A stretch of 64,000 bases of DNA from Gemmata palustris. GTDB taxonomy: Bacteria; Planctomycetota; Planctomycetia; Gemmatales; Gemmataceae. Below the pieces are notes generated by a model that saw only the letters and a list, made by a program, of their open reading frames with translations, searched no databases and was not told where the DNA came from. Both the position numbers and the translations under genes were made by a program. The DNA lies in assembly GCF_017939745.1 (NCBI RefSeq), contig NZ_JAGKQQ010000001.1, positions 2,108,001-2,172,000 of the forward strand, given 5' to 3'. Positions 1 through 64,000 of this stretch are shown piece by piece (positions within the stretch are counted from its first letter, which is position 1; the number at the start of each line of letters is the position of its first letter).

Positions 1-865
1 AAATGTCCATCACCTCGGACGCCGAGAGCTGCATCCGGAACGCGAGTTCGTACTGCGCGATGCGCGTCCGCGTTTCGGGATGGCCGAGTTCTTTTTCTTG
101 CAACTCGTTGAGGTCTTTCATCGCGTCGAGGCCGAGCCGGCGCGTGTCGCGGTCGAGGCCGGGCGGGTCGCTGAGGTACAGGACTGGCTCGCCCTTGCTG
201 CGGCACTGCACGCCCTGAAACACGCTCGGCAGGAACCCGCTCCCCCAACAGCCCTGCCCGCCGCTCGGCTGCACGCCGTTGGAGATCAGCACGACGAAGC
301 CGGGCAGGTTCTCGCTCTCGTTGCCGAGGCCGTAACACGTCCACGCGCCGAGGCTGGGCCGCCCCTGCCGCGCAAAGCCGGTATAGAGCAACAGTTCCGC
401 GGGGGCGTGGTTGAACTCGTCCGTCTTCATCGAGCGGATCACGGTCACGTCGTCCGCGACCTCGTGCAGCGGCTTGATCGCGTCCGACATCCAGACCCCG
501 GCCTTGCCGTGCTGGTTGAACGGCTGCCGCGTGCCGAGGAGCTTGGGCACGCCCGCCGTGAACGCGAACCGCTTGCCCTTCAGGTACTCGTCTGGGCAGT
601 TCTGACCGTCGTGCTTCTGGAGTTCCGGCTTGTAATCGAAGATGTCCAGGTGCGGCGGCGCGCCCGACATGTGCAGGTAAATGACCCGCTTCGCCGTGCC
701 CGGGAAGTGCGGCTTCTTCGGCGCGAGCGGGTTCTCGATCTTCGGCCCATCGGCGCGGGCGCCCCCCATCAGCGACGACAGCGCGAGCCCCCCTAAACCC
801 ATCGAGGAGGTTTGCAGGAAGTTCCGGCGAGTAACGGCCTGAAGGCGTTCGAGTGCGGGGTGCAT
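1..865 (-). CDS. DUF1501 domain protein, Tat-exported (3' end cut by window)
   Basis: The gene reads leftward from the ATG at 865 and runs off the left edge, so only the N-terminal 288 or so residues are visible. The N-terminus carries a twin-arginine motif (RRNFLQ) followed by a Gly/Leu/Ser-rich hydrophobic stretch ending near ARA, so Tat export is likely. It then shows the stretch VIYLHMSGAPPHLDIFDYK, typical of DUF1501, a family with an alkaline-phosphatase/sulfatase-like fold whose reaction is not established. It lies 70 bp downstream of the DUF1549/DUF1553 gene on the same strand, the standard two-gene planctomycete arrangement; the 55002 gene is its paralogue. The pair presumably acts together in the cell envelope. 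The family call is firm and the function unknown. Confidence 0.9.
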   Translation of the reverse strand, partial: MHPALERLQAVTRRNFLQTSSMGLGGLALSSLMGGARADGPKIENPLAPKKPHFPGTAKRVIYLHMSGAPPHLDIFDYKPELQKHDGQNCPDEYLKGKRFAFTAGVPKLLGTRQPFNQHGKAGVWMSDAIKPLHEVADDVTVIRSMKTDEFNHAPAELLLYTGFARQGRPSLGAWTCYGLGNESENLPGFVVLISNGVQPSGGQGCWGSGFLPSVFQGVQCRSKGEPVLYLSDPPGLDRDTRRLGLDAMKDLNELQEKELGHPETRTRIAQYELAFRMQLSASEVMDI

Positions 866-935
866 GCGTCCCGTCCTGATATTCAGAAACTTGGTGGGCA
901 CGAAGTATCCGGGAGCGAGGCCCGGAGCACCGACA

Positions 936-3290
936 TCAGCGTTTCATCAGCATTTCGTCGAGGTTCATGACGACGTTGACGACCACGGTCCACGCCGCGG
1001 CGTCGGTCACCCCCACGCCCTTCGGGAGCGGGCCGAGCGGGTTCGTCGCGAACTGCGTCGCCTTCGCCGCGTCCTTCGCGAACTTCGCCTCGGCCGCTTC
1101 GTAGAGCGTCACGAGGCGCTCGACTTCGGCCTCGCTCGGTGCTCGAACGAGACACGCCCGGAACGCGAACGCGGCCTTCTCCGCGGTAGTCTTCCCGCCC
1201 TTCTCAATGGTTCGGCGCGCGAGTGCTTGTGCGGCTTCCGTATACACCGGGTCGTTCATCAGCACGAGGGCCTGGAGCGGCGTGTTCGTGCGCGCCCGGC
1301 GCACGATGCAGATGTCGCGGTTGGGCGCGTCGAACGTGGACATCGAGGGGTACGGGTTCGATCGGCGCCACTGCGTGTAAAGCCCGCGCCGGTACTTGTC
1401 CTCGCCCGTACTCGTCTGCCAGTCGATCGAGCCACCGAACGCGGCCGTCACGCCGAGGTTCGGTTGCTGCGGTCGGACCGAGGGACCGAGCGTTTTGGCA
1501 CTGAGCAGCCCGGCCGCGAAGAGCGCCTGGTCGCGGATCATTTCGGCCGAGAGCCGGACGCGCGGCCCACGCGCGAGCAGCCGGTTTTCGGGGTCGCGCT
1601 CGAACAACTCGGGCGACACCTTCGCCGACTGGCGGTACGCGGTGGACATCACAATGAGTTTGAGGAACTGCTTCACGTCCCACTTCTGAGCGACCAGTTC
1701 CGTCGCGAGCCAGTCGAGCAGTTCCGGGTGACTCGGCTGCTCGCCCTGTGCGCCGAACTCTTCGCTCGTGCGGACGATCCCGGTGCCGAAGATTTGCTCC
1801 CAGAACTTATTGGCGATCACGCGAGCGGTCAGCGGGTTCTCGGCACTCACGAGCCACTTCGCGAACTCCAGGCGCGTGCGCGGCGCTTTCTCGGGAAGCG
1901 CGTGAAGTGCGGCCGGCGTACCCTCCGTCACCTCGTCGCCCAGATCCATGAAGTTCCCGCGGAACTGCAACTTCGTCTTCCGGCGTGCTGTGCCGGTCAG
2001 TTCCTTCATGACCGGCACGGTCGTGAGCGGCTTCACCGCGGCGAGGTCATTCTTCAGCGCCACGAGTTTGTCGCGCTCGGGCTTCATCTCGTCGGGCTTT
2101 TTGCCCTTCAGCGCCGCGTCGAGGTCCGCGACTTGTTTTTCGAGTGCGGACTTCTTGGCGAGTAACTCATCGGTCCAGAACGGCAGGATGGGGGTTTCGT
2201 CCACCCGGTCCGCGTCCTCGGTGTTGTTGAAGAACGCGAGCGACCGAAAGTACTCGATCTGCGTAATGGGGTCGTACTTGTGCGTGTGGCACTGCGCGCA
2301 CGCCATTGATGTGCCCATCCACACCATGAACGTCGTGTTCACCCGGTCCACCACCGCGGCGTTGCGGAACTCCTCGTCGCTCGTCCCGCCCTCGTTGTTG
2401 GTCATCGTGTTCCGGTGGAACGCGGTCGCGACCAGTTGCTCCGTCGTGGGGTTCGGGAGCATGTCCCCCGCGATCTGCTCGACCGTGAACTGATCGAACG
2501 GCTTGTTCGCGTTGAAGCTCTGAATCACGTAATCGCGGTACTTCCAGATGGTGCGCAGTGGGTCGTCGGCGTACCCGGCGGAGTCCGCGTAGCGGGCGAG
2601 GTCGAGCCACATCCGCCCCCAGTGCTCCCCGAACGCGGGCTTCGCGAGCTGCTTATCAACGAACTTCTCGTAGGCGCGGGGCGTTTTGTCGCTCACGAAC
2701 GCTTCGACTTCTTCGGCCGAAGGCGGCAGCCCCGTCAAATCGAGTGCGACGCGACGGGCGAGGGTGTACCGGTCCGCTTCGGGCATCGGCGACAGTTTCT
2801 CGGCCTGGAGCCGCGCGAAGAGAAAATTGTCGATCGCGTTGGTCGTCGGGAACTTGGTCTTCGGCGCGTCCGGGCGCACGGGCTTCGCGTAGGCCCAGTG
2901 CTGCGAATACGTTGCGCCGTCCTTCACCCATTGTTTGAGGATCTCCACCTCGCGCGGCGTCAGCTTCTTACCGGTCTTGGCCGGCGGCATGACGCTGGCG
3001 TCGTCCGGACTGGCTGTGAGCCGGGTAATCAGTTCGCTCGCGTCCGGCTTACCGGGTACAACGGCTGCGGCAACGGCCCCTTCACGGGTGTCGAGGCGCA
3101 GTTTCGCTTTGCGCACTTTCTCGTCGGGACCGTGGCACGCGAAGCAGTGGTTCGACAGAATGGGCCGCACGTCGCGGCTGAAATCGATCTTGGCGGGCAC
3201 GGGTTGCGCGCCCGCACGGGCCGAAAACAGTGCGAGTACGGCGAGTGACAAACCGAGCGGGCCGCTGTGGAGACGCACGGGCACCCTCAA
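936..3290 (-). CDS. PSCyt1/DUF1549/DUF1553 cytochrome-like protein
   Basis: This 784-residue protein has an N-terminal signal peptide (about residues 1-28, ending ARAGA). A planctomycete cytochrome C domain follows with the heme-type motif CFACH near residue 49. The DUF1549 domain spans roughly residues 150-360 and holds a second motif, CAQCH. A helical linker (about 370-440) precedes the C-terminal DUF1553 domain (about 470-730). It is expected to be exported and could bind c-type heme. These proteins are hugely expanded in planctomycetes; their reaction is not known. The downstream gene 70 bp away encodes the DUF1501 partner. Unlike the 52644 paralogue, no Ig-like BIG2 domain is seen between the cytochrome and DUF1549 parts. 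Confidence 0.93.
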   Translation of the reverse strand: MRVPVRLHSGPLGLSLAVLALFSARAGAQPVPAKIDFSRDVRPILSNHCFACHGPDEKVRKAKLRLDTREGAVAAAVVPGKPDASELITRLTASPDDASVMPPAKTGKKLTPREVEILKQWVKDGATYSQHWAYAKPVRPDAPKTKFPTTNAIDNFLFARLQAEKLSPMPEADRYTLARRVALDLTGLPPSAEEVEAFVSDKTPRAYEKFVDKQLAKPAFGEHWGRMWLDLARYADSAGYADDPLRTIWKYRDYVIQSFNANKPFDQFTVEQIAGDMLPNPTTEQLVATAFHRNTMTNNEGGTSDEEFRNAAVVDRVNTTFMVWMGTSMACAQCHTHKYDPITQIEYFRSLAFFNNTEDADRVDETPILPFWTDELLAKKSALEKQVADLDAALKGKKPDEMKPERDKLVALKNDLAAVKPLTTVPVMKELTGTARRKTKLQFRGNFMDLGDEVTEGTPAALHALPEKAPRTRLEFAKWLVSAENPLTARVIANKFWEQIFGTGIVRTSEEFGAQGEQPSHPELLDWLATELVAQKWDVKQFLKLIVMSTAYRQSAKVSPELFERDPENRLLARGPRVRLSAEMIRDQALFAAGLLSAKTLGPSVRPQQPNLGVTAAFGGSIDWQTSTGEDKYRRGLYTQWRRSNPYPSMSTFDAPNRDICIVRRARTNTPLQALVLMNDPVYTEAAQALARRTIEKGGKTTAEKAAFAFRACLVRAPSEAEVERLVTLYEAAEAKFAKDAAKATQFATNPLGPLPKGVGVTDAAAWTVVVNVVMNLDEMLMKR

Positions 3291-3397
3291 AGAGAGTAAC
3301 GTGGCTGGAACGGACCCGGGAAGGTCCGTCGGTAGGCAGTGGCGTCAGTGTACTCGACGGGAGCGCACGAGGGGAGAAAAAACGGCGATCCGAATCA

Positions 3398-4735
3398 TCA
3401 AGATTGCGACGACGGGCTCGGGGTCCAGCTCGGGCGGAACGACTCTTCTTTGTGGCGCGCCTTGTGGAACGCTTCGGCGAGGAACAGCAGTGACGCGCAC
3501 CGGGCGCGGAACGCGGCGGCGGAGTCGCTCTGGCCCGCCGCGACTTTGGCCGCCTCCGCGAGCTTCGCGTGGGCGTCCAAATCGACCGGAATCCCCTGAG
3601 CGCGCATGCTCTCCAGGAGGGACGCTTCCGCTCGCGCGAAGCGCTCCGCGAGTTCCTGCGTCGCGCGGCAATCGTACTTTTTGTAGACGTTCAGCTCGCG
3701 CGGCGCGGTGTCCGCAGCGATCTCGACCGCGCTGACCGGTTCCTCTTTCTGGGTGTGCTGGAACAGGCCGAACAGTCCGGCGAGGATCAGCCCCGCGGCG
3801 AGCATGAAGAGGATCGTCGCGCCGGGCACGGCCCCGACCTGCATCAGCAGCGAGAGCAGCGCGAGGACGACGCCCCCGCCGAGGACCGTGAAGGCCCACG
3901 GCACCCGCTTGCTCCACGCCGCCCACAGCCGGGCGAAAATACCGGTTTTGGCGGCCTTCGTGCCGGCGTCCTTCTCGTGCCCGTCGGGGACCTGAACGAT
4001 CATCACGGTGATGTTGTCCGGTCCGCCGCGCAGGTTCGCGAGTTGAACCAGGAACCGGGCCGCGTCGTCGGGCTTCATCGCGGTCACGACCGCGCCGACC
4101 TCCTGGGGCGTGACCACCCCCGTGAGGCCGTCACTGCAGAGGAGGAAGGCGTCCCCGGGTTCGACCGGGTGCGGCCCCTCGATGTCGACCTCGACTTCCG
4201 GGTCCGGGCCGAGCGAGCGGATGATGACGTTCTTTTTGAAGTCCCCGAGCTCGTCGGGGTCCACGCCCTGGCGCCGGGCGATCTCCCACACCCAGGAGTG
4301 GTCGAACGTGAGCTGCTCCGCCTGCCCCTTCCGGATACGGTACGCGCGACTGTCGCCGACGTGCCCGACCCACGCCCCTTCGGGCCGGATCACGAGCGCG
4401 GTGCTCGTGGTGCCGAGCCCGCGGAACTCCGGGTTCTGCTGGCCGATCGCGTAGATCCCGGCGTTCGCTTCCTGGAAGGCGCGCCGGATCGCGGGAATGA
4501 TCCCGTCGCGTGCGTGCTTGGAATAAAGGAAGGGAATGTCGCGGGCGGCCTTCGCGCTGGCCTTTTCGCCCACCGCGTGACCGCCCATGCCGTCGGCGAC
4601 GACGAAAACGTGCCCCTGCGCCGCGAACCCGGCCGCGTCCACGGCGGGTTGCGCGGCACACGCGTCCTGGTTGTGGCTGCGCTTCACGCCCACATCGGTC
4701 AGGGCGGCGAATCGCACCGGTTCAAACGCCGACAC
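3398..4735 (-). CDS. PP2C-family Ser/Thr phosphatase with C-terminal membrane segments
   Basis: This 445-residue protein begins with a full PP2C/Stp1-type catalytic domain (residues 5-250). Metal-binding motifs are visible in order: RSHNQD, VADGMGGH, GDSRAY, CSDGLT and GGPDNIT. It would dephosphorylate Ser/Thr residues and counter the Hanks-type kinases common in planctomycetes. After the domain two hydrophobic segments (about 278-325) suggest membrane anchoring, followed by a cytosolic or periplasmic helical tail of about 110 residues with no recognised domain. The start is a GTG with the purine-rich GAGGTGAT upstream. No kinase gene is adjacent. The tail is unlike minimal Stp1 enzymes (about 240-250 residues). 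Confidence 0.92.
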   Translation of the reverse strand: MSAFEPVRFAALTDVGVKRSHNQDACAAQPAVDAAGFAAQGHVFVVADGMGGHAVGEKASAKAARDIPFLYSKHARDGIIPAIRRAFQEANAGIYAIGQQNPEFRGLGTTSTALVIRPEGAWVGHVGDSRAYRIRKGQAEQLTFDHSWVWEIARRQGVDPDELGDFKKNVIIRSLGPDPEVEVDIEGPHPVEPGDAFLLCSDGLTGVVTPQEVGAVVTAMKPDDAARFLVQLANLRGGPDNITVMIVQVPDGHEKDAGTKAAKTGIFARLWAAWSKRVPWAFTVLGGGVVLALLSLLMQVGAVPGATILFMLAAGLILAGLFGLFQHTQKEEPVSAVEIAADTAPRELNVYKKYDCRATQELAERFARAEASLLESMRAQGIPVDLDAHAKLAEAAKVAAGQSDSAAAFRARCASLLFLAEAFHKARHKEESFRPSWTPSPSSQS

Positions 4736-4911
4736 GGATCACCTCATAACTCGTCTTCAACTATCCTACGCCATCGGCGCGCACAATGCTGCCGCACCAG
4801 CGGAAATAACTGTCGAGTGGGCGAGGGCGGGTGGCGTTGACCGGTGCGCCCGTCCCTGGTATGCGGGCGCCTCATTAAATGCAACACCGTTAGTGCCGCA
4901 GGGGAACCGGG

Positions 4912-5430
4912 ATGACGACGGGGCGAACCGTGCGACTGGCGGCGGTGCTGGCCGGGCTGACCGCCGCGGGGTGCGTGGACCGCCGGTTCGTGATCGAATC
5001 GAACGTGCCCAACGCCCAAGTATACATCGACAACAAGTCGATCGGGGCGGCCCCCGCCCACGCCCCCTACGAGTACTACGGCTACTACACGATCAAAGTC
5101 GTTCAACCCGGTTACGAGACGATCGAGGAGCGCGTCCACGTCCGGGCGCCGTGGTACGCCTACCCGCCGATCGACTTCCTCGCCGAGGTCGTCTGGCCGT
5201 TCCACATCCGCGACACGCGCCGCTACTACTTCAAACTCACCGAAGCGACCCAGGCGCGCGGGGACGACATTCTGATGAAGGCCGAGGAGCTCCGGCAGCG
5301 GGGTATGACGCTCCCACAAGCCGAGCGCCCCGCCGAACCCCGGCCCCCGAAGCCCAAGCCGGCGGCGCTCCCACCGGGTGCGCCCGTGCCGGACGCGGTC
5401 CCGAGTGTCGTGCCGAGCGTCACCCCTTAA
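4912..5430 (+). CDS. PEGA-domain lipoprotein
   Basis: This 172-residue protein has a short basic N-terminus, a hydrophobic stretch and a lipobox (TAAGC, Cys at about residue 21), so it should be a lipid-anchored envelope protein. Residues 27-70 form a PEGA-type domain: NVPNAQVYIDNKSIGAAP, then a conserved Tyr/Gly-rich loop and VQPGYETIEERV. The C-terminus is rich in Pro, Ala and Lys. PEGA domains are small surface-layer-like beta folds of uncertain role. It is divergent from the phosphatase gene and converges with the 5456-6862 gene 26 bp away, so there is little room for a separate terminator. Confidence 0.82.
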   Translation: MTTGRTVRLAAVLAGLTAAGCVDRRFVIESNVPNAQVYIDNKSIGAAPAHAPYEYYGYYTIKVVQPGYETIEERVHVRAPWYAYPPIDFLAEVVWPFHIRDTRRYYFKLTEATQARGDDILMKAEELRQRGMTLPQAERPAEPRPPKPKPAALPPGAPVPDAVPSVVPSVTP

Positions 5431-5455
5431 AGCCAGCGACCCGCCCCGCGAAACG

Positions 5456-6862
5456 TTACCGCAGGGTGGACGCGATCTGGATGAACCGCGCCTCGAACAC
5501 CCCGCGCTTCGCCAGCTCGCACCAGCAGTGAACGACGACGATCTTCTCGCCGATGCGCGCCGCCGACACCACGAGAAGGCGCGATTCCGACGAGGCGACC
5601 ACGACCTTGGGGTCGGCCGGGTCCACCACTTTACTTTCAAACCGAACGACCGGCGTCTCCCCCTTCGGTAACGGGTCGCCCTCGGGGTCACCCGTGCGCT
5701 CGGTAAAAGTCGGCGCGGGGAGCTCGTCGTTCGCGGTCTTCACGTGATTCGCCCAGCGCGCTTTCACGAAGTCGCGTGCCCGGTCGAGCGGTTCCCCGGC
5801 GCCATCAAGGATGTAAACTTGTAGCTCGGCATCGTCCGTGAGGGCTTTGCGGTCGGCGCGCGGGGCGTGGCTGATCCGCAACCACCGGTCCAGTTCCGGG
5901 GTCGTTTGCTTCGGGGTTTCGATCGGCTCTTCTTTCCAGATGTCCTCGGCATCGGTGAAAACGTAGGGCACCGTACCGCCCTTGTAATCGACCTCTTTCG
6001 CGACCGTCTCGCGCCAGTCGTTACGAAGATCGAGCAGTTTGAACTTACCACGGAACGCCTTGAACTCGTCCTTCAGGCCCTCGAAATCATTTTCCCCGCA
6101 CCACCCCACCCAAAAGTACGCGATCCCCTTACTTGTGGCGGTGTAGGCTTCGCCCTGCCAAACCAGATCGTCACTCTTCGCGCGGAACCGGAACCCGTGA
6201 TCCGGCGAGATCTTTTGACCGAGCCAGGACGTTTCGGGCACCGGCTCCTTCGCGTACTCGCTGAACAACTGCTTCTTGAGAGGCACTTCCAGATCGCGCT
6301 TCATTTCGCTGGAGCGCGGGGCGCGCCCCTTCGCGTACTCGGTCGAGCCGAAGATGACGTAGGCCTCGGGGCTCTCGCGCTTGAACCCGTAGACGAAGGG
6401 CGAGCGCACCCGCAACCGCGTCGCGTCGTCCTGTGCCCACCCCGTCGGGAGCGGGTCGATGCTCACGTTCCGGTCCTTGTCCACCAGTGTCGTGCCACCG
6501 GAGGATGTGGAACTGGTGCTCCCGCCGCGGTTGAGGATCTTGAAAATGATCGCGATGGAGGTGCCGGCCATCAGTACGGCCGCGATACCCGCGAGGATGA
6601 ACACCTGGTACCCGCCGGTCTTTCGCCCCGGGAGCGGTTCGTCCGGGTCGCGCTCCTCGAGCGCAGCGCGTCGCACGACCTCGAAGTCCGGCTCCAGAGG
6701 TGGGGCGGCGGGGGCCGGCGGGCGCACGGGGGCAACCGGAGGGGCACCGAGCGTGAACTGCATGGTGCAGCGCGGACAACTGAGCACCACACCCTTCGGC
6801 ACCTGCGCCGGGTCGAACGTGTACGGACAACTCGGGTTCGGACACTTCAGCATGGTGCTCAT
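5456..6862 (-). CDS. Zinc-ribbon, single-pass membrane protein of unknown function
   Basis: This 468-residue protein starts with a MJ0042-like zinc ribbon: Cys pairs in CPNPSC and CPRC within the first 40 residues. A Pro/Ala-rich linker follows, then one transmembrane segment at about residues 90-112 (VFILAGIAAVLMAGTSIAII). The rest (about 130-468) is predicted outside the membrane and matches no family I recognise; it resembles the large N-terminal zinc-ribbon proteins common in Gemmataceae. The topology places the ribbon in the cytoplasm, suggesting a sensor or scaffold, which is inference. The gene stands alone on its strand. Confidence 0.78.
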   Translation of the reverse strand: MSTMLKCPNPSCPYTFDPAQVPKGVVLSCPRCTMQFTLGAPPVAPVRPPAPAAPPLEPDFEVVRRAALEERDPDEPLPGRKTGGYQVFILAGIAAVLMAGTSIAIIFKILNRGGSTSSTSSGGTTLVDKDRNVSIDPLPTGWAQDDATRLRVRSPFVYGFKRESPEAYVIFGSTEYAKGRAPRSSEMKRDLEVPLKKQLFSEYAKEPVPETSWLGQKISPDHGFRFRAKSDDLVWQGEAYTATSKGIAYFWVGWCGENDFEGLKDEFKAFRGKFKLLDLRNDWRETVAKEVDYKGGTVPYVFTDAEDIWKEEPIETPKQTTPELDRWLRISHAPRADRKALTDDAELQVYILDGAGEPLDRARDFVKARWANHVKTANDELPAPTFTERTGDPEGDPLPKGETPVVRFESKVVDPADPKVVVASSESRLLVVSAARIGEKIVVVHCWCELAKRGVFEARFIQIASTLR

Positions 6863-7146
6863 CGGGGGTCCGATTCTGGTGCGGGTCCGTTCGCCGCGCG
6901 ACCAATCTCATTAGTGTACCGTCACCGGCGCGGGCGCGGGCACCGGTTTTTCAGGACTTCTCGTCAGTGAGAGCTTGTGTTGTGATCCGTGGCACAAGCC
7001 TCTGACCTGTGGAACGCTACACAGGCCAGACGCCTGCACTACATAATTAAGGCCCAAACGCATCGCTCCAACTGGGCGCCACGACCACAAACCTGTCACA
7101 CCTTCCGCGCACAGTTAAGGGCGCGGCTCGTTACAAAGAACCCGGA
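6863..7146. other. Intergenic region with decayed repeats
   Basis: This 284 bp gap has no credible gene. It contains an imperfect inverted repeat (6989-7011 with 7019-7041, about 17 of 23 matched) that looks like an old copy of the GTGGCACAGGCCTCTGG element at 11179-11234. A solitary GCGCGGCTCGTTACAA piece near 7116-7133 matches the arm of the larger element at 15798-15823. Confidence 0.6.
6989..7041. repeat. Degenerate inverted-repeat element (type B)
   Basis: The arms GTGGCACAAGCCTCTGACC and its imperfect complement near 7019-7041 match about 17 of 23 positions. The sequence clearly resembles the better preserved copy between kdpC and kdpB at 11179-11234. Confidence 0.6.
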
Positions 7147-8400
7147 TCAGCTTTCTGTCGGCTCCTCGACCTCCTCGTCGTCCAGTAGTTCGTCGTCTTC
7201 CGGTTCCAGTTCGACCAATTCCAGTGGCTCCGCGGCATTCGGGTTCGCGACACGAATCGCGGTGTCCCCGGACAGGATCGCGAGCAGTTCCGGGAGCACC
7301 GCCTTCGCGCGCCACCCGCGGCACAGCGCGACATCGGGCAGCGGTTCGCCGGCGGCCCGATGTCGCACGATCGCCTTCAGGTCCGAACCCGACGACACGA
7401 GGTTCGCGGCCAGGCGGTTCCGCCCCGCGAAGTCGGCAAGGACCACGTTCAGGAGGTTGCCGAGCAGCACGATGTTCGAGGTATCGTTGTCGCGGGCCTC
7501 CGGCTCGGGGCACTGGTCGGGCGGCAACGCCTTCGCGCGCTTGATCGCGTCGATAATGGCCTCCTCCTGCCCGCGCGGGAGCCCGCGGACCGCGTGCAGC
7601 TCTTCGGCTTTTGTGGGCGCGCGGCGCGCGATTTCAATGAGCAAATCGTCGCGCATCAGGAACCGCGGGGGGCGATTGAGTTTCTCCGCGAACTTATCGC
7701 GCCAGCCGTAAACTTCGCGCGCGACGGCAAGTGCGCGCCGGTCTAATGCGCCGATACCCTTGATTTTCCGCCACCTTTCGACGGTCACGTCGTCCGCGAC
7801 CGCTTTCCGCACCGCGGTGGCGAATTCTTCCTGTGCCCACTCAAGTCTCTTGTACCGCTTCAACCGCTCCGTGAGTTTGCGGTGCGCGGGGAGCAGGTAG
7901 CGCACATCGTCGTAGGCGTACCGCACCTGGGCCGGCGTGAGCGGGCGCTTGCGCCAGTCGGTGAGCGTCTCGCCCTTCTGCATCCGCTGGTGCAGCAGGT
8001 CGTGAACGAGCCCCGCGTACCCGATCGGGTACGTCATCCCGACGAGGCCCGCGGCGATTTGCACGTCGAACACGTTCGGCGGCGCGCTACCCGCTTGAAA
8101 GTAGCACATGCGCACGTCCTCGCGCCCCGCGTGGACGATCACGGTGCGGTCGGGGTCGAGCAGGATCTGCCAGAACTCGTCGAGCGGGCCGCACTCGTAG
8201 GGGTCGATGACGAAGAGCTGCTCGGCGGTCGCGACCTGGACCAAGCACAGTTCCGGGCGGTACGCATCTTCCCCCACGAACTCGGTGTCGAAACCGACGA
8301 GCGGCGCGCCCGCGAGGTGCGCGAGGCACGCGGTCAGTTGGGCCGGGTGCGTGACGAGTTGTTCCGGCAGGGCGGGCCGTTTGGCCGGGCGGCGGGGCAT
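7147..8400 (-). CDS. rnd: Ribonuclease D family 3'-5' exonuclease
   Basis: This 417-residue protein trims RNA 3' ends (RNase D is best known for tRNA maturation). The DEDDy exonuclease domain (about residues 10-190) shows VGFDTEF (first Asp and Glu), HAGREDVRM (second Asp) and YAYDDVRYLLP (final Tyr and Asp). An HRDC-type helical domain follows at about 215-300, then a third helical region as in E. coli RNase D (375 residues). The last 25 residues are strongly acidic (repeated Glu/Asp) and unlike the rest. The gene is monocistronic; 8401-8583 separates it from the divergent 8584 gene. Confidence 0.92.
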   Translation of the reverse strand: MPRRPAKRPALPEQLVTHPAQLTACLAHLAGAPLVGFDTEFVGEDAYRPELCLVQVATAEQLFVIDPYECGPLDEFWQILLDPDRTVIVHAGREDVRMCYFQAGSAPPNVFDVQIAAGLVGMTYPIGYAGLVHDLLHQRMQKGETLTDWRKRPLTPAQVRYAYDDVRYLLPAHRKLTERLKRYKRLEWAQEEFATAVRKAVADDVTVERWRKIKGIGALDRRALAVAREVYGWRDKFAEKLNRPPRFLMRDDLLIEIARRAPTKAEELHAVRGLPRGQEEAIIDAIKRAKALPPDQCPEPEARDNDTSNIVLLGNLLNVVLADFAGRNRLAANLVSSGSDLKAIVRHRAAGEPLPDVALCRGWRAKAVLPELLAILSGDTAIRVANPNAAEPLELVELEPEDDELLDDEEVEEPTES

Positions 8401-8583
8401 TGGAACGAGCCTGAGTTTCGAGGATGATACGCGCCCATCGTGGCGCAGGGGGCGCTACGCGGTCAAGCGCGAGTGTCGCCGGGGGACGAGTTTCCCTCCC
8501 CGCGAACACCTTCTGTTGGCATATTCCGGGAACGCGAACTTCCCAGACGGTAGAATCGGGTTAGCCCGCGCGCGGAGGTCCAA

Positions 8584-8847
8584 ATGCTCGACGAGTTGCT
8601 CGAACAGAAGGTCGTGATCGATCTCGTGAGCCCCTACGTGTGCCTCGGGCGCCTGGTGCGGTTCGACGAGCACTTCCTGGAGCTGAAGAACGCGGACCTG
8701 CACGACCTCCGCGACACCGAAACGACGCGGGAGCTGTACGTCGCGGACTCGGTCGCCACCGGGATCAAGCGGAACCGCAAGCGCGTGCTCGTGCGCCGGA
8801 GCGAAGTGGTCGCGATCTCGAAGCTGGAAGACGTGGTGAACGAGTGA
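8584..8847 (+). CDS. Small conserved protein, possibly LSm-like fold
   Basis: This 87-residue protein has a good ribosome-binding site (GGAGGT at 8574-8579, four bases before the ATG). The sequence VSPYVCLGRLVRFDEHFLELKNAD resembles the Sm1 half of LSm proteins (a hydrophobic strand, then a Gly-containing turn, then D-H-x-x-L-x-L), and the C-terminal RKRVLVRRSEVVAI resembles a closing strand. This would make it a small beta-barrel possibly binding RNA; that is inference from pattern only. It is nine bases upstream of the next gene and probably cotranscribed with it. Confidence 0.75.
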   Translation: MLDELLEQKVVIDLVSPYVCLGRLVRFDEHFLELKNADLHDLRDTETTRELYVADSVATGIKRNRKRVLVRRSEVVAISKLEDVVNE

Positions 8848-8856
8848 GGGGCGAAC

Positions 8857-9258
8857 ATGGGCGTTGCGGTTTTTATCGTCGCCGAGCCCGCGAATCAGCG
8901 TTTCGATCTCGACGTGTCGGGTAAGGCGCTCGCGCGGTCCGGGCTTGATAGCCGCAAGCCCGGAAACGGGCTCCGCGCCCTGGACGAATTTTTCAGCACC
9001 TCGCCGGACGAGGCGGCCGCTGCGTATTCGGAATTTCTAGACGGGCCTCCGGCACCCGAAGGCGGCTTCCCACCCGAACAGTGGTTCGCAGCCGCCGACG
9101 GGCTTGCGACCGTTCGCGCACTTCTCGCGTACCTGGCCGCAAATCCGACTGATACGCGAAACACTCCGGCGGTACTCGACGATCTCCACGATTTTGAACG
9201 TATTCTGACGGTTTTGGATGCCGCGGAAGTGCGGTGGCATTTGGGCATCGACTATTGA
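8857..9258 (+). CDS. Hypothetical acidic protein
   Basis: This 133-residue protein has no signal peptide or membrane segment and is mildly acidic. I do not recognise the family. The N-terminus (MGVAVFIVAEPANQRFDLDV) is beta-like and the rest mostly helical, ending in a block (VLDDLHDFERILTVLDAAEV) typical of helical bundles. It follows the 8584 gene after a nine-base gap with the purine-rich GAGGGGCG before the ATG, so the two likely form an operon ending before the tRNA. Confidence 0.75.
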   Translation: MGVAVFIVAEPANQRFDLDVSGKALARSGLDSRKPGNGLRALDEFFSTSPDEAAAAYSEFLDGPPAPEGGFPPEQWFAAADGLATVRALLAYLAANPTDTRNTPAVLDDLHDFERILTVLDAAEVRWHLGIDY

Positions 9259-9284
9259 TCGATGGGATAAAGAGTTGTGTCAAG

Positions 9285-9355
9285 TTACCCGGCTAGGATT
9301 CGAACCTAGACGAAGAGAGCCAAAATCTCTTGTGCTACCGTTACACTACCGGGTA
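9285..9355 (-). tRNA. tRNA-Gln (anticodon TTG)
   Basis: Read leftward, the cloverleaf is complete. The acceptor is TACCCGG pairing with CCGGGTA, then D-arm GTGTAACGGTAGCAC. The anticodon stem AGAGA/TCTCT encloses loop TTTTGGC (anticodon TTG), and the T-arm is CTAGG-TTCGAAT-CCTAG. The discriminator base is A at 9285. The CCA end is not encoded (CTT follows). Confidence 0.96.
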
Positions 9356-9786
9356 AAAAACAGCGAGTCGAACTTAAATTCTTACAGGTCCAAATCTTCC
9401 GTTCAAGAGTGACCAGGAACCATTAGTCAGGTTTTGGTCGCTTTAGATTCCGTGGGGCATTAGTTTGGCGAACCTGGCTCCAGAACATTCACCCTGCTTC
9501 AAATCGGTACGCGAGTTCCGCGTCGGGGTATGGAGATTATACCGCCACGCAGGAAGGTGTCGAGATCTGAAAAAATGTGCAGAGTGGCAACCCAATTTGC
9601 GAGTCGGAGAATTCACCGCGGGTTCCCGGCACCCCGTGACCAACGTGGTGTCCGGGTGATCTGAAAAGAATCATCCCCGGTGTTTGTTTCGCAATTCACT
9701 GCGCCCACCTGAACACATGCAGTATGCCGAGTCGAAGAGATGTTCCCAGGAACCTATTTTCCGCATCGCGGATTTGCAAGGAACGA
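9356..9786. other. Intergenic region, no gene seen
   Basis: About 430 bp between the tRNA and the kdpC terminator hairpin. Short open frames exist on both strands but none has a convincing start, composition or family. The AT content is higher than in neighbouring genes, consistent with non-coding DNA. Confidence 0.5.
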
Positions 9787-9839
9787 GGCTCGGCCTTTGT
9801 CAGTCGGATTGAAATCACCCGACTGACAAAGGCCGAGCC
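9787..9839 (-). terminator. Long perfect hairpin 3' of kdpC
   Basis: Arms at 9787-9807 and 9819-9839 are perfectly complementary over 21 bp (GGCTCGGCCTTTGTCAGTCG core) with an 11-base loop. It lies 20 bp after the kdpC stop. There is no strong T tract on the kdp strand, so this may be a factor-assisted terminator or an RNA-stabilising stem. Confidence 0.75.
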
Positions 9840-9859
9840 GTGCGACTCTCTACGGAGAC

Positions 9860-10954
9860 TTATTTGCTCGGCGCGGGCACCGGGAAGTTGGCGTCCAGTT
9901 CGCGATTCACCTCCAAAACGTTGACCAGCGGTTCGCCGACGAGCCCACCGAGCGGGGTGAACGCACGCTTTTTCACGAGGGCGGTGATGTCGTCGCGGAC
10001 CTTCTTGCCGTCGGCACCGGGCGCAGTGCGTGCCTTCGCCACGCGATCAAGTTGATACACCGATAGCGCGTTGCGAAGCGTGATGTCCGGGTCCAGCCCC
10101 GAACCCGAGGCCATCACCATGTCCGCGGCTACCGGTTCCAGGTCCGCAACGCGAGTCGCGTTCGCCGGGTCGCGCAACCACAACTCGAAGAGGTTCGCGC
10201 TGATCGCGCTATCAGACGATACCGGCTCGATGCGCTTGACTTTGGTCTTGTCCGGCTGCTCGACGTCCACGACGCCCGGCCACTTTCCGGGGTGAGTCTT
10301 CGCGAAACTGGCGAAGAAGCCCGCGGCCAAATCTTCGGGTTTGGGATCGTCCGTTTTGGTCGGGTTGGCGGCCTTCCAGTCGCTAATCACCTCCGGGTGG
10401 CCCTTCACCCACGCGAGGATGAACTCGCCCTGAAGCCCGTACTTCTCGTCGGACGTGTCGGTTTTGGCCGCGAAATCTGTCTTGGCCCAGTTCCCGACCG
10501 CCAGATCGAACTCGCCCGCCCAATCCGCGACCCGATCCGGTTTGGCCGCGAACCACACTTCGATATCCTTCTGAACGGTCTTTTCGAGATCGGCCCCGGT
10601 GTAGAACCGGCTGTTCTTCTTGTACTGGACGATCGGCCCGAGGAACTGCGACACGCGGTCCCGGAGTTTCGGGTTGTTCGCGCCCCAATTCGACGCCCCG
10701 GACGCGGTCGCGTTGTAACTGGCTGCGGACGGCCGCGACCAGAAATACTCGTCGCTTGTGAACGGTTGCGCGATCAACCGCGAACCTTTCACCACGTCCT
10801 TCCCGTCCGGTCCCGGTTCGGTAATCAGGCTCCCGGACGCAGCGGTCGGGAACAGCCCGCGCCCGACGGCGTACATCACCGCGGGGTAAAGAACACAACA
10901 GACCACGACCGTGAATACCAGCAAAAACAAGTTCGCACGCAGATGAGCTTTCAT
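9860..10954 (-). CDS. kdpC: K+-transporting ATPase subunit C, enlarged
   Basis: KdpC is the single-span subunit that stabilises the KdpFABC complex and helps nucleotide binding. The N-terminal membrane helix (residues 7-30), the GSLI and GSRLIAQPFT region, the FWSRPSA motif (71-77), and the C-terminal MASGSGLDPDIT (281-292) and VARVAKAR-like helix are all present. It is 364 residues, against about 190 in E. coli. The extra length is one block between residues 106 and about 262, inserted where E. coli has a short helix, and rich in Trp/Asp/Lys (VWFAAKPDRVADW, WVKGHPEVISDW). kdpC is separated from kdpB by 350 bp of repeats. Confidence 0.95.
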   Translation of the reverse strand: MKAHLRANLFLLVFTVVVCCVLYPAVMYAVGRGLFPTAASGSLITEPGPDGKDVVKGSRLIAQPFTSDEYFWSRPSAASYNATASGASNWGANNPKLRDRVSQFLGPIVQYKKNSRFYTGADLEKTVQKDIEVWFAAKPDRVADWAGEFDLAVGNWAKTDFAAKTDTSDEKYGLQGEFILAWVKGHPEVISDWKAANPTKTDDPKPEDLAAGFFASFAKTHPGKWPGVVDVEQPDKTKVKRIEPVSSDSAISANLFELWLRDPANATRVADLEPVAADMVMASGSGLDPDITLRNALSVYQLDRVAKARTAPGADGKKVRDDITALVKKRAFTPLGGLVGEPLVNVLEVNRELDANFPVPAPSK

Positions 10955-11018
10955 ATTTGTCCCTCAATATCCGGCGCGTTGCCGCGACCGGGTGATTTTG
11001 AAACGAGGTCGCGCCTCG

Positions 11019-11157
11019 ACGAGCCGCGACCGCAAGTGTGATGTTCGTGAGTGTGGTCCGCTCGCTCCGCGAGCGGTTGGCCTCCTGCGTTATGGCGTCG
11101 CACTCGATACCCTGGACGCCCAAGCCCCGCTCGCGGAGCGAGCGGACCACACTCACG
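11019..11157. repeat. Intergenic inverted-repeat element (type A) between kdpB and kdpC
   Basis: Arms at 11046-11076 and 11127-11157 are complementary over 31 bases; each arm contains the self-complementary core CGCTCGCTCCGCGAGCG next to GTGAGTGTGGTC. A 50-base spacer separates them. Immediately left, 11019-11036 (ACGAGCCGCGACCGCAAG) is a fragment of the outer arm of the 15506-15823 copy. Confidence 0.88.
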
Positions 11158-11178
11158 ATTCTTTTGCGTTCATTTGCT

Positions 11179-11234
11179 TGTGGCACAGGCCTCTGGCCTG
11201 TGGAGGCGCAACACAGACCAGAGGCCTGTGCCAC
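11179..11234. repeat. Intergenic inverted-repeat element (type B)
   Basis: Arms at 11179-11202 (TGTGGCACAGGCCTCTGGCC onward) and 11212-11234 are complementary with one mismatch and a short loop. A decayed relative is at 6989-7041. Confidence 0.8.
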
Positions 11235-11261
11235 AAAATCCCGAGCGGAAGCCCAAGCCCT

Positions 11262-11288
11262 GCTCGCGGAGCGAGCGGACTACATTCG
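11262..11288. repeat. Solitary arm of type A element
   Basis: The segment GCTCGCGGAGCGAGCGGACT and onward matches the right arms at 11127-11157 and 15637-15664 but has no facing partner. It lies 17 bp from the kdpB stop. Confidence 0.75.
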
Positions 11289-11304
11289 CTCCCGCACGAA
11301 TCGG

Positions 11305-13494
11305 CTAGGCCATACCGAGCACGGCCAACAGCGTGTCGATGAGCTTGATGCCGACGAACGGGATAATCACGCCGCCCACCCCCCAGACAAAGAGGTTGCG
11401 CCGCAGAAGCGCGTCCGCCCCCACCGGCCGGTACGTCACCCCGCGCAGCGCGATCGGGATGAGCAACGGAATGATGATCGCGTTGAAGATGACCGCCGAG
11501 AGAATCGCCGAGGTCGGCGAGGTCAGGTTCATCACGTCGATGGCCTTGAGCCACGGGAGCGTACCCGCGAACAGCGCCGGCACGATGGCGAAGTACTTCG
11601 CCAGGTCGTTCGCGATGCTGAACGTGGTGAGCGCGCCGCGCGTCATCAGGAGCTGTTTGCCGATCTCGACGACCTCGATCAACTTCGTCGGGTCGCTATC
11701 GAGATCCACCATGTTGCCGGCTTCTTTGGCCGCCTGGGTGCCACTGTTCATGGCCACCCCGAGATCCGCTTGCGCGAGGGCCGGGGCGTCGTTGGTCCCG
11801 TCGCCCATCATCGCCACGAGCCGCCCGCCCGCCTGCTCTTTGCGGATGTAGGCGAGCTTCGCTTCCGGGGTCGCCTCCGCGATGTAGTCATCGACGCCGG
11901 CTTGCTCCGCGATGCTCTTCGCGGTCAGCGGGTTGTCCCCGGTCACCATGACGGTGCGAATGCCCATCTTCCGTAAGCGCTCGAACCGCTCCTTGATCCC
12001 CGGCTTGAGGATGTCTTCCAGCACGACCAGCCCGACGATCGCGTTCCCTTCGGCGATCAGAAGGGGTGTCATCCCCTGACTCGCGAACGAGTTCACCTGC
12101 TCTTCAGTGTGCGGCGGGATGATTCCGTTCTGCGCCTTGACGTATTTGATAACGGCGTCCGACGCCCCCTTGCGAATCGCCCGGCCGTCCGGCAAATCCA
12201 CGCCGCTCATTCGAGTCTGCGCGGTGAACGCGATGAACCGCGCGCCCGACGGCGGGACGGCCGCGAGCGCGGTGGACGTGCGCCGCTGCAGTTCGACAAT
12301 GCTCTTGCCCTCGGGCGTCTCATCGGCCGCGCTCGATAACGCTGCAAGTAGGCCCACTTCGGTCGCGGCGAGGCTCCCGAGTGGGACGAACCGCGTTGCG
12401 CGACGGTTACCGAGGGTGATGGTCCCGGTTTTGTCGAGCAACAGCGTATCGATGTCCCCGGCCACTTCGACCGCTTTACCGCTCTTGGCGATCAGGTTGG
12501 CCCGAAGTGCGCGGTCCATGCCCGCGATACCGATCGCCGCGAGTAGCGCGCCGATGGTGGTCGGGATCAGGCACACGAGCAGCGCGACCAGCGTCGGAAC
12601 GTCGGTACCCAAGCTCTTCAGTTCGGTCGCCCCGACGAACCCCTTCATGTAGTCCTCGGCGTGTGCGGCCATCGGCCACAGTGCCACGACCACAATCAAG
12701 AAGATCAGCGTGAACGCGGAGAGCACGAGCGAGAGCGCGATTTCGTTCGGCGTCCGCTGCCGGGCCGCGCCTTCGACCAGCGCGATCATCCGGTCCAGGA
12801 ACGATTCCCCCGGCGCCGCGGTCACGCGCACCAGGATCGCATCAGACAGGACGCGCGTCCCACCCGTCACGCCGGAGCGGTCACCGCCGGACTCGCGCAC
12901 GACGGGTGCCGATTCGCCGGTAATAGCGGATTCGTCCACCGACGCGACGCCCTCAACAATCTCGCCGTCACCGGGAATGACCTGACCGGCCTCGACGATC
13001 ACCAAGTCGCCGGGCTTGAGGCGCGTGGATGGCACTTCGTCAATGAACGAGCGCGGCTCGCGCAACCACGCGGCGAGCGTACCGGCCGGCACGCGGGACG
13101 TGTCCGAGACGCGCAACCGCTGCGCCGGCGATTCCTGGCGCGTCTTGCGGAGTGCATCGGCCTGAGCCTTCCCGCGAGCTTCGGCGAGGGCTTCCGCGAA
13201 GTTGGCGAAGAGAACCGTCAGGAACAACCACACGTCCAGCGCGATCAAGTAGCCGAGCGTGGCCATCGTGGAGCCGGGAGCGACCACCTTGTACGCCGTG
13301 TACACGAACGACAGCAGAGTGCCGACTTCGACCACGAACATCACTGGGTTCTTCCACAGGATGTCCGGTCGCAGCATGACAACGGCACGCACCAGAGCCG
13401 CGCGCAGCAGGTCGGGCGCGAACAGGCTCAGGCGCCGACTCGCGCGGCGAGCCAGCTTCGGATCGGTTTCGGGAGGCATCAATGTCGCGGACAT
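11305..13494 (-). CDS. kdpB: K+-transporting P-type ATPase subunit B
   Basis: This 729-residue P-type ATPase subunit hydrolyses ATP to drive uptake of K+ through KdpA. The phosphorylation motif [13 protein letters not shown] is present, as are TGES (actuator, AITGESAPV), the nucleotide-domain motif KGA ([10 protein letters not shown]), the hinge [14 protein letters not shown] and [21 protein letters not shown]. Transmembrane helices flank these, including the paired helices near residues 50-90 and 245-320. E. coli KdpB is 682 residues; the extra residues are mainly N-terminal. It starts 95 bp after the kdpA stop, with two hairpins in between. Confidence 0.98.
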
Positions 13495-13526
13495 ATTCGT
13501 TGTGTGGAGTTAGAGTTTTGGGCGAT

Positions 13527-13578
13527 CGGCCGGCGTCCGCCGGCCGCGAATTCCCTGGGCCGCGAATAGCCGCGGCCC
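13527..13578 (-). other. Two adjacent hairpins in the kdpA-kdpB gap
   Basis: The first stem is CGGCCGGCG/CGCCGGCCG at 13527-13546 with a two-base loop. The second is GGGCCGCG/CGCGGCCC at 13557-13578 with a six-base loop. They could stabilise the kdpA message or reduce read-through into kdpB; neither has a T tract. Confidence 0.6.
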
Positions 13579-13589
13579 CGAGCCGGGCA

Positions 13590-15428
13590 CTAGCGACCGA
13601 ACGGCATCGGCCCGAAGTGCTCAGCCACCGGCCCCAGGCACATGGCCGGGAGGAACAGCAGCGCACCGACCAGGAGCACCGTGCCCAGCAGCACGAACCC
13701 GAACGTGGCGGTGTCCGTGCGCATGGTGCCCGACGTGAACGGCGTCGTCTTCTTCCGCGCGAGGCTGGCCGCCAGCGCGAGCGGGGCGATGATCGGGATG
13801 AACCGGCTCAGGAGCATAACCAGCCCCGTCGCGATGTCCCAGTGGGCCGCGAACGGCGCCGGGGTCGAGAGGTTCTTCTTCGCGTCGTTGAACCCGTGCG
13901 TGTCACCCAGCCCCTCGAACCCGGACCCGTTGTTCGCGCTCGCCGAGCTGAACTCGTAGAGGATCTCACTGAACCCGTGCGGTCCCGGGTTGTTGGTCGC
14001 CGCCGTGCCCCAATCGAGGGCCGCGAACAGCCCGGTGGGACCGAGCACCATGACCGGGTGAATGAGCAGCGCGAGCATCGCCAGCTTCATCTCGCGCGAT
14101 TCGATCTTCTTGCCCAAATACTCCGGGGTGCGGCCGACCATCAGCCCCGCCAGGAACACGCCCACGACCAGGTAGATCAGCATGTTAATCATCCCGACGC
14201 CCTTGCCACCGAACACGCAGTTCAGTTGCATCCCGGCCAGCGGAGTGATCCCCGCCAGCGGGTTCAGGCTGTCGTGCATGCAGTTCACCGACCCACAGGT
14301 GACCGCAGTAGTCACGGCCGAGAACGTCGCGCCCGCGGACGGGCCGAAGCGCAGTTCCTTGCCCTCCAGATTGCCGAGTCCCTCCTGATCGACCGGCAGC
14401 GCCCCCAGTGCGGGAACGACCTTCTCCGGCGCGCCCGCGACTTTCACGGTGCGCTCGGGTTGCGCCAGTAACCCGGGGTTCGGCTTCAGGGTGTCGTGGT
14501 AGACGGCCCAGCCGATCATCGCCGCGAACATCACCATCATCACGGCGTAGATCACAGCCGCGTGGCGCATCTGGTTCAGCATCCGCCCGAACATCACGAC
14601 GAGCGAGAACGGGAAAATCAGGATGCTGACGCACTCCAGGTAGTTGGTCCACGCGCTCGGGTTCTCGAACGGGTGCGTCGAGTTCGCGCCGAAGAACCCG
14701 CCACCGTTGGTGCCCAGGTGCTTGATCGGGAGGACTGCGGCGACCGGTCCGCGTGCGATCACTTGCGGTTTCGGCACGTCCTTGCCGTCAACGGTATCCG
14801 TCCCCATTGCGCCGACCTGCACGGTTTGTGCTTCCGCCGCCGGTTCGAGGGTCATGGGCATGCCGGACGCGATCAACAGCACCCCGGTGAGGACACTGAA
14901 CGGCACGAACACGTACATCACCACGCGCCACATGTCCACGTAGTAGTTGCCCATGTGCGGGTCGCCCCGCAGCCCACGAATCACGGCCGCGAGCGCGCAG
15001 AACCCGACCGCGGCCGAGACGAACATGTTCCAGACGACGAACACGAGCTGCGAGAAGTACGACAGGTGCTGCTCGCCCGAGTAGTGCTGGAGGTTGGTGT
15101 TCGTGAGGAACGAGGTCACGGTGTTGAAGATCGTGGTCGGGGACAGCATCCCCTTCCCGTCCTTGAACACCGGGTCCGACTGGTTCAGCGGCAGCACCGG
15201 CTGCAGCGCGAGGACCAGGTATCCGAACACGAACATGACCGTGTTGAACAGGAGCAGACTGACCGCGTACTGTTTCCAGTTCTGCGATCCGGTATCGAGT
15301 CGGCGCTCGACCCAGCGGAGCGGGCCGAACCCCTTGTACTTGCCGTCAATAACGCCGGCCAGGTAGCGCCCCATTGGAACGGAGAGCAGAACCGTTGTGC
15401 CGACGATCAGTAATGGAAGGAGCCACAT
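13590..15428 (-). CDS. kdpA: K+-transporting ATPase subunit A (channel-like subunit)
   Basis: This 612-residue integral membrane protein binds and translocates K+ in the KdpFABC pump. Selectivity-loop regions are visible: TNTNLQHYSGEQHLSYF, GTNGGGFFGANSTHPFENP, CGSVNCMHDSLNPLAGITP and SSASANNGSGFEG. About ten hydrophobic segments are spread over the length. It is about 55 residues longer than E. coli KdpA (557). The gene follows kdpF, but a 415 bp gap filled with nested repeats (15506-15823) separates them. Confidence 0.98.
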   Translation of the reverse strand: MWLLPLLIVGTTVLLSVPMGRYLAGVIDGKYKGFGPLRWVERRLDTGSQNWKQYAVSLLLFNTVMFVFGYLVLALQPVLPLNQSDPVFKDGKGMLSPTTIFNTVTSFLTNTNLQHYSGEQHLSYFSQLVFVVWNMFVSAAVGFCALAAVIRGLRGDPHMGNYYVDMWRVVMYVFVPFSVLTGVLLIASGMPMTLEPAAEAQTVQVGAMGTDTVDGKDVPKPQVIARGPVAAVLPIKHLGTNGGGFFGANSTHPFENPSAWTNYLECVSILIFPFSLVVMFGRMLNQMRHAAVIYAVMMVMFAAMIGWAVYHDTLKPNPGLLAQPERTVKVAGAPEKVVPALGALPVDQEGLGNLEGKELRFGPSAGATFSAVTTAVTCGSVNCMHDSLNPLAGITPLAGMQLNCVFGGKGVGMINMLIYLVVGVFLAGLMVGRTPEYLGKKIESREMKLAMLALLIHPVMVLGPTGLFAALDWGTAATNNPGPHGFSEILYEFSSASANNGSGFEGLGDTHGFNDAKKNLSTPAPFAAHWDIATGLVMLLSRFIPIIAPLALAASLARKKTTPFTSGTMRTDTATFGFVLLGTVLLVGALLFLPAMCLGPVAEHFGPMPFGR

Positions 15429-15505
15429 TGCGGTACTCTTAAATCAAGGGAGCGCGAAATCCGATTTGGTCCCGCATTAAAGCGGAACTGTTCGGAATCG
15501 TGTTA

Positions 15506-15823
15506 AACGAGCCGCGACCGCAAGGGAGCGGGTGCCGCGACTTCCGGTGTGGTGCTGGTGAGTGTGGTCCGCTCGCTCCGCGAGCGGTTGGCTTCCCGCG
15601 CTGTAACATTGTGCCCGAAGTCCTGGTGGTCCAAACCCGCTCGCGGAGCGAGCGGACTACACTTCAGGGCAGATGGCTTCCTGAACCGCGCCCGAAGCCC
15701 CGGAAGCCCAAGCCCCGCTCGCGGAGCGAGCGGACCACACTCACGGCTCAGGCACACAGTTGCGGGTTCGTCACGAACGTTCCCACGGGAGGCGCCTCCG
15801 CTCCCTTGCGGTCGCGGCTCGTT
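15506..15823. repeat. Nested composite repeat cluster between kdpF and kdpA
   Basis: Outer arms at 15506-15531 and 15798-15823 (AACGAGCCGCGACCGCAAGG onward) are perfect 26-base inverted repeats. Inside lie one left-type arm of the type A element (15558-15587) and two right-type arms (15637-15664 and 15715-15744). The 15558-15587 and 15715-15744 arms are perfectly complementary over 30 bases. The RNA could fold into nested cruciform-like stems within the kdp transcript. No open frame here looks like a transposase. Confidence 0.88.
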
Positions 15824-15843
15824 ACAAGGAACCCGAAACCGAA

Positions 15844-15924
15844 CTAAAACCGTTCGGGCCGCAGGAGCGCGGCGAGCAGGTACACGAACAGGAACAGGGT
15901 CACGGCCACGGTGATCCAGATCAC
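15844..15924 (-). CDS. kdpF: KdpF-like small subunit
   Basis: This 26-residue peptide starts at a GTG (15922-15924) with AGGAG eight bases upstream. It is one hydrophobic helix (ITVAVTLFLFVYLLAALL) followed by RPERF, much like E. coli KdpF (29 residues, ending NAEAF). KdpF is a lipid-like stabiliser of the KdpABC complex. Its place directly after the 31-residue peptide gene and before kdpA fits. Confidence 0.85.
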   Translation of the reverse strand: MIWITVAVTLFLFVYLLAALLRPERF

Positions 15925-15935
15925 GGCAGTTCTCC

Positions 15936-16031
15936 TCACACCTTGTCGCACGCGACGACGAAGGCGAACATGAGCGCGAAAACAACCAACCCGACGCCGA
16001 TGGTTAGCGGCACCCAAAACTCAAGAGACAT
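15936..16031 (-). CDS. Small membrane peptide upstream of kdpF
   Basis: This 31-residue peptide starts at ATG (16029-16031) with GGAGGA upstream. It has a single hydrophobic helix (VPLTIGVGLVVFALMFAFVV) followed by ACDKV. Its stop lies 11 bases before the kdpF start, so it is the first gene of the kdp operon. I know no named homologue; it could be an extra small subunit of the Kdp complex or a regulatory peptide (inference). Confidence 0.72.
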   Translation of the reverse strand: MSLEFWVPLTIGVGLVVFALMFAFVVACDKV

Positions 16032-16208
16032 CTCACGATCCTCCGGCAGCGTTGTTGCGTTATCCCTCTTGGCAGTTCCCGCGCCGAAGCTCACGGAATC
16101 GCCGAACCGCTGGAAATGACGAGACTTACGAAATTGGCTCTCTCAACCCCGCGTGGACGCGGGTTGCGAACCGCACGACGAGGATTGCAAACTGCAACCC
16201 GGTGACCC
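16032..16208. promoter_or_regulatory. Divergent regulatory region of the kdp operon and its regulators
   Basis: This 177 bp gap must hold the promoter of the leftward kdp operon and that of the rightward regulator genes. It contains inverted repeats that could bind a regulator: ACCCCGCG-TGGA-CGCGGGT-type at about 16146-16164, TTGCA-AAC-TGCAA at 16185-16197, and GGGTTGC (16161-16167) facing GCAACCC (16194-16200). I could not settle on a strong -24/-12 or -35/-10 pair on either strand. Confidence 0.5.
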
Positions 16209-17572
<1,364 letters not shown>

Positions 17573-17576
<4 letters not shown>

Positions 17577-19459
17577 GACTGCGCACCCGCATCTTGCTCG
17601 CGTTTTTGCCGCTCGTCGCGCTCCTGACCGCACTCGGAACCATCGGGTTCGCGCAGCTCGACCGGACCGGCACGCGGATCGACGCGATCCTGGAAGAGAA
17701 CTACGCCAGCGTTCAGGCCATGTTCCGGTTGAACGAGGCACTGGAGCGAATGGACTCGTCGTTCCAGTTCGCACTGTCGGGGCGAACACAGGAAAAGGAA
17801 GCAGAAGCCCGGAACCAGTTCGAGGCGTACTGGCGCGCGTTCGAGGAGCAGTTCCGAATCGAAGAGAGCAACGTCACCATTCACCCGGACGAGGACGAAC
17901 TGGTCACGCGGTTACGAACTCTAAAAGACGACTACCGCCGGCGCGGGGTGCGATTCTTCGCCCCGTCTCGCGCCCAGACGGGGCGACACGCGGACTACGA
18001 GGGCACCCCGGGCGACCGCGGCCTCCTCGGTACATTCCGCGAGATCAAAGTCGTGTCCGGCGAGATCCTCCGCATCAATCAACAGAGCATGGAACGCGCC
18101 CGGGACGATGCACGCCACACGGCGCGCCGGGCACTCGTCGGATTCGGGATCAGCCTCGGCGCCCTGGTCGCGCTCGTGTTCGGGATCGCGTGGTACCTGC
18201 TCCGCAAGATCCTGGGGCCGATCCGGGCCGTGACCGAAGCGGCACAGGCCATCGGCGGATCGGGGCAACTCGACCGCGAGGTGCCCGTCTTTGGCCGGGA
18301 CGAACTCGGTCAGCTCGCTCAATCCTTCAACGCGATGACCGCGCAACTGCGCGTCTACCGGCGCTCGAACCTGGACCGAATGGTGCGCGCCCAGCGCACG
18401 GCGCAAGCGACGATCGATTCGTTCTCCGACCCGATTCTCGTGGTGGACCCGGGCGGGCGCGTGGAACTGGCGAACCCTCCGGCACAGGGGCTACTCGGCG
18501 TCGCGCCTGTGGGGAGCGATACCGGCCCGATGTGGCAACCGCCCGATCCGCTCCGCGTGCCGCTGGCGGACGCACTCCAGGCTCAGCGCACGTACCAGCC
18601 CGAAGGCTTCGATCAGGTCGTTTCGTTCCGGTCGGGTGGCGAGGAGCGCACGTACCTGCCGCAAATCCGCCCGATCCGTTCCCCGGAGGGCGATACCCTC
18701 GGCGCCGCCGTGGTCCTGAACGACGTAACTCGGTTCCGTTTGCTCGACCAGTTCAAGTCGGACCTCGTTGCGACCGTGAGCCACGAGTTGAAAACGCCCC
18801 TCACCTCGGTGCGTCTGGCCGTTCACGTTCTTCTGGAAGAAACGGTGGGGCCGCTCACACCCAAGCAAACGGAACTGCTCCTGGATGCACGCGACGGCAG
18901 CGAGCGGCTCCTCGCGCTCATTGACCAGTTGCTCGCGCTCGCACGGCTCCAGCGCCCGCGTGACGAAACGACCTTCACCCCCGCGGACCCGGCCGAGCTA
19001 CTCAGACACGCAGCCGAAGAAGTGCGATCAAGGGCCACCGACAAACACGTCGAACTGGCCCTCACGGGAAACGAACCAACTCCACTGATCGCAGTCGATG
19101 CAACCCGAATCGGCCAGGCGCTCGGCAACATCCTCAACAACGCGATCACCTACACCGCGCCCGGCGGTCGGATCATACTCGCCGCCGGCTCAGAAGCGGA
19201 TGGGCGAGTGGTCCTCACGATCACCGATACAGGCGTCGGCATCCCGGCGGAACACCTCCCGCATGTGTTCGACCGGTTCTTCCGCATTCCGGGGCAAAGT
19301 GACGAGGCCGGTACCGGTCTGGGCCTGGCGATCGTGAAGGAAGTGGTCACGGCCCATCGGGGCGAAGTCACGTGCGTAAGTGAGCCCGGAAAGGGGACGA
19401 CGTTCCGGATCACGCTCCCCGCCTGGGACGAGCGAACGGGAGCACACCATGACCACTGA
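17573..19459 (+). CDS. Membrane sensor histidine kinase (HAMP-PAS-HisKA-HATPase)
   Basis: This 628-residue kinase has a first membrane helix (residues 7-28), an extracytoplasmic helical sensor region of about 155 residues, a second membrane helix (about 187-209) and HAMP (about 210-263). A PAS-like segment follows (about 280-395), then HisKA with phospho-accepting His in VSHELKTPLTS, and an ATP-binding domain with N box (NILNNAITYT), G1 (DTGVGIP) and G2 (GTGLGLAIV). The start chosen is the ATG overlapping the stop of the regulator gene. It also overlaps the following KdpD-type gene by 11 bases, so regulator, kinase and KdpD module are translationally coupled. Confidence 0.95.
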
Positions 19460-20582
19460 CACGGCTCGCCCCGGCCCCGAACGGTTCCTGACGCTCTTGC
19501 GGGAACAGCAGCGCGGCCGGCTGAAGGTCTACCTCGGTTTCGCGCCCGGTGTGGGCAAGACCTACGAGATGCTCCAGGAGGGCCACCGGCTCCGTAAGCA
19601 AAACGTGGACGTGGTGATCGGGGTAGTCGAGACGCACGGGCGCGCGGACACCGCCGCGCTCGTCAACGATCTCGAACAGGTTCCGCGGCGCAAGCTCGAA
19701 TACCACGGGGTCGTACTCGAAGAGATGGACCTGGACGCGGTGCTCCACCGCCGGCCGACGGTCGCCCTCGTGGACGAACTGGCGCACACCAACGCGCCGG
19801 GCGGCCGGCACGCGAAGCGCTACCAGGACGTGGAGACGCTGCTTCAGGCCGGGATCAGTGTCATCACCACAATGAACGTTCAGCACCTCGAAAGCCTGTA
19901 CGACATCGTCGAACGGTTCGCCGGAGTGAAGGTCAAGGAGCGGGTGCCCGATTACGTGCTCGCGCAGGCGCACCAAGTGGTTAACGTGGACCTGCCCGCG
20001 GAGGATCTTCAGGAGCGGTTGCGGGCCGGGAAAGTGTACCCGCCGGAGCGGGCCGAACGCGCGCTGGCGAACTTCTTCACGGAACCGAACCTGAACCAGC
20101 TCCGCGAGATCGCGCTGGAACAGGTCGCACACGTACTGGACCGGCGCCGACACGAGCGCGACGGCTCAGCGCAAGCGAACACGTCCGCGCGGGTCATGGT
20201 GTGCCTCTCGAGCCGCAGCCCCAACGCGCTGCGGTTGCTCCGCAAGGGCGCGCGACTCGCCGACCGGCTCGGCGCCCCGTGGTACGCGGTCTACGTGCAA
20301 ACTCCGGGCGAAAGCACGGAAAAGACCGACGCCGCGACCCAGCGCCGCGTGGCCGACGCCCTCGCCCTCGCGCAACAACTCGACGGGGTGCCGCTCACAT
20401 TCAAGGGGGCCGATTTCCCGTCCGCGGTGTCCGCGTTCGTGGCGGAGTACGGCATCACGCACCTCGTGATGGGCCGCCCGCAGCGCCCGTGGTACCGGCG
20501 CTGGCTCGGCCCATCGCTCCTCGACCGGCTTCTCCACGCGGTACACGGGGTCGACGTTGTCATCGTGGACACGGCCCCCTGA
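19449..20582 (+). CDS. KdpD N-terminal sensor module without kinase domain
   Basis: This 377-residue protein matches only the cytosolic N-terminal half of KdpD. Residues 15-225 are the KdpD domain with Walker A (FAPGVGKTYEML) and Walker B (VALVDELAHTN). Residues about 245-375 are a universal-stress-protein-like domain (VMVCLSSRSPNALRLL to VVIVDTAP). The four membrane helices, GAF, HisKA and HATPase parts of full-length KdpD (about 890 residues) are absent and the gene ends cleanly with TGA. Short KdpD proteins are known in some cyanobacteria and Deinococcus. Here it overlaps the separate kinase gene, so it may feed K+ or nucleotide information to that kinase (inference). Confidence 0.92.
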   Translation: MTTDTARPGPERFLTLLREQQRGRLKVYLGFAPGVGKTYEMLQEGHRLRKQNVDVVIGVVETHGRADTAALVNDLEQVPRRKLEYHGVVLEEMDLDAVLHRRPTVALVDELAHTNAPGGRHAKRYQDVETLLQAGISVITTMNVQHLESLYDIVERFAGVKVKERVPDYVLAQAHQVVNVDLPAEDLQERLRAGKVYPPERAERALANFFTEPNLNQLREIALEQVAHVLDRRRHERDGSAQANTSARVMVCLSSRSPNALRLLRKGARLADRLGAPWYAVYVQTPGESTEKTDAATQRRVADALALAQQLDGVPLTFKGADFPSAVSAFVAEYGITHLVMGRPQRPWYRRWLGPSLLDRLLHAVHGVDVVIVDTAP

Positions 20583-20605
20583 GCGCGTGACCGACCGCGG
20601 GCGTG

Positions 20606-20998
20606 CTATTCGTCGTCTTCCAGTGCTTCGCCGAGTACGGCTTCGTTCACGTAGATCGGCACCCGGTTGGCCACCGCGACCGCGATCGCGTCGCTGGGGC
20701 GGCAATCCACTTCGGTCAATTCGCCGTCCTTGCGGATTCGGAGTTTGGCGAAATACGTGTGTTCCTTCAGGTCGCTGATGACGATGTCCTGGATCTCCCC
20801 GCCCATTTGCTCCACCACGGCGGTGATGAGGTCGTGCGTGAGCGGGCGCGGGGCCTGGATGCCCTTCACGCGGCGGTCGATACTGGTGGCCTCAAAAATA
20901 CCGATTACGATGGGAAAATTGCGCTCACCGTCCACTTCCTTCAGCACAACGATCTGGTGTTCAACCAGTTCACTGATAATGATCCGGCGGAGTTCCAT
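20606..20998 (-). CDS. Bifunctional nuclease (BFN/DUF151) domain protein
   Basis: This 130-residue protein is a single BFN/DUF151 domain. Conserved features are the N-terminal MELRRIIISE strand, the ERNFPIVIGIFEA block, the R-x-x-THDLI helix, and DCRPSDAIAVAVANRVPIYV near the C-terminus. DUF151 proteins are described as having DNase and RNase activity in plants. In bacteria they occur as stand-alone or fused domains of uncertain role. The ATG at 20996-20998 was preferred over upstream in-frame codons because it begins the conserved domain. It converges with the KdpD-module gene, leaving 23 bp between stops. Confidence 0.9.
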   Translation of the reverse strand: MELRRIIISELVEHQIVVLKEVDGERNFPIVIGIFEATSIDRRVKGIQAPRPLTHDLITAVVEQMGGEIQDIVISDLKEHTYFAKLRIRKDGELTEVDCRPSDAIAVAVANRVPIYVNEAVLGEALEDDE

Positions 20999-21170
20999 CT
21001 GAACGGGCACGGCGACAACCCTCGGTTGCAGTAATTGGTGTTTCGCGTTTAGTGTTTGTGGGGAGCTTTTGGCCGAACCGCGCCTTTGGAGCAGAAGGTG
21101 TCCCCCAAAAACTCGACAACCCAATACTAAACACCAAAGCCGAAACACCAAACACGAAACACCCAAGCCG

Positions 21171-22337
21171 ATGCCCACCCCCGCCACTGTGCTGCTGAGC
21201 TGCCCGCCGGGTCGGACCGATGGTGACGAACTCCGAAAACTGGTCGCGTCCGCGGGGTTCGTGGTCACCGACCACGCGCTCGGCTCCGCGCCGGCAGTGG
21301 ATTTTGATCCGATCGTGGTCGCGCTCGTCGACGCGGGGACGCGCGCGGATGTGGCCGCGGCCCAAACCCGGCGCTGGCGGGCGGAACTCGGCGACCAAAT
21401 CGTGCCGGTACTGTGGATCGCCCCGCCGGAACTGGGCGCGGCCGGGCTGGACTCGGGGGCCGATGTGGTGCTGGCGCCCCCCCTCGACCCGGGCACGTTC
21501 GTGGCGCAGCTCCGCGCGCTGGCCCGGACCAAATCGACCGCGGCGCGCGTCGCGGTCCGCGCCACGGAGGCGCGGCTCCTCGGCGACCAGTTGAAAAAGG
21601 CACTGGCCCAACTCGAGCGCGAGCAAGAAATGGCCCGCCGGGTTCGCGCCACGTTCCTGCCGCGTTCGTTCCCACAGATCGGCGGCGCGCGGTTCCACGT
21701 GTGCTACCGCCCCCGCGGGCGCTCGGGGGGCGACTTCTACAACGTGCAGCGCCTGGACGAGCACCACGTCGGGTTCCTCGTGGGCGACGTGGGCGGCACC
21801 GGCGCCGCGGCGGGCGGGTTGCTCGGCACGTTCGTCCTGCGGTCCGTCGTGATGAAAGAAATCACGGGCCAGAGTTACCGCATCGTGCCGCCGGACGAGG
21901 TGCTGGGCACCGTGAACCGGCTGCTGGTCGGGCTGAGTGCGGACGACCTCCCGCTCGTCGCGATGCTGGCGGGCGTGCTGAACGCCAAAACCGGCACCCT
22001 CACGGTGGCCCGTGCCGGGCTCCCGGTGCCGGTTTATGTCCCCGCGTCCGGCGGACCGGACGTGTGGGCCGTCCCGGGACCGTTCCTCGGCACCGCGGAC
22101 ACCACCTACCAGGCCCGGTCCGCGACCCTCAACCCGGGCGACCGGCTCCTGATCGGCACCGACGGGATGCGGCCCACCGGCGACCCCGGCCCCGGCGGAC
22201 CGGACCGCCTGCTGGAAGTGGTCTCCAAGCACAGCGCGGCGGCCGGCGCCGACTTCGTGGACACGGTCGCGCGCGAGTTGCTCCAGCACGTCCGCCACGC
22301 CGACGATTTCACGCTGCTCGGGATCGAGATGACGTGA
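21171..22337 (+). CDS. SpoIIE/RsbU-type PP2C phosphatase with degenerate receiver
   Basis: This 388-residue protein has a C-terminal SpoIIE-type serine phosphatase domain (about residues 165-388) with metal-binding motifs SGGDFYNV, VGDVGGTG, and LIGTDGM. A short coiled coil precedes it (LLGDQLKKALAQLEREQEMARRV, about 125-150). Residues 5-115 look like a receiver fold but lack the clear Asp-Asp pair and phospho-Asp. Such proteins usually dephosphorylate anti-sigma antagonists in partner-switching. No antagonist or anti-sigma kinase gene is adjacent. The ATG at 21171 begins right after a run of AAACACCAAA-type repeats, so upstream in-frame codons were rejected. Confidence 0.9.
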   Translation: MPTPATVLLSCPPGRTDGDELRKLVASAGFVVTDHALGSAPAVDFDPIVVALVDAGTRADVAAAQTRRWRAELGDQIVPVLWIAPPELGAAGLDSGADVVLAPPLDPGTFVAQLRALARTKSTAARVAVRATEARLLGDQLKKALAQLEREQEMARRVRATFLPRSFPQIGGARFHVCYRPRGRSGGDFYNVQRLDEHHVGFLVGDVGGTGAAAGGLLGTFVLRSVVMKEITGQSYRIVPPDEVLGTVNRLLVGLSADDLPLVAMLAGVLNAKTGTLTVARAGLPVPVYVPASGGPDVWAVPGPFLGTADTTYQARSATLNPGDRLLIGTDGMRPTGDPGPGGPDRLLEVVSKHSAAAGADFVDTVARELLQHVRHADDFTLLGIEMT

Positions 22338-22419
22338 GGCGAGCCCGACCACGTCAACACCCAATCGGACCTGGTACGAGGGGCTGGGCACTGAGAACGC
22401 TCCGTAACGGGAACGCGAA

Positions 22420-22451
22420 GCGGCCCGCTCCTTTTTAGTGGAACGGGCCGC
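22420..22451. terminator. Bidirectional terminator between convergent genes
   Basis: Arms GCGGCCCGCTCC (22420-22431) and GGAACGGGCCGC (22440-22451) pair with one wobble; the loop holds TTTTT. It sits between the phosphatase stop (22337) and the DUF2171 gene stop (22480). Confidence 0.8.
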
Positions 22452-22479
22452 GGGTCGCGTCGGAGTTGGTATTGGCGCT

Positions 22480-22887
22480 TTAAGCGCTACAGCTCGCGCA
22501 CGAGGCGGCATCGCTCTTCCAGCCGCTCTCGGTCTCGACCGAGTTCTTGGTCAGGTGAACGTGGTTCTCGTGAACGCGCCCCACCCACGCGGTCGGGATG
22601 AAATGGTGTTGGCCGTCCGAACTGTCGCTCTTGGTCAGCTTAATGCTGCTCCCCTCGAGGTGATCCACGACCCCGACTTTCTTGCCACACGAGGCGTACA
22701 CCTCCATGTGCTCCTTGATCCCCGACACGCCTTCGCTCGGGCCCTTGCTATCGCACCCGATTCCGGCCTTCTCTTTGACGTAGGCGGTGGCTTCCGAAAC
22801 CCCTTCCGCGATCTTGTGGCCGACGTTCTTGGCCGCATCAACGACCGCTTGGCCCGCGTCCGCGGCCTTATCTTTGAGGTTCGACAT
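22480..22887 (-). CDS. DUF2171 protein with amphipathic N-terminal helix
   Basis: This 135-residue protein has an N-terminal Ala/Lys-rich amphipathic helix (MSNLKDKAADAGQAVVDAAK..., about residues 1-45). A DUF2171-type domain follows (about 55-118: IKEHMEVYASCGKKVGVVDHLEGSSIKLTKSD...). The C-terminus has a Cys-rich tail (DAASCASCSA). The function is unknown; DUF2171 is a small PRC-barrel-like beta fold. The helix closely resembles the neighbouring protein at 23026-23214, suggesting a shared origin or a stress role. The start is the ATG that opens the helix; a longer reading frame upstream lacks support. Confidence 0.85.
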   Translation of the reverse strand: MSNLKDKAADAGQAVVDAAKNVGHKIAEGVSEATAYVKEKAGIGCDSKGPSEGVSGIKEHMEVYASCGKKVGVVDHLEGSSIKLTKSDSSDGQHHFIPTAWVGRVHENHVHLTKNSVETESGWKSDAASCASCSA

Positions 22888-22980
22888 AGTTGTGCTCCTG
22901 TGAGAGGTGTAACGAGTGTTGCGGCAGCCCTCTGCCACATCTCGGTTGAGAAACTGCAAACGACGAGCCGAAAATCAAAA

Positions 22981-23005
22981 GACCCGCCCCAATTAAGGGC
23001 GGGTC
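22981..23005 (-). terminator. Rho-independent terminator
   Basis: On the minus strand the stem GACCCGCCC/GGGCGGGTC is followed by TTTTGATTTT. It is 20 bp after the stop of the 23026-23214 gene, in exactly the expected place. Confidence 0.9.
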
Positions 23006-23025
23006 CAGTCGAGCCGACGCGGAGG

Positions 23026-23214
23026 TCACGCGCCGCTCTTGTCCTTCAACTTCTCCCCGGCGTCCTTCGCCGCCTGGCCCACCGATTTGGCCGCGTTCGC
23101 GGTCTTTTCGGCAACGGTTTCGGCCCCTTCCTTCGCCTTCTCCCCCGCCTTCTTCGCGGCGTCTTTCACGGCTTCGCCCGCGTTTTCGATCTTCTCGCGA
23201 ATGGTATCCGCCAT
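23026..23214 (-). CDS. Small Ala/Lys-rich helical protein (LEA/CsbD-like)
   Basis: This 62-residue protein is one long amphipathic helix built from imperfect 11-residue units (IENAGEAVKDAAKKAGEKAK, then EGAETVAEKTANAAKSVG, then QAAKDAGEKLKDK). Such sequences resemble group-3 LEA or CsbD-like stress proteins that protect membranes or proteins in desiccation or osmotic stress. The gene has its own terminator and, upstream on the same strand, a well matched sigma-54 promoter at 23284-23301. It probably belongs with the DUF2171 gene functionally. The family call is by composition and repeats. Confidence 0.85.
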   Translation of the reverse strand: MADTIREKIENAGEAVKDAAKKAGEKAKEGAETVAEKTANAAKSVGQAAKDAGEKLKDKSGA

Positions 23215-23283
23215 GACAGGTGCTCTCCTCGGAGTTGATGGATCTCACCGGAGTTATCGGTCCGGCCACCGCACCCCTAGCCG

Positions 23284-23301
23284 ATGCACACGAAGTGCCA
23301 A
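23284..23301 (-). promoter_or_regulatory. Sigma-54 promoter for the 23026-23214 gene
   Basis: On the minus strand the sequence is TTGGCACTTCGTGTGCAT, with GG and GC separated by exactly 10 bases. It matches TGGCAC of the -24 box fully and GC of the -12 box, with one mismatch next to each. The -12 GC is about 72 bp upstream of the ATG. Confidence 0.78.
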
Positions 23302-23312
23302 TCGCGCGCGTC

Positions 23313-23328
23313 CGGCGCGCCGATTGCA
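23313..23328 (+). promoter_or_regulatory. Candidate sigma-54 promoter for the 23384 receiver gene
   Basis: The sequence CGGCGCG-CCGA-TTGCA has the exact 10-base GG-to-GC spacing. It has a perfect -12 box (TTGCA) and five of seven -24 positions. It is divergent from, and 11 bp apart from, the minus-strand promoter at 23284-23301. Confidence 0.6.
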
Positions 23329-23383
23329 TTATCTATTTCCCGTTTGATACCTTCCTACTCACACACTTCAACCGGCCTTCCCA

Positions 23384-23842
23384 ATGTTCACCGAACCATT
23401 TCCTCTATCCGCGATCCGCGGGTCCGCACCGTTCCCGCTCCGGCTCCGGCTCCGCGTACTGGTCGTCGATGACAACCGGGACGCGGCCGACTCGACGGCC
23501 GAACTGCTCGCGATCTGTGGGGCCGATGTGACCGCCCGGTACGACGGGGAAACGGGACTCGCGGCGGTCGTGGAGTGGAAGCCCGACGCCGTGATCCTCG
23601 ATCTCACGATGCCCGGAATGGACGGGTACGCGGTGGCGCGTCGAATCCGCACCGTCAGCGCTGCGACGCAATCGATCGGACCACTTCTGGTGGCGCTGAC
23701 GGCTCTGGGCGACGAGCAAACGAAAGAACGAGCCGCGGGGTGCGGGTTCAACTTGCACTTTACCAAACCGGTCGATCCGGCCGAGCTGCTCCACGTTCTG
23801 GGCGAGCACGTGGCTCTCGCTGGGAACGGCCCCGCGCACTGA
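23384..23842 (+). CDS. Single-domain response regulator (receiver only)
   Basis: This 152-residue protein is one receiver domain (about residues 22-142) with a 20-residue leader. Motifs present are VVDDNRDAAD (acidic pair), LDLTMPGMDG (phospho-Asp), VALTAL (conserved Thr) and FTKPVDP (conserved Lys). There is no output domain, so it must act as a phosphorelay intermediate or by protein contact. The exact start is uncertain, because no clear ribosome-binding site precedes the ATG at 23384. The 24005 gene encodes a paralogue. No kinase is adjacent. Confidence 0.92.
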   Translation: MFTEPFPLSAIRGSAPFPLRLRLRVLVVDDNRDAADSTAELLAICGADVTARYDGETGLAAVVEWKPDAVILDLTMPGMDGYAVARRIRTVSAATQSIGPLLVALTALGDEQTKERAAGCGFNLHFTKPVDPAELLHVLGEHVALAGNGPAH

Positions 23843-23904
23843 GCGCCCGCACCAATGCTCCGGCGGCGCGTCCCAGTACGTGCGGGCCGGGGCCGGGATT
23901 TTCC

Positions 23905-23920
23905 TGGCACGATGATTGCT
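23905..23920 (+). promoter_or_regulatory. Near-perfect sigma-54 promoter for the 24005 receiver gene
   Basis: The sequence TGGCACG-ATGA-TTGCT matches the -24/-12 consensus at every conserved position, with GG (23906-23907) and GC (23918-23919) 10 bases apart. Transcription would start near 23931, giving a leader of about 75 bases before the GTG at 24005. Confidence 0.88.
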
Positions 23921-24004
23921 AATTTTGGCCCGGGGATGTCCCTGTCCCCGCACGTTTTTCGCCCGCGGAGCCCGTGAACCGGGCACACCCAAGAGAGCCG
24001 TATC

Positions 24005-24460
24005 GTGAGTTCCGGTGACACCGGGCAGCACGCCCCCGAAGGGGTGCCGCCCCTTCGCGTGCTGTACATTGACGACAACCGAGATCTGGCCGATTCCGCG
24101 GTCGATCTCTTGCGCCTCGTCGGGTTCGATGCACGGGCGTGCTATGAGGGCGAAACAGCACTCGCGGAGGCAAGAGAGTTCCTACCGGCCCTTTATCTGA
24201 TCGATCTAAACATGCCGGGGATGAATGGAGACGAATTGGCCGTGCGGCTCCGCGAGCAAACGGGCGGCAAATTGGTACTGATCGCGATTACCGCGATGAG
24301 CGATGAATCGAGTCGCGCGCGAATCAAGGCGGCGGGTTTCGACCTGCACCTCGTTAAGCCCGTCGATCCGCACAAACTGCTATCGGTCGTGGACGTACTC
24401 TGGCAAACGTGGAAATCGGATCACGAGCCCGCTTCGCAGGGAAACAAATTGCGAACGTAG
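24005..24460 (+). CDS. Single-domain response regulator (receiver only)
   Basis: This 151-residue protein is a lone receiver domain (about residues 18-138). It shows YIDDNRDLAD, LIDLNMPGMNG with the phospho-Asp, AITAMSDE, and LVKPVDP. The GTG start at 24005 has no strong ribosome-binding site but fits the family N-terminus. It shares architecture and several stretches with the 23384 protein, so the two look like tandem paralogues. The sigma-54 promoter 85 bp upstream indicates control by an activator of the NtrC class; the one at 16209 is the only such gene in this window. Confidence 0.93.
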   Translation: MSSGDTGQHAPEGVPPLRVLYIDDNRDLADSAVDLLRLVGFDARACYEGETALAEAREFLPALYLIDLNMPGMNGDELAVRLREQTGGKLVLIAITAMSDESSRARIKAAGFDLHLVKPVDPHKLLSVVDVLWQTWKSDHEPASQGNKLRT

Positions 24461-24567
24461 TCGCCTCACGGTTCTACACGTCCGATCGCCTCCTCGCTGC
24501 ATATCACGGATCTTCCCGATCCCACGTTTCGGCCAATCCACTCAGACGACCTCGCGTGGAATCCCGA

Positions 24568-24583
24568 CGGCCCGCTATGTGCA
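24568..24583 (+). promoter_or_regulatory. Weak candidate sigma-54 promoter before the zinc-ribbon pair
   Basis: The sequence CGGCCCG-CTAT-GTGCA keeps the 10-base GG-to-GC spacing and matches five of seven -24 and four of five -12 positions. It lies 130 bp before the ATG at 24714. On its own it could be chance in GC-rich DNA; it is listed because of the clear promoters nearby. Confidence 0.35.
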
Positions 24584-24713
24584 TATTGGCATTGGATCTC
24601 CGTCACGGACCGTTTGTGGTCCACCGGAAACACCCACAAAAGCCGCGCACTCGGGCCGGATTCCACGCCGAATCGCACGCCGTTGAGTGAGTCACGTTCC
24701 GTTCAAAGGGTCG

Positions 24714-24983
24714 ATGATGTCTTCGGACGCTCCCCGCCTCTTGCTATTCCGATGCGAGCACTGCCGGCGCACCTTTGCGTCCTCCCCGAACGAGGTCCGC
24801 ATGAGCACGCGGTACAACCGGTGGCCCGCGTGCTGCAGACGGGACATGGTCCTTTACCTCGAGGCCGAGCGCCCGGAACCGAACGCGACGCAGGTAACCG
24901 CGCCGGTTCTGCTGCTCACAGACGACCAACCCACTGGCACCACCATCCTGAGCTTCCCAAAAGATCGAACGCGCACCGGGTAA
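24714..24983 (+). CDS. Small zinc-ribbon protein, first of tandem pair
   Basis: This 89-residue protein carries a treble of Cys motifs: LFRCEHCRRTF near residue 12 and PACCRRDM about 30 residues on, which together could bind one zinc ion. The C-terminal half (LEAERPEPNATQVTAPVLLL...) is Pro-rich and probably flexible. I do not recognise a named family. The next protein shares its plan and many residues. The stop TAA overlaps the next start (TAATG at 24981-24985), so translation is likely coupled. The ATG at 24714 is preceded by AAAGGG. Confidence 0.75.
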   Translation: MMSSDAPRLLLFRCEHCRRTFASSPNEVRMSTRYNRWPACCRRDMVLYLEAERPEPNATQVTAPVLLLTDDQPTGTTILSFPKDRTRTG

Positions 24984-25303
24984 TGGCGCCGACGATCAAA
25001 CGTCCCGGCGAAACGCACATGACGTCGAGTCACCCCGAACCCGATCGCGCGCGCGTCTCGCTGTTTCGGTGCGCCCATTGTGGTCGCGCGCTCCCTGCGA
25101 CGCCGGCTGAAGTGCGCAGCGTCGTGCGCGGAAGTTGGCCGCGGTGCTGCGCTCGGGACATGGCGCTTTTCATTCCGGCCGAGCGCCCCGCGCCCGATGC
25201 GGCCCGCGTGACGGCACCACCACTCACTTTGCCGAGCGCCGACCCGACGGCCGAAACCACCACGATGCCCGCGCTGCCGAACCCCATCAAACCCATCGAA
25301 TAG
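24983..25303 (+). CDS. Small zinc-ribbon protein, second of tandem pair
   Basis: This 106-residue protein repeats the plan of its neighbour: LFRCAHCGRALPATPAEVR, then WPRCCARDMALFIPAERPAPDAARVTAP, giving the same CxxC and CC pattern. The ATG at 24983 overlaps the previous stop; an internal ATG at 25019 is a possible alternative giving 94 residues. The Pro/Thr-rich tail ends NPIKPIE. The pair probably arose by tandem duplication and diverged. The role is unknown; a small regulator or RNA or protein adaptor is conceivable. Confidence 0.75.
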   Translation: MAPTIKRPGETHMTSSHPEPDRARVSLFRCAHCGRALPATPAEVRSVVRGSWPRCCARDMALFIPAERPAPDAARVTAPPLTLPSADPTAETTTMPALPNPIKPIE

Positions 25304-25799
25304 GTGAAACAGCGCGGGCGATCGGATTCGTGCGCCCCACTGAGCGACAAGAGCGCGTCACACCTTCGCACCCCACCCAATTACTGGTGGCACGAGCCCG
25401 ATCGGACCTCAAATTATTTGTATTCCCCCGTACACTATCGTATAATTACTAGTTGTCGAGTTGTTGCGCTGAACACGATTATCGAGGGCGGCGGGGCACA
25501 TCCTTGTGGACGGGTGTACCCAAGCGGATTTGGGACAGGGCCGGTATCAACCGAATTTCACCAGAATGTTAGCCCGGAGCCGCGGAATTTGGGCGATCGT
25601 TAGCCGAAAGTTAGCCGCGCGAGTGGTTCTTAAGGCGGCGATTGATGTCAAAAGACTTGAAATATCAGCACTTGACGCGATATCCCTTCGGGCCTCCCGG
25701 CCCGAGGCCCCAAAATGTTAGCGTTTGTTAGCCGCTGCCCCCGCGGTGAAGAGGCAGCAAGGGCCAGGGCCGATATGTGGACGAGGGGCTCTGGCCCCA
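25304..25799. other. Intergenic region, no gene seen
   Basis: About 500 bp with lower GC than its surroundings around 25400-25460. The word GTTAGCC recurs at about 25568, 25599 and 25610. Short open frames exist but none looks real. A promoter for the leftward genes is not expected here, because those genes end on this side. Confidence 0.5.
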
Positions 25800-25859
25800 C
25801 CGGTCGTTGGCACGCGCGGTTCACCCGCCTTATGGCGAACCGCGCGTGCCAACGACCGG
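25800..25859 (-). terminator. Long perfect hairpin 3' of the oxidoreductase gene
   Basis: Arms at 25800-25822 and 25837-25859 pair perfectly over 23 bp (CCGGTCGTTGGCACGCGCGG core) around a 14-base loop. It lies 25 bp after the stop at 25884. It has no T tract. Confidence 0.75.
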
Positions 25860-25883
25860 ATGATCCTTCTACAGCGAGCGGCA

Positions 25884-27053
25884 TCACGCCTTCGCCACGT
25901 TCACCCATTTTTCGCTCTTCGCCGAATCGAGGATCGCGTCCAGCACGCACTGTGTTTCGAGCGCGTCTTTGAACGTCGGGCCTTGGGGCTTCCCGGTCTC
26001 GAGCCCCTGGATGAAGTCCGCGACCTGGTGCGTGAAGCTCGAGTCGTAGCCGATCGCGAGCCCCGGCACCCACCACTTGTCCATGTACGGGTGCTCGGCG
26101 ACACCGTTCTTGTCGGTCCCGTTGTCCGTGACGTGGACGCTCTTCCAGCCGCGGATCTTGCTGTCGTCCTTGTAGTCGAACACCTGGAGCCGCTGGAGGT
26201 CGTGCAGGTCCCAGGAAAGGCTCATGTTCTCGCCGTTGATCTCGAACGTGTACGCGGCCTTGTGCCCGCGGGCGTAGCGGGTGCTCTCGAAGTTCGCGAG
26301 CGAGCCGTTCTCGTATCGCCCCATGAACGTGCAGGCGTCGTCGATGCCGACCTTCTCGACCTTCCCGGTCAGGTTGTGCAGCCGCTCCTTCACAAAGGTC
26401 TCCGTCATCGCGCACACGCTGTCGAGCCGGCCGTTCAGCCAGATGCTCGTGTCGATGCAGTGCGCGAGGAGGTCGCCGCTGACGCCGCTACCGGCCGCGG
26501 CCACGTCGAGCCGCCAGAGCCCCTGCCCGCCCTGCGGCAGGTCGGACTTGATCGTCCAGTCCTGGAGGAACTTCGCGCGGTAGTGGTAGATCTTGCCGAG
26601 CCGCCCCTCTTCGATGAGCTTCTTCGCGAGCGTGACCGCGGGGATGCGGCGGTAGTTGTACCACACCATGTTCGGGACGCCGGCTTTCTCGACCGCCGCG
26701 ACCATCTCGCGGCCCTCCGGCACGTTCATGGCCAGGGGCTTCTCGCACAGGATCGCCTTCTTGTTCGCGGCGGCCGCGAGCGCGATCTCCTTATGCATGT
26801 TGTTCGGCGTGCAGATGTCGATAACGTCGATGTCCGGGCGCTCGACCAGTTTGCGCCAGTCGGTCTCGGTGGACTCGTAGCCCCACTGGTCCGCGAACGC
26901 CTTGATCTTCTCGGCGTCGCGGGCGCAGGCCGCTTTGAGCACCACTTCGTGCTGGGAGGGGAAGAACTGGCCGACCTGCTTGTACGCATTCGAGTGGGCA
27001 CGGCCCATGAACCCGTACCCGATCATGCCCACGCGGAGCTGTTTCTTGGCCAT
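25884..27053 (-). CDS. Gfo/Idh/MocA family oxidoreductase
   Basis: This 389-residue NAD(P)-dependent dehydrogenase has an N-terminal Rossmann fold with [15 protein letters not shown] (GxGxxG variant). The family EKP motif is present ([11 protein letters not shown], about residue 100), with the catalytic-type His/Asp region in the C-terminal domain ([15 protein letters not shown]). Such enzymes oxidise sugars or inositols; the substrate cannot be read. The ATG at 27053 starts [12 protein letters not shown]; the longer upstream extension is not family-like. No signal peptide is visible. It is the first of several genes in this region read leftward. Confidence 0.93.
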
Positions 27054-27083
27054 TTGGAGAGACCTCGAGGAAAACAGTGACAG

Positions 27084-27112
27084 AGCCACGGATTAACACA
27101 GAAACCACGGAT
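27084..27112. repeat. Left inverted repeat flanking the GxxExxY segment
   Basis: The 29-base segment AGCCACGGATTAACACAGAA and onward pairs with 28662-28690 in inverted orientation at 26 of 29 positions. It lies four bases beyond the GxxExxY stop codon. Confidence 0.82.
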
Positions 27113-27116
27113 CAGA

Positions 27117-27551
27117 TCAAGCAGATTCGATCTTGGGCCGCAACCGCTTGCGCTCGTTGTCGAAGACGAGGCGCTTGAAGCGCGGCTTTGGACCGAAGTT
27201 GAGCAGTAAGCCCACTTCAGCGGACGAAGCTTTCAGATAGTTCAATAGCTGCGAATTGTGGGCGGGCGCCAGATCATCCGCAGCCTTCAATTCGAGGATC
27301 ACGGCGTGTTCCACAAAGATATCGGCGAAGAAATCGCCGACGAGGTGACCGCGAAAAAAGACGGGTAAGTGAACCTGGGTTTCGACCCTCAATCCCGCAT
27401 CGGTGAGCGCGAGAAGCATAGATTTGTGGTAAACACTCTCGAGAAATCCGAACCCCAGTTCGTTGTACACCTCGTAAAATACGCCAATGATCTTCTCGGT
27501 GGTCTCACCGTGTCGGAGGTCACCGCGCGGGGCGTCGTCGGTCGAGTTCAT
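27117..27551 (-). CDS. GxxExxY protein (PD-(D/E)XK nuclease-like)
   Basis: This 144-residue protein has the signature GFGFLESVYHKSM (G-x-x-E-x-x-Y) at about residues 34-46. It also has the core DIFVEHAVILELKAAD, which fits the D...E-x-K arrangement of the PD-(D/E)XK nuclease fold. The C-terminal NYLKASSAEVGLLLNFG is conserved in the family. The biological role is unknown. The family is patchily distributed and commonly duplicated in environmental bacteria. Here it is bracketed by 29-base inverted repeats and has an IS701-like element inserted just upstream of its start, so its promoter may be displaced. Confidence 0.9.
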   Translation of the reverse strand: MNSTDDAPRGDLRHGETTEKIIGVFYEVYNELGFGFLESVYHKSMLLALTDAGLRVETQVHLPVFFRGHLVGDFFADIFVEHAVILELKAADDLAPAHNSQLLNYLKASSAEVGLLLNFGPKPRFKRLVFDNERKRLRPKIESA

Positions 27552-27573
27552 GTGGTTTTCCCAGAATGATAGG

Positions 27574-28639
27574 TGTTACGCAGTGCGGTGGTTTGGGAAG
27601 CCAATGTGGGGTCGTGTCAGGTAGTCTCGCACGGCCTCACGAATGATCGCGGTTTTGGCTTCGACCCAACTGATGCCCGTCGCAAAACAATGCGCCTCGA
27701 ACCGTAGGAACGCGCGCAGGGCCAACCCGATGTGGTTGCGCTGGGCGCGGGCCGTTCGGCACTGACACCGCTCGATCCCGGTGCATTGCTTGATCCCCCG
27801 GTGGTAGTGCTCGATGGCCCAACTGAACTCGGCGAGTTGCACCCGGGTCAGGTCCGTCATCCCCAGATCGTTGGTGGCCCAATACGCGGTGCCCCCGTCT
27901 GGGGTGGCAATCCCGAATACCTTGACCAACCCGAATCCGGTGAGCCACACGTCCGTGCCGGTCGCCGCGATGGTCGTGTGCTCCAGCGCCCGTGTGCCCT
28001 CTCGATCCTTGTTCACGAGCCGGTTCGACTTGAGCCGGGTGAGCCACACCCACCCGCAGTTGCGGATCAGTTTCAGATTATCCAGGCTGCTGTACCACCC
28101 GTCGAACACGACGCCCCGGGGCTTGAAGCCCCGGGCATAGGCGCCCCGGATCATGTCCCCGAAGTGGTCGTTCTTGGTGCGCGCGTCGGCGTCCTTGTTG
28201 TAGATCCGGTAGTCGCACGGGATGTGTCGGTCCCCGTCGGTCCACAGCAGGGACACTAGGTTGATCCCCCGAACGACCGCGTGGTGCTTGCCGGACCAGT
28301 GCCGGGTGACCAGTTCGATGGCTCGGGCGTAGGGCTTGTCCAGGGTCGAATCGTCCACGACCAGCACCCCGTCGTCGCGCCGGACCTGGGTTCGTGCTTC
28401 GGCCCAAAGGGTGTCGGGATCGGGTTCCACGCGCGCGAGCAGACGGGTAAACGCATCGTGGGCCGGCGGGTCGGGTTGGCTCGGTTGTACCCGAGCTGCC
28501 TCCGTACCCGAGTACCCCTTCGGGGTCGCGATCAAGAAGTCGATGTAGTCCTGCGGGAACACCTTGGGCACGCTCATGACACGATCGTAGACCCACACCC
28601 ACACCCGCGCAAGGCCCAAAAATGCCGCACTGCGTAACA
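27574..28639 (-). mobile_element. IS701-like insertion sequence
   Basis: Terminal inverted repeats of 15 perfect bases (TGTTACGCAGTGCGG at 27574-27588 and its complement at 28625-28639), extended imperfectly inward, bracket a single transposase gene. The element is about 1066 bp. Flanking sequences (…GATAGG and TCTAAA…) do not give an obvious target duplication. Confidence 0.88.
27576..28577 (-). CDS. IS701-family DDE transposase
   Basis: This roughly 334-residue transposase has a DDE catalytic core. The first Asp is in GVLVVDDSTLDKPYA (about residue 75-90), followed by RHWSGKHHAVVRGINLVSLLW. The second Asp is in PRGVVFDGWYSS and the final Glu probably in EFSWAIEHYHRGIKQCTGIERCQ, which matches the IS4/IS701 Y-R-K-type region. 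The stop codon TAA lies inside the terminal repeat. The start given is MSVPKVF at 28577; an ATG at 28640 would start within the other terminal repeat. The frame is intact, so the element may still be active. Confidence 0.9.
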   Translation of the reverse strand: MSVPKVFPQDYIDFLIATPKGYSGTEAARVQPSQPDPPAHDAFTRLLARVEPDPDTLWAEARTQVRRDDGVLVVDDSTLDKPYARAIELVTRHWSGKHHAVVRGINLVSLLWTDGDRHIPCDYRIYNKDADARTKNDHFGDMIRGAYARGFKPRGVVFDGWYSSLDNLKLIRNCGWVWLTRLKSNRLVNKDREGTRALEHTTIAATGTDVWLTGFGLVKVFGIATPDGGTAYWATNDLGMTDLTRVQLAEFSWAIEHYHRGIKQCTGIERCQCRTARAQRNHIGLALRAFLRFEAHCFATGISWVEAKTAIIREAVRDYLTRPHIGFPNHRTA

Positions 28640-28661
28640 TCTAAATGAATCTCTTTTTCTT

Positions 28662-28690
28662 ATCCGTGTTTTCTGCGTTCATCCGTGGCT
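28662..28690. repeat. Right inverted repeat flanking the GxxExxY segment
   Basis: This 29-base segment (ATCCGTGTTTTCTGCGTTCA and onward) is the inverted partner of 27084-27112 with three mismatches. Its right end just overlaps the stop codon region of the beta-lactamase-fold gene. Confidence 0.8.
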
Positions 28691-29576
28691 ATTTCTTCTC
28701 TTCCTTCTTCTCTCCGTAGTGCTCGTACACTTCCTTCGCGATCTTGGCGATCAGCACCTGGGCGGCGTTGTCGGGCACCCAGCGCTTGTCGTCGTTCCCA
28801 TCGGTGAGCACGCACAGCGCGACCGGGCCGGACTTCAGGTACACGATGCCGGCGTCGGTCTTGGAGGCGTTCACGGAGCCGGTCTTGTGGGCCACGACCG
28901 TTCCGGCCGGCAGGAAGCGGGTCATTTTCTCTTTGTCGTCGCACGCCTTCAGGTGCCCGAGCATCTCCTTACACGCTTCCGGTGACGCGACTTTGCCCGC
29001 TTCGATCAGTTCGAGGAGTTGCACCATTTCCTTCGCGGTGGTGCTGCCGAGGCCGTACTTATCGGTGCGCGCCTTGTCGATGCTCGTGGTGCTGCCCTTA
29101 AAAACCTTCGCGTGGATCTTGGTGTTCTTGAACCCGAGTTTCTCCATTCGCGTGTTGGTCGAAGGGATACCGATCTGGTCGAGGACCATGTTGGTCGCGG
29201 TGTTGTCGGAGAACACGATCATGAGCCGCACCGCGTCCTTGAGCGGGAACGTGGCGCCGTCGGTGAAGTGGGATGTGAGGATGCCGCTCCCGCCTACCTT
29301 ATCGTCCTTCGCGAGAGTCAGTTTCACGTCGAGCTTGACCTTCTCTTCCTTCGCCTGCCAGTACGTTTCCACCATAATGGGCAATTTGATGAGACTCGCG
29401 GTGGGCATCGCCTCGTCCGCGTTGAGGTAGAACTCTTCGCCCGTTTTGAGGTGCTTCACCGCGACCGCGACCTTCCCCTTGTGGTCCTTCGCGAGCGGAG
29501 CGATGCGACTTTCGAGATCGGCGGCAGAAGCAGGTGCGATGAAAAACATGATGACAGCGAGTGTGAACAGGCGCAT
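28689..29576 (-). CDS. Exported class A beta-lactamase-fold serine hydrolase
   Basis: This 295-residue protein has a signal peptide (residues 1-19, ending ASA). The beta-lactamase/PBP-like fold shows SxxK in TASLIKLP, the SDN motif in VFSDNTATN and the KTG triad in HKTGSVNAS. The usual omega-loop Glu166 (ExxLN) of true class A lactamases is not evident in the matching place, so hydrolysis of penicillins is doubtful. It could be a penicillin-binding or other serine hydrolase. The start is the ATG at 29576, with GGAGCA just upstream. The Lys-rich tail ends EEKK. Confidence 0.88.
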   Translation of the reverse strand: MRLFTLAVIMFFIAPASAADLESRIAPLAKDHKGKVAVAVKHLKTGEEFYLNADEAMPTASLIKLPIMVETYWQAKEEKVKLDVKLTLAKDDKVGGSGILTSHFTDGATFPLKDAVRLMIVFSDNTATNMVLDQIGIPSTNTRMEKLGFKNTKIHAKVFKGSTTSIDKARTDKYGLGSTTAKEMVQLLELIEAGKVASPEACKEMLGHLKACDDKEKMTRFLPAGTVVAHKTGSVNASKTDAGIVYLKSGPVALCVLTDGNDDKRWVPDNAAQVLIAKIAKEVYEHYGEKKEEKK

Positions 29577-29593
29577 GAGTGCTCCCAAAATGC

Positions 29594-29664
29594 AACGAGC
29601 CGCGACCGCAGGAAGGCGGTCACGGCCCACGAAATCCTACCGCGAGGGAGCGGTCGCTGCTCGT
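29594..29664. repeat. Imperfect copy of the AACGAGCCGCGACCGC element
   Basis: The left arm AACGAGCCGCGACCGC (29594-29609) faces GCGGTCGCTGCTCGT (29650-29664) across 40 bases. It is a decayed relative of the outer arms at 15506-15823. Confidence 0.65.
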
Positions 29665-29674
29665 CAAAATCGGC

Positions 29675-30421
29675 TCACGCGGCGCTGGCGGCGCCGGTAA
29701 AGGTGGTGAACAGGCGCTTCATTCCGGGCTGCGTCTCGGTCAGCTCCTCGGGGTGCCATTGCACCGCGACGAGGTACTGGCTGGCCGTGCCCTCAACACC
29801 CTCAATGATGCCGTCCGGCGCGAAGGCGGTGGCGGCGAGCCCCGGCGCGAGGTCTTTGATCGCCTGATGGTGCATGCTGTTCACCGGCACCACGGCTTCA
29901 CCCAGGATGTACCCCAGGCGCGACCCGGCCTTCACCGTGATGTCGTGCGCGAGGTACTTCCGGCTCGGCTGCTCGGGTGTGGGAAAGAAGTCGTGTTTGA
30001 GCGCCGCGGGCACCTGCGTACTGACGTCCTGGTACAGCGTCCCACCGCACGCGACATTGAGGATCTGAATCCCGCGGCACACCGCGAGCACCGGGAGTTG
30101 CCGGTTCAGTGCGTGCTGGAGCAGCGCGATCTCGACCGCGTCCCGGTCCGGGTCGATGGTGCCGCACAGCTCCGTCTTGGGTTCACCGTAACGAGTGGGG
30201 TCCACGTCCACGCCACCCGTGATGAACACCCCGTCGAGCCGGTCGAAGATTTCCTGGAGCGTGTCCGGGTCGTGGGGGATGAGCGGGATCACCCACGGCA
30301 CCCCGCCGACCTTTCGCAGTTCTTCGACGTAACTGCGCCCCATCAACCAACACGGCTGCCGCTCGCCCGGCTTGCCGGGGAGGGTTTGTGTGGCGATTCC
30401 GATAACGGGTCTGCGCGGCAT
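29675..30421 (-). CDS. Class I glutamine amidotransferase-like hydrolase (peptidase C26, PuuD-like)
   Basis: This 248-residue enzyme has the triad Cys in LAVCRGIQILNVACGG (about residue 110) and the His-x-Glu in VQWHPEEL (about 222-226). The N-terminal PVIGIATQTLPG strand is typical of gamma-glutamyl-gamma-aminobutyrate hydrolases (PuuD) and related peptidase C26 enzymes. It could cleave gamma-glutamyl bonds in polyamine breakdown. No other puu-type genes are nearby; a nitrilase of the putrescine pathway lies far away at 58841. The start is the ATG at 30419-30421. Confidence 0.9.
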   Translation of the reverse strand: MPRRPVIGIATQTLPGKPGERQPCWLMGRSYVEELRKVGGVPWVIPLIPHDPDTLQEIFDRLDGVFITGGVDVDPTRYGEPKTELCGTIDPDRDAVEIALLQHALNRQLPVLAVCRGIQILNVACGGTLYQDVSTQVPAALKHDFFPTPEQPSRKYLAHDITVKAGSRLGYILGEAVVPVNSMHHQAIKDLAPGLAATAFAPDGIIEGVEGTASQYLVAVQWHPEELTETQPGMKRLFTTFTGAASAA

Positions 30422-30715
30422 GGCTCGGCTCTCCAACTGACAGCAAGCGCGCGGGTTGGCGCGAGAGGAGAGGAATAAGTACATGATAGCAGACTGGGAA
30501 AGGGCGCGTCCAGAATTGCGTGCGCGGCAAGGGGAGTAGAAGCGGAAATTGGGTAGTCGGACACTGTCCCGGTAAGAGTCCGGGCGGGGGCGCGGATTCT
30601 GACAGCACCGAGTGCGATGGTTGCGCGGCCGAAATTTGCCCTACACGAAATCTTCATCCCGAAACGACTCAAGATCGCCGATATTTCCCTGTCCCCAAAT
30701 GACACTACAACACCC

Positions 30716-32296
30716 ATGAGCGAGACGATCATGCGATCGCCCGTCCCCCTCTTCCGGCTGCGCAGTGGAGCCCGTGCGGTTCTCTGCGTGCTGGTGGGAA
30801 CGGCAACGGCAGCGGCACAAGACCTTGCCCCGAGTACACCGAACTCTGGAGCAGCGCCCCCGAGTACGAACACCCTCCCCTTCCGCCCGGCGGAGGGAAC
30901 GGCGCTGCCCGTGTCCCCGGTCCCGGCAGCCCCCGTAACGAGCACCGGGCCCGCGGCCGATCCGCTCCAGGCGCTGGACGCGCTGCGCGCCCCACCTCCG
31001 GCTCCCGCGCCGTCTTCCGCGCCCGCCAGCACGCCCCTGAATGATTTTTGGCGGAACGGGCTGCGGTTCGAGTCCGCGGACAAGGCGTTTTCCGTCGCCG
31101 TCGGCGGGCGCGTACAGTTCGACGCGGTGAACTACCTCACGACTTCCGCGATGCGGCGCAACGTGCCCGGCAACAACCCGCTCGAAGACGGCGTCTCGTT
31201 CCGCCGGTTCCGCTTCGACGTGGGCGGTACGATCTATAAGAACATCGAGTTCTACGCGCAGGTGGACTTCGTGAACGGGTTCGTGACCTCGGTCGCGGAC
31301 AACCGGCAGTCCAACGTACCCGCCCCGACCGACTTGTGGGTGCAGTACAAGGATCTCCCCTGGATCGGCAACGTCCGCGTCGGTAACCAGAAGCCGCTGT
31401 ACTCGTTCGAGCACCTGACGAGCAGCCGGTTCCTGACCTTCCTGGAGCGGTCGCTCGGGTTCGATGCGTTCGCCGAAGGGTTCAACAACGGGTTCGAGCC
31501 GGGCGTTTCGGTGTTCGACACCTTCGCGGAGAAGCGCGGAACCTGGGGGGTGGGGGTGTACAAAAACACCCGCAGCGGGTTCGCGTACAACGTGGGGCGG
31601 AACGAGACGGAAGTGAGCGGGCGCGTCACGTACTTGCCGGTATACGAGGATGAAGGTAAGCTCCTGGTCCACGTCGGTCTTGGTGCGTCGGCCCGCGATC
31701 TGGACCAGGACCAGGCCCGATTCCGCGCCCGTCTGGACGCCCGCAACAGCCCGAGTGCGTTTTCCCCGCTCGTAGCCGATACGGGACTGTTCTTCGGTAA
31801 CCACCAGCAGATCCTCGTCCCCGAACTGGTGGCCGTTATGGGTTCGTGGTCGTTCCAGAGCGAATACTATGCGAGCTGGGTCGGTCACGCCCAGGCGGTC
31901 GGCGCGAACAACCAGCGCCTGACCGACCAGGGAACGGTGTTCATGCAGTCGGCTTACGGTGAGGTGGCCTGCTTCCTGACCGGTGAGCACCGCGAGTACA
32001 GCCGCGAAACCGGCACGTTCACCCGCGTCACCCCGCGCACGCCGGTCACCTGGACGCGGGCCGGGTTCACCGGGTGCGGCGCGTGGCAGGTCGCCGCGCG
32101 CTACACGTACCTGGACTTGAACGACAAGGTTGTTCGCGGGGGCCAGGTCCATGACATGACGCTGGGGCTGAACTGGTTCCTCAACCCGAACATGAAGATC
32201 CAGTCCAATTACTTCCTGGCGGCGCGGAACGCGGTCGGTACGGCGGGCGACGGCCTGATCCACGGGTTCGCGGTGCGCACCGCGATCGACTTCTGA
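30716..32296 (+). CDS. Phosphate-selective-type porin (OprO/OprP family)
   Basis: This 526-residue outer-membrane protein has a signal peptide (about residues 1-37, ending AAAQ). A Pro/Ala/Ser-rich linker of about 70 residues precedes the beta-barrel (about 110-526). The barrel begins FWRNGLRFESADKAFSVAVG and contains FRRFRFDVGGTIYKNIEFYAQVDF, typical of porin O/P. It ends in a Phe (TAIDF), the common barrel signature. Two in-frame ATGs (30716 and 30731) open the leader; the first is used. The protein should form a channel for anions such as phosphate or polyphosphate; selectivity cannot be read. Confidence 0.9.
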   Translation: MSETIMRSPVPLFRLRSGARAVLCVLVGTATAAAQDLAPSTPNSGAAPPSTNTLPFRPAEGTALPVSPVPAAPVTSTGPAADPLQALDALRAPPPAPAPSSAPASTPLNDFWRNGLRFESADKAFSVAVGGRVQFDAVNYLTTSAMRRNVPGNNPLEDGVSFRRFRFDVGGTIYKNIEFYAQVDFVNGFVTSVADNRQSNVPAPTDLWVQYKDLPWIGNVRVGNQKPLYSFEHLTSSRFLTFLERSLGFDAFAEGFNNGFEPGVSVFDTFAEKRGTWGVGVYKNTRSGFAYNVGRNETEVSGRVTYLPVYEDEGKLLVHVGLGASARDLDQDQARFRARLDARNSPSAFSPLVADTGLFFGNHQQILVPELVAVMGSWSFQSEYYASWVGHAQAVGANNQRLTDQGTVFMQSAYGEVACFLTGEHREYSRETGTFTRVTPRTPVTWTRAGFTGCGAWQVAARYTYLDLNDKVVRGGQVHDMTLGLNWFLNPNMKIQSNYFLAARNAVGTAGDGLIHGFAVRTAIDF

Positions 32297-32315
32297 TCCG
32301 CTGTCGTGCCTGTAC

Positions 32316-32368
32316 AACGAGCCGCGCCCGCCAAGAGAACCATTTCCTCTTGGCGGGCGCGGCTCGTT
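32316..32368. terminator. Perfect hairpin between convergent genes
   Basis: Arms at 32316-32337 and 32347-32368 (AACGAGCCGCGCCCGCCAAG core) pair over 22 bp with a nine-base loop. The arm start AACGAGCCGCG matches the repeat family at 15506, so a repeat element seems to serve as bidirectional terminator. Confidence 0.85.
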
Positions 32369-32379
32369 CGCCCTTCTAA

Positions 32380-33579
32380 CTAAATCGAGACCTTATCCGA
32401 GGCCGGTAGGACCGCGTGGAAGTCGCGCGTGATGCGGTCCATGTACTGCGTGAGCAAGTCTTCGACGCGCTGCGGGGTGTCGGCCGCGACGACGAACCCA
32501 ATGTGGTTCTTGGTCGTCATCCGGTACACGATCTCCGGGTCGGTGAAGCCGGACGTGTCCGGGTGCTCTTGCCGCGCGAGCGAAATCACTACTCCGGCGA
32601 AGCGCTGCTGTAACGGCGGGACCGCATAGGCGTGCGTTCCGCGACACAACTCCAGTTTCGCCCATTCGGACCACAGGTTCACGCCGGTCGCGTGTTCGAC
32701 CATCTCCGCGGTGTTCGCGCCGCCGACGCGGGCACTCGTCTCGATGAAATAACACTGCCCGTCCGCGTGGGCCTTCATGAACTCGGTGTGTGACGCGCCC
32801 CACCCCAGCCCAAAGCCCTCTAACACTTGAGCATTGGCGCGCTTCAACTCGTCCACTTCCGGGCGGTCGCGCGGTACCGTGCGCGTCGCGTACACGCCGC
32901 CGCCCTGGTACACGTCGAGCAGTGGGCGCCAGTAGGCGTTGACCTCCGCGAAGACCACGCGCCCGTCCGCGCAGAGCGAATCGACGTGGAACAGGTCGCC
33001 GGGCACCATCTGTTCGATCAGGCAGAACGACTGGTCGTCGCCCAGTTCGTCGATGCGCTTCCAAACCTCGTCGGCGGTCTTGAGCTTGCGGATACCGGCC
33101 GCGGACGCTTCGGAGCGCGGCTTGACGAGCCACGGCCCCGGTACGCGGGCGAGAAACGCCCGCACGTCGTCGTGATTGAAGATCGGGCAGAAGTCCGGGA
33201 TGCGCACCCCGATCTCACGGGCCTTCGTGCGCATCGCGAGTTTGTCGCGGAAGAAGCGCGCGACCGATTCCCCGTGCCCGGTGTCCGTCATCCGGAAGTG
33301 CTCGCGCAGGTTCGCGCCCACCTCCACATCGAAATCATCCAGCGCCACGATGCGATCGACCTTGCGCCCCCGCATGAGGTACGCGACCGCGTTGATGAGC
33401 GCGCGCCGGTCGTGGAAGTTGCCGACCGCGAACACCTCGTCGCAGGCGCCCCGGTTCCACGCCTCTTTGAGCGCGGACTCGACGGTGAGCAGGTAGACCG
33501 TACACCCTTCGGCCTTGAGCCGTTCAAGGAACCGGTTGCCCTTGAAGTAAGACGCGAGTGCGAGAACGGTGATTGACAT
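32380..33579 (-). CDS. ATP-grasp domain ligase-like protein
   Basis: This 399-residue protein starts with a pre-ATP-grasp Rossmann-like domain (MSITVLALASYFKGNRF; VDRIVALDDFDVEVGANLREH). A full ATP-grasp fold follows (about 125-330): PWLVKPRSEASAAGIRKL gives the ATP-binding Lys, IEQMVPGDLFHVDSL the second strand, and FIETSARVGGANTAEMV the Mg-binding Glu and Asn. It would ligate a carboxylate to an amine or thiol, as in amino acid ligases. No partner substrate gene is adjacent. The start is the ATG at 33577-33579. A perfect palindrome separates it from the AhpD-like gene upstream. Confidence 0.9.
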   Translation of the reverse strand: MSITVLALASYFKGNRFLERLKAEGCTVYLLTVESALKEAWNRGACDEVFAVGNFHDRRALINAVAYLMRGRKVDRIVALDDFDVEVGANLREHFRMTDTGHGESVARFFRDKLAMRTKAREIGVRIPDFCPIFNHDDVRAFLARVPGPWLVKPRSEASAAGIRKLKTADEVWKRIDELGDDQSFCLIEQMVPGDLFHVDSLCADGRVVFAEVNAYWRPLLDVYQGGGVYATRTVPRDRPEVDELKRANAQVLEGFGLGWGASHTEFMKAHADGQCYFIETSARVGGANTAEMVEHATGVNLWSEWAKLELCRGTHAYAVPPLQQRFAGVVISLARQEHPDTSGFTDPEIVYRMTTKNHIGFVVAADTPQRVEDLLTQYMDRITRDFHAVLPASDKVSI

Positions 33580-33630
33580 GACACTCAGAATACGGCCCCT
33601 CGCGCGGCCTGTCACGTAGAAGAATGAGGG

Positions 33631-33668
33631 ACCTGCCGGCGCGCGGACCGGTCCGCGCGCCGGCAGGT
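33631..33668 (-). terminator. 38-base perfect palindrome
   Basis: ACCTGCCGGCGCGCGGACC (33631-33649) is followed at once by its exact complement (33650-33668), giving a loopless palindrome. It lies five bases after the AhpD-like stop (33674) and 50 bp before the ATP-grasp start, so it probably ends the cassette transcript. Confidence 0.78.
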
Positions 33669-33673
33669 TGTTC

Positions 33674-35056
33674 TTATTTCTCCAACTGGAGCCCGGCGGA
33701 CTCGGTGATGCGGTCGAAGGACGCACGGGTGGTCACGTAGCTGATGAGTTGCACCACGTCGCGCGGGCCGACCAACTTCACCGCCGCGGCCACGTCGTCG
33801 TCCGTCAGCACGACCGGCGACGCGGACAACTTCTTCGCGAGCGTGAACTGCGCGCGTTCGGTCGGGGTGTAGTCCTTCCACTCGCCGTCGAGCTTGTAGA
33901 TCTGTTCCTCCGACTGGCCGAGCGCGAGCAGTTGCTTCTTCGCCAGCCCGGTCGCGTACCAGGCGCGGTCCTGGCGCGCGATGATCCAGCTCACCTGCGC
34001 TTTGAGGAGCGGCTTCAGGTCGCCCTTCTCCTCCGCATTCACCTGGCTCGCGACCCGGGCCTTACCTTGTACCGGGAACGTCGCGAGCAACCGGACCCAT
34101 TGGGGCAGATCGCCCTTCGGGAAGTCCTCCGGCACGACCGCGCGGGCCTTGTCCTGGTCCACCAGCGGCAGCCGCGGTTTGCGCGTGCGGGCCTTTTCGA
34201 GTTCCTTCTCCACCACGTCGCGCGGTTCCAGTTCGGGCCGGCGGCAAATCGTCTGGCGCGTGGGTTCGCCGGTCTTCGCGTCGATCGTGAGCGGCGCGAC
34301 CTTTGAGACGAGCGTCTTGTTCTTCTCCGCGGTCGGCGTGAGGTAGGTGTGCTTCGCGGTCGGGTCGGCCGGCTCCTTGCCGCCGAAGCCGCCCCCGCCC
34401 TGCGATTGCGGTACGCCCGCGCCCTCTTTCCACCGGTTGATGGCGTTGTTGCCCGCCATCGAGAGGATCATTTCCAGGATCTCCGCGTCCTTGTAGTGCT
34501 TCCGCAACCCGTCAATGTCCGCGTCGTTGAGCCGGTTCGGTTCGTAGGTGAACTTCCGCGCGAACGCGAACGCGGCTTGTTGCGCCTCGGTGAAGTTCTT
34601 CCAGTCACCGTCGAGGGCCGCGATTTCGTCCTCTTTCTGGCCGGCGCGGAGCAGTTTGCTCTCCTGGTGGCCCTGGCAGTATTGGCAGTTGTTGGTGCGG
34701 CACACGATCCAGAACAGTTGCACCTTGAAGGTGTTGTCCAGGGCGGCCTCGGTCCCCGCGGGGCCGAAGCTGAACCCGCTGCCGCCGCGCCCGTCGCCGC
34801 TGCTGGGCATGTAGTGGTAGCGGAGCCGGCCCTCGTACCCCTGCCCGCGGTCGCCGAGTTTCTTCTTGTCCTCCTCGGTCAGTTCCGGGAGCGGGATGCG
34901 CGGCTTGCGGAGCTTCATGTCTTCGAGGTACTGCTTCATCTCCGGGCGCGTGAGCGGGATGGGCAGCGGCGCGTCCGTCGGCTTGGGGTCGGCCGCGAAC
35001 ACGGAGTCGAACGGGACAAAGATCAGTCCCGTCAGGAGTGCAAACGCGAAACGCAT
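33674..35056 (-). CDS. Double-domain AhpD/carboxymuconolactone decarboxylase-like protein, copy 1
   Basis: This 460-residue exported protein has a signal peptide (residues 1-21, SVFA/ADP). It has two AhpD-like helical domains. The first (about 115-240) keeps the redox-type motif NNCQYCQGHQ (CxxC followed by His). The second (about 340-455) aligns with it (VSWIIARQDRAWYATGLAKK) but has no Cys, so it is probably structural. AhpD-type proteins reduce peroxiredoxin partners or act as decarboxylases; an envelope thiol redox role here is inference. It is the last gene of the lower cassette. The equivalent gene of the upper cassette is at 36621. Confidence 0.85.
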   Translation of the reverse strand: MRFAFALLTGLIFVPFDSVFAADPKPTDAPLPIPLTRPEMKQYLEDMKLRKPRIPLPELTEEDKKKLGDRGQGYEGRLRYHYMPSSGDGRGGSGFSFGPAGTEAALDNTFKVQLFWIVCRTNNCQYCQGHQESKLLRAGQKEDEIAALDGDWKNFTEAQQAAFAFARKFTYEPNRLNDADIDGLRKHYKDAEILEMILSMAGNNAINRWKEGAGVPQSQGGGGFGGKEPADPTAKHTYLTPTAEKNKTLVSKVAPLTIDAKTGEPTRQTICRRPELEPRDVVEKELEKARTRKPRLPLVDQDKARAVVPEDFPKGDLPQWVRLLATFPVQGKARVASQVNAEEKGDLKPLLKAQVSWIIARQDRAWYATGLAKKQLLALGQSEEQIYKLDGEWKDYTPTERAQFTLAKKLSASPVVLTDDDVAAAVKLVGPRDVVQLISYVTTRASFDRITESAGLQLEK

Positions 35057-35108
35057 TGTCGGTTCCTCGGGGTGAAGGAGAGAGGGGAGGGCGTCAATGA
35101 TCCGGGGG

Positions 35109-35480
35109 CTACTCGTTGCGAACAACGACGGTCGATGACCCGATGCCGACGGTGTAATTCACCTTCTTGTCCTGGGTTCTACCATCGGTGCGAGTCAGGG
35201 CGAGCTTCACGGTCAGGACCAGGTCCACGCCGGCCCGCCCGTCCTCGTCGGCGATCTCGTAGCTCGTCAATTTGCTCCCGGCGCTCCAGTCCGGGTCGCG
35301 GGCCGTAATAGACGGCGACCCGCCCTTCAGTTCTTCGACGGTGCCGCCCTGTTTCCAGGTGTCCAGCACTCGCTTCATCACCTCGCGCCCCTTCGCAGCA
35401 TCGGTTTGGGGCGGGAGCGACGACTCACATCCCATCAAGGCGATGCAAACGATCGCCGGGACCAGCAGGATCGAACGCAT
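35109..35480 (-). CDS. Small lipoprotein of the cassette, copy 1
   Basis: This 123-residue protein has a signal peptide with lipobox (IALMGC, Cys about residue 18). The mature part shares a pattern with the upper-cassette protein: a helix with W-x-x-G-x-T-x-E-L, then a P-x-I-x-x-x-D stretch, then KL-x-SY-x-I and VDLVLTVKL beta strands, ending KKVNYTVG. No family is recognised. Its place between a prepilin-like gene and an AhpD-like gene, in both cassettes, suggests the three products act together at the membrane. Confidence 0.82.
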   Translation of the reverse strand: MRSILLVPAIVCIALMGCESSLPPQTDAAKGREVMKRVLDTWKQGGTVEELKGGSPSITARDPDWSAGSKLTSYEIADEDGRAGVDLVLTVKLALTRTDGRTQDKKVNYTVGIGSSTVVVRNE

Positions 35481-35508
35481 GGGAACTCGTAGTTGAAAGA
35501 ATGACGGA

Positions 35509-35533
35509 CCGCGCCCCGAAACCCGGGGCGCGG
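35509..35533 (-). terminator. Hairpin inside the lower cassette
   Basis: The stem CCGCGCCCCG/CGGGGCGCGG with a five-base loop sits between the DUF1559 stop (35544) and the lipoprotein start (35480). It could attenuate transcription into the last two genes. Confidence 0.6.
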
Positions 35534-35543
35534 GAGAAGTGTG

Positions 35544-36509
35544 TTAGTAGTTGCTGATGACTTCGCCTAAAGCGCGGCTGCCCAGCGCCCGCCAGGTAAC
35601 GAGGCTGATGCTGTTACTGACCGAGCGGACCGAGCCGTCGCACAGCAGCACGTTCACGCCATTGGTGTGCGCACTACCGGCCAGCGTCGCGACGCGCCCG
35701 CTCGGTTTCTTGCAGGACCGCTTGTTCGGCAAGTTCGTGTGGTAGTACCCGGAATTCGAGTGCGAACCCTGGAGCCACTCCTGGCCGATGTCGGAGTTCG
35801 TCTGTCGCGAGAGGTCGGTGATGTCGAGCGAGTCGCAACTGGTGTTCCACCAGTCCGGGTTGTTCGGGTAGTCGTTCAGAAGGAACGTGTCCGAGCGCTC
35901 CGTCACCGTCGCGTTGCTCCAGTCGCCCTTCAGTTTCTCGCTCATCGCCGCAGTGTTCGACGTCCCGTCCGTGATGTCCGTGAGCTTCACGGTGCTATTG
36001 TCCCAGAACGGACCGTCGGCCGGTTGCATCCCGTAGTTGGATTTGCTCGGATCGGTGTCCGGGATGCCGCTGTACAGGATGTTGTAGCCCTGGTTGAAGC
36101 GGTAGTTGGTCCCGGCCGACCCCGCCGGGACGGTGCTCTGCGGATCGGACGGGCAGAGCAATATCTTGATCTCGGCCGCCCGAGCCGCGTTGTTGGCGGC
36201 GTTGCTGGCTTTAACACTGAAGTTGAGCAGGTTGTAGATGTTCTGCTGTTCGATGTACGGGAGCAGGTAAGCCATCCCCGAGAACCCGTTCGAGTCCTTG
36301 CCCGGGGGCAAAGCTCCCCGTGCGTCGTGATGACTGTGGAGTGCCAAACCGAGTTGTTTGAGATTGTTCTGGCACTTCATGCGCGCGGCGGCCTCGCGCA
36401 CCTTCTGCACGGCCGGGAGCAACAAACCAATCAAAATGGCAATAATGGCGATAACAACGAGCAGTTCGATCAGGGTAAAGCCCGCTTTGCGGGCGGATGA
36501 GCGATTCAT
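35544..36509 (-). CDS. DUF1559 prepilin-like protein, copy 1
   Basis: This 321-residue protein has the type IV prepilin/type II pseudopilin signature: a basic leader with [20 protein letters not shown], cleaved before Phe at about residue 11 by a prepilin peptidase, and a hydrophobic helix of about 25 residues. The DUF1559 body ends with the motif [14 protein letters not shown]. It would be anchored in the inner membrane and could assemble in pseudopilus-like fibres; planctomycetes carry many copies with unknown roles. It precedes the lipoprotein gene by 63 bp. Confidence 0.92.
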
Positions 36510-36563
36510 TCTCGGATTCCTAGTTTGAAATGACGAACAAATAAATACTACGAACCACCAGCT

Positions 36564-36591
36564 CCGGCGCGCGGGTCGATTCGTGCGCCGG
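36564..36591 (-). terminator. Hairpin ending the upper cassette
   Basis: The stem CCGGCGCGCG/CGTGCGCCGG (one G-T pair) encloses an eight-base loop. It falls 30 bp after the AhpD-like stop at 36621 and before the lower DUF1559 start at 36509, so the two cassettes are probably separate transcripts. Confidence 0.65.
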
Positions 36592-36620
36592 GAATAAGCA
36601 CTCTGTCGGAGTCCCGGACC

Positions 36621-37904
36621 TTACTTGTCCAACGGCAGCCCGGCGACCTCGGTGACGCGGTCGAAGAACGCCGCGTTGCACGTGTGGTAGAAGATCTCCG
36701 CCACTTCCGCGTCCTTGAACGACTTGCGGCACCGCTCGACCATCTCGTCGGTCACCCTCCACGGGGCCACGGTGAGCGTCTCGGCTAGCACTAGCGCGGC
36801 CTGTTCCGCCTCGGGCAGGTCCTTGCGATCGCCGTCGAGTTTCCAGATATCGTTGTCGCTCACGCCGGCCTTCTTGAGCCGGTCGCGGGCGGTCGCGAGG
36901 GCGTACCACGCGCGATCGTTGCGCGCGGCCACCCACGCGATCTCGGCCTTCAGTTTCGCGCCAAGAGCCCCCTTCTCCATCCCCGCCCGCAGCCCCTCGA
37001 CGCGGCCCTTCATCGATTTCGGGAACGTGGCGAGGAACGCGGCCCAGTCGGGGGCCGGGCCGTTGGTCCACACTTCGGCGGTCGCCTTCGCGTCGGCCAA
37101 CGGGAGCGTCGCGGTGCGCTTCTCCTTCCAGATGGCCTCGACCTTGTCGCGCGCCTCGAGCGGCGGGCGGGTGGCGAGTTTCACCGGCGCGACCGTGGTG
37201 GTTTGCTTGGCGTACTTGTCCGAGGTCGGCGTCTTGAAGGTGCTGAAATCGGCCTTAATTTCGTCCTTCTTGAACCGCGCCCCGTCGGTCTCGGCCGGGA
37301 TGTTCAGCCCGTCGGTCCAGCGGTTCGTCGAGTTGTACCCGGCGACCGTGACCAAGATCTCCGCGACTTGCGCCGCGGTGTAGTGTTTCTTGAGCGCCTC
37401 GACGTCGGCCGCAGTGACGAGGTGCGGGGTGTGCGTGAGCTTCTTGGTGAACTCGTAGGCGGCCCGTTCCTTGGGAGTCGCCGCGCGCCAGTCGCCGTCG
37501 AGTGCGGCGATGTCGTCGTCGCGCACACCGGCCCCGAGGAGCTTGTACTCCTGGTGCCCGAGGCAGTAGTAGCAGTTGTTCGCCCGGGACGCGATCCAGA
37601 ACAGTTTCACCTTGAAGGTGTTGTCCAGGGTCATCGCCGGGTCCGCGTCGCGGCCGGAGGTGGCACCCGCCGGCCGCGTCTCCCGCAGTTCAGCGGGTAA
37701 GTAGTAGGCCCGGAACGCGCCGTTGTTCACGCGGGCGAGCGGGTTCGTGGGGTCGGCCGGCGGCATCGGGAGCCGCGGGGGCGCTTTCTTATGCTTCTCC
37801 AGAAGTGCCTTCTCCTCGTCGCGGGTCACCCCGACGGGCTTGGAGGTTTCCGGTGGTTCCGCTGCGGGAGCCGTGAGTGCAAATGCGAGCGCGAGCGTAA
37901 TCAT
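36621..37904 (-). CDS. Double-domain AhpD-like protein, copy 2
   Basis: This 427-residue exported protein (signal peptide residues 1-14, TAPAA) mirrors the 33674 protein. The first domain contains NNCYYCLGHQEYKLLGAG with CxxC and His. The second domain (VAARNDRAWYALATARDRLKK) lacks Cys. The block ALDGDWRAATPKERAAYEFTKKLT is shared with the copy 1 protein (ALDGDWKNFTEAQQAAFAFARKFT). Its ATG overlaps the lipoprotein stop (ATGA at 37901-37904), so translation is coupled. Function as for copy 1: probable envelope redox or decarboxylase-like protein. Confidence 0.85.
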   Translation of the reverse strand: MITLALAFALTAPAAEPPETSKPVGVTRDEEKALLEKHKKAPPRLPMPPADPTNPLARVNNGAFRAYYLPAELRETRPAGATSGRDADPAMTLDNTFKVKLFWIASRANNCYYCLGHQEYKLLGAGVRDDDIAALDGDWRAATPKERAAYEFTKKLTHTPHLVTAADVEALKKHYTAAQVAEILVTVAGYNSTNRWTDGLNIPAETDGARFKKDEIKADFSTFKTPTSDKYAKQTTTVAPVKLATRPPLEARDKVEAIWKEKRTATLPLADAKATAEVWTNGPAPDWAAFLATFPKSMKGRVEGLRAGMEKGALGAKLKAEIAWVAARNDRAWYALATARDRLKKAGVSDNDIWKLDGDRKDLPEAEQAALVLAETLTVAPWRVTDEMVERCRKSFKDAEVAEIFYHTCNAAFFDRVTEVAGLPLDK

Positions 37905-38287
37905 GGTTGGCGGTCCTCGCGTGTGACGGCGTGCTTGGGTTCGGTAACGACAGCGTAGGCGACCTTTTTCGGGGCGCGACTGGCACCGGATTTGTCCTGC
38001 ATGGTTAACGTGACGACGTAGCTGTAGCCGGTGCCGTTGACGCGCGGTTCGCCCTCGATCTTGTAACTGAGGAGCTTGGTCCCGCGGTTCAGGTCGTCGT
38101 CGATGAACTGCACCGGCGGCGAGGCGGCGGACAGTTCCTGGAACGTCTGACCGGCCGCCCACCCGTCCAGCGCCGCGACGAGCGCGGCGCGGGACGACTC
38201 GGGCGTGGCCGCCATCGGGAGCGCCTGGGAGCCGCCGCACCCGGTCAGCCCGAGCGCGGTGGCCATTAGAATCGCGTACTTGCGCAT
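37901..38287 (-). CDS. Small lipoprotein of the cassette, copy 2
   Basis: This 128-residue protein has a lipobox (LGLTGC, Cys about residue 17) and the same layout as the 35109 protein: W-x-x-G-x-T-x-x-E-L, FIDDDLNRGTKLLSYKI, VVTLTM and KKVAYAVV. It overlaps the AhpD-like gene by four bases and follows the DUF1559 gene by 24 bp. The tail HAVTREDRQP is unique. The function is unknown. Confidence 0.83.
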   Translation of the reverse strand: MRKYAILMATALGLTGCGGSQALPMAATPESSRAALVAALDGWAAGQTFQELSAASPPVQFIDDDLNRGTKLLSYKIEGEPRVNGTGYSYVVTLTMQDKSGASRAPKKVAYAVVTEPKHAVTREDRQP

Positions 38288-38311
38288 GATCTCGTCCTAT
38301 GGATGGGGGGG

Positions 38312-39283
38312 TCACTGGTTGGCGAGCACTTCGCTCCCGGCCATTGAACCCATCCCGCGCCACGTCGCGATCTGAATGGAGTTGTTCACGAACCGGACCG
38401 AGCCGTCGCACATGGCGAGGTTCACGCCGTTGGTGTGCGTGCTGCGGGCGGCGGTGCCGATGCGCCCGCCCGGGTACATGCAGGACCGCGAGTTCGGCGG
38501 GCCGACGTGGAAGTAGACCGTCGTGGAGTGGTACCCGTAGATCCACGGGGCGCCGGTGTTGTACATCCCGTTGTACTGTGCGTTCTGATAGCCAACCGAT
38601 TCACACATCTGGACAGCTTCGTCCGCGTTCGCTGGGTATAGGCCCACCGACTGACCGAGTCGCTGGGTGTTGTGCGGGGAGAACGCCCCGGCGTTGAAGC
38701 TGCCCACCGGGTGCTCGCTGACCATCGCGGTGTTGCTGGTGCCATCGGTGATGGACGTGATCTTGGTCGCGCTGTTGACGAAGAACGGGCCATTCGGAAC
38801 CGGGAACCCGAAGTTCGTGTTCGCCGGGTCCGTGGACGGCAGCCCCCAAAGGATGCCGCTACCCTGGTTCACGCGGTAGTTGTTTTGCGCCCACGCGGCC
38901 GGCACCGAACTGCCCGAGTCGGACGGACAGATGAAGGTCTTGATCTTCGTGGCCGCAGCGGTCGCGTTCGCCGCGTCGCTGTACTGGAGCGAAAAGTTAA
39001 TCAGCTTGTAAACGTTATCCTGCTCGATGTAAGGCAGGATGTAAGCGTGGGCCGAGAAGTTGTTGTTGTCCCGGCCCGCGGGGAGCTTGTTGGTCGCGTC
39101 GTGGTACGAGTGCAGCGCGATGGCCATTTGCTTGAGGTTATTCGAGCACTGCATGCGCGCGGCGGCCTCGCGCACCTTCTGGACCGCGGGGAGCAAGAGA
39201 CCGATCAGGATCGCAATAATGGCGATAACGACGAGCAATTCGATCAGCGTAAAGCCGACCTTTCGAGAGGGAAAACGCAACAT
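38312..39283 (-). CDS. DUF1559 prepilin-like protein, copy 2
   Basis: This 323-residue protein starts [20 protein letters not shown], the prepilin leader and helix. The DUF1559 body ends VNLAMCDGSVRFVN. It shares strong identity with the 35544 protein over the first 70 residues and the last 30; the central part is more divergent. The start is the ATG at 39281-39283. It opens the upper cassette; the promoter must lie in 39284-39428. The protein should insert in the inner membrane and be processed by a prepilin peptidase not encoded here. Confidence 0.92.
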   Translation of the reverse strand: MLRFPSRKVGFTLIELLVVIAIIAILIGLLLPAVQKVREAAARMQCSNNLKQMAIALHSYHDATNKLPAGRDNNNFSAHAYILPYIEQDNVYKLINFSLQYSDAANATAAATKIKTFICPSDSGSSVPAAWAQNNYRVNQGSGILWGLPSTDPANTNFGFPVPNGPFFVNSATKITSITDGTSNTAMVSEHPVGSFNAGAFSPHNTQRLGQSVGLYPANADEAVQMCESVGYQNAQYNGMYNTGAPWIYGYHSTTVYFHVGPPNSRSCMYPGGRIGTAARSTHTNGVNLAMCDGSVRFVNNSIQIATWRGMGSMAGSEVLANQ

Positions 39284-39428
39284 GATTAAGACTCTGCCAG
39301 AGTAATTAAGAGAGATCGACACGTTAAGTGCGCAGCCCAATGAGGTGGGCGCGCGGAGAGGCTTTCAACTCAGAAAAGAATTCGCCGTCAACACGAGTGG
39401 GCACAGAGCCCCGTGCGTGTGACCGAGC

Positions 39429-39453
39429 CTGGGCCGATCACCGATCGGCCCAG
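39429..39453 (-). terminator. Hairpin 3' of the 39482 gene
   Basis: The stem CTGGGCCGAT/ATCGGCCCAG with a five-base loop lies 29 bp after the stop of the 39482-39889 gene on its strand. This supports that gene being real and transcribed. Confidence 0.7.
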
Positions 39454-39481
39454 CGGCGCGCAGTGGGGCACAGTTGACGGG

Positions 39482-39889
39482 TTAGCCGAGTCGCGGTGGG
39501 TGGAAGATGGAATAGGCCCGAAGAATCGGGCGTGGGGAAGATAAGTCACGATCAAAAGATGGGCTTGGAGCCCCGCCTTCGGACGCGGCCAAGCACCGAA
39601 CTTGATCCTTTACTTGCATAGGAACGGCCGGAGCCGGCAGCACCGGAAACGACTCACGCACCGGAGTGCCGGAGCAATTCGGCCCCTGACACGGGCAAGG
39701 TACTGGTGCAGAACTATAGTGCCCAACTGGTTCTGAATAGGGTGATTGCTGTTCCGATTCGAGAAGTGGCGAAAATCCTCCCGACGAATGTCCGCTACAC
39801 CGCGCTTCAGCACGGTTTGGAGGTAGGTAGGCGACCACGACGAGCGCGGCAACCCACCCGCAACGGCGGATGAGAGGGGGAGAGATCAT
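39482..39889 (-). CDS. Hypothetical small exported Cys/Pro-rich protein
   Basis: This 135-residue protein starts with a convincing signal peptide (RRCGWVAALVVVAYLP, cleavage probably after AEA). The mature part is rich in Ser, Pro and Cys, with CPCQGPNC as a compact cluster. I do not recognise the family. A hairpin downstream fits a terminator. Codon use is less GC-biased at third positions than in neighbours, which may mean recent arrival or a non-conserved gene. Confidence is moderate. Confidence 0.55.
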   Translation of the reverse strand: MISPPLIRRCGWVAALVVVAYLPPNRAEARCSGHSSGGFSPLLESEQQSPYSEPVGHYSSAPVPCPCQGPNCSGTPVRESFPVLPAPAVPMQVKDQVRCLAASEGGAPSPSFDRDLSSPRPILRAYSIFHPPRLG

Positions 39890-40063
39890 CGAACTGCCGT
39901 GCGAGAATTACTACCATCGCAAATCTAGTCATAACGCAGATGAGATACAACTAGAAACTTGTCGACATCGCTAATTAATCTCGCGGTCGCGGCCAAAACC
40001 CGACAGTAAATGAACGAAGGAGCGACACCCGTCGCCCCTATCCGCGGTCGAAGTCAATCGGGG

Positions 40064-40490
40064 TTACTTTTCGGCGCTCGGCTCACCACGAACCGCGAGG
40101 GGAATCACTTCGAGCGAGTTCACATTTCCACCCCCACCGGCCGGGGCGCCGCCGAGGAGCACAACCGATCAGCACCAAACGGCACGAGCCGGGCCACGAT
40201 ACGGGTCTGCGCCACCGCGCCGACCTTCTCCCACCCGTCGCCCGCGACTGTCAGCCGGTACACCGGCCCTTCGGACGTGTTCAGGACGGCTTTACCGTGT
40301 CTTCTCATTTGCCGGTCTTCGGGTCGAAGCACGCGCACGACGCGACCGAATAGTTGCCGGGCGCTACACCGGGCGCGTTCCGGGGTTGCATCCCGCCGAT
40401 GCGGTACACCTTCTCCATTGTGGGCGACGAAGTTCATACCCTGTGCGATCAGTCCCGAGGGGAATTCTTCCGACTAGAAGTGTAGGCGCC
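40064..40490 (-). pseudogene. Decayed Kelch-repeat protein gene fragment
   Basis: Reading leftward and switching frames, Kelch-like blocks appear: FPSGLIAQGMNFVAHNG, then VYRIGGMQPRNAPGVAPG with FDPKTGK, then VYRLTVAGDGWEKVGAV with RIVARLVPFGADRL. After another shift comes VLLGGAPAGGGNVNSLEVIP, ending at TAA (40064-40066). These match the G-G and W-x-x-x-x motifs of beta-propeller blades. At least three frame changes are needed, and the 5' part is missing, so it is a remnant. It faces the helicase gene; its loss may have left the 39890-40063 stretch empty. Confidence 0.65.
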
Positions 40491-40636
40491 ACGAAGATGG
40501 GGGGAACCAGCGCGTCTGAAGTGATTTGAGCACGAAACGGAACCGATTCTTCTCCAAGTATAACGGCTTTCCCGACCGAACCCCGTTCGGGCAACCGGCC
40601 TTTACACCTTTTCCCGCCGCAGCGACAATCACCGAC

Positions 40637-42667
40637 ATGGACGCACGCAAGATTCTCGGCCCGGACGGGCTGATCGCGAAGAAATTCCCCGGGTTCGAGT
40701 CGCGCCCGCAGCAGCTCGACATGGCCGAAGCCGTCGGTGACGCCCTCGACAAGAAACGACAACTGCTCGTCGAAGCCGGCACCGGGGTGGGCAAGTCCTT
40801 CGCGTATCTGGTTCCTGCAATTCAGGCCGTCAGTGCGAAAAAAGACTTCAAGATCGTCATTTCGACACACACCATCAGTCTGCAAGAACAGCTCATTCGC
40901 AAAGACCTTCCCTTTCTCCAATCGGTGCTCCCAGGAGACTATCGGCCGGTATTGGTGAAGGGTCGCGGAAACTATCTGAGCCTTCGCCGGCTGCGGGTGT
41001 CGCAATCCAAAGCCAGTACACTCCTCGACACCCCGGGAGCAATCGACCAGCTCGTGCAGATCGGCCGGTGGTCGCGTCAGACCGTTGACGGCAGCAAGTC
41101 CGATTTGCCCGTGCAGCCCTACGAGCCGGTGTGGGATCTCGTGCAGAGCGACAGCAGCAACTGCCTCGGGCGGAAGTGCCCGCACCAAGCGGACTGCTTC
41201 TATTTCCAGGCGCGGAAGCGCGTGTTCGGCGCGAACATCCTCGTCGTGAATCATTCACTGTTTTTCGCGGACTTGGCCCTCCGGCGCTCCGGGGGTGGGG
41301 TGCTCCCTGAGTACGATGCGGTCATCTTCGACGAAGCGCACACGCTCGAAGACGTGGCCGCCGACCACCTCGGAATCGGGGTGTCGCAGGGCGGGGTCGA
41401 GTACCTGATGGGCCAACTGCTCGCCGCGCGCACGCAAAAGGGCATCCTCGCGACGCTCGGCGACGGCGACGCGGTGGCGCAGCTCGACGCGACGCGACAA
41501 TCGACGGAAAAATTCTTCCTGTCCGTGTACCAGTGGCAACTCAACCAGCCGAAGGGGAACGGCCCCAATTCGAGCGGCGGGTCCGGGCGCGTGCGCGAAA
41601 AGCAGGTGGTGCCCGATACGCTCAGTGGCGACCTCACGAAGCTCGGCGACACGCTCCACGAGCTCGCGAAGGGGCGCGACGCCGAAGAAGAGAAGATGGA
41701 GCTCACGAGCCGCGGGGACCGGCTCTATTCGATGGCGAAGAGCGTGAAGGAGTGGCTGAACCAGGATCTTCCGGGCCAAGTGTACTGGGTCGAGGTGAAG
41801 CCCGGGCGCGTGCCCCGCGTGGGCCTGGCGAGCGCGCCGATCGAGGTCGGCCCGGCGCTGAAGGCGCAACTCTACGACCGCGTACCGAGTGTGATCCTCG
41901 CCAGTGCGACGCTTTCTGTGGGCGGCGACGCGGGGTTCAAGCTCTTCCAAAAGCGCCTCGGCCTCGACAGCGCCAAGACCAGCCAACTCGGGAGCCCGTT
42001 CGACTTCCAGAAACAGGCCGAACTGCACCTCTTCCGCGACATGCCGGACCCGTCCGCGCAGAGCGCGAAGTACGAAGACGAGGTGCTGAAGAAGATCCCC
42101 GATTACGTGGCGCGAACGAAGGGCCGCGCGTTCGTGCTGTTCACGAGCTACGGGTTTCTGAACCGCGCCGCAGCGCAGCTCGGTCCGTGGTTCGCGAAGC
42201 ACGGGTACACGCTCCTCGTCCAGGGGAGCGGGCTCCCCGCACCGAAGCTCCTGGAGCAGTTCCGCGACGGGAATAAAGCCGTCTTGTTCGGCGTGGACAG
42301 CTTTTGGCAGGGCGTAGACGTTCGCGGCGAAGCGCTCTCGAACGTCATCATCACGAAACTGCCGTTCTCGGTGCCGGACCGCCCGCTCACCGAAGCGCGC
42401 CTGGAGGCGATCCAGGCCGACGGCGGGAACCCGTTCATGGACTATCAGGTACCGCAGGCCGCGATCAAACTGAAGCAGGGCTTCGGGCGCCTGATCCGCA
42501 CCGCGACCGACACCGGGATGGTGGTGCTGTTTGATCCGCGCGTCATCACGAAACCCTATGGCCGCGTCTTCCTGGACGCGCTCCCGGACGCCAAGCGCTT
42601 CATCGACGGTGAAGAGGCCGCGCCCAGCGAAGGGAGGGGCGGGAAACGCAAGGTTAAGGCGGGGTAA
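40637..42667 (+). CDS. DinG/XPD-like ATP-dependent DNA helicase
   Basis: This 676-residue superfamily 2 helicase has Walker [10 protein letters not shown] (about residues 45-53) and the DEAH box [11 protein letters not shown]. Four Cys sit in [18 protein letters not shown] plus an upstream pattern consistent with a 4Fe-4S cluster, as in DinG and XPD. C-terminal motifs [19 protein letters not shown] and [13 protein letters not shown] (motif VI, with the arginine finger) are present. It should unwind DNA 5' to 3', acting on R-loops or stalled forks. The ATG at 40637 is preferred to the upstream TTG in frame, because the family N-terminus starts here. Confidence 0.94.
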
Positions 42668-42668
42668 G

Positions 42669-42862
42669 ATGAATACCGTGCCCGATGACTCGAAGCGCTG
42701 CCCGGAGTGCAGAGCACGAATCTCCAGCTCATCAGTTCGCGAGACCACCGTGGCCCGCGTCGCGCTGATGGCAGCGAGGCGCCGGTCGTTGCGCGGACGC
42801 TTCAGATCCAGTGCCGGCGCTGCAGAGCTTCGTGGGGCATCCTCCGGCACGTGGTGAATTAG
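42669..42862 (+). pseudogene. Possible frameshifted small zinc-ribbon gene
   Basis: An ATG right after the helicase stop opens MNTVPDDSKRCPECRARISS. A different frame ends QCRRCRASWGILRHVVN with stop at 42860-42862. The CPEC and CRRC pairs, about 45 residues apart, would form a zinc ribbon if the two frames were joined near 42725-42750. Either the gene is broken or the match is chance in GC-rich DNA. Confidence 0.35.
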
Positions 42863-43127
42863 TTCACACCCAAAAACCGATCAGATACTTGCCAAACGCG
42901 CATCGGCGCTTATTTCTTTGTTTCAGCACACCGAAAGTTCCCGATCCCGCACGAAATCGGAACCGCCCCACGTGTTTCGCGCAAACCGCGCGAAGCACTG
43001 ACCTGCCCTCCACCCTCGGCGCTACCCGAGAACGGGGCGTTCTCCGATTTGGGACGACGCTCTGGCGTCTGTCTCTTGTTATCCTGTACCGTATCGACCC
43101 GAAATCGAGAGTTGGCGGGGAAGCGTA
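42863..43127. other. Intergenic region upstream of the DUF1592 operon
   Basis: This 265 bp stretch has no gene. It should hold the promoter of the 43128 gene. A TTGTTA-like hexamer occurs near 43076 and TACCGT-like near 43089, but no confident promoter is visible. Confidence 0.4.
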
Positions 43128-46100
43128 ATGACGACACGGGTATTCCGCGTTCGGCTCGCGGGCGCGTTTGGAGCGCTGGTCGCACTGGGCGTATTCGCAC
43201 TGGTCCGCGATCAGCAGCCGATGGCCGCGCAAGAACCAAAAGCCGATGCGAAGCCGGGCGACTACGCGACCGCGGTTCAGCCGATCGTGAAGAAATACTG
43301 TCTGAACTGTCACTCCACGAAGGCGAAGAAGGGTAGCCTCGACCTCGAACGGTTCGCAAGCCCCGACGACATCCGGAAGGACGTGAAGGTGTGGCTCGGG
43401 ATCATTGAACAGGTCGAAGCCGGCGAGATGCCGCCCAAGGAAAAACCGCAGCCGACCGCGGACGAGAAGAAGCAACTACTCGCGTGGATTCGCGGGTTCC
43501 TTGATGCCGAAGCGAAGGCCCGGTCCGGCGATCCGGGCCACATCCCGCTCCGGCGCCTGAGCAACGCGGAGTACAACTACACGATCCGCGACCTTACCGG
43601 CGTCGATCTCCAGCCGACGCGGGAGTTCCCCGCCGACGGCGCCGCGGGCGAGGGCTTCACCAACGCCGCCGAAGCCCTCACAGACGTTTCGCCCGCGCTG
43701 CTCACCAAGTACCTCAACGCCTCGAAAGACATCGCGGACCGCGTGGTGTTGCTCCCGGACGGTTTTCGTTTTTCACCGGCGAAGACGCGACGCGACTGGA
43801 CGGACGAGGGAACCGCCGCGCTGCGAGCGTTCTACGCGACCCACGCGGACGGTGAGGGCAAACTCCCTGTTCAGCCGTACCTGTTCGCCACGGTGCGCCA
43901 CCGCGACGCCCTCAATGCGGGCAAGTTCACGCAGGTCGCCGCTCAAGAGAAGTTGAACGCGAAGTATCTCGCGGCGTTGTGGGGAACGTTGACCGACAAG
44001 AAGCCTTCTCAGCCGCTCGATTCGATTCGGGCGAAGTGGCGCGCGGCGGCAGAAAAGGACGTGCCGGCTCTCGCGGCCGAAGTCGTCGCGGTGCAGGCCG
44101 CGCTGTGGCGAACAAGTCGCGTCGGGAGTTACATCCAGGCACGCTGGGGGGAATCCGCGGGCGGCTACGTCGAGAGTCTGGCGCGACAGGTGCCGGTCGA
44201 TCCGCCGGCAGTCGACTCGGTCCCGTTGCGGCTCGCGCTCAAACCGGCTCCGGGGCAATCCGAGGTGACGGTTTATCTCTCCGCGCAAGAGGCGGGTACG
44301 GGTGAATCGGTCGTGTGGTCGCGCCCGCGGTTCGAGGCGCCTGGTAAGCCGGCGCTGATGCTCCGCGACTATGCCGACTTCGGCCCCGCGTTCGAGGTCG
44401 AGTACCCGTCCGTGTTCGTCAACAGCGCGAAGTACCTCACCGCTGCGGTGGAACTCGCCAACGACAAGACGCTGACGGCCGAGAGCGCTGCGAAGAAGCA
44501 CGGTCTCGACCCGACGTTCCTGAAGCGCTGGAGCGAAGTGTTGGCGGTAGAGCCGTTCGCACGGGACGCGGCGAGCATCGGTCGAGTTGTCCCCGCGGTC
44601 TCGCTCACGCTTCTCGAAGAACCGACGCCGAAAAATGATGCACGCCCCGCGATTAACGGCTGGAGGAAAAAGGGAACCGACCTGCCGGTGCTGGTGACGA
44701 ACTCGTCGGACAAGTTGGAAGAGATCCCGGGGCGCATCCCGGCGAAGGGCGTCGGTGTTCACCCGATGCCGAAGGAGTTCGTCGCGGTGGTGTGGACCGC
44801 TCCGGCCACGATGACTGTGAACCTCGGCGCGAAGATCGTTCACGCGCATCCGGCATGTGGTAACGGCGTGGCGTGGTGGATCGAGCACCGGCGCGGTACC
44901 CGGGCTGCCGTGATCGCGGAAGGGCCGGTGGATCTGGGCGGCACCGCAGAGCCGGCCTCGAAGGTGATCGACGTCGAGAAGGGCGATCTCGTCCTCCTCG
45001 CGGTGGACGCGAAGAACGAGGACCACGTCTGCGACATGACCGCGATCGAGTTCTCGCTCACCGAGACCGCGAAGGCCAAGCGCGTGTGGAACCTCGCCGC
45101 CGACATCGCGACTTCGGTGCAGACCGGTAACCCGCACGCGGACAAACTCGGCAACAAGGACGTGTGGAGCTTCGTGCGCGGGCCGTCTCGTGCGCTCGGT
45201 AAGGGAATCAGCAGCGTGATTCCACCCGCGTCACTGCTGGGCAAGTGGCGCGAGGCTGCTGCGTCGCCGGATCGCAAGGACGAGGCCGCGAAGCTGGCGA
45301 CAGAGGTGCAGAAGTTGCTCGCGGGCAAGCGGCCCGCGCAGGAGAAGTCGCCGGACCGCGTGCTGTACGACAACCTCGTTTCGGTCGAGAGCACACTGTT
45401 CGGGGGCGTCGATGTGGCGAAGTTGGGCACACGAACTGGTGCAGTATTGGGGCTACCGAAGGACAAGTTTACCGATGTAAACGTCGTCGGCTCCGCGAAT
45501 GCCGTGGTGGAAGTCAAACTCCCGGCCGCGCTCTTCGCCGGGCGCGAGTTCGTCGTGGACGCGAAGCTCGGGGATACTGCGGGTGACCGACTGGTGCGCC
45601 CCCGCGTGGCGACCACTCCACCCGGGGCGGGCACGCGCGGGGACGGCCTGCTCCTCGGCTCCGCGAACGGGTCCGCGTACAAGCAACTCGTCGCGGGACA
45701 CAATGAGTTCCGCCGCATTTTCCCGCTCTACATTTGCTTCCCTCAAGTCGTCCCGACAGACGAGGTCGTGTCGCTGAAGATGTTCCACCGCGAGGACGAA
45801 CCGCTCGTTCGACTGTTCCTCACGGACGGGCAGTCGCGGCGCCTCGATCGATTGTGGGTCGAGCAGCGGTTCGTGAGCCGCCAGGCGGTCGCGGAGTACG
45901 ACTACCTGCCGCAATTCATGGGCTTCACCACGCAGGATACGCCGAAGGAGTTCCAGCAGTTCTTCATCGATCGCAAACCGCTGTTCAAGAAACTGGCGGA
46001 CGACTGCATCAAGGACGAAGAGGCCGCGGTCCCGCAACAACTCGATGCGCTCCTGAAGTTCGCGTCGCGGGCGTACCGTCGGCCGCTGCAAGAGACAGAA

Positions 46101-47285
46101 AAGAGCGATCTCCTCGCGCTCTACAAGGCGATTCGCGCGAAGGGCACCACGCACGAGGAGGCGTTCCGCGGAGTGGTGTCGCGCGTGCTGGTGGCGCCGG
46201 CGTTCTTGTTCCGAATCGAGGCCATGCCGAAGGGCAAGGAACCGGGGTTGGTCAGCGATTGGGAACTCGCGACGCGGCTCTCGTACTTCTTGTGGTCGAG
46301 CGCGCCGGACGAGGAACTGCGTGCGGTTGCTGCGTCGGGCAAGCTCCGCGACCCGAAGGTGTTCGCGATCCAGGTTCAGCGCATGTTGAACGACGCCAAA
46401 ACGCGCTCGCTCGCGATCGAGTTCGGCACCCAGTGGATTCACGTCCGCGGGTTCGATGAACTGAATGAGAAGAACGAAAAACTGTTCCCGACGTTCACCC
46501 CGGAACTGCGAAAAGCAATCTACGAGGAATCGATCCTCTTCTTCCAGGACTTGTTCCAGAACGACCGCACGGTGACATCTGTTATCGACGCGGACCACAC
46601 CTACCTCAACGAAACGCTCGCCAAGCACTACGGCATCCCGGACGTGACCGGCCCGCAATGGCGGAAGGTCGATGGCGTGCGCAAGTACGGTCGCGGGGGC
46701 ATTCTGGGACTCGCAAGTGTGCAAACGAAAGAGGCAGGCGCGTCGCGTACCAGCCCCGTACTTCGCGGAAACTGGGTCGTTGAGACGCTCCTCGGCGAGA
46801 AGCTCCCGCGCCCGCCCGCCAACGTGCCGCAACTGCCGGAGGAAGAGGGCGCAGATAAGCTCACCGTGCGCCAAATGGTGGAGAAGCACGCGAAGGTACC
46901 AGAGTGTGCGGTCTGCCATGTGCGGATCGATGCATTCGGCTTCGCGATGGAGAAGTACGACCCAATCGGTCGGTTGCGCGAAAAAGACCTGGGCGGACTC
47001 GCCATCGATACCCACGCCAAGCTCAGGGACGGCACCGAGTTCGAGGGCATCGACGGGCTGCGGACCTACCTGCTCGCCAAGAAGAAAGACGTGGTGGTGC
47101 GGCTGTTCTGCAAGCGGCTCCTCGGGTACGCTTTAGGGCGCTCGGTCACGCTCTCGGACACCGCGCTCATCGACGAAATGGTGGCCGAGGTGAACAAGAA
47201 CAATGGCAAGGTTTCGGCTGCCGTGCGGGTGATCGTGAACAGCCCGCAGTTCCGCATGGTTCGCGGGAGCGAGTTCGGGGAGTAG
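43128..47285 (+). CDS. Large PSCyt1-DUF1587-DUF1595-DUF1592-DUF1588-DUF1585 cytochrome-like protein
   Basis: This 1385-residue protein has an N-terminal hydrophobic signal or anchor (residues 6-24). A PSCyt1 domain follows with heme motif CLNCH (about 64-68), then DUF1587 (about 143-210, PLRRLSNAEYNYTIRDLTG). A long beta-rich central region (about 210-960) probably includes CBM-like domains. DUF1595 (about 965-1025, FASRAYRRPLQETEKS), DUF1592 (about 1035-1165) and DUF1588 (CAVCH at about 1263) come next, and a DUF1585 end (LFCKRLLGYALGRS). It should be exported and may carry two c-type hemes. Its partner is the DUF1552 gene at 47664, separated by a small gene. Confidence 0.93.
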   Translation: MTTRVFRVRLAGAFGALVALGVFALVRDQQPMAAQEPKADAKPGDYATAVQPIVKKYCLNCHSTKAKKGSLDLERFASPDDIRKDVKVWLGIIEQVEAGEMPPKEKPQPTADEKKQLLAWIRGFLDAEAKARSGDPGHIPLRRLSNAEYNYTIRDLTGVDLQPTREFPADGAAGEGFTNAAEALTDVSPALLTKYLNASKDIADRVVLLPDGFRFSPAKTRRDWTDEGTAALRAFYATHADGEGKLPVQPYLFATVRHRDALNAGKFTQVAAQEKLNAKYLAALWGTLTDKKPSQPLDSIRAKWRAAAEKDVPALAAEVVAVQAALWRTSRVGSYIQARWGESAGGYVESLARQVPVDPPAVDSVPLRLALKPAPGQSEVTVYLSAQEAGTGESVVWSRPRFEAPGKPALMLRDYADFGPAFEVEYPSVFVNSAKYLTAAVELANDKTLTAESAAKKHGLDPTFLKRWSEVLAVEPFARDAASIGRVVPAVSLTLLEEPTPKNDARPAINGWRKKGTDLPVLVTNSSDKLEEIPGRIPAKGVGVHPMPKEFVAVVWTAPATMTVNLGAKIVHAHPACGNGVAWWIEHRRGTRAAVIAEGPVDLGGTAEPASKVIDVEKGDLVLLAVDAKNEDHVCDMTAIEFSLTETAKAKRVWNLAADIATSVQTGNPHADKLGNKDVWSFVRGPSRALGKGISSVIPPASLLGKWREAAASPDRKDEAAKLATEVQKLLAGKRPAQEKSPDRVLYDNLVSVESTLFGGVDVAKLGTRTGAVLGLPKDKFTDVNVVGSANAVVEVKLPAALFAGREFVVDAKLGDTAGDRLVRPRVATTPPGAGTRGDGLLLGSANGSAYKQLVAGHNEFRRIFPLYICFPQVVPTDEVVSLKMFHREDEPLVRLFLTDGQSRRLDRLWVEQRFVSRQAVAEYDYLPQFMGFTTQDTPKEFQQFFIDRKPLFKKLADDCIKDEEAAVPQQLDALLKFASRAYRRPLQETEKSDLLALYKAIRAKGTTHEEAFRGVVSRVLVAPAFLFRIEAMPKGKEPGLVSDWELATRLSYFLWSSAPDEELRAVAASGKLRDPKVFAIQVQRMLNDAKTRSLAIEFGTQWIHVRGFDELNEKNEKLFPTFTPELRKAIYEESILFFQDLFQNDRTVTSVIDADHTYLNETLAKHYGIPDVTGPQWRKVDGVRKYGRGGILGLASVQTKEAGASRTSPVLRGNWVVETLLGEKLPRPPANVPQLPEEEGADKLTVRQMVEKHAKVPECAVCHVRIDAFGFAMEKYDPIGRLREKDLGGLAIDTHAKLRDGTEFEGIDGLRTYLLAKKKDVVVRLFCKRLLGYALGRSVTLSDTALIDEMVAEVNKNNGKVSAAVRVIVNSPQFRMVRGSEFGE

Positions 47286-47290
47286 CGGAT

Positions 47291-47647
47291 ATGCGCCGCG
47301 GGAAAGACAGCCGTCGTATCGCAGTTCAAGGCACCGAGTATCGGTGGCGCGCCACGGGCGACGACGGCTGGATCTCAATTGGGATTTGGCCGTCGAATAA
47401 TATCGGCTCATACATCTGGGGCACCTTCAGATATCACGAGACTTGGCTCGACGTCGGAAACGGAGTTTGCGTGTCTGTAGGCGATCAGATTGTAATCACA
47501 AACCGGGTTGTCCGTCGGGTCATTGAGCACGCACTTTCGCAGTGCGAGTACGACCCCTACGTAAAAGGCACGGAACTTTGCTTGGGTAGCCTCGATCAAG
47601 CGATTCAATGGGAGGACGCAGTGCGAGCCTCCCGTAACTCGAACTAA
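47291..47647 (+). CDS. Hypothetical cytosolic protein between the DUF1592 and DUF1552 genes
   Basis: This 118-residue protein has no signal peptide. The order of residues (RRIAVQGTEYRWRATGDDGWISIGIWP; QIVITNRVVRRVIEHAL) suggests an N-terminal beta sheet and a C-terminal helix. I recognise the type only as an uncharacterised Gemmataceae protein. It begins five bases after the large gene stop and ends 16 bp before the DUF1552 ATG, so it sits inside the operon. Neighbours are exported and this one is not, so it looks like an intruder. Base composition is less GC-biased (for example AATAATATCGGC). Confidence 0.75.
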   Translation: MRRGKDSRRIAVQGTEYRWRATGDDGWISIGIWPSNNIGSYIWGTFRYHETWLDVGNGVCVSVGDQIVITNRVVRRVIEHALSQCEYDPYVKGTELCLGSLDQAIQWEDAVRASRNSN

Positions 47648-47663
47648 ATAATAGGTGCCTCTC

Positions 47664-48968
47664 ATGCGCATCACGCAACCCCTCTCTCGGCGCTCGTTCC
47701 TCCGTGGCGTCGGCGTGTCGATGGCGCTGCCGTGGTTGGAATCAGTCCCGGTGTGGGGCGATGACAAGCCCAAGAACACCGCGTCCGAGGCGCCGGTTAG
47801 GTTCGCGGCACTGTTCTGCGGCAATGGCTTCCACAGCAAGGAGTGGTGGGCGAAGGGCGAGGGCAAGGCGATGGAGTTGGGCAAGGTGCTCGACCCGCTC
47901 AAGCCGCACCGCGAGAAGATGCTGTTTCTTCGTGGGCTCTACAACGAGGAAGCCCTCATCGGCGGCATCCACAGTTGCCAGACCGGGAACCTCCTGACCG
48001 GGGCGCACCTCGCGCCCGACGGCGCGATCAAGTCCGGGATCAGTTGCGATCAGGTCGTCGCGGAGAAGACGAAGGGCCAGACGAAGGTGCCGAGCCTCGT
48101 GCTGGGCACCGAGCCGTCGATTGCGGCGATCCACAAGAATTATTCGATGATCTACAGCTCCCACATTTCGTGGAGTTCGGCCACCACGCCCACGCCGCTG
48201 GAACTGTACCCCGCGCTCGCGTTCGACCGCCTGTTCCGCGATGAGGTCGGTAAGGCCGACAAGAGCGTGCTCGACGCGGTGCGCGAGGATGCGACCAGTT
48301 ACAAGAACAAGGTGAGCGCTGCGGACCAGCGCCGACTGGACGAGTATCTTTCCAGCGTGCGCGAGGTAGAACAGCGCATCGAGCAGGCCGGGAAGAGCGG
48401 CCGACTCCAGGGCTGGCGGCCCACGCTCGACAAGCCCGACATGAAGCGCCCGGCAGACGGCATTCCGCAGGACATCGACCAGCACATGCGGCTCATGTGC
48501 GACATCATGGTGCTCGCGTTCCGCACCGACACCACCCGCGTCTGCACCCTCAAATTGAACAACGACCACTCGTCGCTCCGGTTCCCGCACCTGAAGGTGG
48601 ACTACATGATCCACCACCTGCTCTCGCATACGGACGGCGCGGACTGGCTCAAGGTGAACCAGTTCTTCGCACAACAGGTCGCGTACATTGCCGAGAAACT
48701 GGACGCGGTGAAGGAGGGCGACCGCACGCTCCTCGACAACAGCATGCTCCTGTTCTGCTCGAGCATGATGACCGGGAACCACAACAACGACCAGTTGCCG
48801 GTGGTGATGGTCGGGCGCGGCGGCGGGCGGATCAAGACGGGCCGCGTGCTCGACTACACGGGCAAGCCGAACCGTAAGATGTGCAGCCTGTACCTCTCCA
48901 TGATGGAGAAGGCCGGCGTGAGGTTGAAGGAGTTCGGCGACTCGAAGGAACAACTCGCGGAGATTTAA
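47664..48968 (+). CDS. DUF1552 protein, Tat-exported
   Basis: This 434-residue protein has a Tat signal (SRRSFLRGVGVSMALPWLES) with cleavage near residue 30. The DUF1552 body includes FAALFCGNGFHSKEWW, HSCQTGNLLTG, LNNDHSSLRFP and LLFCSSMMTGNHNNDQLPVVMVGRGGG. DUF1552 is related to DUF1501 and regularly pairs with DUF1592 proteins; the reaction is unknown. The ATG at 47664 is used; a GTG nine bases upstream is an alternative. A strong terminator follows the stop. Confidence 0.93.
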   Translation: MRITQPLSRRSFLRGVGVSMALPWLESVPVWGDDKPKNTASEAPVRFAALFCGNGFHSKEWWAKGEGKAMELGKVLDPLKPHREKMLFLRGLYNEEALIGGIHSCQTGNLLTGAHLAPDGAIKSGISCDQVVAEKTKGQTKVPSLVLGTEPSIAAIHKNYSMIYSSHISWSSATTPTPLELYPALAFDRLFRDEVGKADKSVLDAVREDATSYKNKVSAADQRRLDEYLSSVREVEQRIEQAGKSGRLQGWRPTLDKPDMKRPADGIPQDIDQHMRLMCDIMVLAFRTDTTRVCTLKLNNDHSSLRFPHLKVDYMIHHLLSHTDGADWLKVNQFFAQQVAYIAEKLDAVKEGDRTLLDNSMLLFCSSMMTGNHNNDQLPVVMVGRGGGRIKTGRVLDYTGKPNRKMCSLYLSMMEKAGVRLKEFGDSKEQLAEI

Positions 48969-48990
48969 CCCGCGCCACGATCGAGTAACG

Positions 48991-49027
48991 CGAAGGCCCA
49001 CTGTACGTGCAGTGGGCCTTCGCTTTT
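48991..49027 (+). terminator. Rho-independent terminator of the DUF1592/DUF1552 operon
   Basis: The stem CGAAGGCCCACTG/CAGTGGGCCTTCG (48991-49003 and 49010-49022) with a six-base loop is followed by CTTTTG. It lies 22 bp after the DUF1552 stop. Confidence 0.9.
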
Positions 49028-49146
49028 GAATGAGCAGATTTGACAAACTCAGAACATCCACGATTCAGCTCGGTCCCGGCACGCGCTCGCGCACCTCGTG
49101 CGGAAAACAGACCCGCAAGCACGGCACAAATTTTCTCGCGCGGGCA

Positions 49147-49194
49147 TTGACAGCACGGGTGCGGACCGAGTAAAGTTTCACCTAAACTATTAGG
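49147..49194 (+). promoter_or_regulatory. Promoter and operator of the blaI/blaR-like operon
   Basis: A TTGACA -35 hexamer (49147-49152) and TAAAGT -10 (49171-49176) are 18 bp apart. Just downstream is the palindrome CCTAA-ACTA-TTAGG (49181-49194), followed by GGTTAGG, covering the expected start of transcription. The position suits autorepression by the BlaI-type protein encoded 27 bp further on. Confidence 0.75.
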
Positions 49195-49220
49195 TTAGGC
49201 ATCTCCTTCCGGAGGTTACT

Positions 49221-49607
49221 TTGGCCGAAGACCTGCCACCCAGTGAACGCGAACTCGACGTTCTGAAGGTGCTCTGGGAACTCGGGTCCGGGAGCGTGCG
49301 CGACGTCCAGGACCGCCTCGCGCCCGAACTCGGGCTGGCGTTCAACACTGTTCAAACTGTTCTGCGCAACATGGAAGACAAGGGGCTCGTCGGCCACCGG
49401 GCCGAGGGCCGGACGTTCGTCTATTTCCCCAAACACACGCGCGAACAGGTCACGTCCCGGTTCCTGAACAAAGTGTTCGGCGGGGCACTGGACCAGTTCG
49501 TCCTCAGTATGCTCCGGGCGTCCGACGCCGCCCCGGAAGAGCTACGGGAATTGGAAAAATTGATCGCCAAAGCACGGGCCGACAAGCAGCGGAAGGGGGG
49601 GAGTTGA
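49221..49607 (+). CDS. BlaI/MecI/CopY-family transcriptional repressor
   Basis: This 128-residue repressor has a winged helix (residues 8-75: PSERELDVLKVLWELGSGSV, then LAFNTVQTVLRNMEDKGLV) and a dimerising C-terminal helix pair. Members are inactivated by cleavage by a partner membrane metalloprotease. The start is a TTG with GGAGG five bases upstream. The protease-like gene starts one base after its stop, and a palindromic operator overlaps the promoter, so an autoregulated operon is likely. No conventional beta-lactamase gene follows, so the regulated target beyond the operon is unknown. Confidence 0.92.
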   Translation: MAEDLPPSERELDVLKVLWELGSGSVRDVQDRLAPELGLAFNTVQTVLRNMEDKGLVGHRAEGRTFVYFPKHTREQVTSRFLNKVFGGALDQFVLSMLRASDAAPEELRELEKLIAKARADKQRKGGS

Positions 49608-49608
49608 A

Positions 49609-52422
49609 ATGGCGTGGGACGTTTTCACACCGGAATGGCTGGCCCGCGTTGCGGCCGGCGGGTTCGTGATCTTGGTCGCGGCGGCGGTGGCCGTCAGACT
49701 GTGTCGCCAGCCGGCCGATCGCGTGCGCGTAGTCGGGCTCGCGCTCGCGGCGGCCGTGCTCGTTCCCCTCGTGGCGCTGATTCCCGGGTTGCCTCGCTTG
49801 TCCCTGGCGGTGCTCCCGGCCGAGTCGGTGGCCGAAGCGCCCGCGCTGGAACCCGCACCAGTGCCGTTACCCCCGCCGACGGCTACCGAGCGCGTGCCGG
49901 CGTTCCGGCCCGCTCCCGAAGCGAAGACTCCGCCGGTTGAGCAAAAGGCGGCCGATTCCACTCTCGTTTCTGCGCCCCCCTCAAGTCCGGGCGCGGGCGC
50001 GGTGCCCGCCGAGGCGCTGACAGTTCAATCGGCACGAACCGCGGACGTACCGGCGCCAGCGCCGCAATCAGCGCTCTCGATCACTCGCGCGGTGTTGATC
50101 GGGTACGGGGCGCTCACGGGCGCGTTCTTGGTTTGGTCGCTCGTAGGCCTCTGGCGGCTGTTTGTCCTCTGGAGAAGCACCCGCCCCGCGTCGGCCGAAG
50201 CGGTCGCGCTGCTGCGAGAGATTGCTGGCTCTGCGGCCGATTCCGCCCGCGTGCTCGTCAGCGATCGGCTCGAATCACCTGTCGCGTTTGGTGGGTGGCG
50301 CCCCGTTATCGTCCTCCCCGCGTCGGCGGGCGGCTCGGAAGGGCGGAGCGCGCTGCGCTACGGCCTCGCACATGAATGGTCTCACGTCGAACGCGGCGAC
50401 GTCTGGAGGTGGTACCTGGTCACGTTCGCGCAGGTCTTTCTCTTCTATCAACCGTTGTTCTGGTGGTTGCGGCGACAACTGAGGCTCAGTCAGGATTATC
50501 TGGCCGATGCCCGCGCCGTCGACCAGTCCGCGGACCCGGTCGAATACGCCGAGTACCTCGTTACCCTGGCCCGCCGGCGGTTGGGCATTCCGGGCTTGGC
50601 CCTGGGAATCACCGATCGCCGGTCCAACCTCACCCGGAGGGTTCACATGCTTCTGCTGAACCGCACCCCGATCGCGCGCCGGTGCCGGCTCGTCTGGACC
50701 TTCAGTGCGGCCCTGCTCGCCCTGGGGTTCGTAGTTGGCGCTTCCGCGATCCGGTTGACCGCGGGCGATGCTCCCGCCAAGCCGACCGACGAGAAGAAAC
50801 CCGAGGACGCGAAGAAGCCGGCCGACCCGCCCGCGAAGGGCGAGACGCTGAACTACAGCGGCAAGGTGACAGACAAGGACACCGGGAAGCCGATCGCGGG
50901 CGCCACGGTCGTCGTGCGGCGGTCGGTGCTCGGTGACCCGGAACTGAAGGAGGCGAACCCTGTTATTGAGGAAACCAAACACACCACGGATGCCCAGGGG
51001 AAGTATTCGTTCGTGCTCCCGCCGGAACAGACTTTGAAGCGGTACCTGTACATCGAACTGGACGTCGAGCACCCGGACTACGCCGGGCAGAAGGGCTTCG
51101 GGTACTCCCTGAGCATGATCCGCAAGAACGAAAAGCTGGGCGGCCGACCGTTCTTCGAGAGCGTTGAGTTGCGCCCCGCCCGGCCCGTGACCGGGATTGT
51201 CAAAACACCCGCGGGGAAGCCCGCCGCAGGGGTCAAAGTGCAGGCGTACTCGGTCACGAGCAAGCGGTCGGAGGGCACGTTCGAGTACGGGTCGTTCGCC
51301 GACGTTCGGACCGATGCGGAGGGGAAGTTCCGCCTCCCACTCGTGACCCCGGGTTGGGCGGTGGTGTGGGTGCTGCCCGAAGAGTTCGTGCCGACCACGC
51401 ACGTCGTCAAGGACAAGCGCGGCGACCTCGGGACGTTCACGCTCCAAGCCGGTCCGCGTTTGCGGGGCACGGTCCTCGACGCGAAAGGTAAGCCGGTCAT
51501 TGGGGCGGTCATCAACGCGGAGTCCCGGGACCGGAACGAAGAGATCACCGAACCCGTTGCGGACAACATCAACCGCTCGGCGGTGACGAACGCGAAGGGT
51601 GAGTTCGAGATGCGCCCGCTCCCACCGGGTAACTACGTCGTGAAGCCGGGCGAGTACCCGCAGGACGGGTCGATCGATCGAAAGGACGCGAAGGCGGTGC
51701 CGGTACCCGCTGCGGTGTTCGCCGGGACCAAGATCACACTGAAGGCCGGAGCGAACCCGGAGCGGATCGAGGTGCGGGCGGTGCCGCACGTCACGATCGA
51801 GGCCCAGTACCTCGACAGCAAGGGCAAGCCGACCCGCGGTCACAGTTGCCACGTGTTCGGGGAGATCGACGGCGTGTCCTGGTTCGGCGACGCGAAGGCC
51901 GACGCGAACGGAAAAGTGATCGCACACGTCCCGCACGGGATGGAAAACACACAATTCAATTTGATGACGAACGAACACGGGTCGCTGCGGTGGCGGAAGG
52001 CGAAGGGCGAGGAACTGAACAACGGTCGCACCGTTCGGCTCGGCACCCTGACCGACGACGTGAAGGGCATCGAGATCGTGCGGTACACCGCGCCGATTCT
52101 GACCGTGAAGGTGATCGCGAAGGACGGGACGAAGCTGGTCAAGCCGGGCGTCACCGCGACCTACTCGGCCGGCAAAGGCGCTCTCGACGGCCGGTTCATT
52201 CTGCGCAACGGGCGCCAGTCGGACGTGTCGTTCGAGGAGCAAGAAGACGGCCGGTTCCGGTCGAGCCAGATGTTCCCGGACGAAGAAGCCACCGTGTCCG
52301 GCCATGCGGAGGGGTACGCGGACAAGTCCGAGAAAGTGAAGCTCGCAGAAGGCGCGACGAAGGAGATCGAAATCGTGTTGGAGAAGGCGCCCGCGAAGCC
52401 GGAAGGGGAAAAGAAGAAGTAG
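49609..52422 (+). CDS. BlaR1-like M56 membrane metalloprotease with carboxypeptidase-regulatory domains
   Basis: This 937-residue protein has a BlaR1/MecR1-type M56 peptidase part (about residues 1-390). It has helices at about 10-30, 38-58, 165-185 and 360-380, and the zinc motif HEWSH at about 255-259, with the distal Glu probably in the following helix. The usual penicillin-sensing domain is absent. Instead the extracytoplasmic part (about 400-930) consists of beta-sandwich repeats of CarboxypepD_reg type: KVTDKDTGKPIAGATV, IVKTPAGKPAAGVKV, TVLDAKGKPVIGAVI. A Lys-rich tail ends the protein. It probably senses an extracellular ligand and cleaves the adjacent repressor. Confidence 0.9.
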   Translation: MAWDVFTPEWLARVAAGGFVILVAAAVAVRLCRQPADRVRVVGLALAAAVLVPLVALIPGLPRLSLAVLPAESVAEAPALEPAPVPLPPPTATERVPAFRPAPEAKTPPVEQKAADSTLVSAPPSSPGAGAVPAEALTVQSARTADVPAPAPQSALSITRAVLIGYGALTGAFLVWSLVGLWRLFVLWRSTRPASAEAVALLREIAGSAADSARVLVSDRLESPVAFGGWRPVIVLPASAGGSEGRSALRYGLAHEWSHVERGDVWRWYLVTFAQVFLFYQPLFWWLRRQLRLSQDYLADARAVDQSADPVEYAEYLVTLARRRLGIPGLALGITDRRSNLTRRVHMLLLNRTPIARRCRLVWTFSAALLALGFVVGASAIRLTAGDAPAKPTDEKKPEDAKKPADPPAKGETLNYSGKVTDKDTGKPIAGATVVVRRSVLGDPELKEANPVIEETKHTTDAQGKYSFVLPPEQTLKRYLYIELDVEHPDYAGQKGFGYSLSMIRKNEKLGGRPFFESVELRPARPVTGIVKTPAGKPAAGVKVQAYSVTSKRSEGTFEYGSFADVRTDAEGKFRLPLVTPGWAVVWVLPEEFVPTTHVVKDKRGDLGTFTLQAGPRLRGTVLDAKGKPVIGAVINAESRDRNEEITEPVADNINRSAVTNAKGEFEMRPLPPGNYVVKPGEYPQDGSIDRKDAKAVPVPAAVFAGTKITLKAGANPERIEVRAVPHVTIEAQYLDSKGKPTRGHSCHVFGEIDGVSWFGDAKADANGKVIAHVPHGMENTQFNLMTNEHGSLRWRKAKGEELNNGRTVRLGTLTDDVKGIEIVRYTAPILTVKVIAKDGTKLVKPGVTATYSAGKGALDGRFILRNGRQSDVSFEEQEDGRFRSSQMFPDEEATVSGHAEGYADKSEKVKLAEGATKEIEIVLEKAPAKPEGEKKK

Positions 52423-52460
52423 TCGTGACGAGTGTGCGCTTCCGTTGCGCACGGTGCTCT

Positions 52461-52568
52461 GAGTGTGGTCCGCTCGCTCCGCGAGCGGTGCATCCGAAGT
52501 GACGCGGTGATGGGCACTGTGCGCGGTTGGTGGATGCCAACCGCTCGCGGAGCGAGCGGACCACACTC
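52461..52568. repeat. Intergenic inverted-repeat element (type A)
   Basis: Arms at 52461-52488 and 52541-52568 are perfect complements over 28 bases and match the kdp copies (GAGTGTGGTCCGCTCGCTCC). It lies between the metalloprotease stop and the next PSCyt gene. Confidence 0.9.
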
Positions 52569-52643
52569 ACGAGCGCAACACAGAAAATCGCACGCCCGTT
52601 TTTTTTTGGTAGTGAGTATTGCTCGCAACTGGAGAGAAACCCC

Positions 52644-54986
52644 ATGTTCCGCTCCGCCCTGCTACTCACCCTGGTTGTTGGTCCCGCTTCTGCGCGAGCG
52701 GCGGAACCGGGTGGTCCCGTCGATTTCGAGCGACACGTGGTCGGGTTGCTGAACAAATCGGGGTGCAGCGCGGGTTCCTGTCACGGGTCGTTTGGGGGAA
52801 AGGGTGGCTTGCGGCTGTCGTTGTTCGGCGCCGAGCCGGAAAAGGACTTCCTCGCCCTCACCCGCGGCGGGGGCGGTCGGCGCATCAACTCGGCCGACCC
52901 GAATCAAAGTTTGCTTCTGTTGAAAGCGACGGGGCAGATTCCGCACGGCGGTGGGATGCGGTTCGCGGCAAATTCGTGGCAGGCGCGCGCCCTTCGCCAC
53001 TGGATCGCTGGGGGCGGCCAGCGCATCGCGGATTCGGGCGCAGTAACTCGGCTCGAAGCCGTTCCGTCCGAGCACGTGCTGACGAAGCCGGGCGAGATGG
53101 CCCAACTGAGCGTGCGGGCAACATTCGCCGACGGTACAACGGCCGATGTGACAGCCTTTTGCGAACTCCGCGCAAAGGACGACTCGGTGGCCGACGTTTC
53201 GCTGCTCGGCGAAGTGCGGGCGGCGCGGCCCGGCGATACGGCAATCGTCGCCAGTTACCGGGGGCTCACGGCGGTCGCGCGAGTATTCGTTCCGATTCTG
53301 CGGGCCGAGCCTTACCCCGTCGTTCCCGAAGTCAATTATGTCGATCGCGCGGTGTTCGCGAAGCTGAAGCGCCTCAACGTGGTGCCCTCGAATCTCGCAC
53401 TGGATGAAGAGTTCCTCCGTCGCGTCGCGATCGACGTGACTGGCGGGCTACCCACACCCGACGAGGTTCGGGCGTTCGTTGCGGACCCTGATCCGAAGAA
53501 GCGCGAGAAGGCGATCGACAAGTTACTCACCAGCCCGCTCCACGCGGCGCTCTGGGCGACCAAGATGTGCGACATCACGGGTTGCAACGTGGACGCGATG
53601 GACGGTTCCCCGGACCAGCGCACGAGGCGCGCCCGGATGTGGCACGACTGGTTCCGGCACCGGTTCGCGACGAACGTTCCCTACGACCGGATGGTGCGCG
53701 GGGTGCTTACTGCTACCAGCCGGGAGGGGCACGCGCTCCGCGAGTGGATCGATGCGGAAATCGTCCGCGAGCGGGTGAACGACAAGGGCTTCGACTCCAC
53801 GTACCATGAGCGGGCCACTCTCGATCACTACTGGCGCCGGTTCGAGGGCGAGGAGTATTTCCCGCTCGAAAAGATGGCGGAACTGACCTCGACCGCGTTC
53901 CTCGGGGTGCGTCTAGAATGTGCCCAGTGCCACCGGCACCCCTTCGACCGGTGGACGCAGACCGATTATCGGGCGTTCGCCAACACATTCGGCCGGGTTC
54001 GGTTCGACAGTTCGCCCGATCTCACGTCCGCGGTGGTCGATCTCCTAGAGGAGCGCCGAAAGTTGCCGCCCGGAAAAGTCAGCGCCCCGATTCCGCGGTT
54101 GCGCGAGGTGTACCTTTCGGACCGCTCGCGTCGGCTCCCGCACCCCGACACCGGGGCCGTTCTGAGTGCGCGGGCACTCGGCGGTCCGGAGCTGACCGGC
54201 ACCGACCCGCGTGAGGCGCTGACCGATTGGGTCACGCGACCGGACAACCCGTTCTTCGCCCGCGCGTTCGTGAATCGTGTCTGGGCACACTACTTCGGCA
54301 CGGGCATGATCGACCCGGTTGATGACCTCGCGGCGAGCAACCCCGCTTCCAACGAGCCGTTGCTCACCGCATTGGCCGCGGATTTCGCCAAGAGCGGCTT
54401 CGATGTTCGGCGATTGGAGCGCACGATCCTCGTCAGCCGCACGTATCAACTTTCTTCAACGCCGAACGACACCAACCGCCGCGATCACGGAAACTTTGCC
54501 CGCTCGTACCCCCGGCCGCTTATGGCCGAAGCGGTGCTGGACGCACTGAACGACGCCCTCGGTACGAAGGAAGATTTCGGTGCCGATGCGCCGGCCGGTG
54601 CGCGAGCGGTCGAAGTGGCGACGAACCGCGTGCGCGCGGGGCACGCGGCGCGCGTCTTCAGTGTGTTCGGGCGCCCGGCACGCACTTCCACTTGCGATTG
54701 TGAGCGCCCGAGTGGCCCCGCGCTACCACAAACACTGTTCCTGATGACCGATCCTGTTCTGCTCAAGAAGATCACCGGCGGGCGGCTCGCAAAGCTCCTG
54801 GCCGCGAAGATGTCTGACGCGCGGATCGTGGACGAACTGTTTCTCGCCACGCTCTCGCGTCTGCCCGACGCGGGTGAAAAAACAACCGCACTGGAACGAG
54901 TATCGGCGGCCTCGGATCGCGAGGCCGGGTTGGTCGATGTGCTTTGGGCGCTCGTGAACACCCGCGAATTCATTCTCAATCACTAA
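52644..54986 (+). CDS. PSCyt1-BIG2-DUF1549-DUF1553 cytochrome-like protein
   Basis: This 780-residue protein has a signal peptide (residues 1-20, ARAAE). The first heme-type motif is unusual, CSAGSCH (four residues between Cys, about 40-46), within GCSAGSCHGSFGGKGG. A BIG2-like Ig fold follows (about 130-215, LSVRATFADGTTADVT). DUF1549 comes next (about 225-440), with CAQCH in ECAQCHRHPFDRW, then DUF1553 (about 500-745). It should be exported. GGAGAG precedes the ATG at 52644. The DUF1501 partner starts 15 bp after its stop. Confidence 0.93.
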   Translation: MFRSALLLTLVVGPASARAAEPGGPVDFERHVVGLLNKSGCSAGSCHGSFGGKGGLRLSLFGAEPEKDFLALTRGGGGRRINSADPNQSLLLLKATGQIPHGGGMRFAANSWQARALRHWIAGGGQRIADSGAVTRLEAVPSEHVLTKPGEMAQLSVRATFADGTTADVTAFCELRAKDDSVADVSLLGEVRAARPGDTAIVASYRGLTAVARVFVPILRAEPYPVVPEVNYVDRAVFAKLKRLNVVPSNLALDEEFLRRVAIDVTGGLPTPDEVRAFVADPDPKKREKAIDKLLTSPLHAALWATKMCDITGCNVDAMDGSPDQRTRRARMWHDWFRHRFATNVPYDRMVRGVLTATSREGHALREWIDAEIVRERVNDKGFDSTYHERATLDHYWRRFEGEEYFPLEKMAELTSTAFLGVRLECAQCHRHPFDRWTQTDYRAFANTFGRVRFDSSPDLTSAVVDLLEERRKLPPGKVSAPIPRLREVYLSDRSRRLPHPDTGAVLSARALGGPELTGTDPREALTDWVTRPDNPFFARAFVNRVWAHYFGTGMIDPVDDLAASNPASNEPLLTALAADFAKSGFDVRRLERTILVSRTYQLSSTPNDTNRRDHGNFARSYPRPLMAEAVLDALNDALGTKEDFGADAPAGARAVEVATNRVRAGHAARVFSVFGRPARTSTCDCERPSGPALPQTLFLMTDPVLLKKITGGRLAKLLAAKMSDARIVDELFLATLSRLPDAGEKTTALERVSAASDREAGLVDVLWALVNTREFILNH

Positions 54987-55001
54987 CCGAAAGGAACACC
55001 C

Positions 55002-56285
55002 ATGTCCCGGTCGTTACACTTCAACCGGCGCGGGTTCCTGCGAGTCGGCGCCGCCGGCGCCCTCGGGCTGAGCTTGCCCGACGTTCTCCGGGCGGAATCG
55101 CGCGGCACGCGCAAGTCGAAGGCGGACGGGCTGATCCTCGTGTGGCTCGGGGGCGGTCCCGCAACGATCGATATGTGGGATTTGAAGCCGGATGCGCCGG
55201 AAGAGTTCCGCGGAGAGTTCAAGCCGATTGATACCGCGGCGCAAGGCGTGCGCGTCTGCGAGCACCTGCCGAAAATTGCCGGGGCGATGAAGAATTGTGC
55301 GCTGGTGCGCTCGCTTCACCACTCGATCACCGACCACGGGGCCGGGGCCGCGTACCTGGCGACCGGTCACCCGCCGGCCGCAGCGCTCAAACACCCGTCT
55401 CTCGGTGCGATTGCAGCAAAACTACTGCCCACTCAGGCCGGCTTACCGCCGTACATCGCGCTCGACGGCGCCGCGGGGTTCCCCGGCGCGGCCGGGTTCC
55501 TTGGCGCGGCGAACGATCCGTTTACAGCAGGGATTGGTGGCCGCGGTACAGCGCGCGTGGAAGGCATTTCTCTCCCCACGGGGTTCTCTGCGGAACAACT
55601 CGCTGACAGGAATCGGCTCCGCGGCGCGTTCGACACGAAGTTCGGCGCACTCGATCGCACGGAACTACCCGCGGCGCTCGACAGCTTCCAGCAGCAAGCG
55701 GTGGACATCCTCGGGTCCGACCGGGTGCGTAAGGCGTTCGACTTGTCGTTGGAGAAAGAGGCTGTACGGGAACGCTTCGGGCCGACGGTGTTCGGGCGCA
55801 GCGCGCTTACCGCCCGTCGGCTACTCGAAGCCGGCGCGCGGTGCGTGACGGTCGGGTTGACGGGTTGGGATACGCACGCCGGGAGCTTCCGCACGCTGCG
55901 CCAGCAGTTGTTGCCGGAACTCGATCGCGTGCTGTCGGCACTCGTGACGGATTTGAGCGACCACGGAATGCTCGACCGTACTGTCGTCTACTGTGTGGGG
56001 GAGTTCGGGCGCACCCCGCGCGTGAACGGCTCCGCCGGGCGCGACCACTGGGCGCGGTCGATGTCGGCGTTTTTGGCCGGAGGGGGGGTGCGGGGAGGAA
56101 CCGCTTACGGCACCACCGACGCGCACGGGCTGGCACCTGAGAACGACCCGTGTTCGCCGGCCGACGTGTCCGCGACCGTCATGAGTTTACTCGGAATCGA
56201 ACCGGCTCACGAACTCCGCACGCCCTCGGGGCGCCCCATTTCCGTCTTCCGAGACGGGAAGGTGATCGAGTCACTGGTCGGCTGA
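55002..56285 (+). CDS. DUF1501 protein, Tat-exported
   Basis: This 427-residue protein has a Tat signal (NRRGFLRVGAAGALGLSL). The DUF1501 body includes ILVWLGGGPATIDMWDLKPDAP, SLHHSITDHGAGAAYLATGHPP, TVGLTGWDTHAGSF and VYCVGEFGRTPRVNGSAGRDHW. The His/Asp/Gly pattern resembles sulfatases, but key metal ligands cannot be assigned by eye. It is the full-length counterpart of the protein cut by the left edge. AAAGGA precedes the ATG. Confidence 0.93.
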   Translation: MSRSLHFNRRGFLRVGAAGALGLSLPDVLRAESRGTRKSKADGLILVWLGGGPATIDMWDLKPDAPEEFRGEFKPIDTAAQGVRVCEHLPKIAGAMKNCALVRSLHHSITDHGAGAAYLATGHPPAAALKHPSLGAIAAKLLPTQAGLPPYIALDGAAGFPGAAGFLGAANDPFTAGIGGRGTARVEGISLPTGFSAEQLADRNRLRGAFDTKFGALDRTELPAALDSFQQQAVDILGSDRVRKAFDLSLEKEAVRERFGPTVFGRSALTARRLLEAGARCVTVGLTGWDTHAGSFRTLRQQLLPELDRVLSALVTDLSDHGMLDRTVVYCVGEFGRTPRVNGSAGRDHWARSMSAFLAGGGVRGGTAYGTTDAHGLAPENDPCSPADVSATVMSLLGIEPAHELRTPSGRPISVFRDGKVIESLVG

Positions 56286-56311
56286 CGTGTCTCGGCGCCT
56301 GCCGAGCGGCA

Positions 56312-56590
56312 CCCGGTGACACGTTCAGCGGGTGTCTGCACCTGGTGAATGCGCGGGCTACCGAGAACGACCGGTGTCTGGGCCGAGTGGTGCCCGACGG
56401 GTCCAACGAGATCGGGGCCGTGCCCGCGCTACTGAACGCTCTTACGGGCGCATTGGTGACGATCGACGTGACCTCCTGCCAGAAGGTCACGTCCAACAGA
56501 TCCGGGAGCGGGGCGGGAACCGCGTGGTAGCGGCCCCAGGAAACCAGTCGACGTTACGCCGCTCCGCTCGCGCGACGTTCGAGGCGGCGG
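56312..56590 (+). pseudogene. ISAs1-family transposase remnant
   Basis: Two frames read together give ISAs1 (H-repeat) transposase core sequences: CLHLVNARATENDRCLG, SNEIGAVPALLNAL, GALVTIDVTSCQK. After a shift near 56490 comes VQQIRERGGNRVVAAPGNQSTLRR. The normal core reads T-I-D-A-x-x-C-Q-K and K-G-N-Q. Both ends are missing and no terminal repeats were found, so it is a dead fragment. The DNA from 56591 to 56770 has no recognisable content. Confidence 0.75.
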
Positions 56591-56770
56591 GCTACGCGAC
56601 GTTCGCCGGGTACGAAGCCTTGTTCAACGTCTCCTGGTACAGCCGTGCCTGCAGGATGGCCTCCACCACGAGTGCCACGGGGAACGATCAGCGCATCGTG
56701 GATCGTGCAACGGTACCTTGGGACGCAGCTTTAGGAACGCATCGGCGGCTCGCCCATTGTAACCCAGGTG

Positions 56771-58720
56771 CTACTCGTCATCCGCGCGCAGTTTCGCGAG
56801 CACGTTGAGGTCTTCGAGCGTGGTCGCGTCGCCAGTAGATTGCCGGCCGGCGGCGATGTCGCGCAAGAACCGGCGCATGATTTTACCGCTCCGCGTCTTC
56901 GGCAGGGAGTCTGTGAACCGGACGTCGTCCGGACGAGCCAGCGCGCCGATGTCCTTCACGACGTGGGCCTTCAGTTCGGCCTTTAGCTCGTCGGTCGGGG
57001 CCACGCCCTGCTTCAGCGTGACGAAGCACACGATCCCTTCGCCCTTCAGGTCGTCCGGCTTCCCGACCACCGCGGCCTCGGCCACCTTCGGGTGGTGAAC
57101 CAGTGCGCTCTCGACCTCCATCGTGCTGAGCCGGTGCCCGCTCACGTTCAGCACGTCGTCCACGCGGCCCATCACCCAGATGTAGCCGTCCTCGTCCCGG
57201 CGCGCGCCGTCCGCAGTGAAATAAATGTTGGGGTAATGGCTCCAGTACGTGGACTTGTAGCGCTCGTCGTCCCCGTAGATGGTGCGCATCATGCTCGGCC
57301 ACGGGCGCTTCACCACGAGGAACCCGCCCGCGTTCGCTGGCACCGGGTGCCCCTGCTTGTCAACGACTTCCGCCGCGATGCCCGGGAGCGGTTTCGTCGC
57401 GCTGCCCGGTTTGGTCGGGATCGCACCGGGGAGCGGCGAAATCATGATCGCGCCGGTTTCCGTCTGCCACCACGTGTCCACGATCGGGCACCGCCCGCCG
57501 CCGATCACGTTGTGGTACCACATCCACGCTTCCGGGTTGATCGGCTCGCCCACACTGCCGAGCAACCGGAGCGACGACAGGTCGTGCCCCTTCGGGTGCT
57601 GGTCGCCCCACTTGATAAACGCGCGGATCGCGGTCGGGGCCGTATAGAAGATCGTCACCCGGTACTTCGCGATGATCTCCCAGAACCGGTCCTCGCGCGG
57701 CTGGTTCGGCGCGCCCTCGTACATCACGACCGTGCTGCCGTTGCACAGCGGGCCGTACACGATGTAGCTGTGCCCGGTGATCCACCCCACGTCCGCCGTG
57801 CACCAGTAAACGTCGTCGTCCTTGATGTCGAAGACCCACTTGTGCGTGAGCGACACTCCCAACAAATACCCGCCGGTCGTGTGGAGAACGCCTTTCGGCT
57901 TCCCGGTGCTGCCGGAGGTGTAGAGGATGAACAGCGGGTGCTCACTGTCCATTGGTTCGGCCGGGCAGTCGGCGCTCGCGCCGGCCACCAGATCGTGCCA
58001 CCACACGTCGCGCCCGGCCTTCATCTCGACCGCGGTGTTACAGCGGTTGAACACCACGCACTTTTCGACCGTCGGCGATTTTTCGAGGGCCGCGTCCACG
58101 TTCGCCTTTAGCGGCACCACTTTTCCGCGGCGCCAGCCGCCGTCGGCGGTAATGACGAGCTTCGACTTCGCGTCGTTGTTGCGGTCCGCGACCGCGTCCG
58201 CGGAGAACCCGCCGAACACGACCGAGTGCATCGCGCCGATCCGGGCGCAGGCGAGCATCGCGACCGCCGCTTCGGGGATCATCGGCATGTAGATCGTGAT
58301 GCGGTCGCCCTTCTCCACGCCCAGCGCCTTCAGTGCGTTCGCGAATTTGCACACTTCGCTCAGGAGCTGCTGGTACGTCAGCGTGCGGGAATCGCCGGGT
58401 TCCCCCTCCCACACGAGCGCGGCCTTGTTCCCGCGCCCGGCCGCGACGTGACGGTCGAGGCAGTTGTCGCTCGCGTTGAGCTGCCCGCCGACGAACCACT
58501 TCGCGTGCGGGACGTTGCTCCAGTCGAGCACCGTGTCCCACGGCTTGGTCCAGTGAAGGGACTTGGCTTGCTCGGCCCAGAACCCGTCCGGGTCGCGTTC
58601 GGCCCACTCCGCGAGCCGGTCACGTTCGGTCGCGTTCACGGTGGTGCGGGCAACGAATTCCGCGGACGGGGGAAACTGCCTTGTTTCCTTCAGCACGCTG
58701 GTGATGTTTTTATCGCTCAT
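56771..58720 (-). CDS. acs: Acetyl-CoA synthetase
   Basis: This 649-residue AMP-forming ligase converts acetate, ATP and CoA into acetyl-CoA. Its length matches E. coli Acs (652). Motifs visible are [32 protein letters not shown] (P-loop, about residues 265-283), [26 protein letters not shown] and the C-terminal [15 protein letters not shown], whose Lys is the usual acetylation site. The start is the ATG at 58718-58720. It is divergent from the amidase gene over 120 bp. An extension upstream in frame overlaps the neighbouring gene and was rejected. Confidence 0.97.
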
Positions 58721-58840
58721 GGTTTCAATCCATGCGGGGAGGGTGAGTCGGCCGGACCGGTGCTCGGCGGTACTTGCGGGCCGTTGGCATCGGTATAACA
58801 AGCTGCGGGTGAAGTACCAAGGACTATGGGCGCCGGACTT

Positions 58841-59716
58841 ATGGACCATTTCACAATCGCGGCGGTACAGATGAAAATCGCGCCGGATCGCGAAACGAAC
58901 CTGGCGAAAGCCGAGGCCGCGATCGCCGAGGCCGCGAAACAGGGCGCGCAAGTGGTGTGCCTGCCGGAACTGTTCACCGGTTACTACTTCTGCCAGAAGG
59001 AAGACATCGCGCTCTTCGATCTGGCGGAACCGATCCCGGGGCCGAGCGAGGACCGGCTCGGTGCGGCGGCGAAGAAAAATAAGGTCGTGGTGGTCGGGTC
59101 GCTGTTCGAGAAGCGGATGCCGGGTGTGTACCACAACACCGCCACCGTCCACGACGCGAGCGGGAACCTGCTCGGGTTGTACCGGAAGATGCACATCCCG
59201 GACGACCCGCTGTTCCTCGAAAAGTTCTACTTCACGCCGGGCGACCTCGGGTTCAAAGTGTTCCCCACCGCGGCGGCCAAAGTCGGCACGCTGGTGTGCT
59301 GGGACCAGTGGTACCCCGAAGCGGCCCGACTCACGGCCCTCCAGGGCGCGGAAGTGATCTTTTATCCCACCGCGATCGGCTGGCACCCGCGCGAAAAGGA
59401 AGAGTTCGGCGAAGCGCAGCATTCCGCATGGGAAACGAGCATGCGCGGCCACGCGATCGCCAACGGTACCTACGTGTGCGCGGTGAACCGCGTGGGGCAC
59501 GAGGTCATCGTCGGCGAGGGGCTGGAGTTCTGGGGCGGGTCGTTCGTGAGCGACCCGTTCGGCCGCGTTCTGAAGAAGGGCAGCACGGACAAGGAAGAAA
59601 TTCTGGTCGTGAAGTGCGACCGGAAGCTCATGGAAGACGTGCGCCGGAACTGGCCGTTCTTCCGCGACCGGCGCATTGATGCCTACGGGAGCATTACCAA
59701 GCGCGTCGCCGATTGA
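58841..59716 (+). CDS. Nitrilase-superfamily amidohydrolase, N-carbamoylputrescine amidase-like
   Basis: This 291-residue enzyme has the Glu-Lys-Cys triad: CLPELF (about Glu 42), [10 protein letters not shown] (about Lys 121) and [12 protein letters not shown] (Cys about 158). The length and motifs such as FYFTPGD and [10 protein letters not shown] match N-carbamoylputrescine amidase (AguB type), which makes putrescine. The ATG at 58841 ([13 protein letters not shown]) is preferred over one five codons upstream. No agmatine deiminase gene is nearby, so the pathway assignment stays tentative. The next gene starts 43 bp after its stop. Confidence 0.9.
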
Positions 59717-59759
59717 GTCACCTCTCTTGCGCCCGTTCACCTTTCGGAGTTACCACACG

Positions 59760-62018
59760 ATGCACGCTCGTCTCCTCTCCTGTTTCGTCCTGTGCGCCGT
59801 TACTGCCGGCGCACTCGGTGCCGACTGGAAACCGGCTCCCACCCCGCTCATGACCAAGTGGGGCAAGGAAGTGAAACCCGATAGCGCGTGGCAGGAGTAC
59901 CCGCGCCCGCAGATGGTGCGAAAGAACTGGCTAAACCTTAACGGCTTGTGGGACTACGCGATCACCAAAAAGGACGCGCCCAAGCCCGAGAAGTGGGACG
60001 GCCAGATCCTGGTACCGTTCTGCGCCGAGTCGGCGCTGTCGGGGGTCGGCAAGAGCGTCAGCAAGGACCAGAACCTGTGGTACCACCGCACGGTCGAAGT
60101 TCCCGCCGGGTGGAAGGATCAGCGCGTGCTGCTCCACTTCGGCGCCGTCGACTGGGAATCGACGGTCTTCGTCAACGGCAAAGAACTCGTTACCCACAAG
60201 GGCGGGAACGACCCGTTCTCGGTGGACATCACCGACGCGCTGAAGGACGGAAAGGGTGAACTCGTCGTGCGCGTGTGGGATCCAACGGATTCGGGCGCGC
60301 AACCACGAGGGAAGCAACAAGCGAAACCCGAAGGGATCTGGTACACGCCGGTCACCGGGATCTGGCAAACGGTGTGGCTCGAACCCGTGCCAGAAACGAG
60401 CATCACGGGTCTGCGCACGGAAACACGACTCCAAGACAAGGTCGTAATCGTAAGTTTGCAATCTCATAACGATAAGCCCAACGATCGCGTCCGCGTGACG
60501 GCTCTGCGAAATGGACAACGCATCGCTTCCGGTGACGCCCTCCCCAACGGCGAGATCACACTTCCGATCCTCAAACCAGAGCTGTGGACACCGGATACAC
60601 CCAACCTTTACGACCTCAAGTTGGAGCTGGTGCGCAACGGCCAGACAATCGACGAAGCAACAAGCTATTTCGCGATCCGCACCATCACCACCGGGAAAGA
60701 CGACAAGGGCGTGATGCGCCTGCTGCTCAACGGGAAGCCGTTGTTCCAGGTGGGGCCTCTCGATCAGGGATGGTGGCCGGACGGGTTGCTCACCCCGCCG
60801 TCCGACGCAGCGATGAAATACGACATCGAAGTGCTGAAGAAGATCGGCTTCAACATGCTCCGCAAGCACATCAAAGTGGAGCCGTCGCGCTACTACTACC
60901 ACTGCGACAAGCTCGGGATGCTGGTGTGGCAGGACATGCCCAGCGGGGGCGTCCCGTCGCGCGGGCAACTCATTCCGCCGGACGCCAAAGAAGACGCCAA
61001 GTTCACCGACCCGGAGAAGAAGCAGTTCCGCGTGGAACTCAAGGCGATGATGGACCACCTGAAGTTCTTCCCGTGCATCGTGGTGTGGGTGCCGTTCAAC
61101 GAGGGCTGGGGGCAGCACGACACTAACGACGTCCTGAAGTGGGTGAAAGACTACGACCGCACGCGCCTCGTGAACGGCCCGAGCGGGTGGGTGGACCGCG
61201 GGTTCGGCGACATGAAGGACGCGCACATCTATCCCGGCCCGGGGATGTTCCCCACGATGCCGGACCGCGTGAGCGTGCTCGGCGAGTTCGGCGGGCTGGG
61301 TCTGCCGCTCAAGGGCCACCTGTGGAAAGACACCGACAACTGGGGTTACCGGACGTTCAAGACCACCGAAGAACTGCGTGAGAACTACCGGTTGCTCGTG
61401 CGGCGATTGCACCCGCTCGTCGGCAAAGGATTGAGCGCGGCCGTGTACACCCAGACGACGGACGTGGAAGTCGAAGTGAACGGGCTGATGACCTACGACC
61501 GCGAGATCATCAAGTTCGATCTGGCTGAAACCGCGAAGTGGCACAAGACGCTGTTCGGCCCGGCGCCCGAGTACCGCGAACTCGTGCCGACGTCCGAAAC
61601 GACCGCCCAGAAGTGGCGCTTCACGACCACCAAGCCCGCGGACGGTTGGGAGAAATCCGATTTCGATGCCTCAAAATGGACCGAGGCCGATGGAGGGTTC
61701 GGAACGCAGGGCACCCCGGGCGCGGTGGTGCGAACCGAGTGGAAGATCGCTGATATCTGGGTCCGACGCGGATTCGAGTTAAAGGACGCGCCGACGGGCG
61801 AAGTGATCTTGCGCATGCACCACGATGAGGATGCCGAGGTGTACATCAACGGCGTCCTCGCGCTCAAAGTGACCGACTGGACGTCGGGTTACACGGAGTT
61901 CTTCCTGACCGCAGAAGGGCGCAAGGCGCTCAAGAAGGGCGCGAATGTGATCGCCATTCACTGCAAGCAGACCCGCGGCGGTCAGTACATCGACGCGGGC
62001 CTACTGGAGCTGAAGTAG
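59760..62018 (+). CDS. Exported GH2 family glycoside hydrolase
   Basis: This 752-residue enzyme has a signal peptide (residues 1-20, GALGA). A GH2 sugar-binding jelly roll follows (about 50-220, RKNWLNLNGLWDYAI; VWDPTDSGAQPRGKQ), an Ig-like domain and a TIM barrel (about 310-560). The acid/base Glu lies in VWVPFNEGWGQ and the nucleophile Glu probably in VLGEFGGLGLP. A C-terminal jelly roll (about 620-750: ILRMHHDEDAEVYINGVLAL) could bind substrate. The activity could be beta-galactosidase or another beta-glycosidase. A long hairpin ends the transcript 8 bp after the stop. Confidence 0.93.
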   Translation: MHARLLSCFVLCAVTAGALGADWKPAPTPLMTKWGKEVKPDSAWQEYPRPQMVRKNWLNLNGLWDYAITKKDAPKPEKWDGQILVPFCAESALSGVGKSVSKDQNLWYHRTVEVPAGWKDQRVLLHFGAVDWESTVFVNGKELVTHKGGNDPFSVDITDALKDGKGELVVRVWDPTDSGAQPRGKQQAKPEGIWYTPVTGIWQTVWLEPVPETSITGLRTETRLQDKVVIVSLQSHNDKPNDRVRVTALRNGQRIASGDALPNGEITLPILKPELWTPDTPNLYDLKLELVRNGQTIDEATSYFAIRTITTGKDDKGVMRLLLNGKPLFQVGPLDQGWWPDGLLTPPSDAAMKYDIEVLKKIGFNMLRKHIKVEPSRYYYHCDKLGMLVWQDMPSGGVPSRGQLIPPDAKEDAKFTDPEKKQFRVELKAMMDHLKFFPCIVVWVPFNEGWGQHDTNDVLKWVKDYDRTRLVNGPSGWVDRGFGDMKDAHIYPGPGMFPTMPDRVSVLGEFGGLGLPLKGHLWKDTDNWGYRTFKTTEELRENYRLLVRRLHPLVGKGLSAAVYTQTTDVEVEVNGLMTYDREIIKFDLAETAKWHKTLFGPAPEYRELVPTSETTAQKWRFTTTKPADGWEKSDFDASKWTEADGGFGTQGTPGAVVRTEWKIADIWVRRGFELKDAPTGEVILRMHHDEDAEVYINGVLALKVTDWTSGYTEFFLTAEGRKALKKGANVIAIHCKQTRGGQYIDAGLLELK

Positions 62019-62025
62019 GCGAGTG

Positions 62026-62107
62026 ACAGGCGAACCACGCCCGCCAGGGCGGTGGGTCTTGCACATAGCAAATGCACCCACCGCCCTGGCGGGCGGGGTT
62101 CGCCTGT
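62026..62107. terminator. Long hairpin between convergent genes
   Basis: Arms at 62026-62057 and 62076-62107 match over 32 bases with one mismatch (ACAGGCGAACC and onward); the 18-base loop holds a second small stem. It starts 8 bp after the glycosidase stop and its last base is the final base of the oxidase stop codon, so it probably ends both transcripts. Confidence 0.85.
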
Positions 62108-63348
62108 TAGCGATTCAACCGGTACGGCGTCGGGTCGATGTGCGGCTTGCCGCCGCCCACCAGTTCGCTGACGAGTTTTCCGGTTGCGGTGGCCATCGAA
62201 AGCCCGAGCATGTTGTGTCCGGCCGCGATCATCACGTTGTTCGCAACAGGCGCGCGATCGATGACGGGCAGCCCGTCGGACGTCATGGGGCGCCAGCCCC
62301 ACCACTCCTCTTGCACCGGCTCCGCGAGCGGGTCGCGCAGGTACAGCTTCGCGGCGTCCGTGAGCAGCGCCAGCCGCGACCGGTTCAGCGAATCGTCGTA
62401 CCCCGAGAACTCCATCGTCGAACCGAGCCGGTACCCGCTCGCGAACGGCGTGACCGCGACGCGGTGCTCCTCGAATATGAGCGGGTACGTCGGGCACAGT
62501 GCCGGGCGCGGCATCGTCAGCGAGTACCCCTTACCGGGCTGGATCGGCACCCGGCACCCGAGCGCCGCGTTGAGTTGAGGGGTCCACGCGCCCGTCGCGA
62601 TCACGAACTGATCGCCGGGAACGTCTCCGGCCGAGGTCTTGAGTGCAGTGGCGACGCCGTTTGCCGTCACGAGGCCGGTCATCGCGCAGTTCTCGCGGAT
62701 CTCCACTCCTAGCGCCAGCAGCACGCGCTTAAGTTCGCTCATCAGGCGGTCGGGCCGGAGGTGTGCATCGGACTCGTACAGGTAGCCACCAGCCATCCCG
62801 GGCTTGAGGGCCGGTTCTAGCGCGGCGAGTTCGGCCGAATCGAACCGGCGCGCGGGCATCGAGAACTCGCGGCGTAACAGTTCGTCGGTGTGTGCGTAGT
62901 GCTCGAAGTGTTTCGGCGTCTGGAAGACGAACAGCAGCCCCTTCGATTCCCACTCGCACTCGATGCGTTCGGCCGCGATGAGTTCGTCGAACAGCGCCCG
63001 CGACGAATTGAGCAGCGCCTGAATTGCGCGCCCCGCGGCCATCATGTCGCGCGTGTTGCACTTCCGGGCGAAGCCCAGGAACCAGCCCAGGTTCGCGAGC
63101 GCCACGCCCGGGCGGACCTTGAGGGGCGAGTTCCGCTGGAAGAGGGTCTTGAGGGTGGACGTGATCGCCCCGGGCGCGGCGAACGGCAGAACGTGACTGG
63201 GGCACACGTACCCACAGTTCGCGTGAGAACAGCCGGACCCGAATTCTTTGCGATCAACGATGGCGACCGTGTGCCCGGTCTTCGCAAGGTGGTAGGCGCA
63301 ACACGCACCCACCACTCCCCCGCCCACAATCACGACGCGCTTCGTCAT
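62107..63348 (-). CDS. FAD-dependent D-amino-acid dehydrogenase/oxidase-like protein
   Basis: This 413-residue DAO-family flavoenzyme has the dinucleotide-binding motif VVIVGGGVVGACCAYHLAKTG (GxGxxG) near the N-terminus. Residues about 44-75 (GSGCSHANCGYVCPSHVLPF) and the end (GHNMLGLSMATATGKLVSELV) are typical of DadA, which oxidises D-amino acids to keto acids and ammonia. It contains no membrane segment. The assignment to DadA versus other DAO enzymes is by motif only. The start is the ATG at 63346-63348. Confidence 0.92.
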   Translation of the reverse strand: MTKRVVIVGGGVVGACCAYHLAKTGHTVAIVDRKEFGSGCSHANCGYVCPSHVLPFAAPGAITSTLKTLFQRNSPLKVRPGVALANLGWFLGFARKCNTRDMMAAGRAIQALLNSSRALFDELIAAERIECEWESKGLLFVFQTPKHFEHYAHTDELLRREFSMPARRFDSAELAALEPALKPGMAGGYLYESDAHLRPDRLMSELKRVLLALGVEIRENCAMTGLVTANGVATALKTSAGDVPGDQFVIATGAWTPQLNAALGCRVPIQPGKGYSLTMPRPALCPTYPLIFEEHRVAVTPFASGYRLGSTMEFSGYDDSLNRSRLALLTDAAKLYLRDPLAEPVQEEWWGWRPMTSDGLPVIDRAPVANNVMIAAGHNMLGLSMATATGKLVSELVGGGKPHIDPTPYRLNR

Positions 63349-63364
63349 GCGATCTCCCTAAAAG

Positions 63365-63449
63365 GCGAACGGCCGGCGCGGGCCGACCGATCGAGCGCGA
63401 GGGGCTCTGGCGCCCACCTCTCACTAACCGGCTCGTGCCGGCCGTTCGC
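63365..63449. repeat. Inverted repeat between oxidase and esterase genes
   Basis: Arms GCGAACGGCCGGCGCGGGCC (63365-63384) and its near-complement (63430-63449, two mismatches) bracket 45 bases. It lies 9 bp after the stop of the 63459 gene, so it may act as its terminator. Confidence 0.65.
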
Positions 63450-63458
63450 CCGGATGCA

Positions 63459-64000
63459 CTATTTCGGCTTCGGCTGCGTGGTGTACGGCGCATCGTCCGT
63501 GCGGAACGGTGAAGCCGGCAGCCCCTCTTTGTTAAAGAGATTCAGGGTCGGTTTGGCGAAGTTCACCCACCCGTAGCGCACCGCGGTCGGCTCCGCAACC
63601 TGCTCGCTGCTGAGGAGAACGGTGTCGTCCTTGATGGTCGCCTTCGCCGGGTGGAACTTCCCGTCCTTGCCCGCGAGCGTGAAGCCCACGAGGTCGCCGT
63701 CCTTCGCGACCAGCCCGCCGCCCACGTGTGTGAACGTCAGCGTCGCGGTGCCGCTCGCGAATTTTGCGTCCTTGAGCATCGGGCCGTAGTATTCGATCTT
63801 CTTGCCGTACTCGATCCCCAGCGCCGCGAGCGCGAGCCGCTCGCCGACCGGTCCCTTCGGCTTCGGGTGGATGTCGGTTTCGTTGCCAATGTCGGTGATG
63901 ACCGCGATCCCGGTCTTCGGCAAAGTCTTGGCCGCGTACAGTTGGGCGTCACGCAGTTCGGCGTAGGTGACCGCGTTCGCGTTGCCGTTCCCGAACGGCG
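63459..64000 (-). CDS. Sialate O-acetylesterase-like protein (5' end beyond window)
   Basis: The gene enters from the right edge and ends at 63459, so only about 180 C-terminal residues are seen. The stretch AVTYAELRDAQLYAAKTLPKTG followed by VITDIGNETDIHPKPKGPVGERLALAAL is typical of the C-terminal part of SGNH-type sialate O-acetylesterases; the His in DIHPKPK is the likely catalytic base. The rest (VLLSSEQVAEPTAVRYGWVNF) is the family's closing beta region. Such enzymes deacetylate sugars, fitting the nearby GH2 enzyme. Confidence 0.85.
   Translation of the reverse strand, partial: PFGNGNANAVTYAELRDAQLYAAKTLPKTGIAVITDIGNETDIHPKPKGPVGERLALAALGIEYGKKIEYYGPMLKDAKFASGTATLTFTHVGGGLVAKDGDLVGFTLAGKDGKFHPAKATIKDDTVLLSSEQVAEPTAVRYGWVNFAKPTLNLFNKEGLPASPFRTDDAPYTTQPKPK

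Follow-up and report, generated by a model that had tools for sequence, protein, structure and literature searches.

Genes at the locus

The window, that is the whole 64,000-nucleotide stretch analysed here (G000:C1:2108001-2172000), lies within the 9.2-Mb, three-contig genome of Gemmata palustris. Its minus strand carries kdpA, a gene for a P-type ATPase (kdpB by position) and kdpC. Along the window these are followed by genes for an NtrC-type activator, a HAMP-PAS histidine kinase, a KdpD-N and Usp protein and a SpoIIE phosphatase, and then by those for a DUF2171 protein, a LEA-like protein and two receivers termed REC1 and REC2.

The LEA-like gene (23026..23214, minus strand) encodes an amphipathic-repeat protein of 62 amino acids without a Pfam match above a family cut-off. 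No LEA model of Pfam matched this protein, and below the cut-off only CsmC, apolipoprotein, YtxH, ApoLp-III and Senescence appeared; the term LEA-like refers solely to composition. The gene is common mainly to Gemmataceae. The DUF2171 protein (22480..22887, minus strand; 135 amino acids; PF09939, 1.9e-26) has a LEA-like N-terminus, and the pair of LEA-like and DUF2171 genes is also present in genomes G002, G008 and G016. Between the two genes a terminator-like hairpin, GACCCGCCC..GGGCGGGTC, with T-rich DNA after it, was read directly from the sequence (22981..23005, minus strand). REC1 (23384..23842, plus strand; PF00072, 1.3e-19) and REC2 (24005..24460, plus strand; PF00072, 1.5e-18) are single-domain response regulators in which the acidic pair, the phosphorylatable Asp and the Lys are all kept, as read from the translations. 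The gene content of the original prediction, in which σ54-type sites precede a gene for a LEA-like protein and two receiver-only genes, was borne out.

Promoter sites of the σ54 type in the window

The presence of three σ54-type −24/−12 sites was confirmed. That of REC2, TGGCACGATGATTGCT (23905..23920, plus strand; predicted start ~23931), was found by pattern and by matrix; it has no mismatch to TGGCACN5TTGCW and is the sole such match in the window, in line with the earlier statement that it fits the consensus at every conserved position. The REC1 site, CGGCGCGCCGATTGCA (23313..23328, plus strand; predicted start ~23339), has two mismatches and lacks the A of GGCAC. The LEA-like gene is preceded by TGGCACTTCGTGTGCA (minus strand; predicted start ~23274) with one mismatch and TGTGC as −12 box; this site had been placed at 23284-23301, and its measured coordinates are 23285..23300. 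It is divergent from the REC1 site as predicted, with a gap of 12 bp instead of 11 bp. Spacing of the GG-N10-GC type (GG at −24, GC at −12, 10 bp between) is exact at all three sites. A fourth, weaker σ54-like site, CGGCTCGTCGTTTGCA (22955..22970, minus strand; rank 6 on the core matrix), lies upstream of the DUF2171 gene and has a counterpart in G016 (CGGCTCGTGGTTTGCA, L189). The genome encodes RpoN domains (L119) as well as an activator with a Sigma54_activat domain and GAFTGA.

For ranking, 18 promoters that precede LEA-family copies elsewhere were combined into a matrix, with the window and its ortholog in Gemmata sp. IIL30 (G010) excluded. On the full matrix the sites at 23905 and 23313 ranked 1 and 2 among ~128,000 window positions; Markov-1 random DNA would yield 0.1 scores of this height per window. 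The LEA site at 23285 ranked 73 because its spacer and its TGTGC box are unusual, and 88.65 scores like it are expected by chance. When the −24 and −12 columns only were used and the spacer ignored, the three sites ranked 1, 3 and 4 of ~128,000 positions. The low rank of the LEA site on the full matrix is a real weakness, offset by conservation in G010. A further promoter is possible at AGGCACACCACTTGCG (58947-58962, minus strand), placed third and second in the window by the two matrices. It lies inside an over-long ORF, and a 692-aa ORF begins ~98 nt after it.

Counting of consensus matches was discarded as evidence, being uninformative in both window and genome. The window has 19 matches with up to two mismatches vs 21.9 expected. 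Genome-wide, the core GGCACN5TTGC occurs 104 times (51 + 53) vs 126 for the reversed control pattern, and TGGCACN5TTGCW nine times vs 11 in the control. As such counts showed no excess, conservation was tested instead, and it is location and conservation that raise the sites above chance.

Conservation of the sites in relatives

Both the LEA site (TGGCACTTCATGTGCA) and the REC1 site (CGGCGCGCCGGTTGCC) are conserved in G010, which keeps the divergent LEA-REC1 stretch including the 12-bp gap; REC2 was not seen at the corresponding place in this genome. The preservation of −24/−12 boxes in related Gemmataceae, which the original prediction had named as a check, was hence observed. The LEA gene of the G010 assembly is interrupted by a linker (L165:5131-5165 and ~6496) which we take to be loxP-like; it looks like an artefact of a paired-end library linker. 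In G002 the REC1 ortholog (68%) is located apart from the LEA gene, and a strong site, CGGCACGGGGATTGCT, starts 187 bp upstream of it.

A search of 59 genomes gave matches to the LEA family in 12 (own genome included), mostly at different places. All 14 scored loci, the window's own among them and most of them at unrelated places, have a site that ends 43-95 bp before the gene start (18 loci were fetched; L018, L019, L021 and L022 were not scored). In a set of named genomes, which overlaps the former and from which a partial G010 match (L174) was set aside, a site precedes 11 of 12 LEA copies of Gemmataceae or unclassified origin, the exception being a Limnoglobus copy (L170), and none of seven LEA look-alikes of other phyla. 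For DUF2171 genes, a site of at least 15 bits was found in ten of the 18 scored loci, the other eight falling below 15 bits (20 matches in all; L197 and L198 left out). Among REC2-like genes, seven of the 11 scored loci (own included; the best matches of those fetched) have a site of at least 10 bits and four fall below, as compared with 5.4% of random 300-bp stretches that carry one.

A conserved hairpin in the predicted leader of LEA genes

In the stretch that separates the −12 box from the LEA-like gene, an inverted repeat, GCCGGA-CCGATAAC-TCCGGT (23247..23266, minus strand; match of model R1 at 23242-23273), would form a hairpin with the loop YYRATAAN in the predicted 5' leader of the mRNA. 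In a first alignment of ten examples, three of the six stem pairs were changed on both sides. In a second alignment of 24 matches (22 distinct), which was fitted to the model with the same number of columns and in which related sequences were counted, five of six pairs were changed on both sides; none of 500 shuffles reached this value. Sliding of the pairing partner abolished the covariation signal.

A model of the hairpin alone, containing no promoter letters, was then used to search 19 genomes of the genus and, with stricter filters, 95 genomes of the family (including the 19). Among the matches scored, whose number was capped per genome, 22 had an E value of up to 0.003, and in 21 of these a σ54 site ends 6-16 nt before the start of the model (12-16 nt in 18 cases, 11 nt in the window itself); the stem begins ~7 nt past the model start. 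Twenty of the 22 precede a LEA-like or LEA-DUF2171 ORF. Twelve do not duplicate a training sequence, even if some have an ortholog in the training set, and 11 of these 12 have a site; one hit (L340) has neither site nor ORF. In G081, site and hairpin precede a gene of the Rdx family (L335:1430-1560, minus strand). Weaker hits in the genus (E ~0.01 and more) lacked a site within 80 bp in 14 of 15 cases, including L276 and L290. The fifteenth (L292:2-31, plus strand; G003) begins at a contig end that cuts off the promoter region; the gene after it is 41% identical to the L335 product and has an Rdx match just below the cut-off.

The loop is missing in several LEA copies (e.g., L169, L170, L015 and L016), and 53 leaders of the regulon did not exceed 36 control stretches of coding DNA in structure (p 0.72), so that the hairpin belongs to part of the LEA gene family and a few other genes and not to σ54 transcripts as such. 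A general role in the latter was rejected, with mean z values of −0.33 for the 53 promoters, −0.35 for the 36 false sites in coding DNA and −0.32 for their own upstream DNA. Several other DUF2171 leaders carry unrelated hairpins. A search of positions 22300-25000 of the window with Rfam gave two matches, both below the gathering score and neither on the hairpin.

Genome-wide set of sites

In the own genome, 44 of 101 GGCACN5TTGC sites are intergenic vs four of 43 sites of the reversed pattern (Fisher p 3.8e-5), where intergenic positions were called by a crude GC-frame gene prediction, so that some of these sites may not be intergenic. The 101 sites, C2:443174 included, were those examined of the 104 core sites; the control took 40 regions from those of the 126 reversed-pattern places that were listed and, together with the window, gave 43 sites. 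The noncoding fraction was 0.114 in the σ54 set and 0.098 in the control. Two reversed-pattern sites occur inside the DNA of the σ54 set (window included), and neither is intergenic. Some sites called coding (L004, L113 and L132) are probably promoters.

Genes located after the sites, intergenic or not, encode three receivers (counting REC2) and products matching Pfam families DabA, KaiC, transglycosylase-associated, SulP, circularly permuted ATP-grasp, EF-hand, polyketide cyclase, PP2C, CHASE3-GAF, AI-2E, DUF2171, HlyD, squalene-cyclase-like, Cpn10 (GroES), a Cpn60-family protein, ferritin-like Dps, Rieske-DAO, DUF1559 and RpoN domains. Several such genes have no Pfam family, and some are not obviously stress genes (DUF1559, transporters). 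Three similar tiny proteins are each encoded after a σ54 site (L108:1286-1456, L107:1577-1714 and L092:1584-1730) and share the motif YRLADDGCP (CRLADDGCP in L107). A site, GGCACGGGGATTGC, is situated 258 bp upstream of rpoN within the end of the preceding ORF (L119:1501-1514; C1:3247593), and autoregulation of rpoN through it is possible. In a crude test for an upstream activator motif, palindromic 4-mer dyads in 53 upstream regions as compared with 48 others were no stronger than with shuffled labels.

Orthologs and paralogs of groES differ in their upstream regions. Within the genus, 14 of the 15 orthologs scored carry RGGCACN5TTGCW with its start 58-72 bp ahead of the gene, the site being missing in that of G011, whereas none of 12 scored paralogs has it. 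The own groES locus is L132 (site near C1:5076773) and the compared set is L235-L251; two of 17 ortholog loci (L243 and L248, near contig ends) and one of 13 fetched paralog loci (L252) were left out of scoring.

The NtrC-type activator and the kdp operon

The NtrC-type activator of the window (16209..17576, plus strand) consists of REC, a σ54 interaction domain with GAFTGA (read from the translation) and a Fis HTH, and its gene is divergent from kdp. A candidate σ54 site of the kdp operon, CGGCGCGGGAACTGCC (16071..16086, minus strand), recurs unchanged in G008 and G010. Of 20 activator loci, 12 have a gene for KdpA in their upstream stretch; of these 12, nine (G000, G008, G010, G009, G002, G016, G026, G027 and G039) have a GG-N10-GC site on the kdp strand 122-290 bp before the activator, with scores from 4.8 to 16.9 bits (19 loci scored; L032 left out). 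The assignment to kdp is suggestive only, because the own site scores just 5.9 bits while another divergent stretch there reaches 8.0. The activator sits beside kdp and probably serves it. Control of kdp by σ54 instead of KdpDE would be unusual, and a search of the open-licence literature found no paper linking the two.

Discussion

To our knowledge, little is known about the control of stress responses in Planctomycetes. RNA polymerase containing σ54 forms a closed complex at −24/−12 boxes until an NtrC-type activator opens it. We consider it likely that the sites described here are σ54 promoters of a dispersed regulon of stress and signalling genes in Gemmata-type Planctomycetota. The polymerase would be held closed at these boxes, and an NtrC-type activator responding to a stress or nutrient signal would open the complex. 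This would yield the LEA-like and DUF2171 proteins as protectants from the minus strand and the two single-domain receivers from the plus strand, and the back-to-back boxes with their 12-bp gap may couple the output of LEA and REC1. If so, a concrete, testable σ54 regulon with defined targets across the genus would be at hand, in which one chaperonin copy is set apart from its paralogs by its type of promoter.

That the matches arose by chance in GC-rich DNA and that the genes use other promoters would agree with raw pattern counts equal to or below those of the control and with the imperfect boxes at 23313 (no A in GGCAC) and 23285 (TGTGC). Such an origin is very improbable in view of the enrichment between genes, the conservation across unrelated locations, the contrast between groES orthologs and paralogs, and the recovery of sites at near-constant distance by a model that knows the hairpin only. 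A different question is which activator acts at the sites. The original prediction had tied them to a small regulon under the local NtrC-type protein, by which the activator at 16209-17576 and its kinase, 4-8 kb away, would drive LEA, REC1 and REC2. Proximity within the window and the intact GAFTGA speak for this assignment, but it was not supported: the sites are part of a genome-wide set, the activator is divergent from kdp, and GG-N10-GC sites lie between it and kdpA in relatives. Moreover, in G008 its ortholog (98%) and the LEA genes are hundreds of kb apart, and in G010 the ortholog (96%) is on another contig than LEA, while G013 (95% complete) has LEA with site and hairpin and, among the matches listed, only activators of 43-45% identity, which is paralog level. 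The genome also encodes many activators, at least 28 in G000 (all 28 scored, of 176 candidates, passed). We thus regard a local regulon as improbable, if somewhat less so than chance matches, and favour the dispersed σ54 regulon.

The message of the LEA-like gene would start with the short conserved-loop hairpin, which also stands before Rdx-like genes in two relatives; most likely it would act post-transcriptionally as a stabilising or protein-binding 5' element. The same inverted repeat may instead be an operator in the DNA, bound by a repressor or an activator, since a palindrome close downstream of a promoter at near-constant distance occupies the usual place of a repressor site. A dimer operator is expected to keep the letters of its half-sites, yet here they co-vary and stay complementary (5/6 pairs), and an asymmetric loop is conserved, which makes an operator rather unlikely, though less remote than chance matches or a local regulon. 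We prefer an RNA hairpin, which makes this a candidate leader RNA and opens the way to a search for its binding partner. On a wider and distinctly tentative reading, to which we give a little more weight than to the operator while doubting it on balance, σ54 of Gemmataceae would run the general stress response in the role of σS or σB, with LEA-like and DUF2171 proteins, Dps, one GroES copy, single-domain receivers and rpoN as members. A portable promoter-plus-leader cassette, made up of a σ54 site and, ~14 nt later, a hairpin segment with the YYRATAAN loop, would add post-transcriptional control by an undescribed RNA-binding factor. It would have spread along with the LEA genes and, in two relatives, also have reached redox genes of the Rdx-like kind.

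Control of stress genes by σ54 in Planctomycetia is not new in principle, because σ54 promoters before chaperones, UspA and NtrC-type regulators have already been predicted. Those parts of Carrera-Reyna et al. 2025 (PMC12316311) that are considered here report predicted σ54 promoters enriched in Planctomycetia before GroEL/GroES and other chaperones, UspA, MscS, NtrC/ZraR-type regulators and, less so, COG2165, and name Planctomycetia among the classes with CheY-like receivers and histidine kinases. That regulon rests on COG-level statistics, and in the same parts of the paper no LEA-like or DUF2171 genes, divergent LEA-receiver pair or leader hairpin were found. In a stress study of R. baltica (PMC2754498), again in the parts considered, rpoN was not regulated on heat shock and was down-regulated by salt, and a proposed σ54 promoter at the thioredoxin gene of the common stress set is referred to. 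The present analysis adds the LEA and DUF2171 members, the divergent LEA-receiver unit, the split between groES orthologs and paralogs and the leader hairpin, which were not found in the open-licence literature searched; the five papers found there on DUF2171 all concern Acinetobacter, judging by their titles.

Two known systems bear a likeness to these elements. One groESL copy of Bradyrhizobium japonicum is reportedly under NifA/σ54 control as part of the nitrogen-fixation regulon. Like groES of Gemmata, it is one of several chaperonin paralogs and has a σ54 promoter (a predicted one in the case of Gemmata). The ompA mRNA of E. coli has a stabilising hairpin at its 5' terminus, and the LEA leader shares with it a short stem near the 5' end (a predicted end in the case of LEA). 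Unlike ompA, the LEA leader has a conserved loop sequence and lies at a near-constant distance after a σ54 site.
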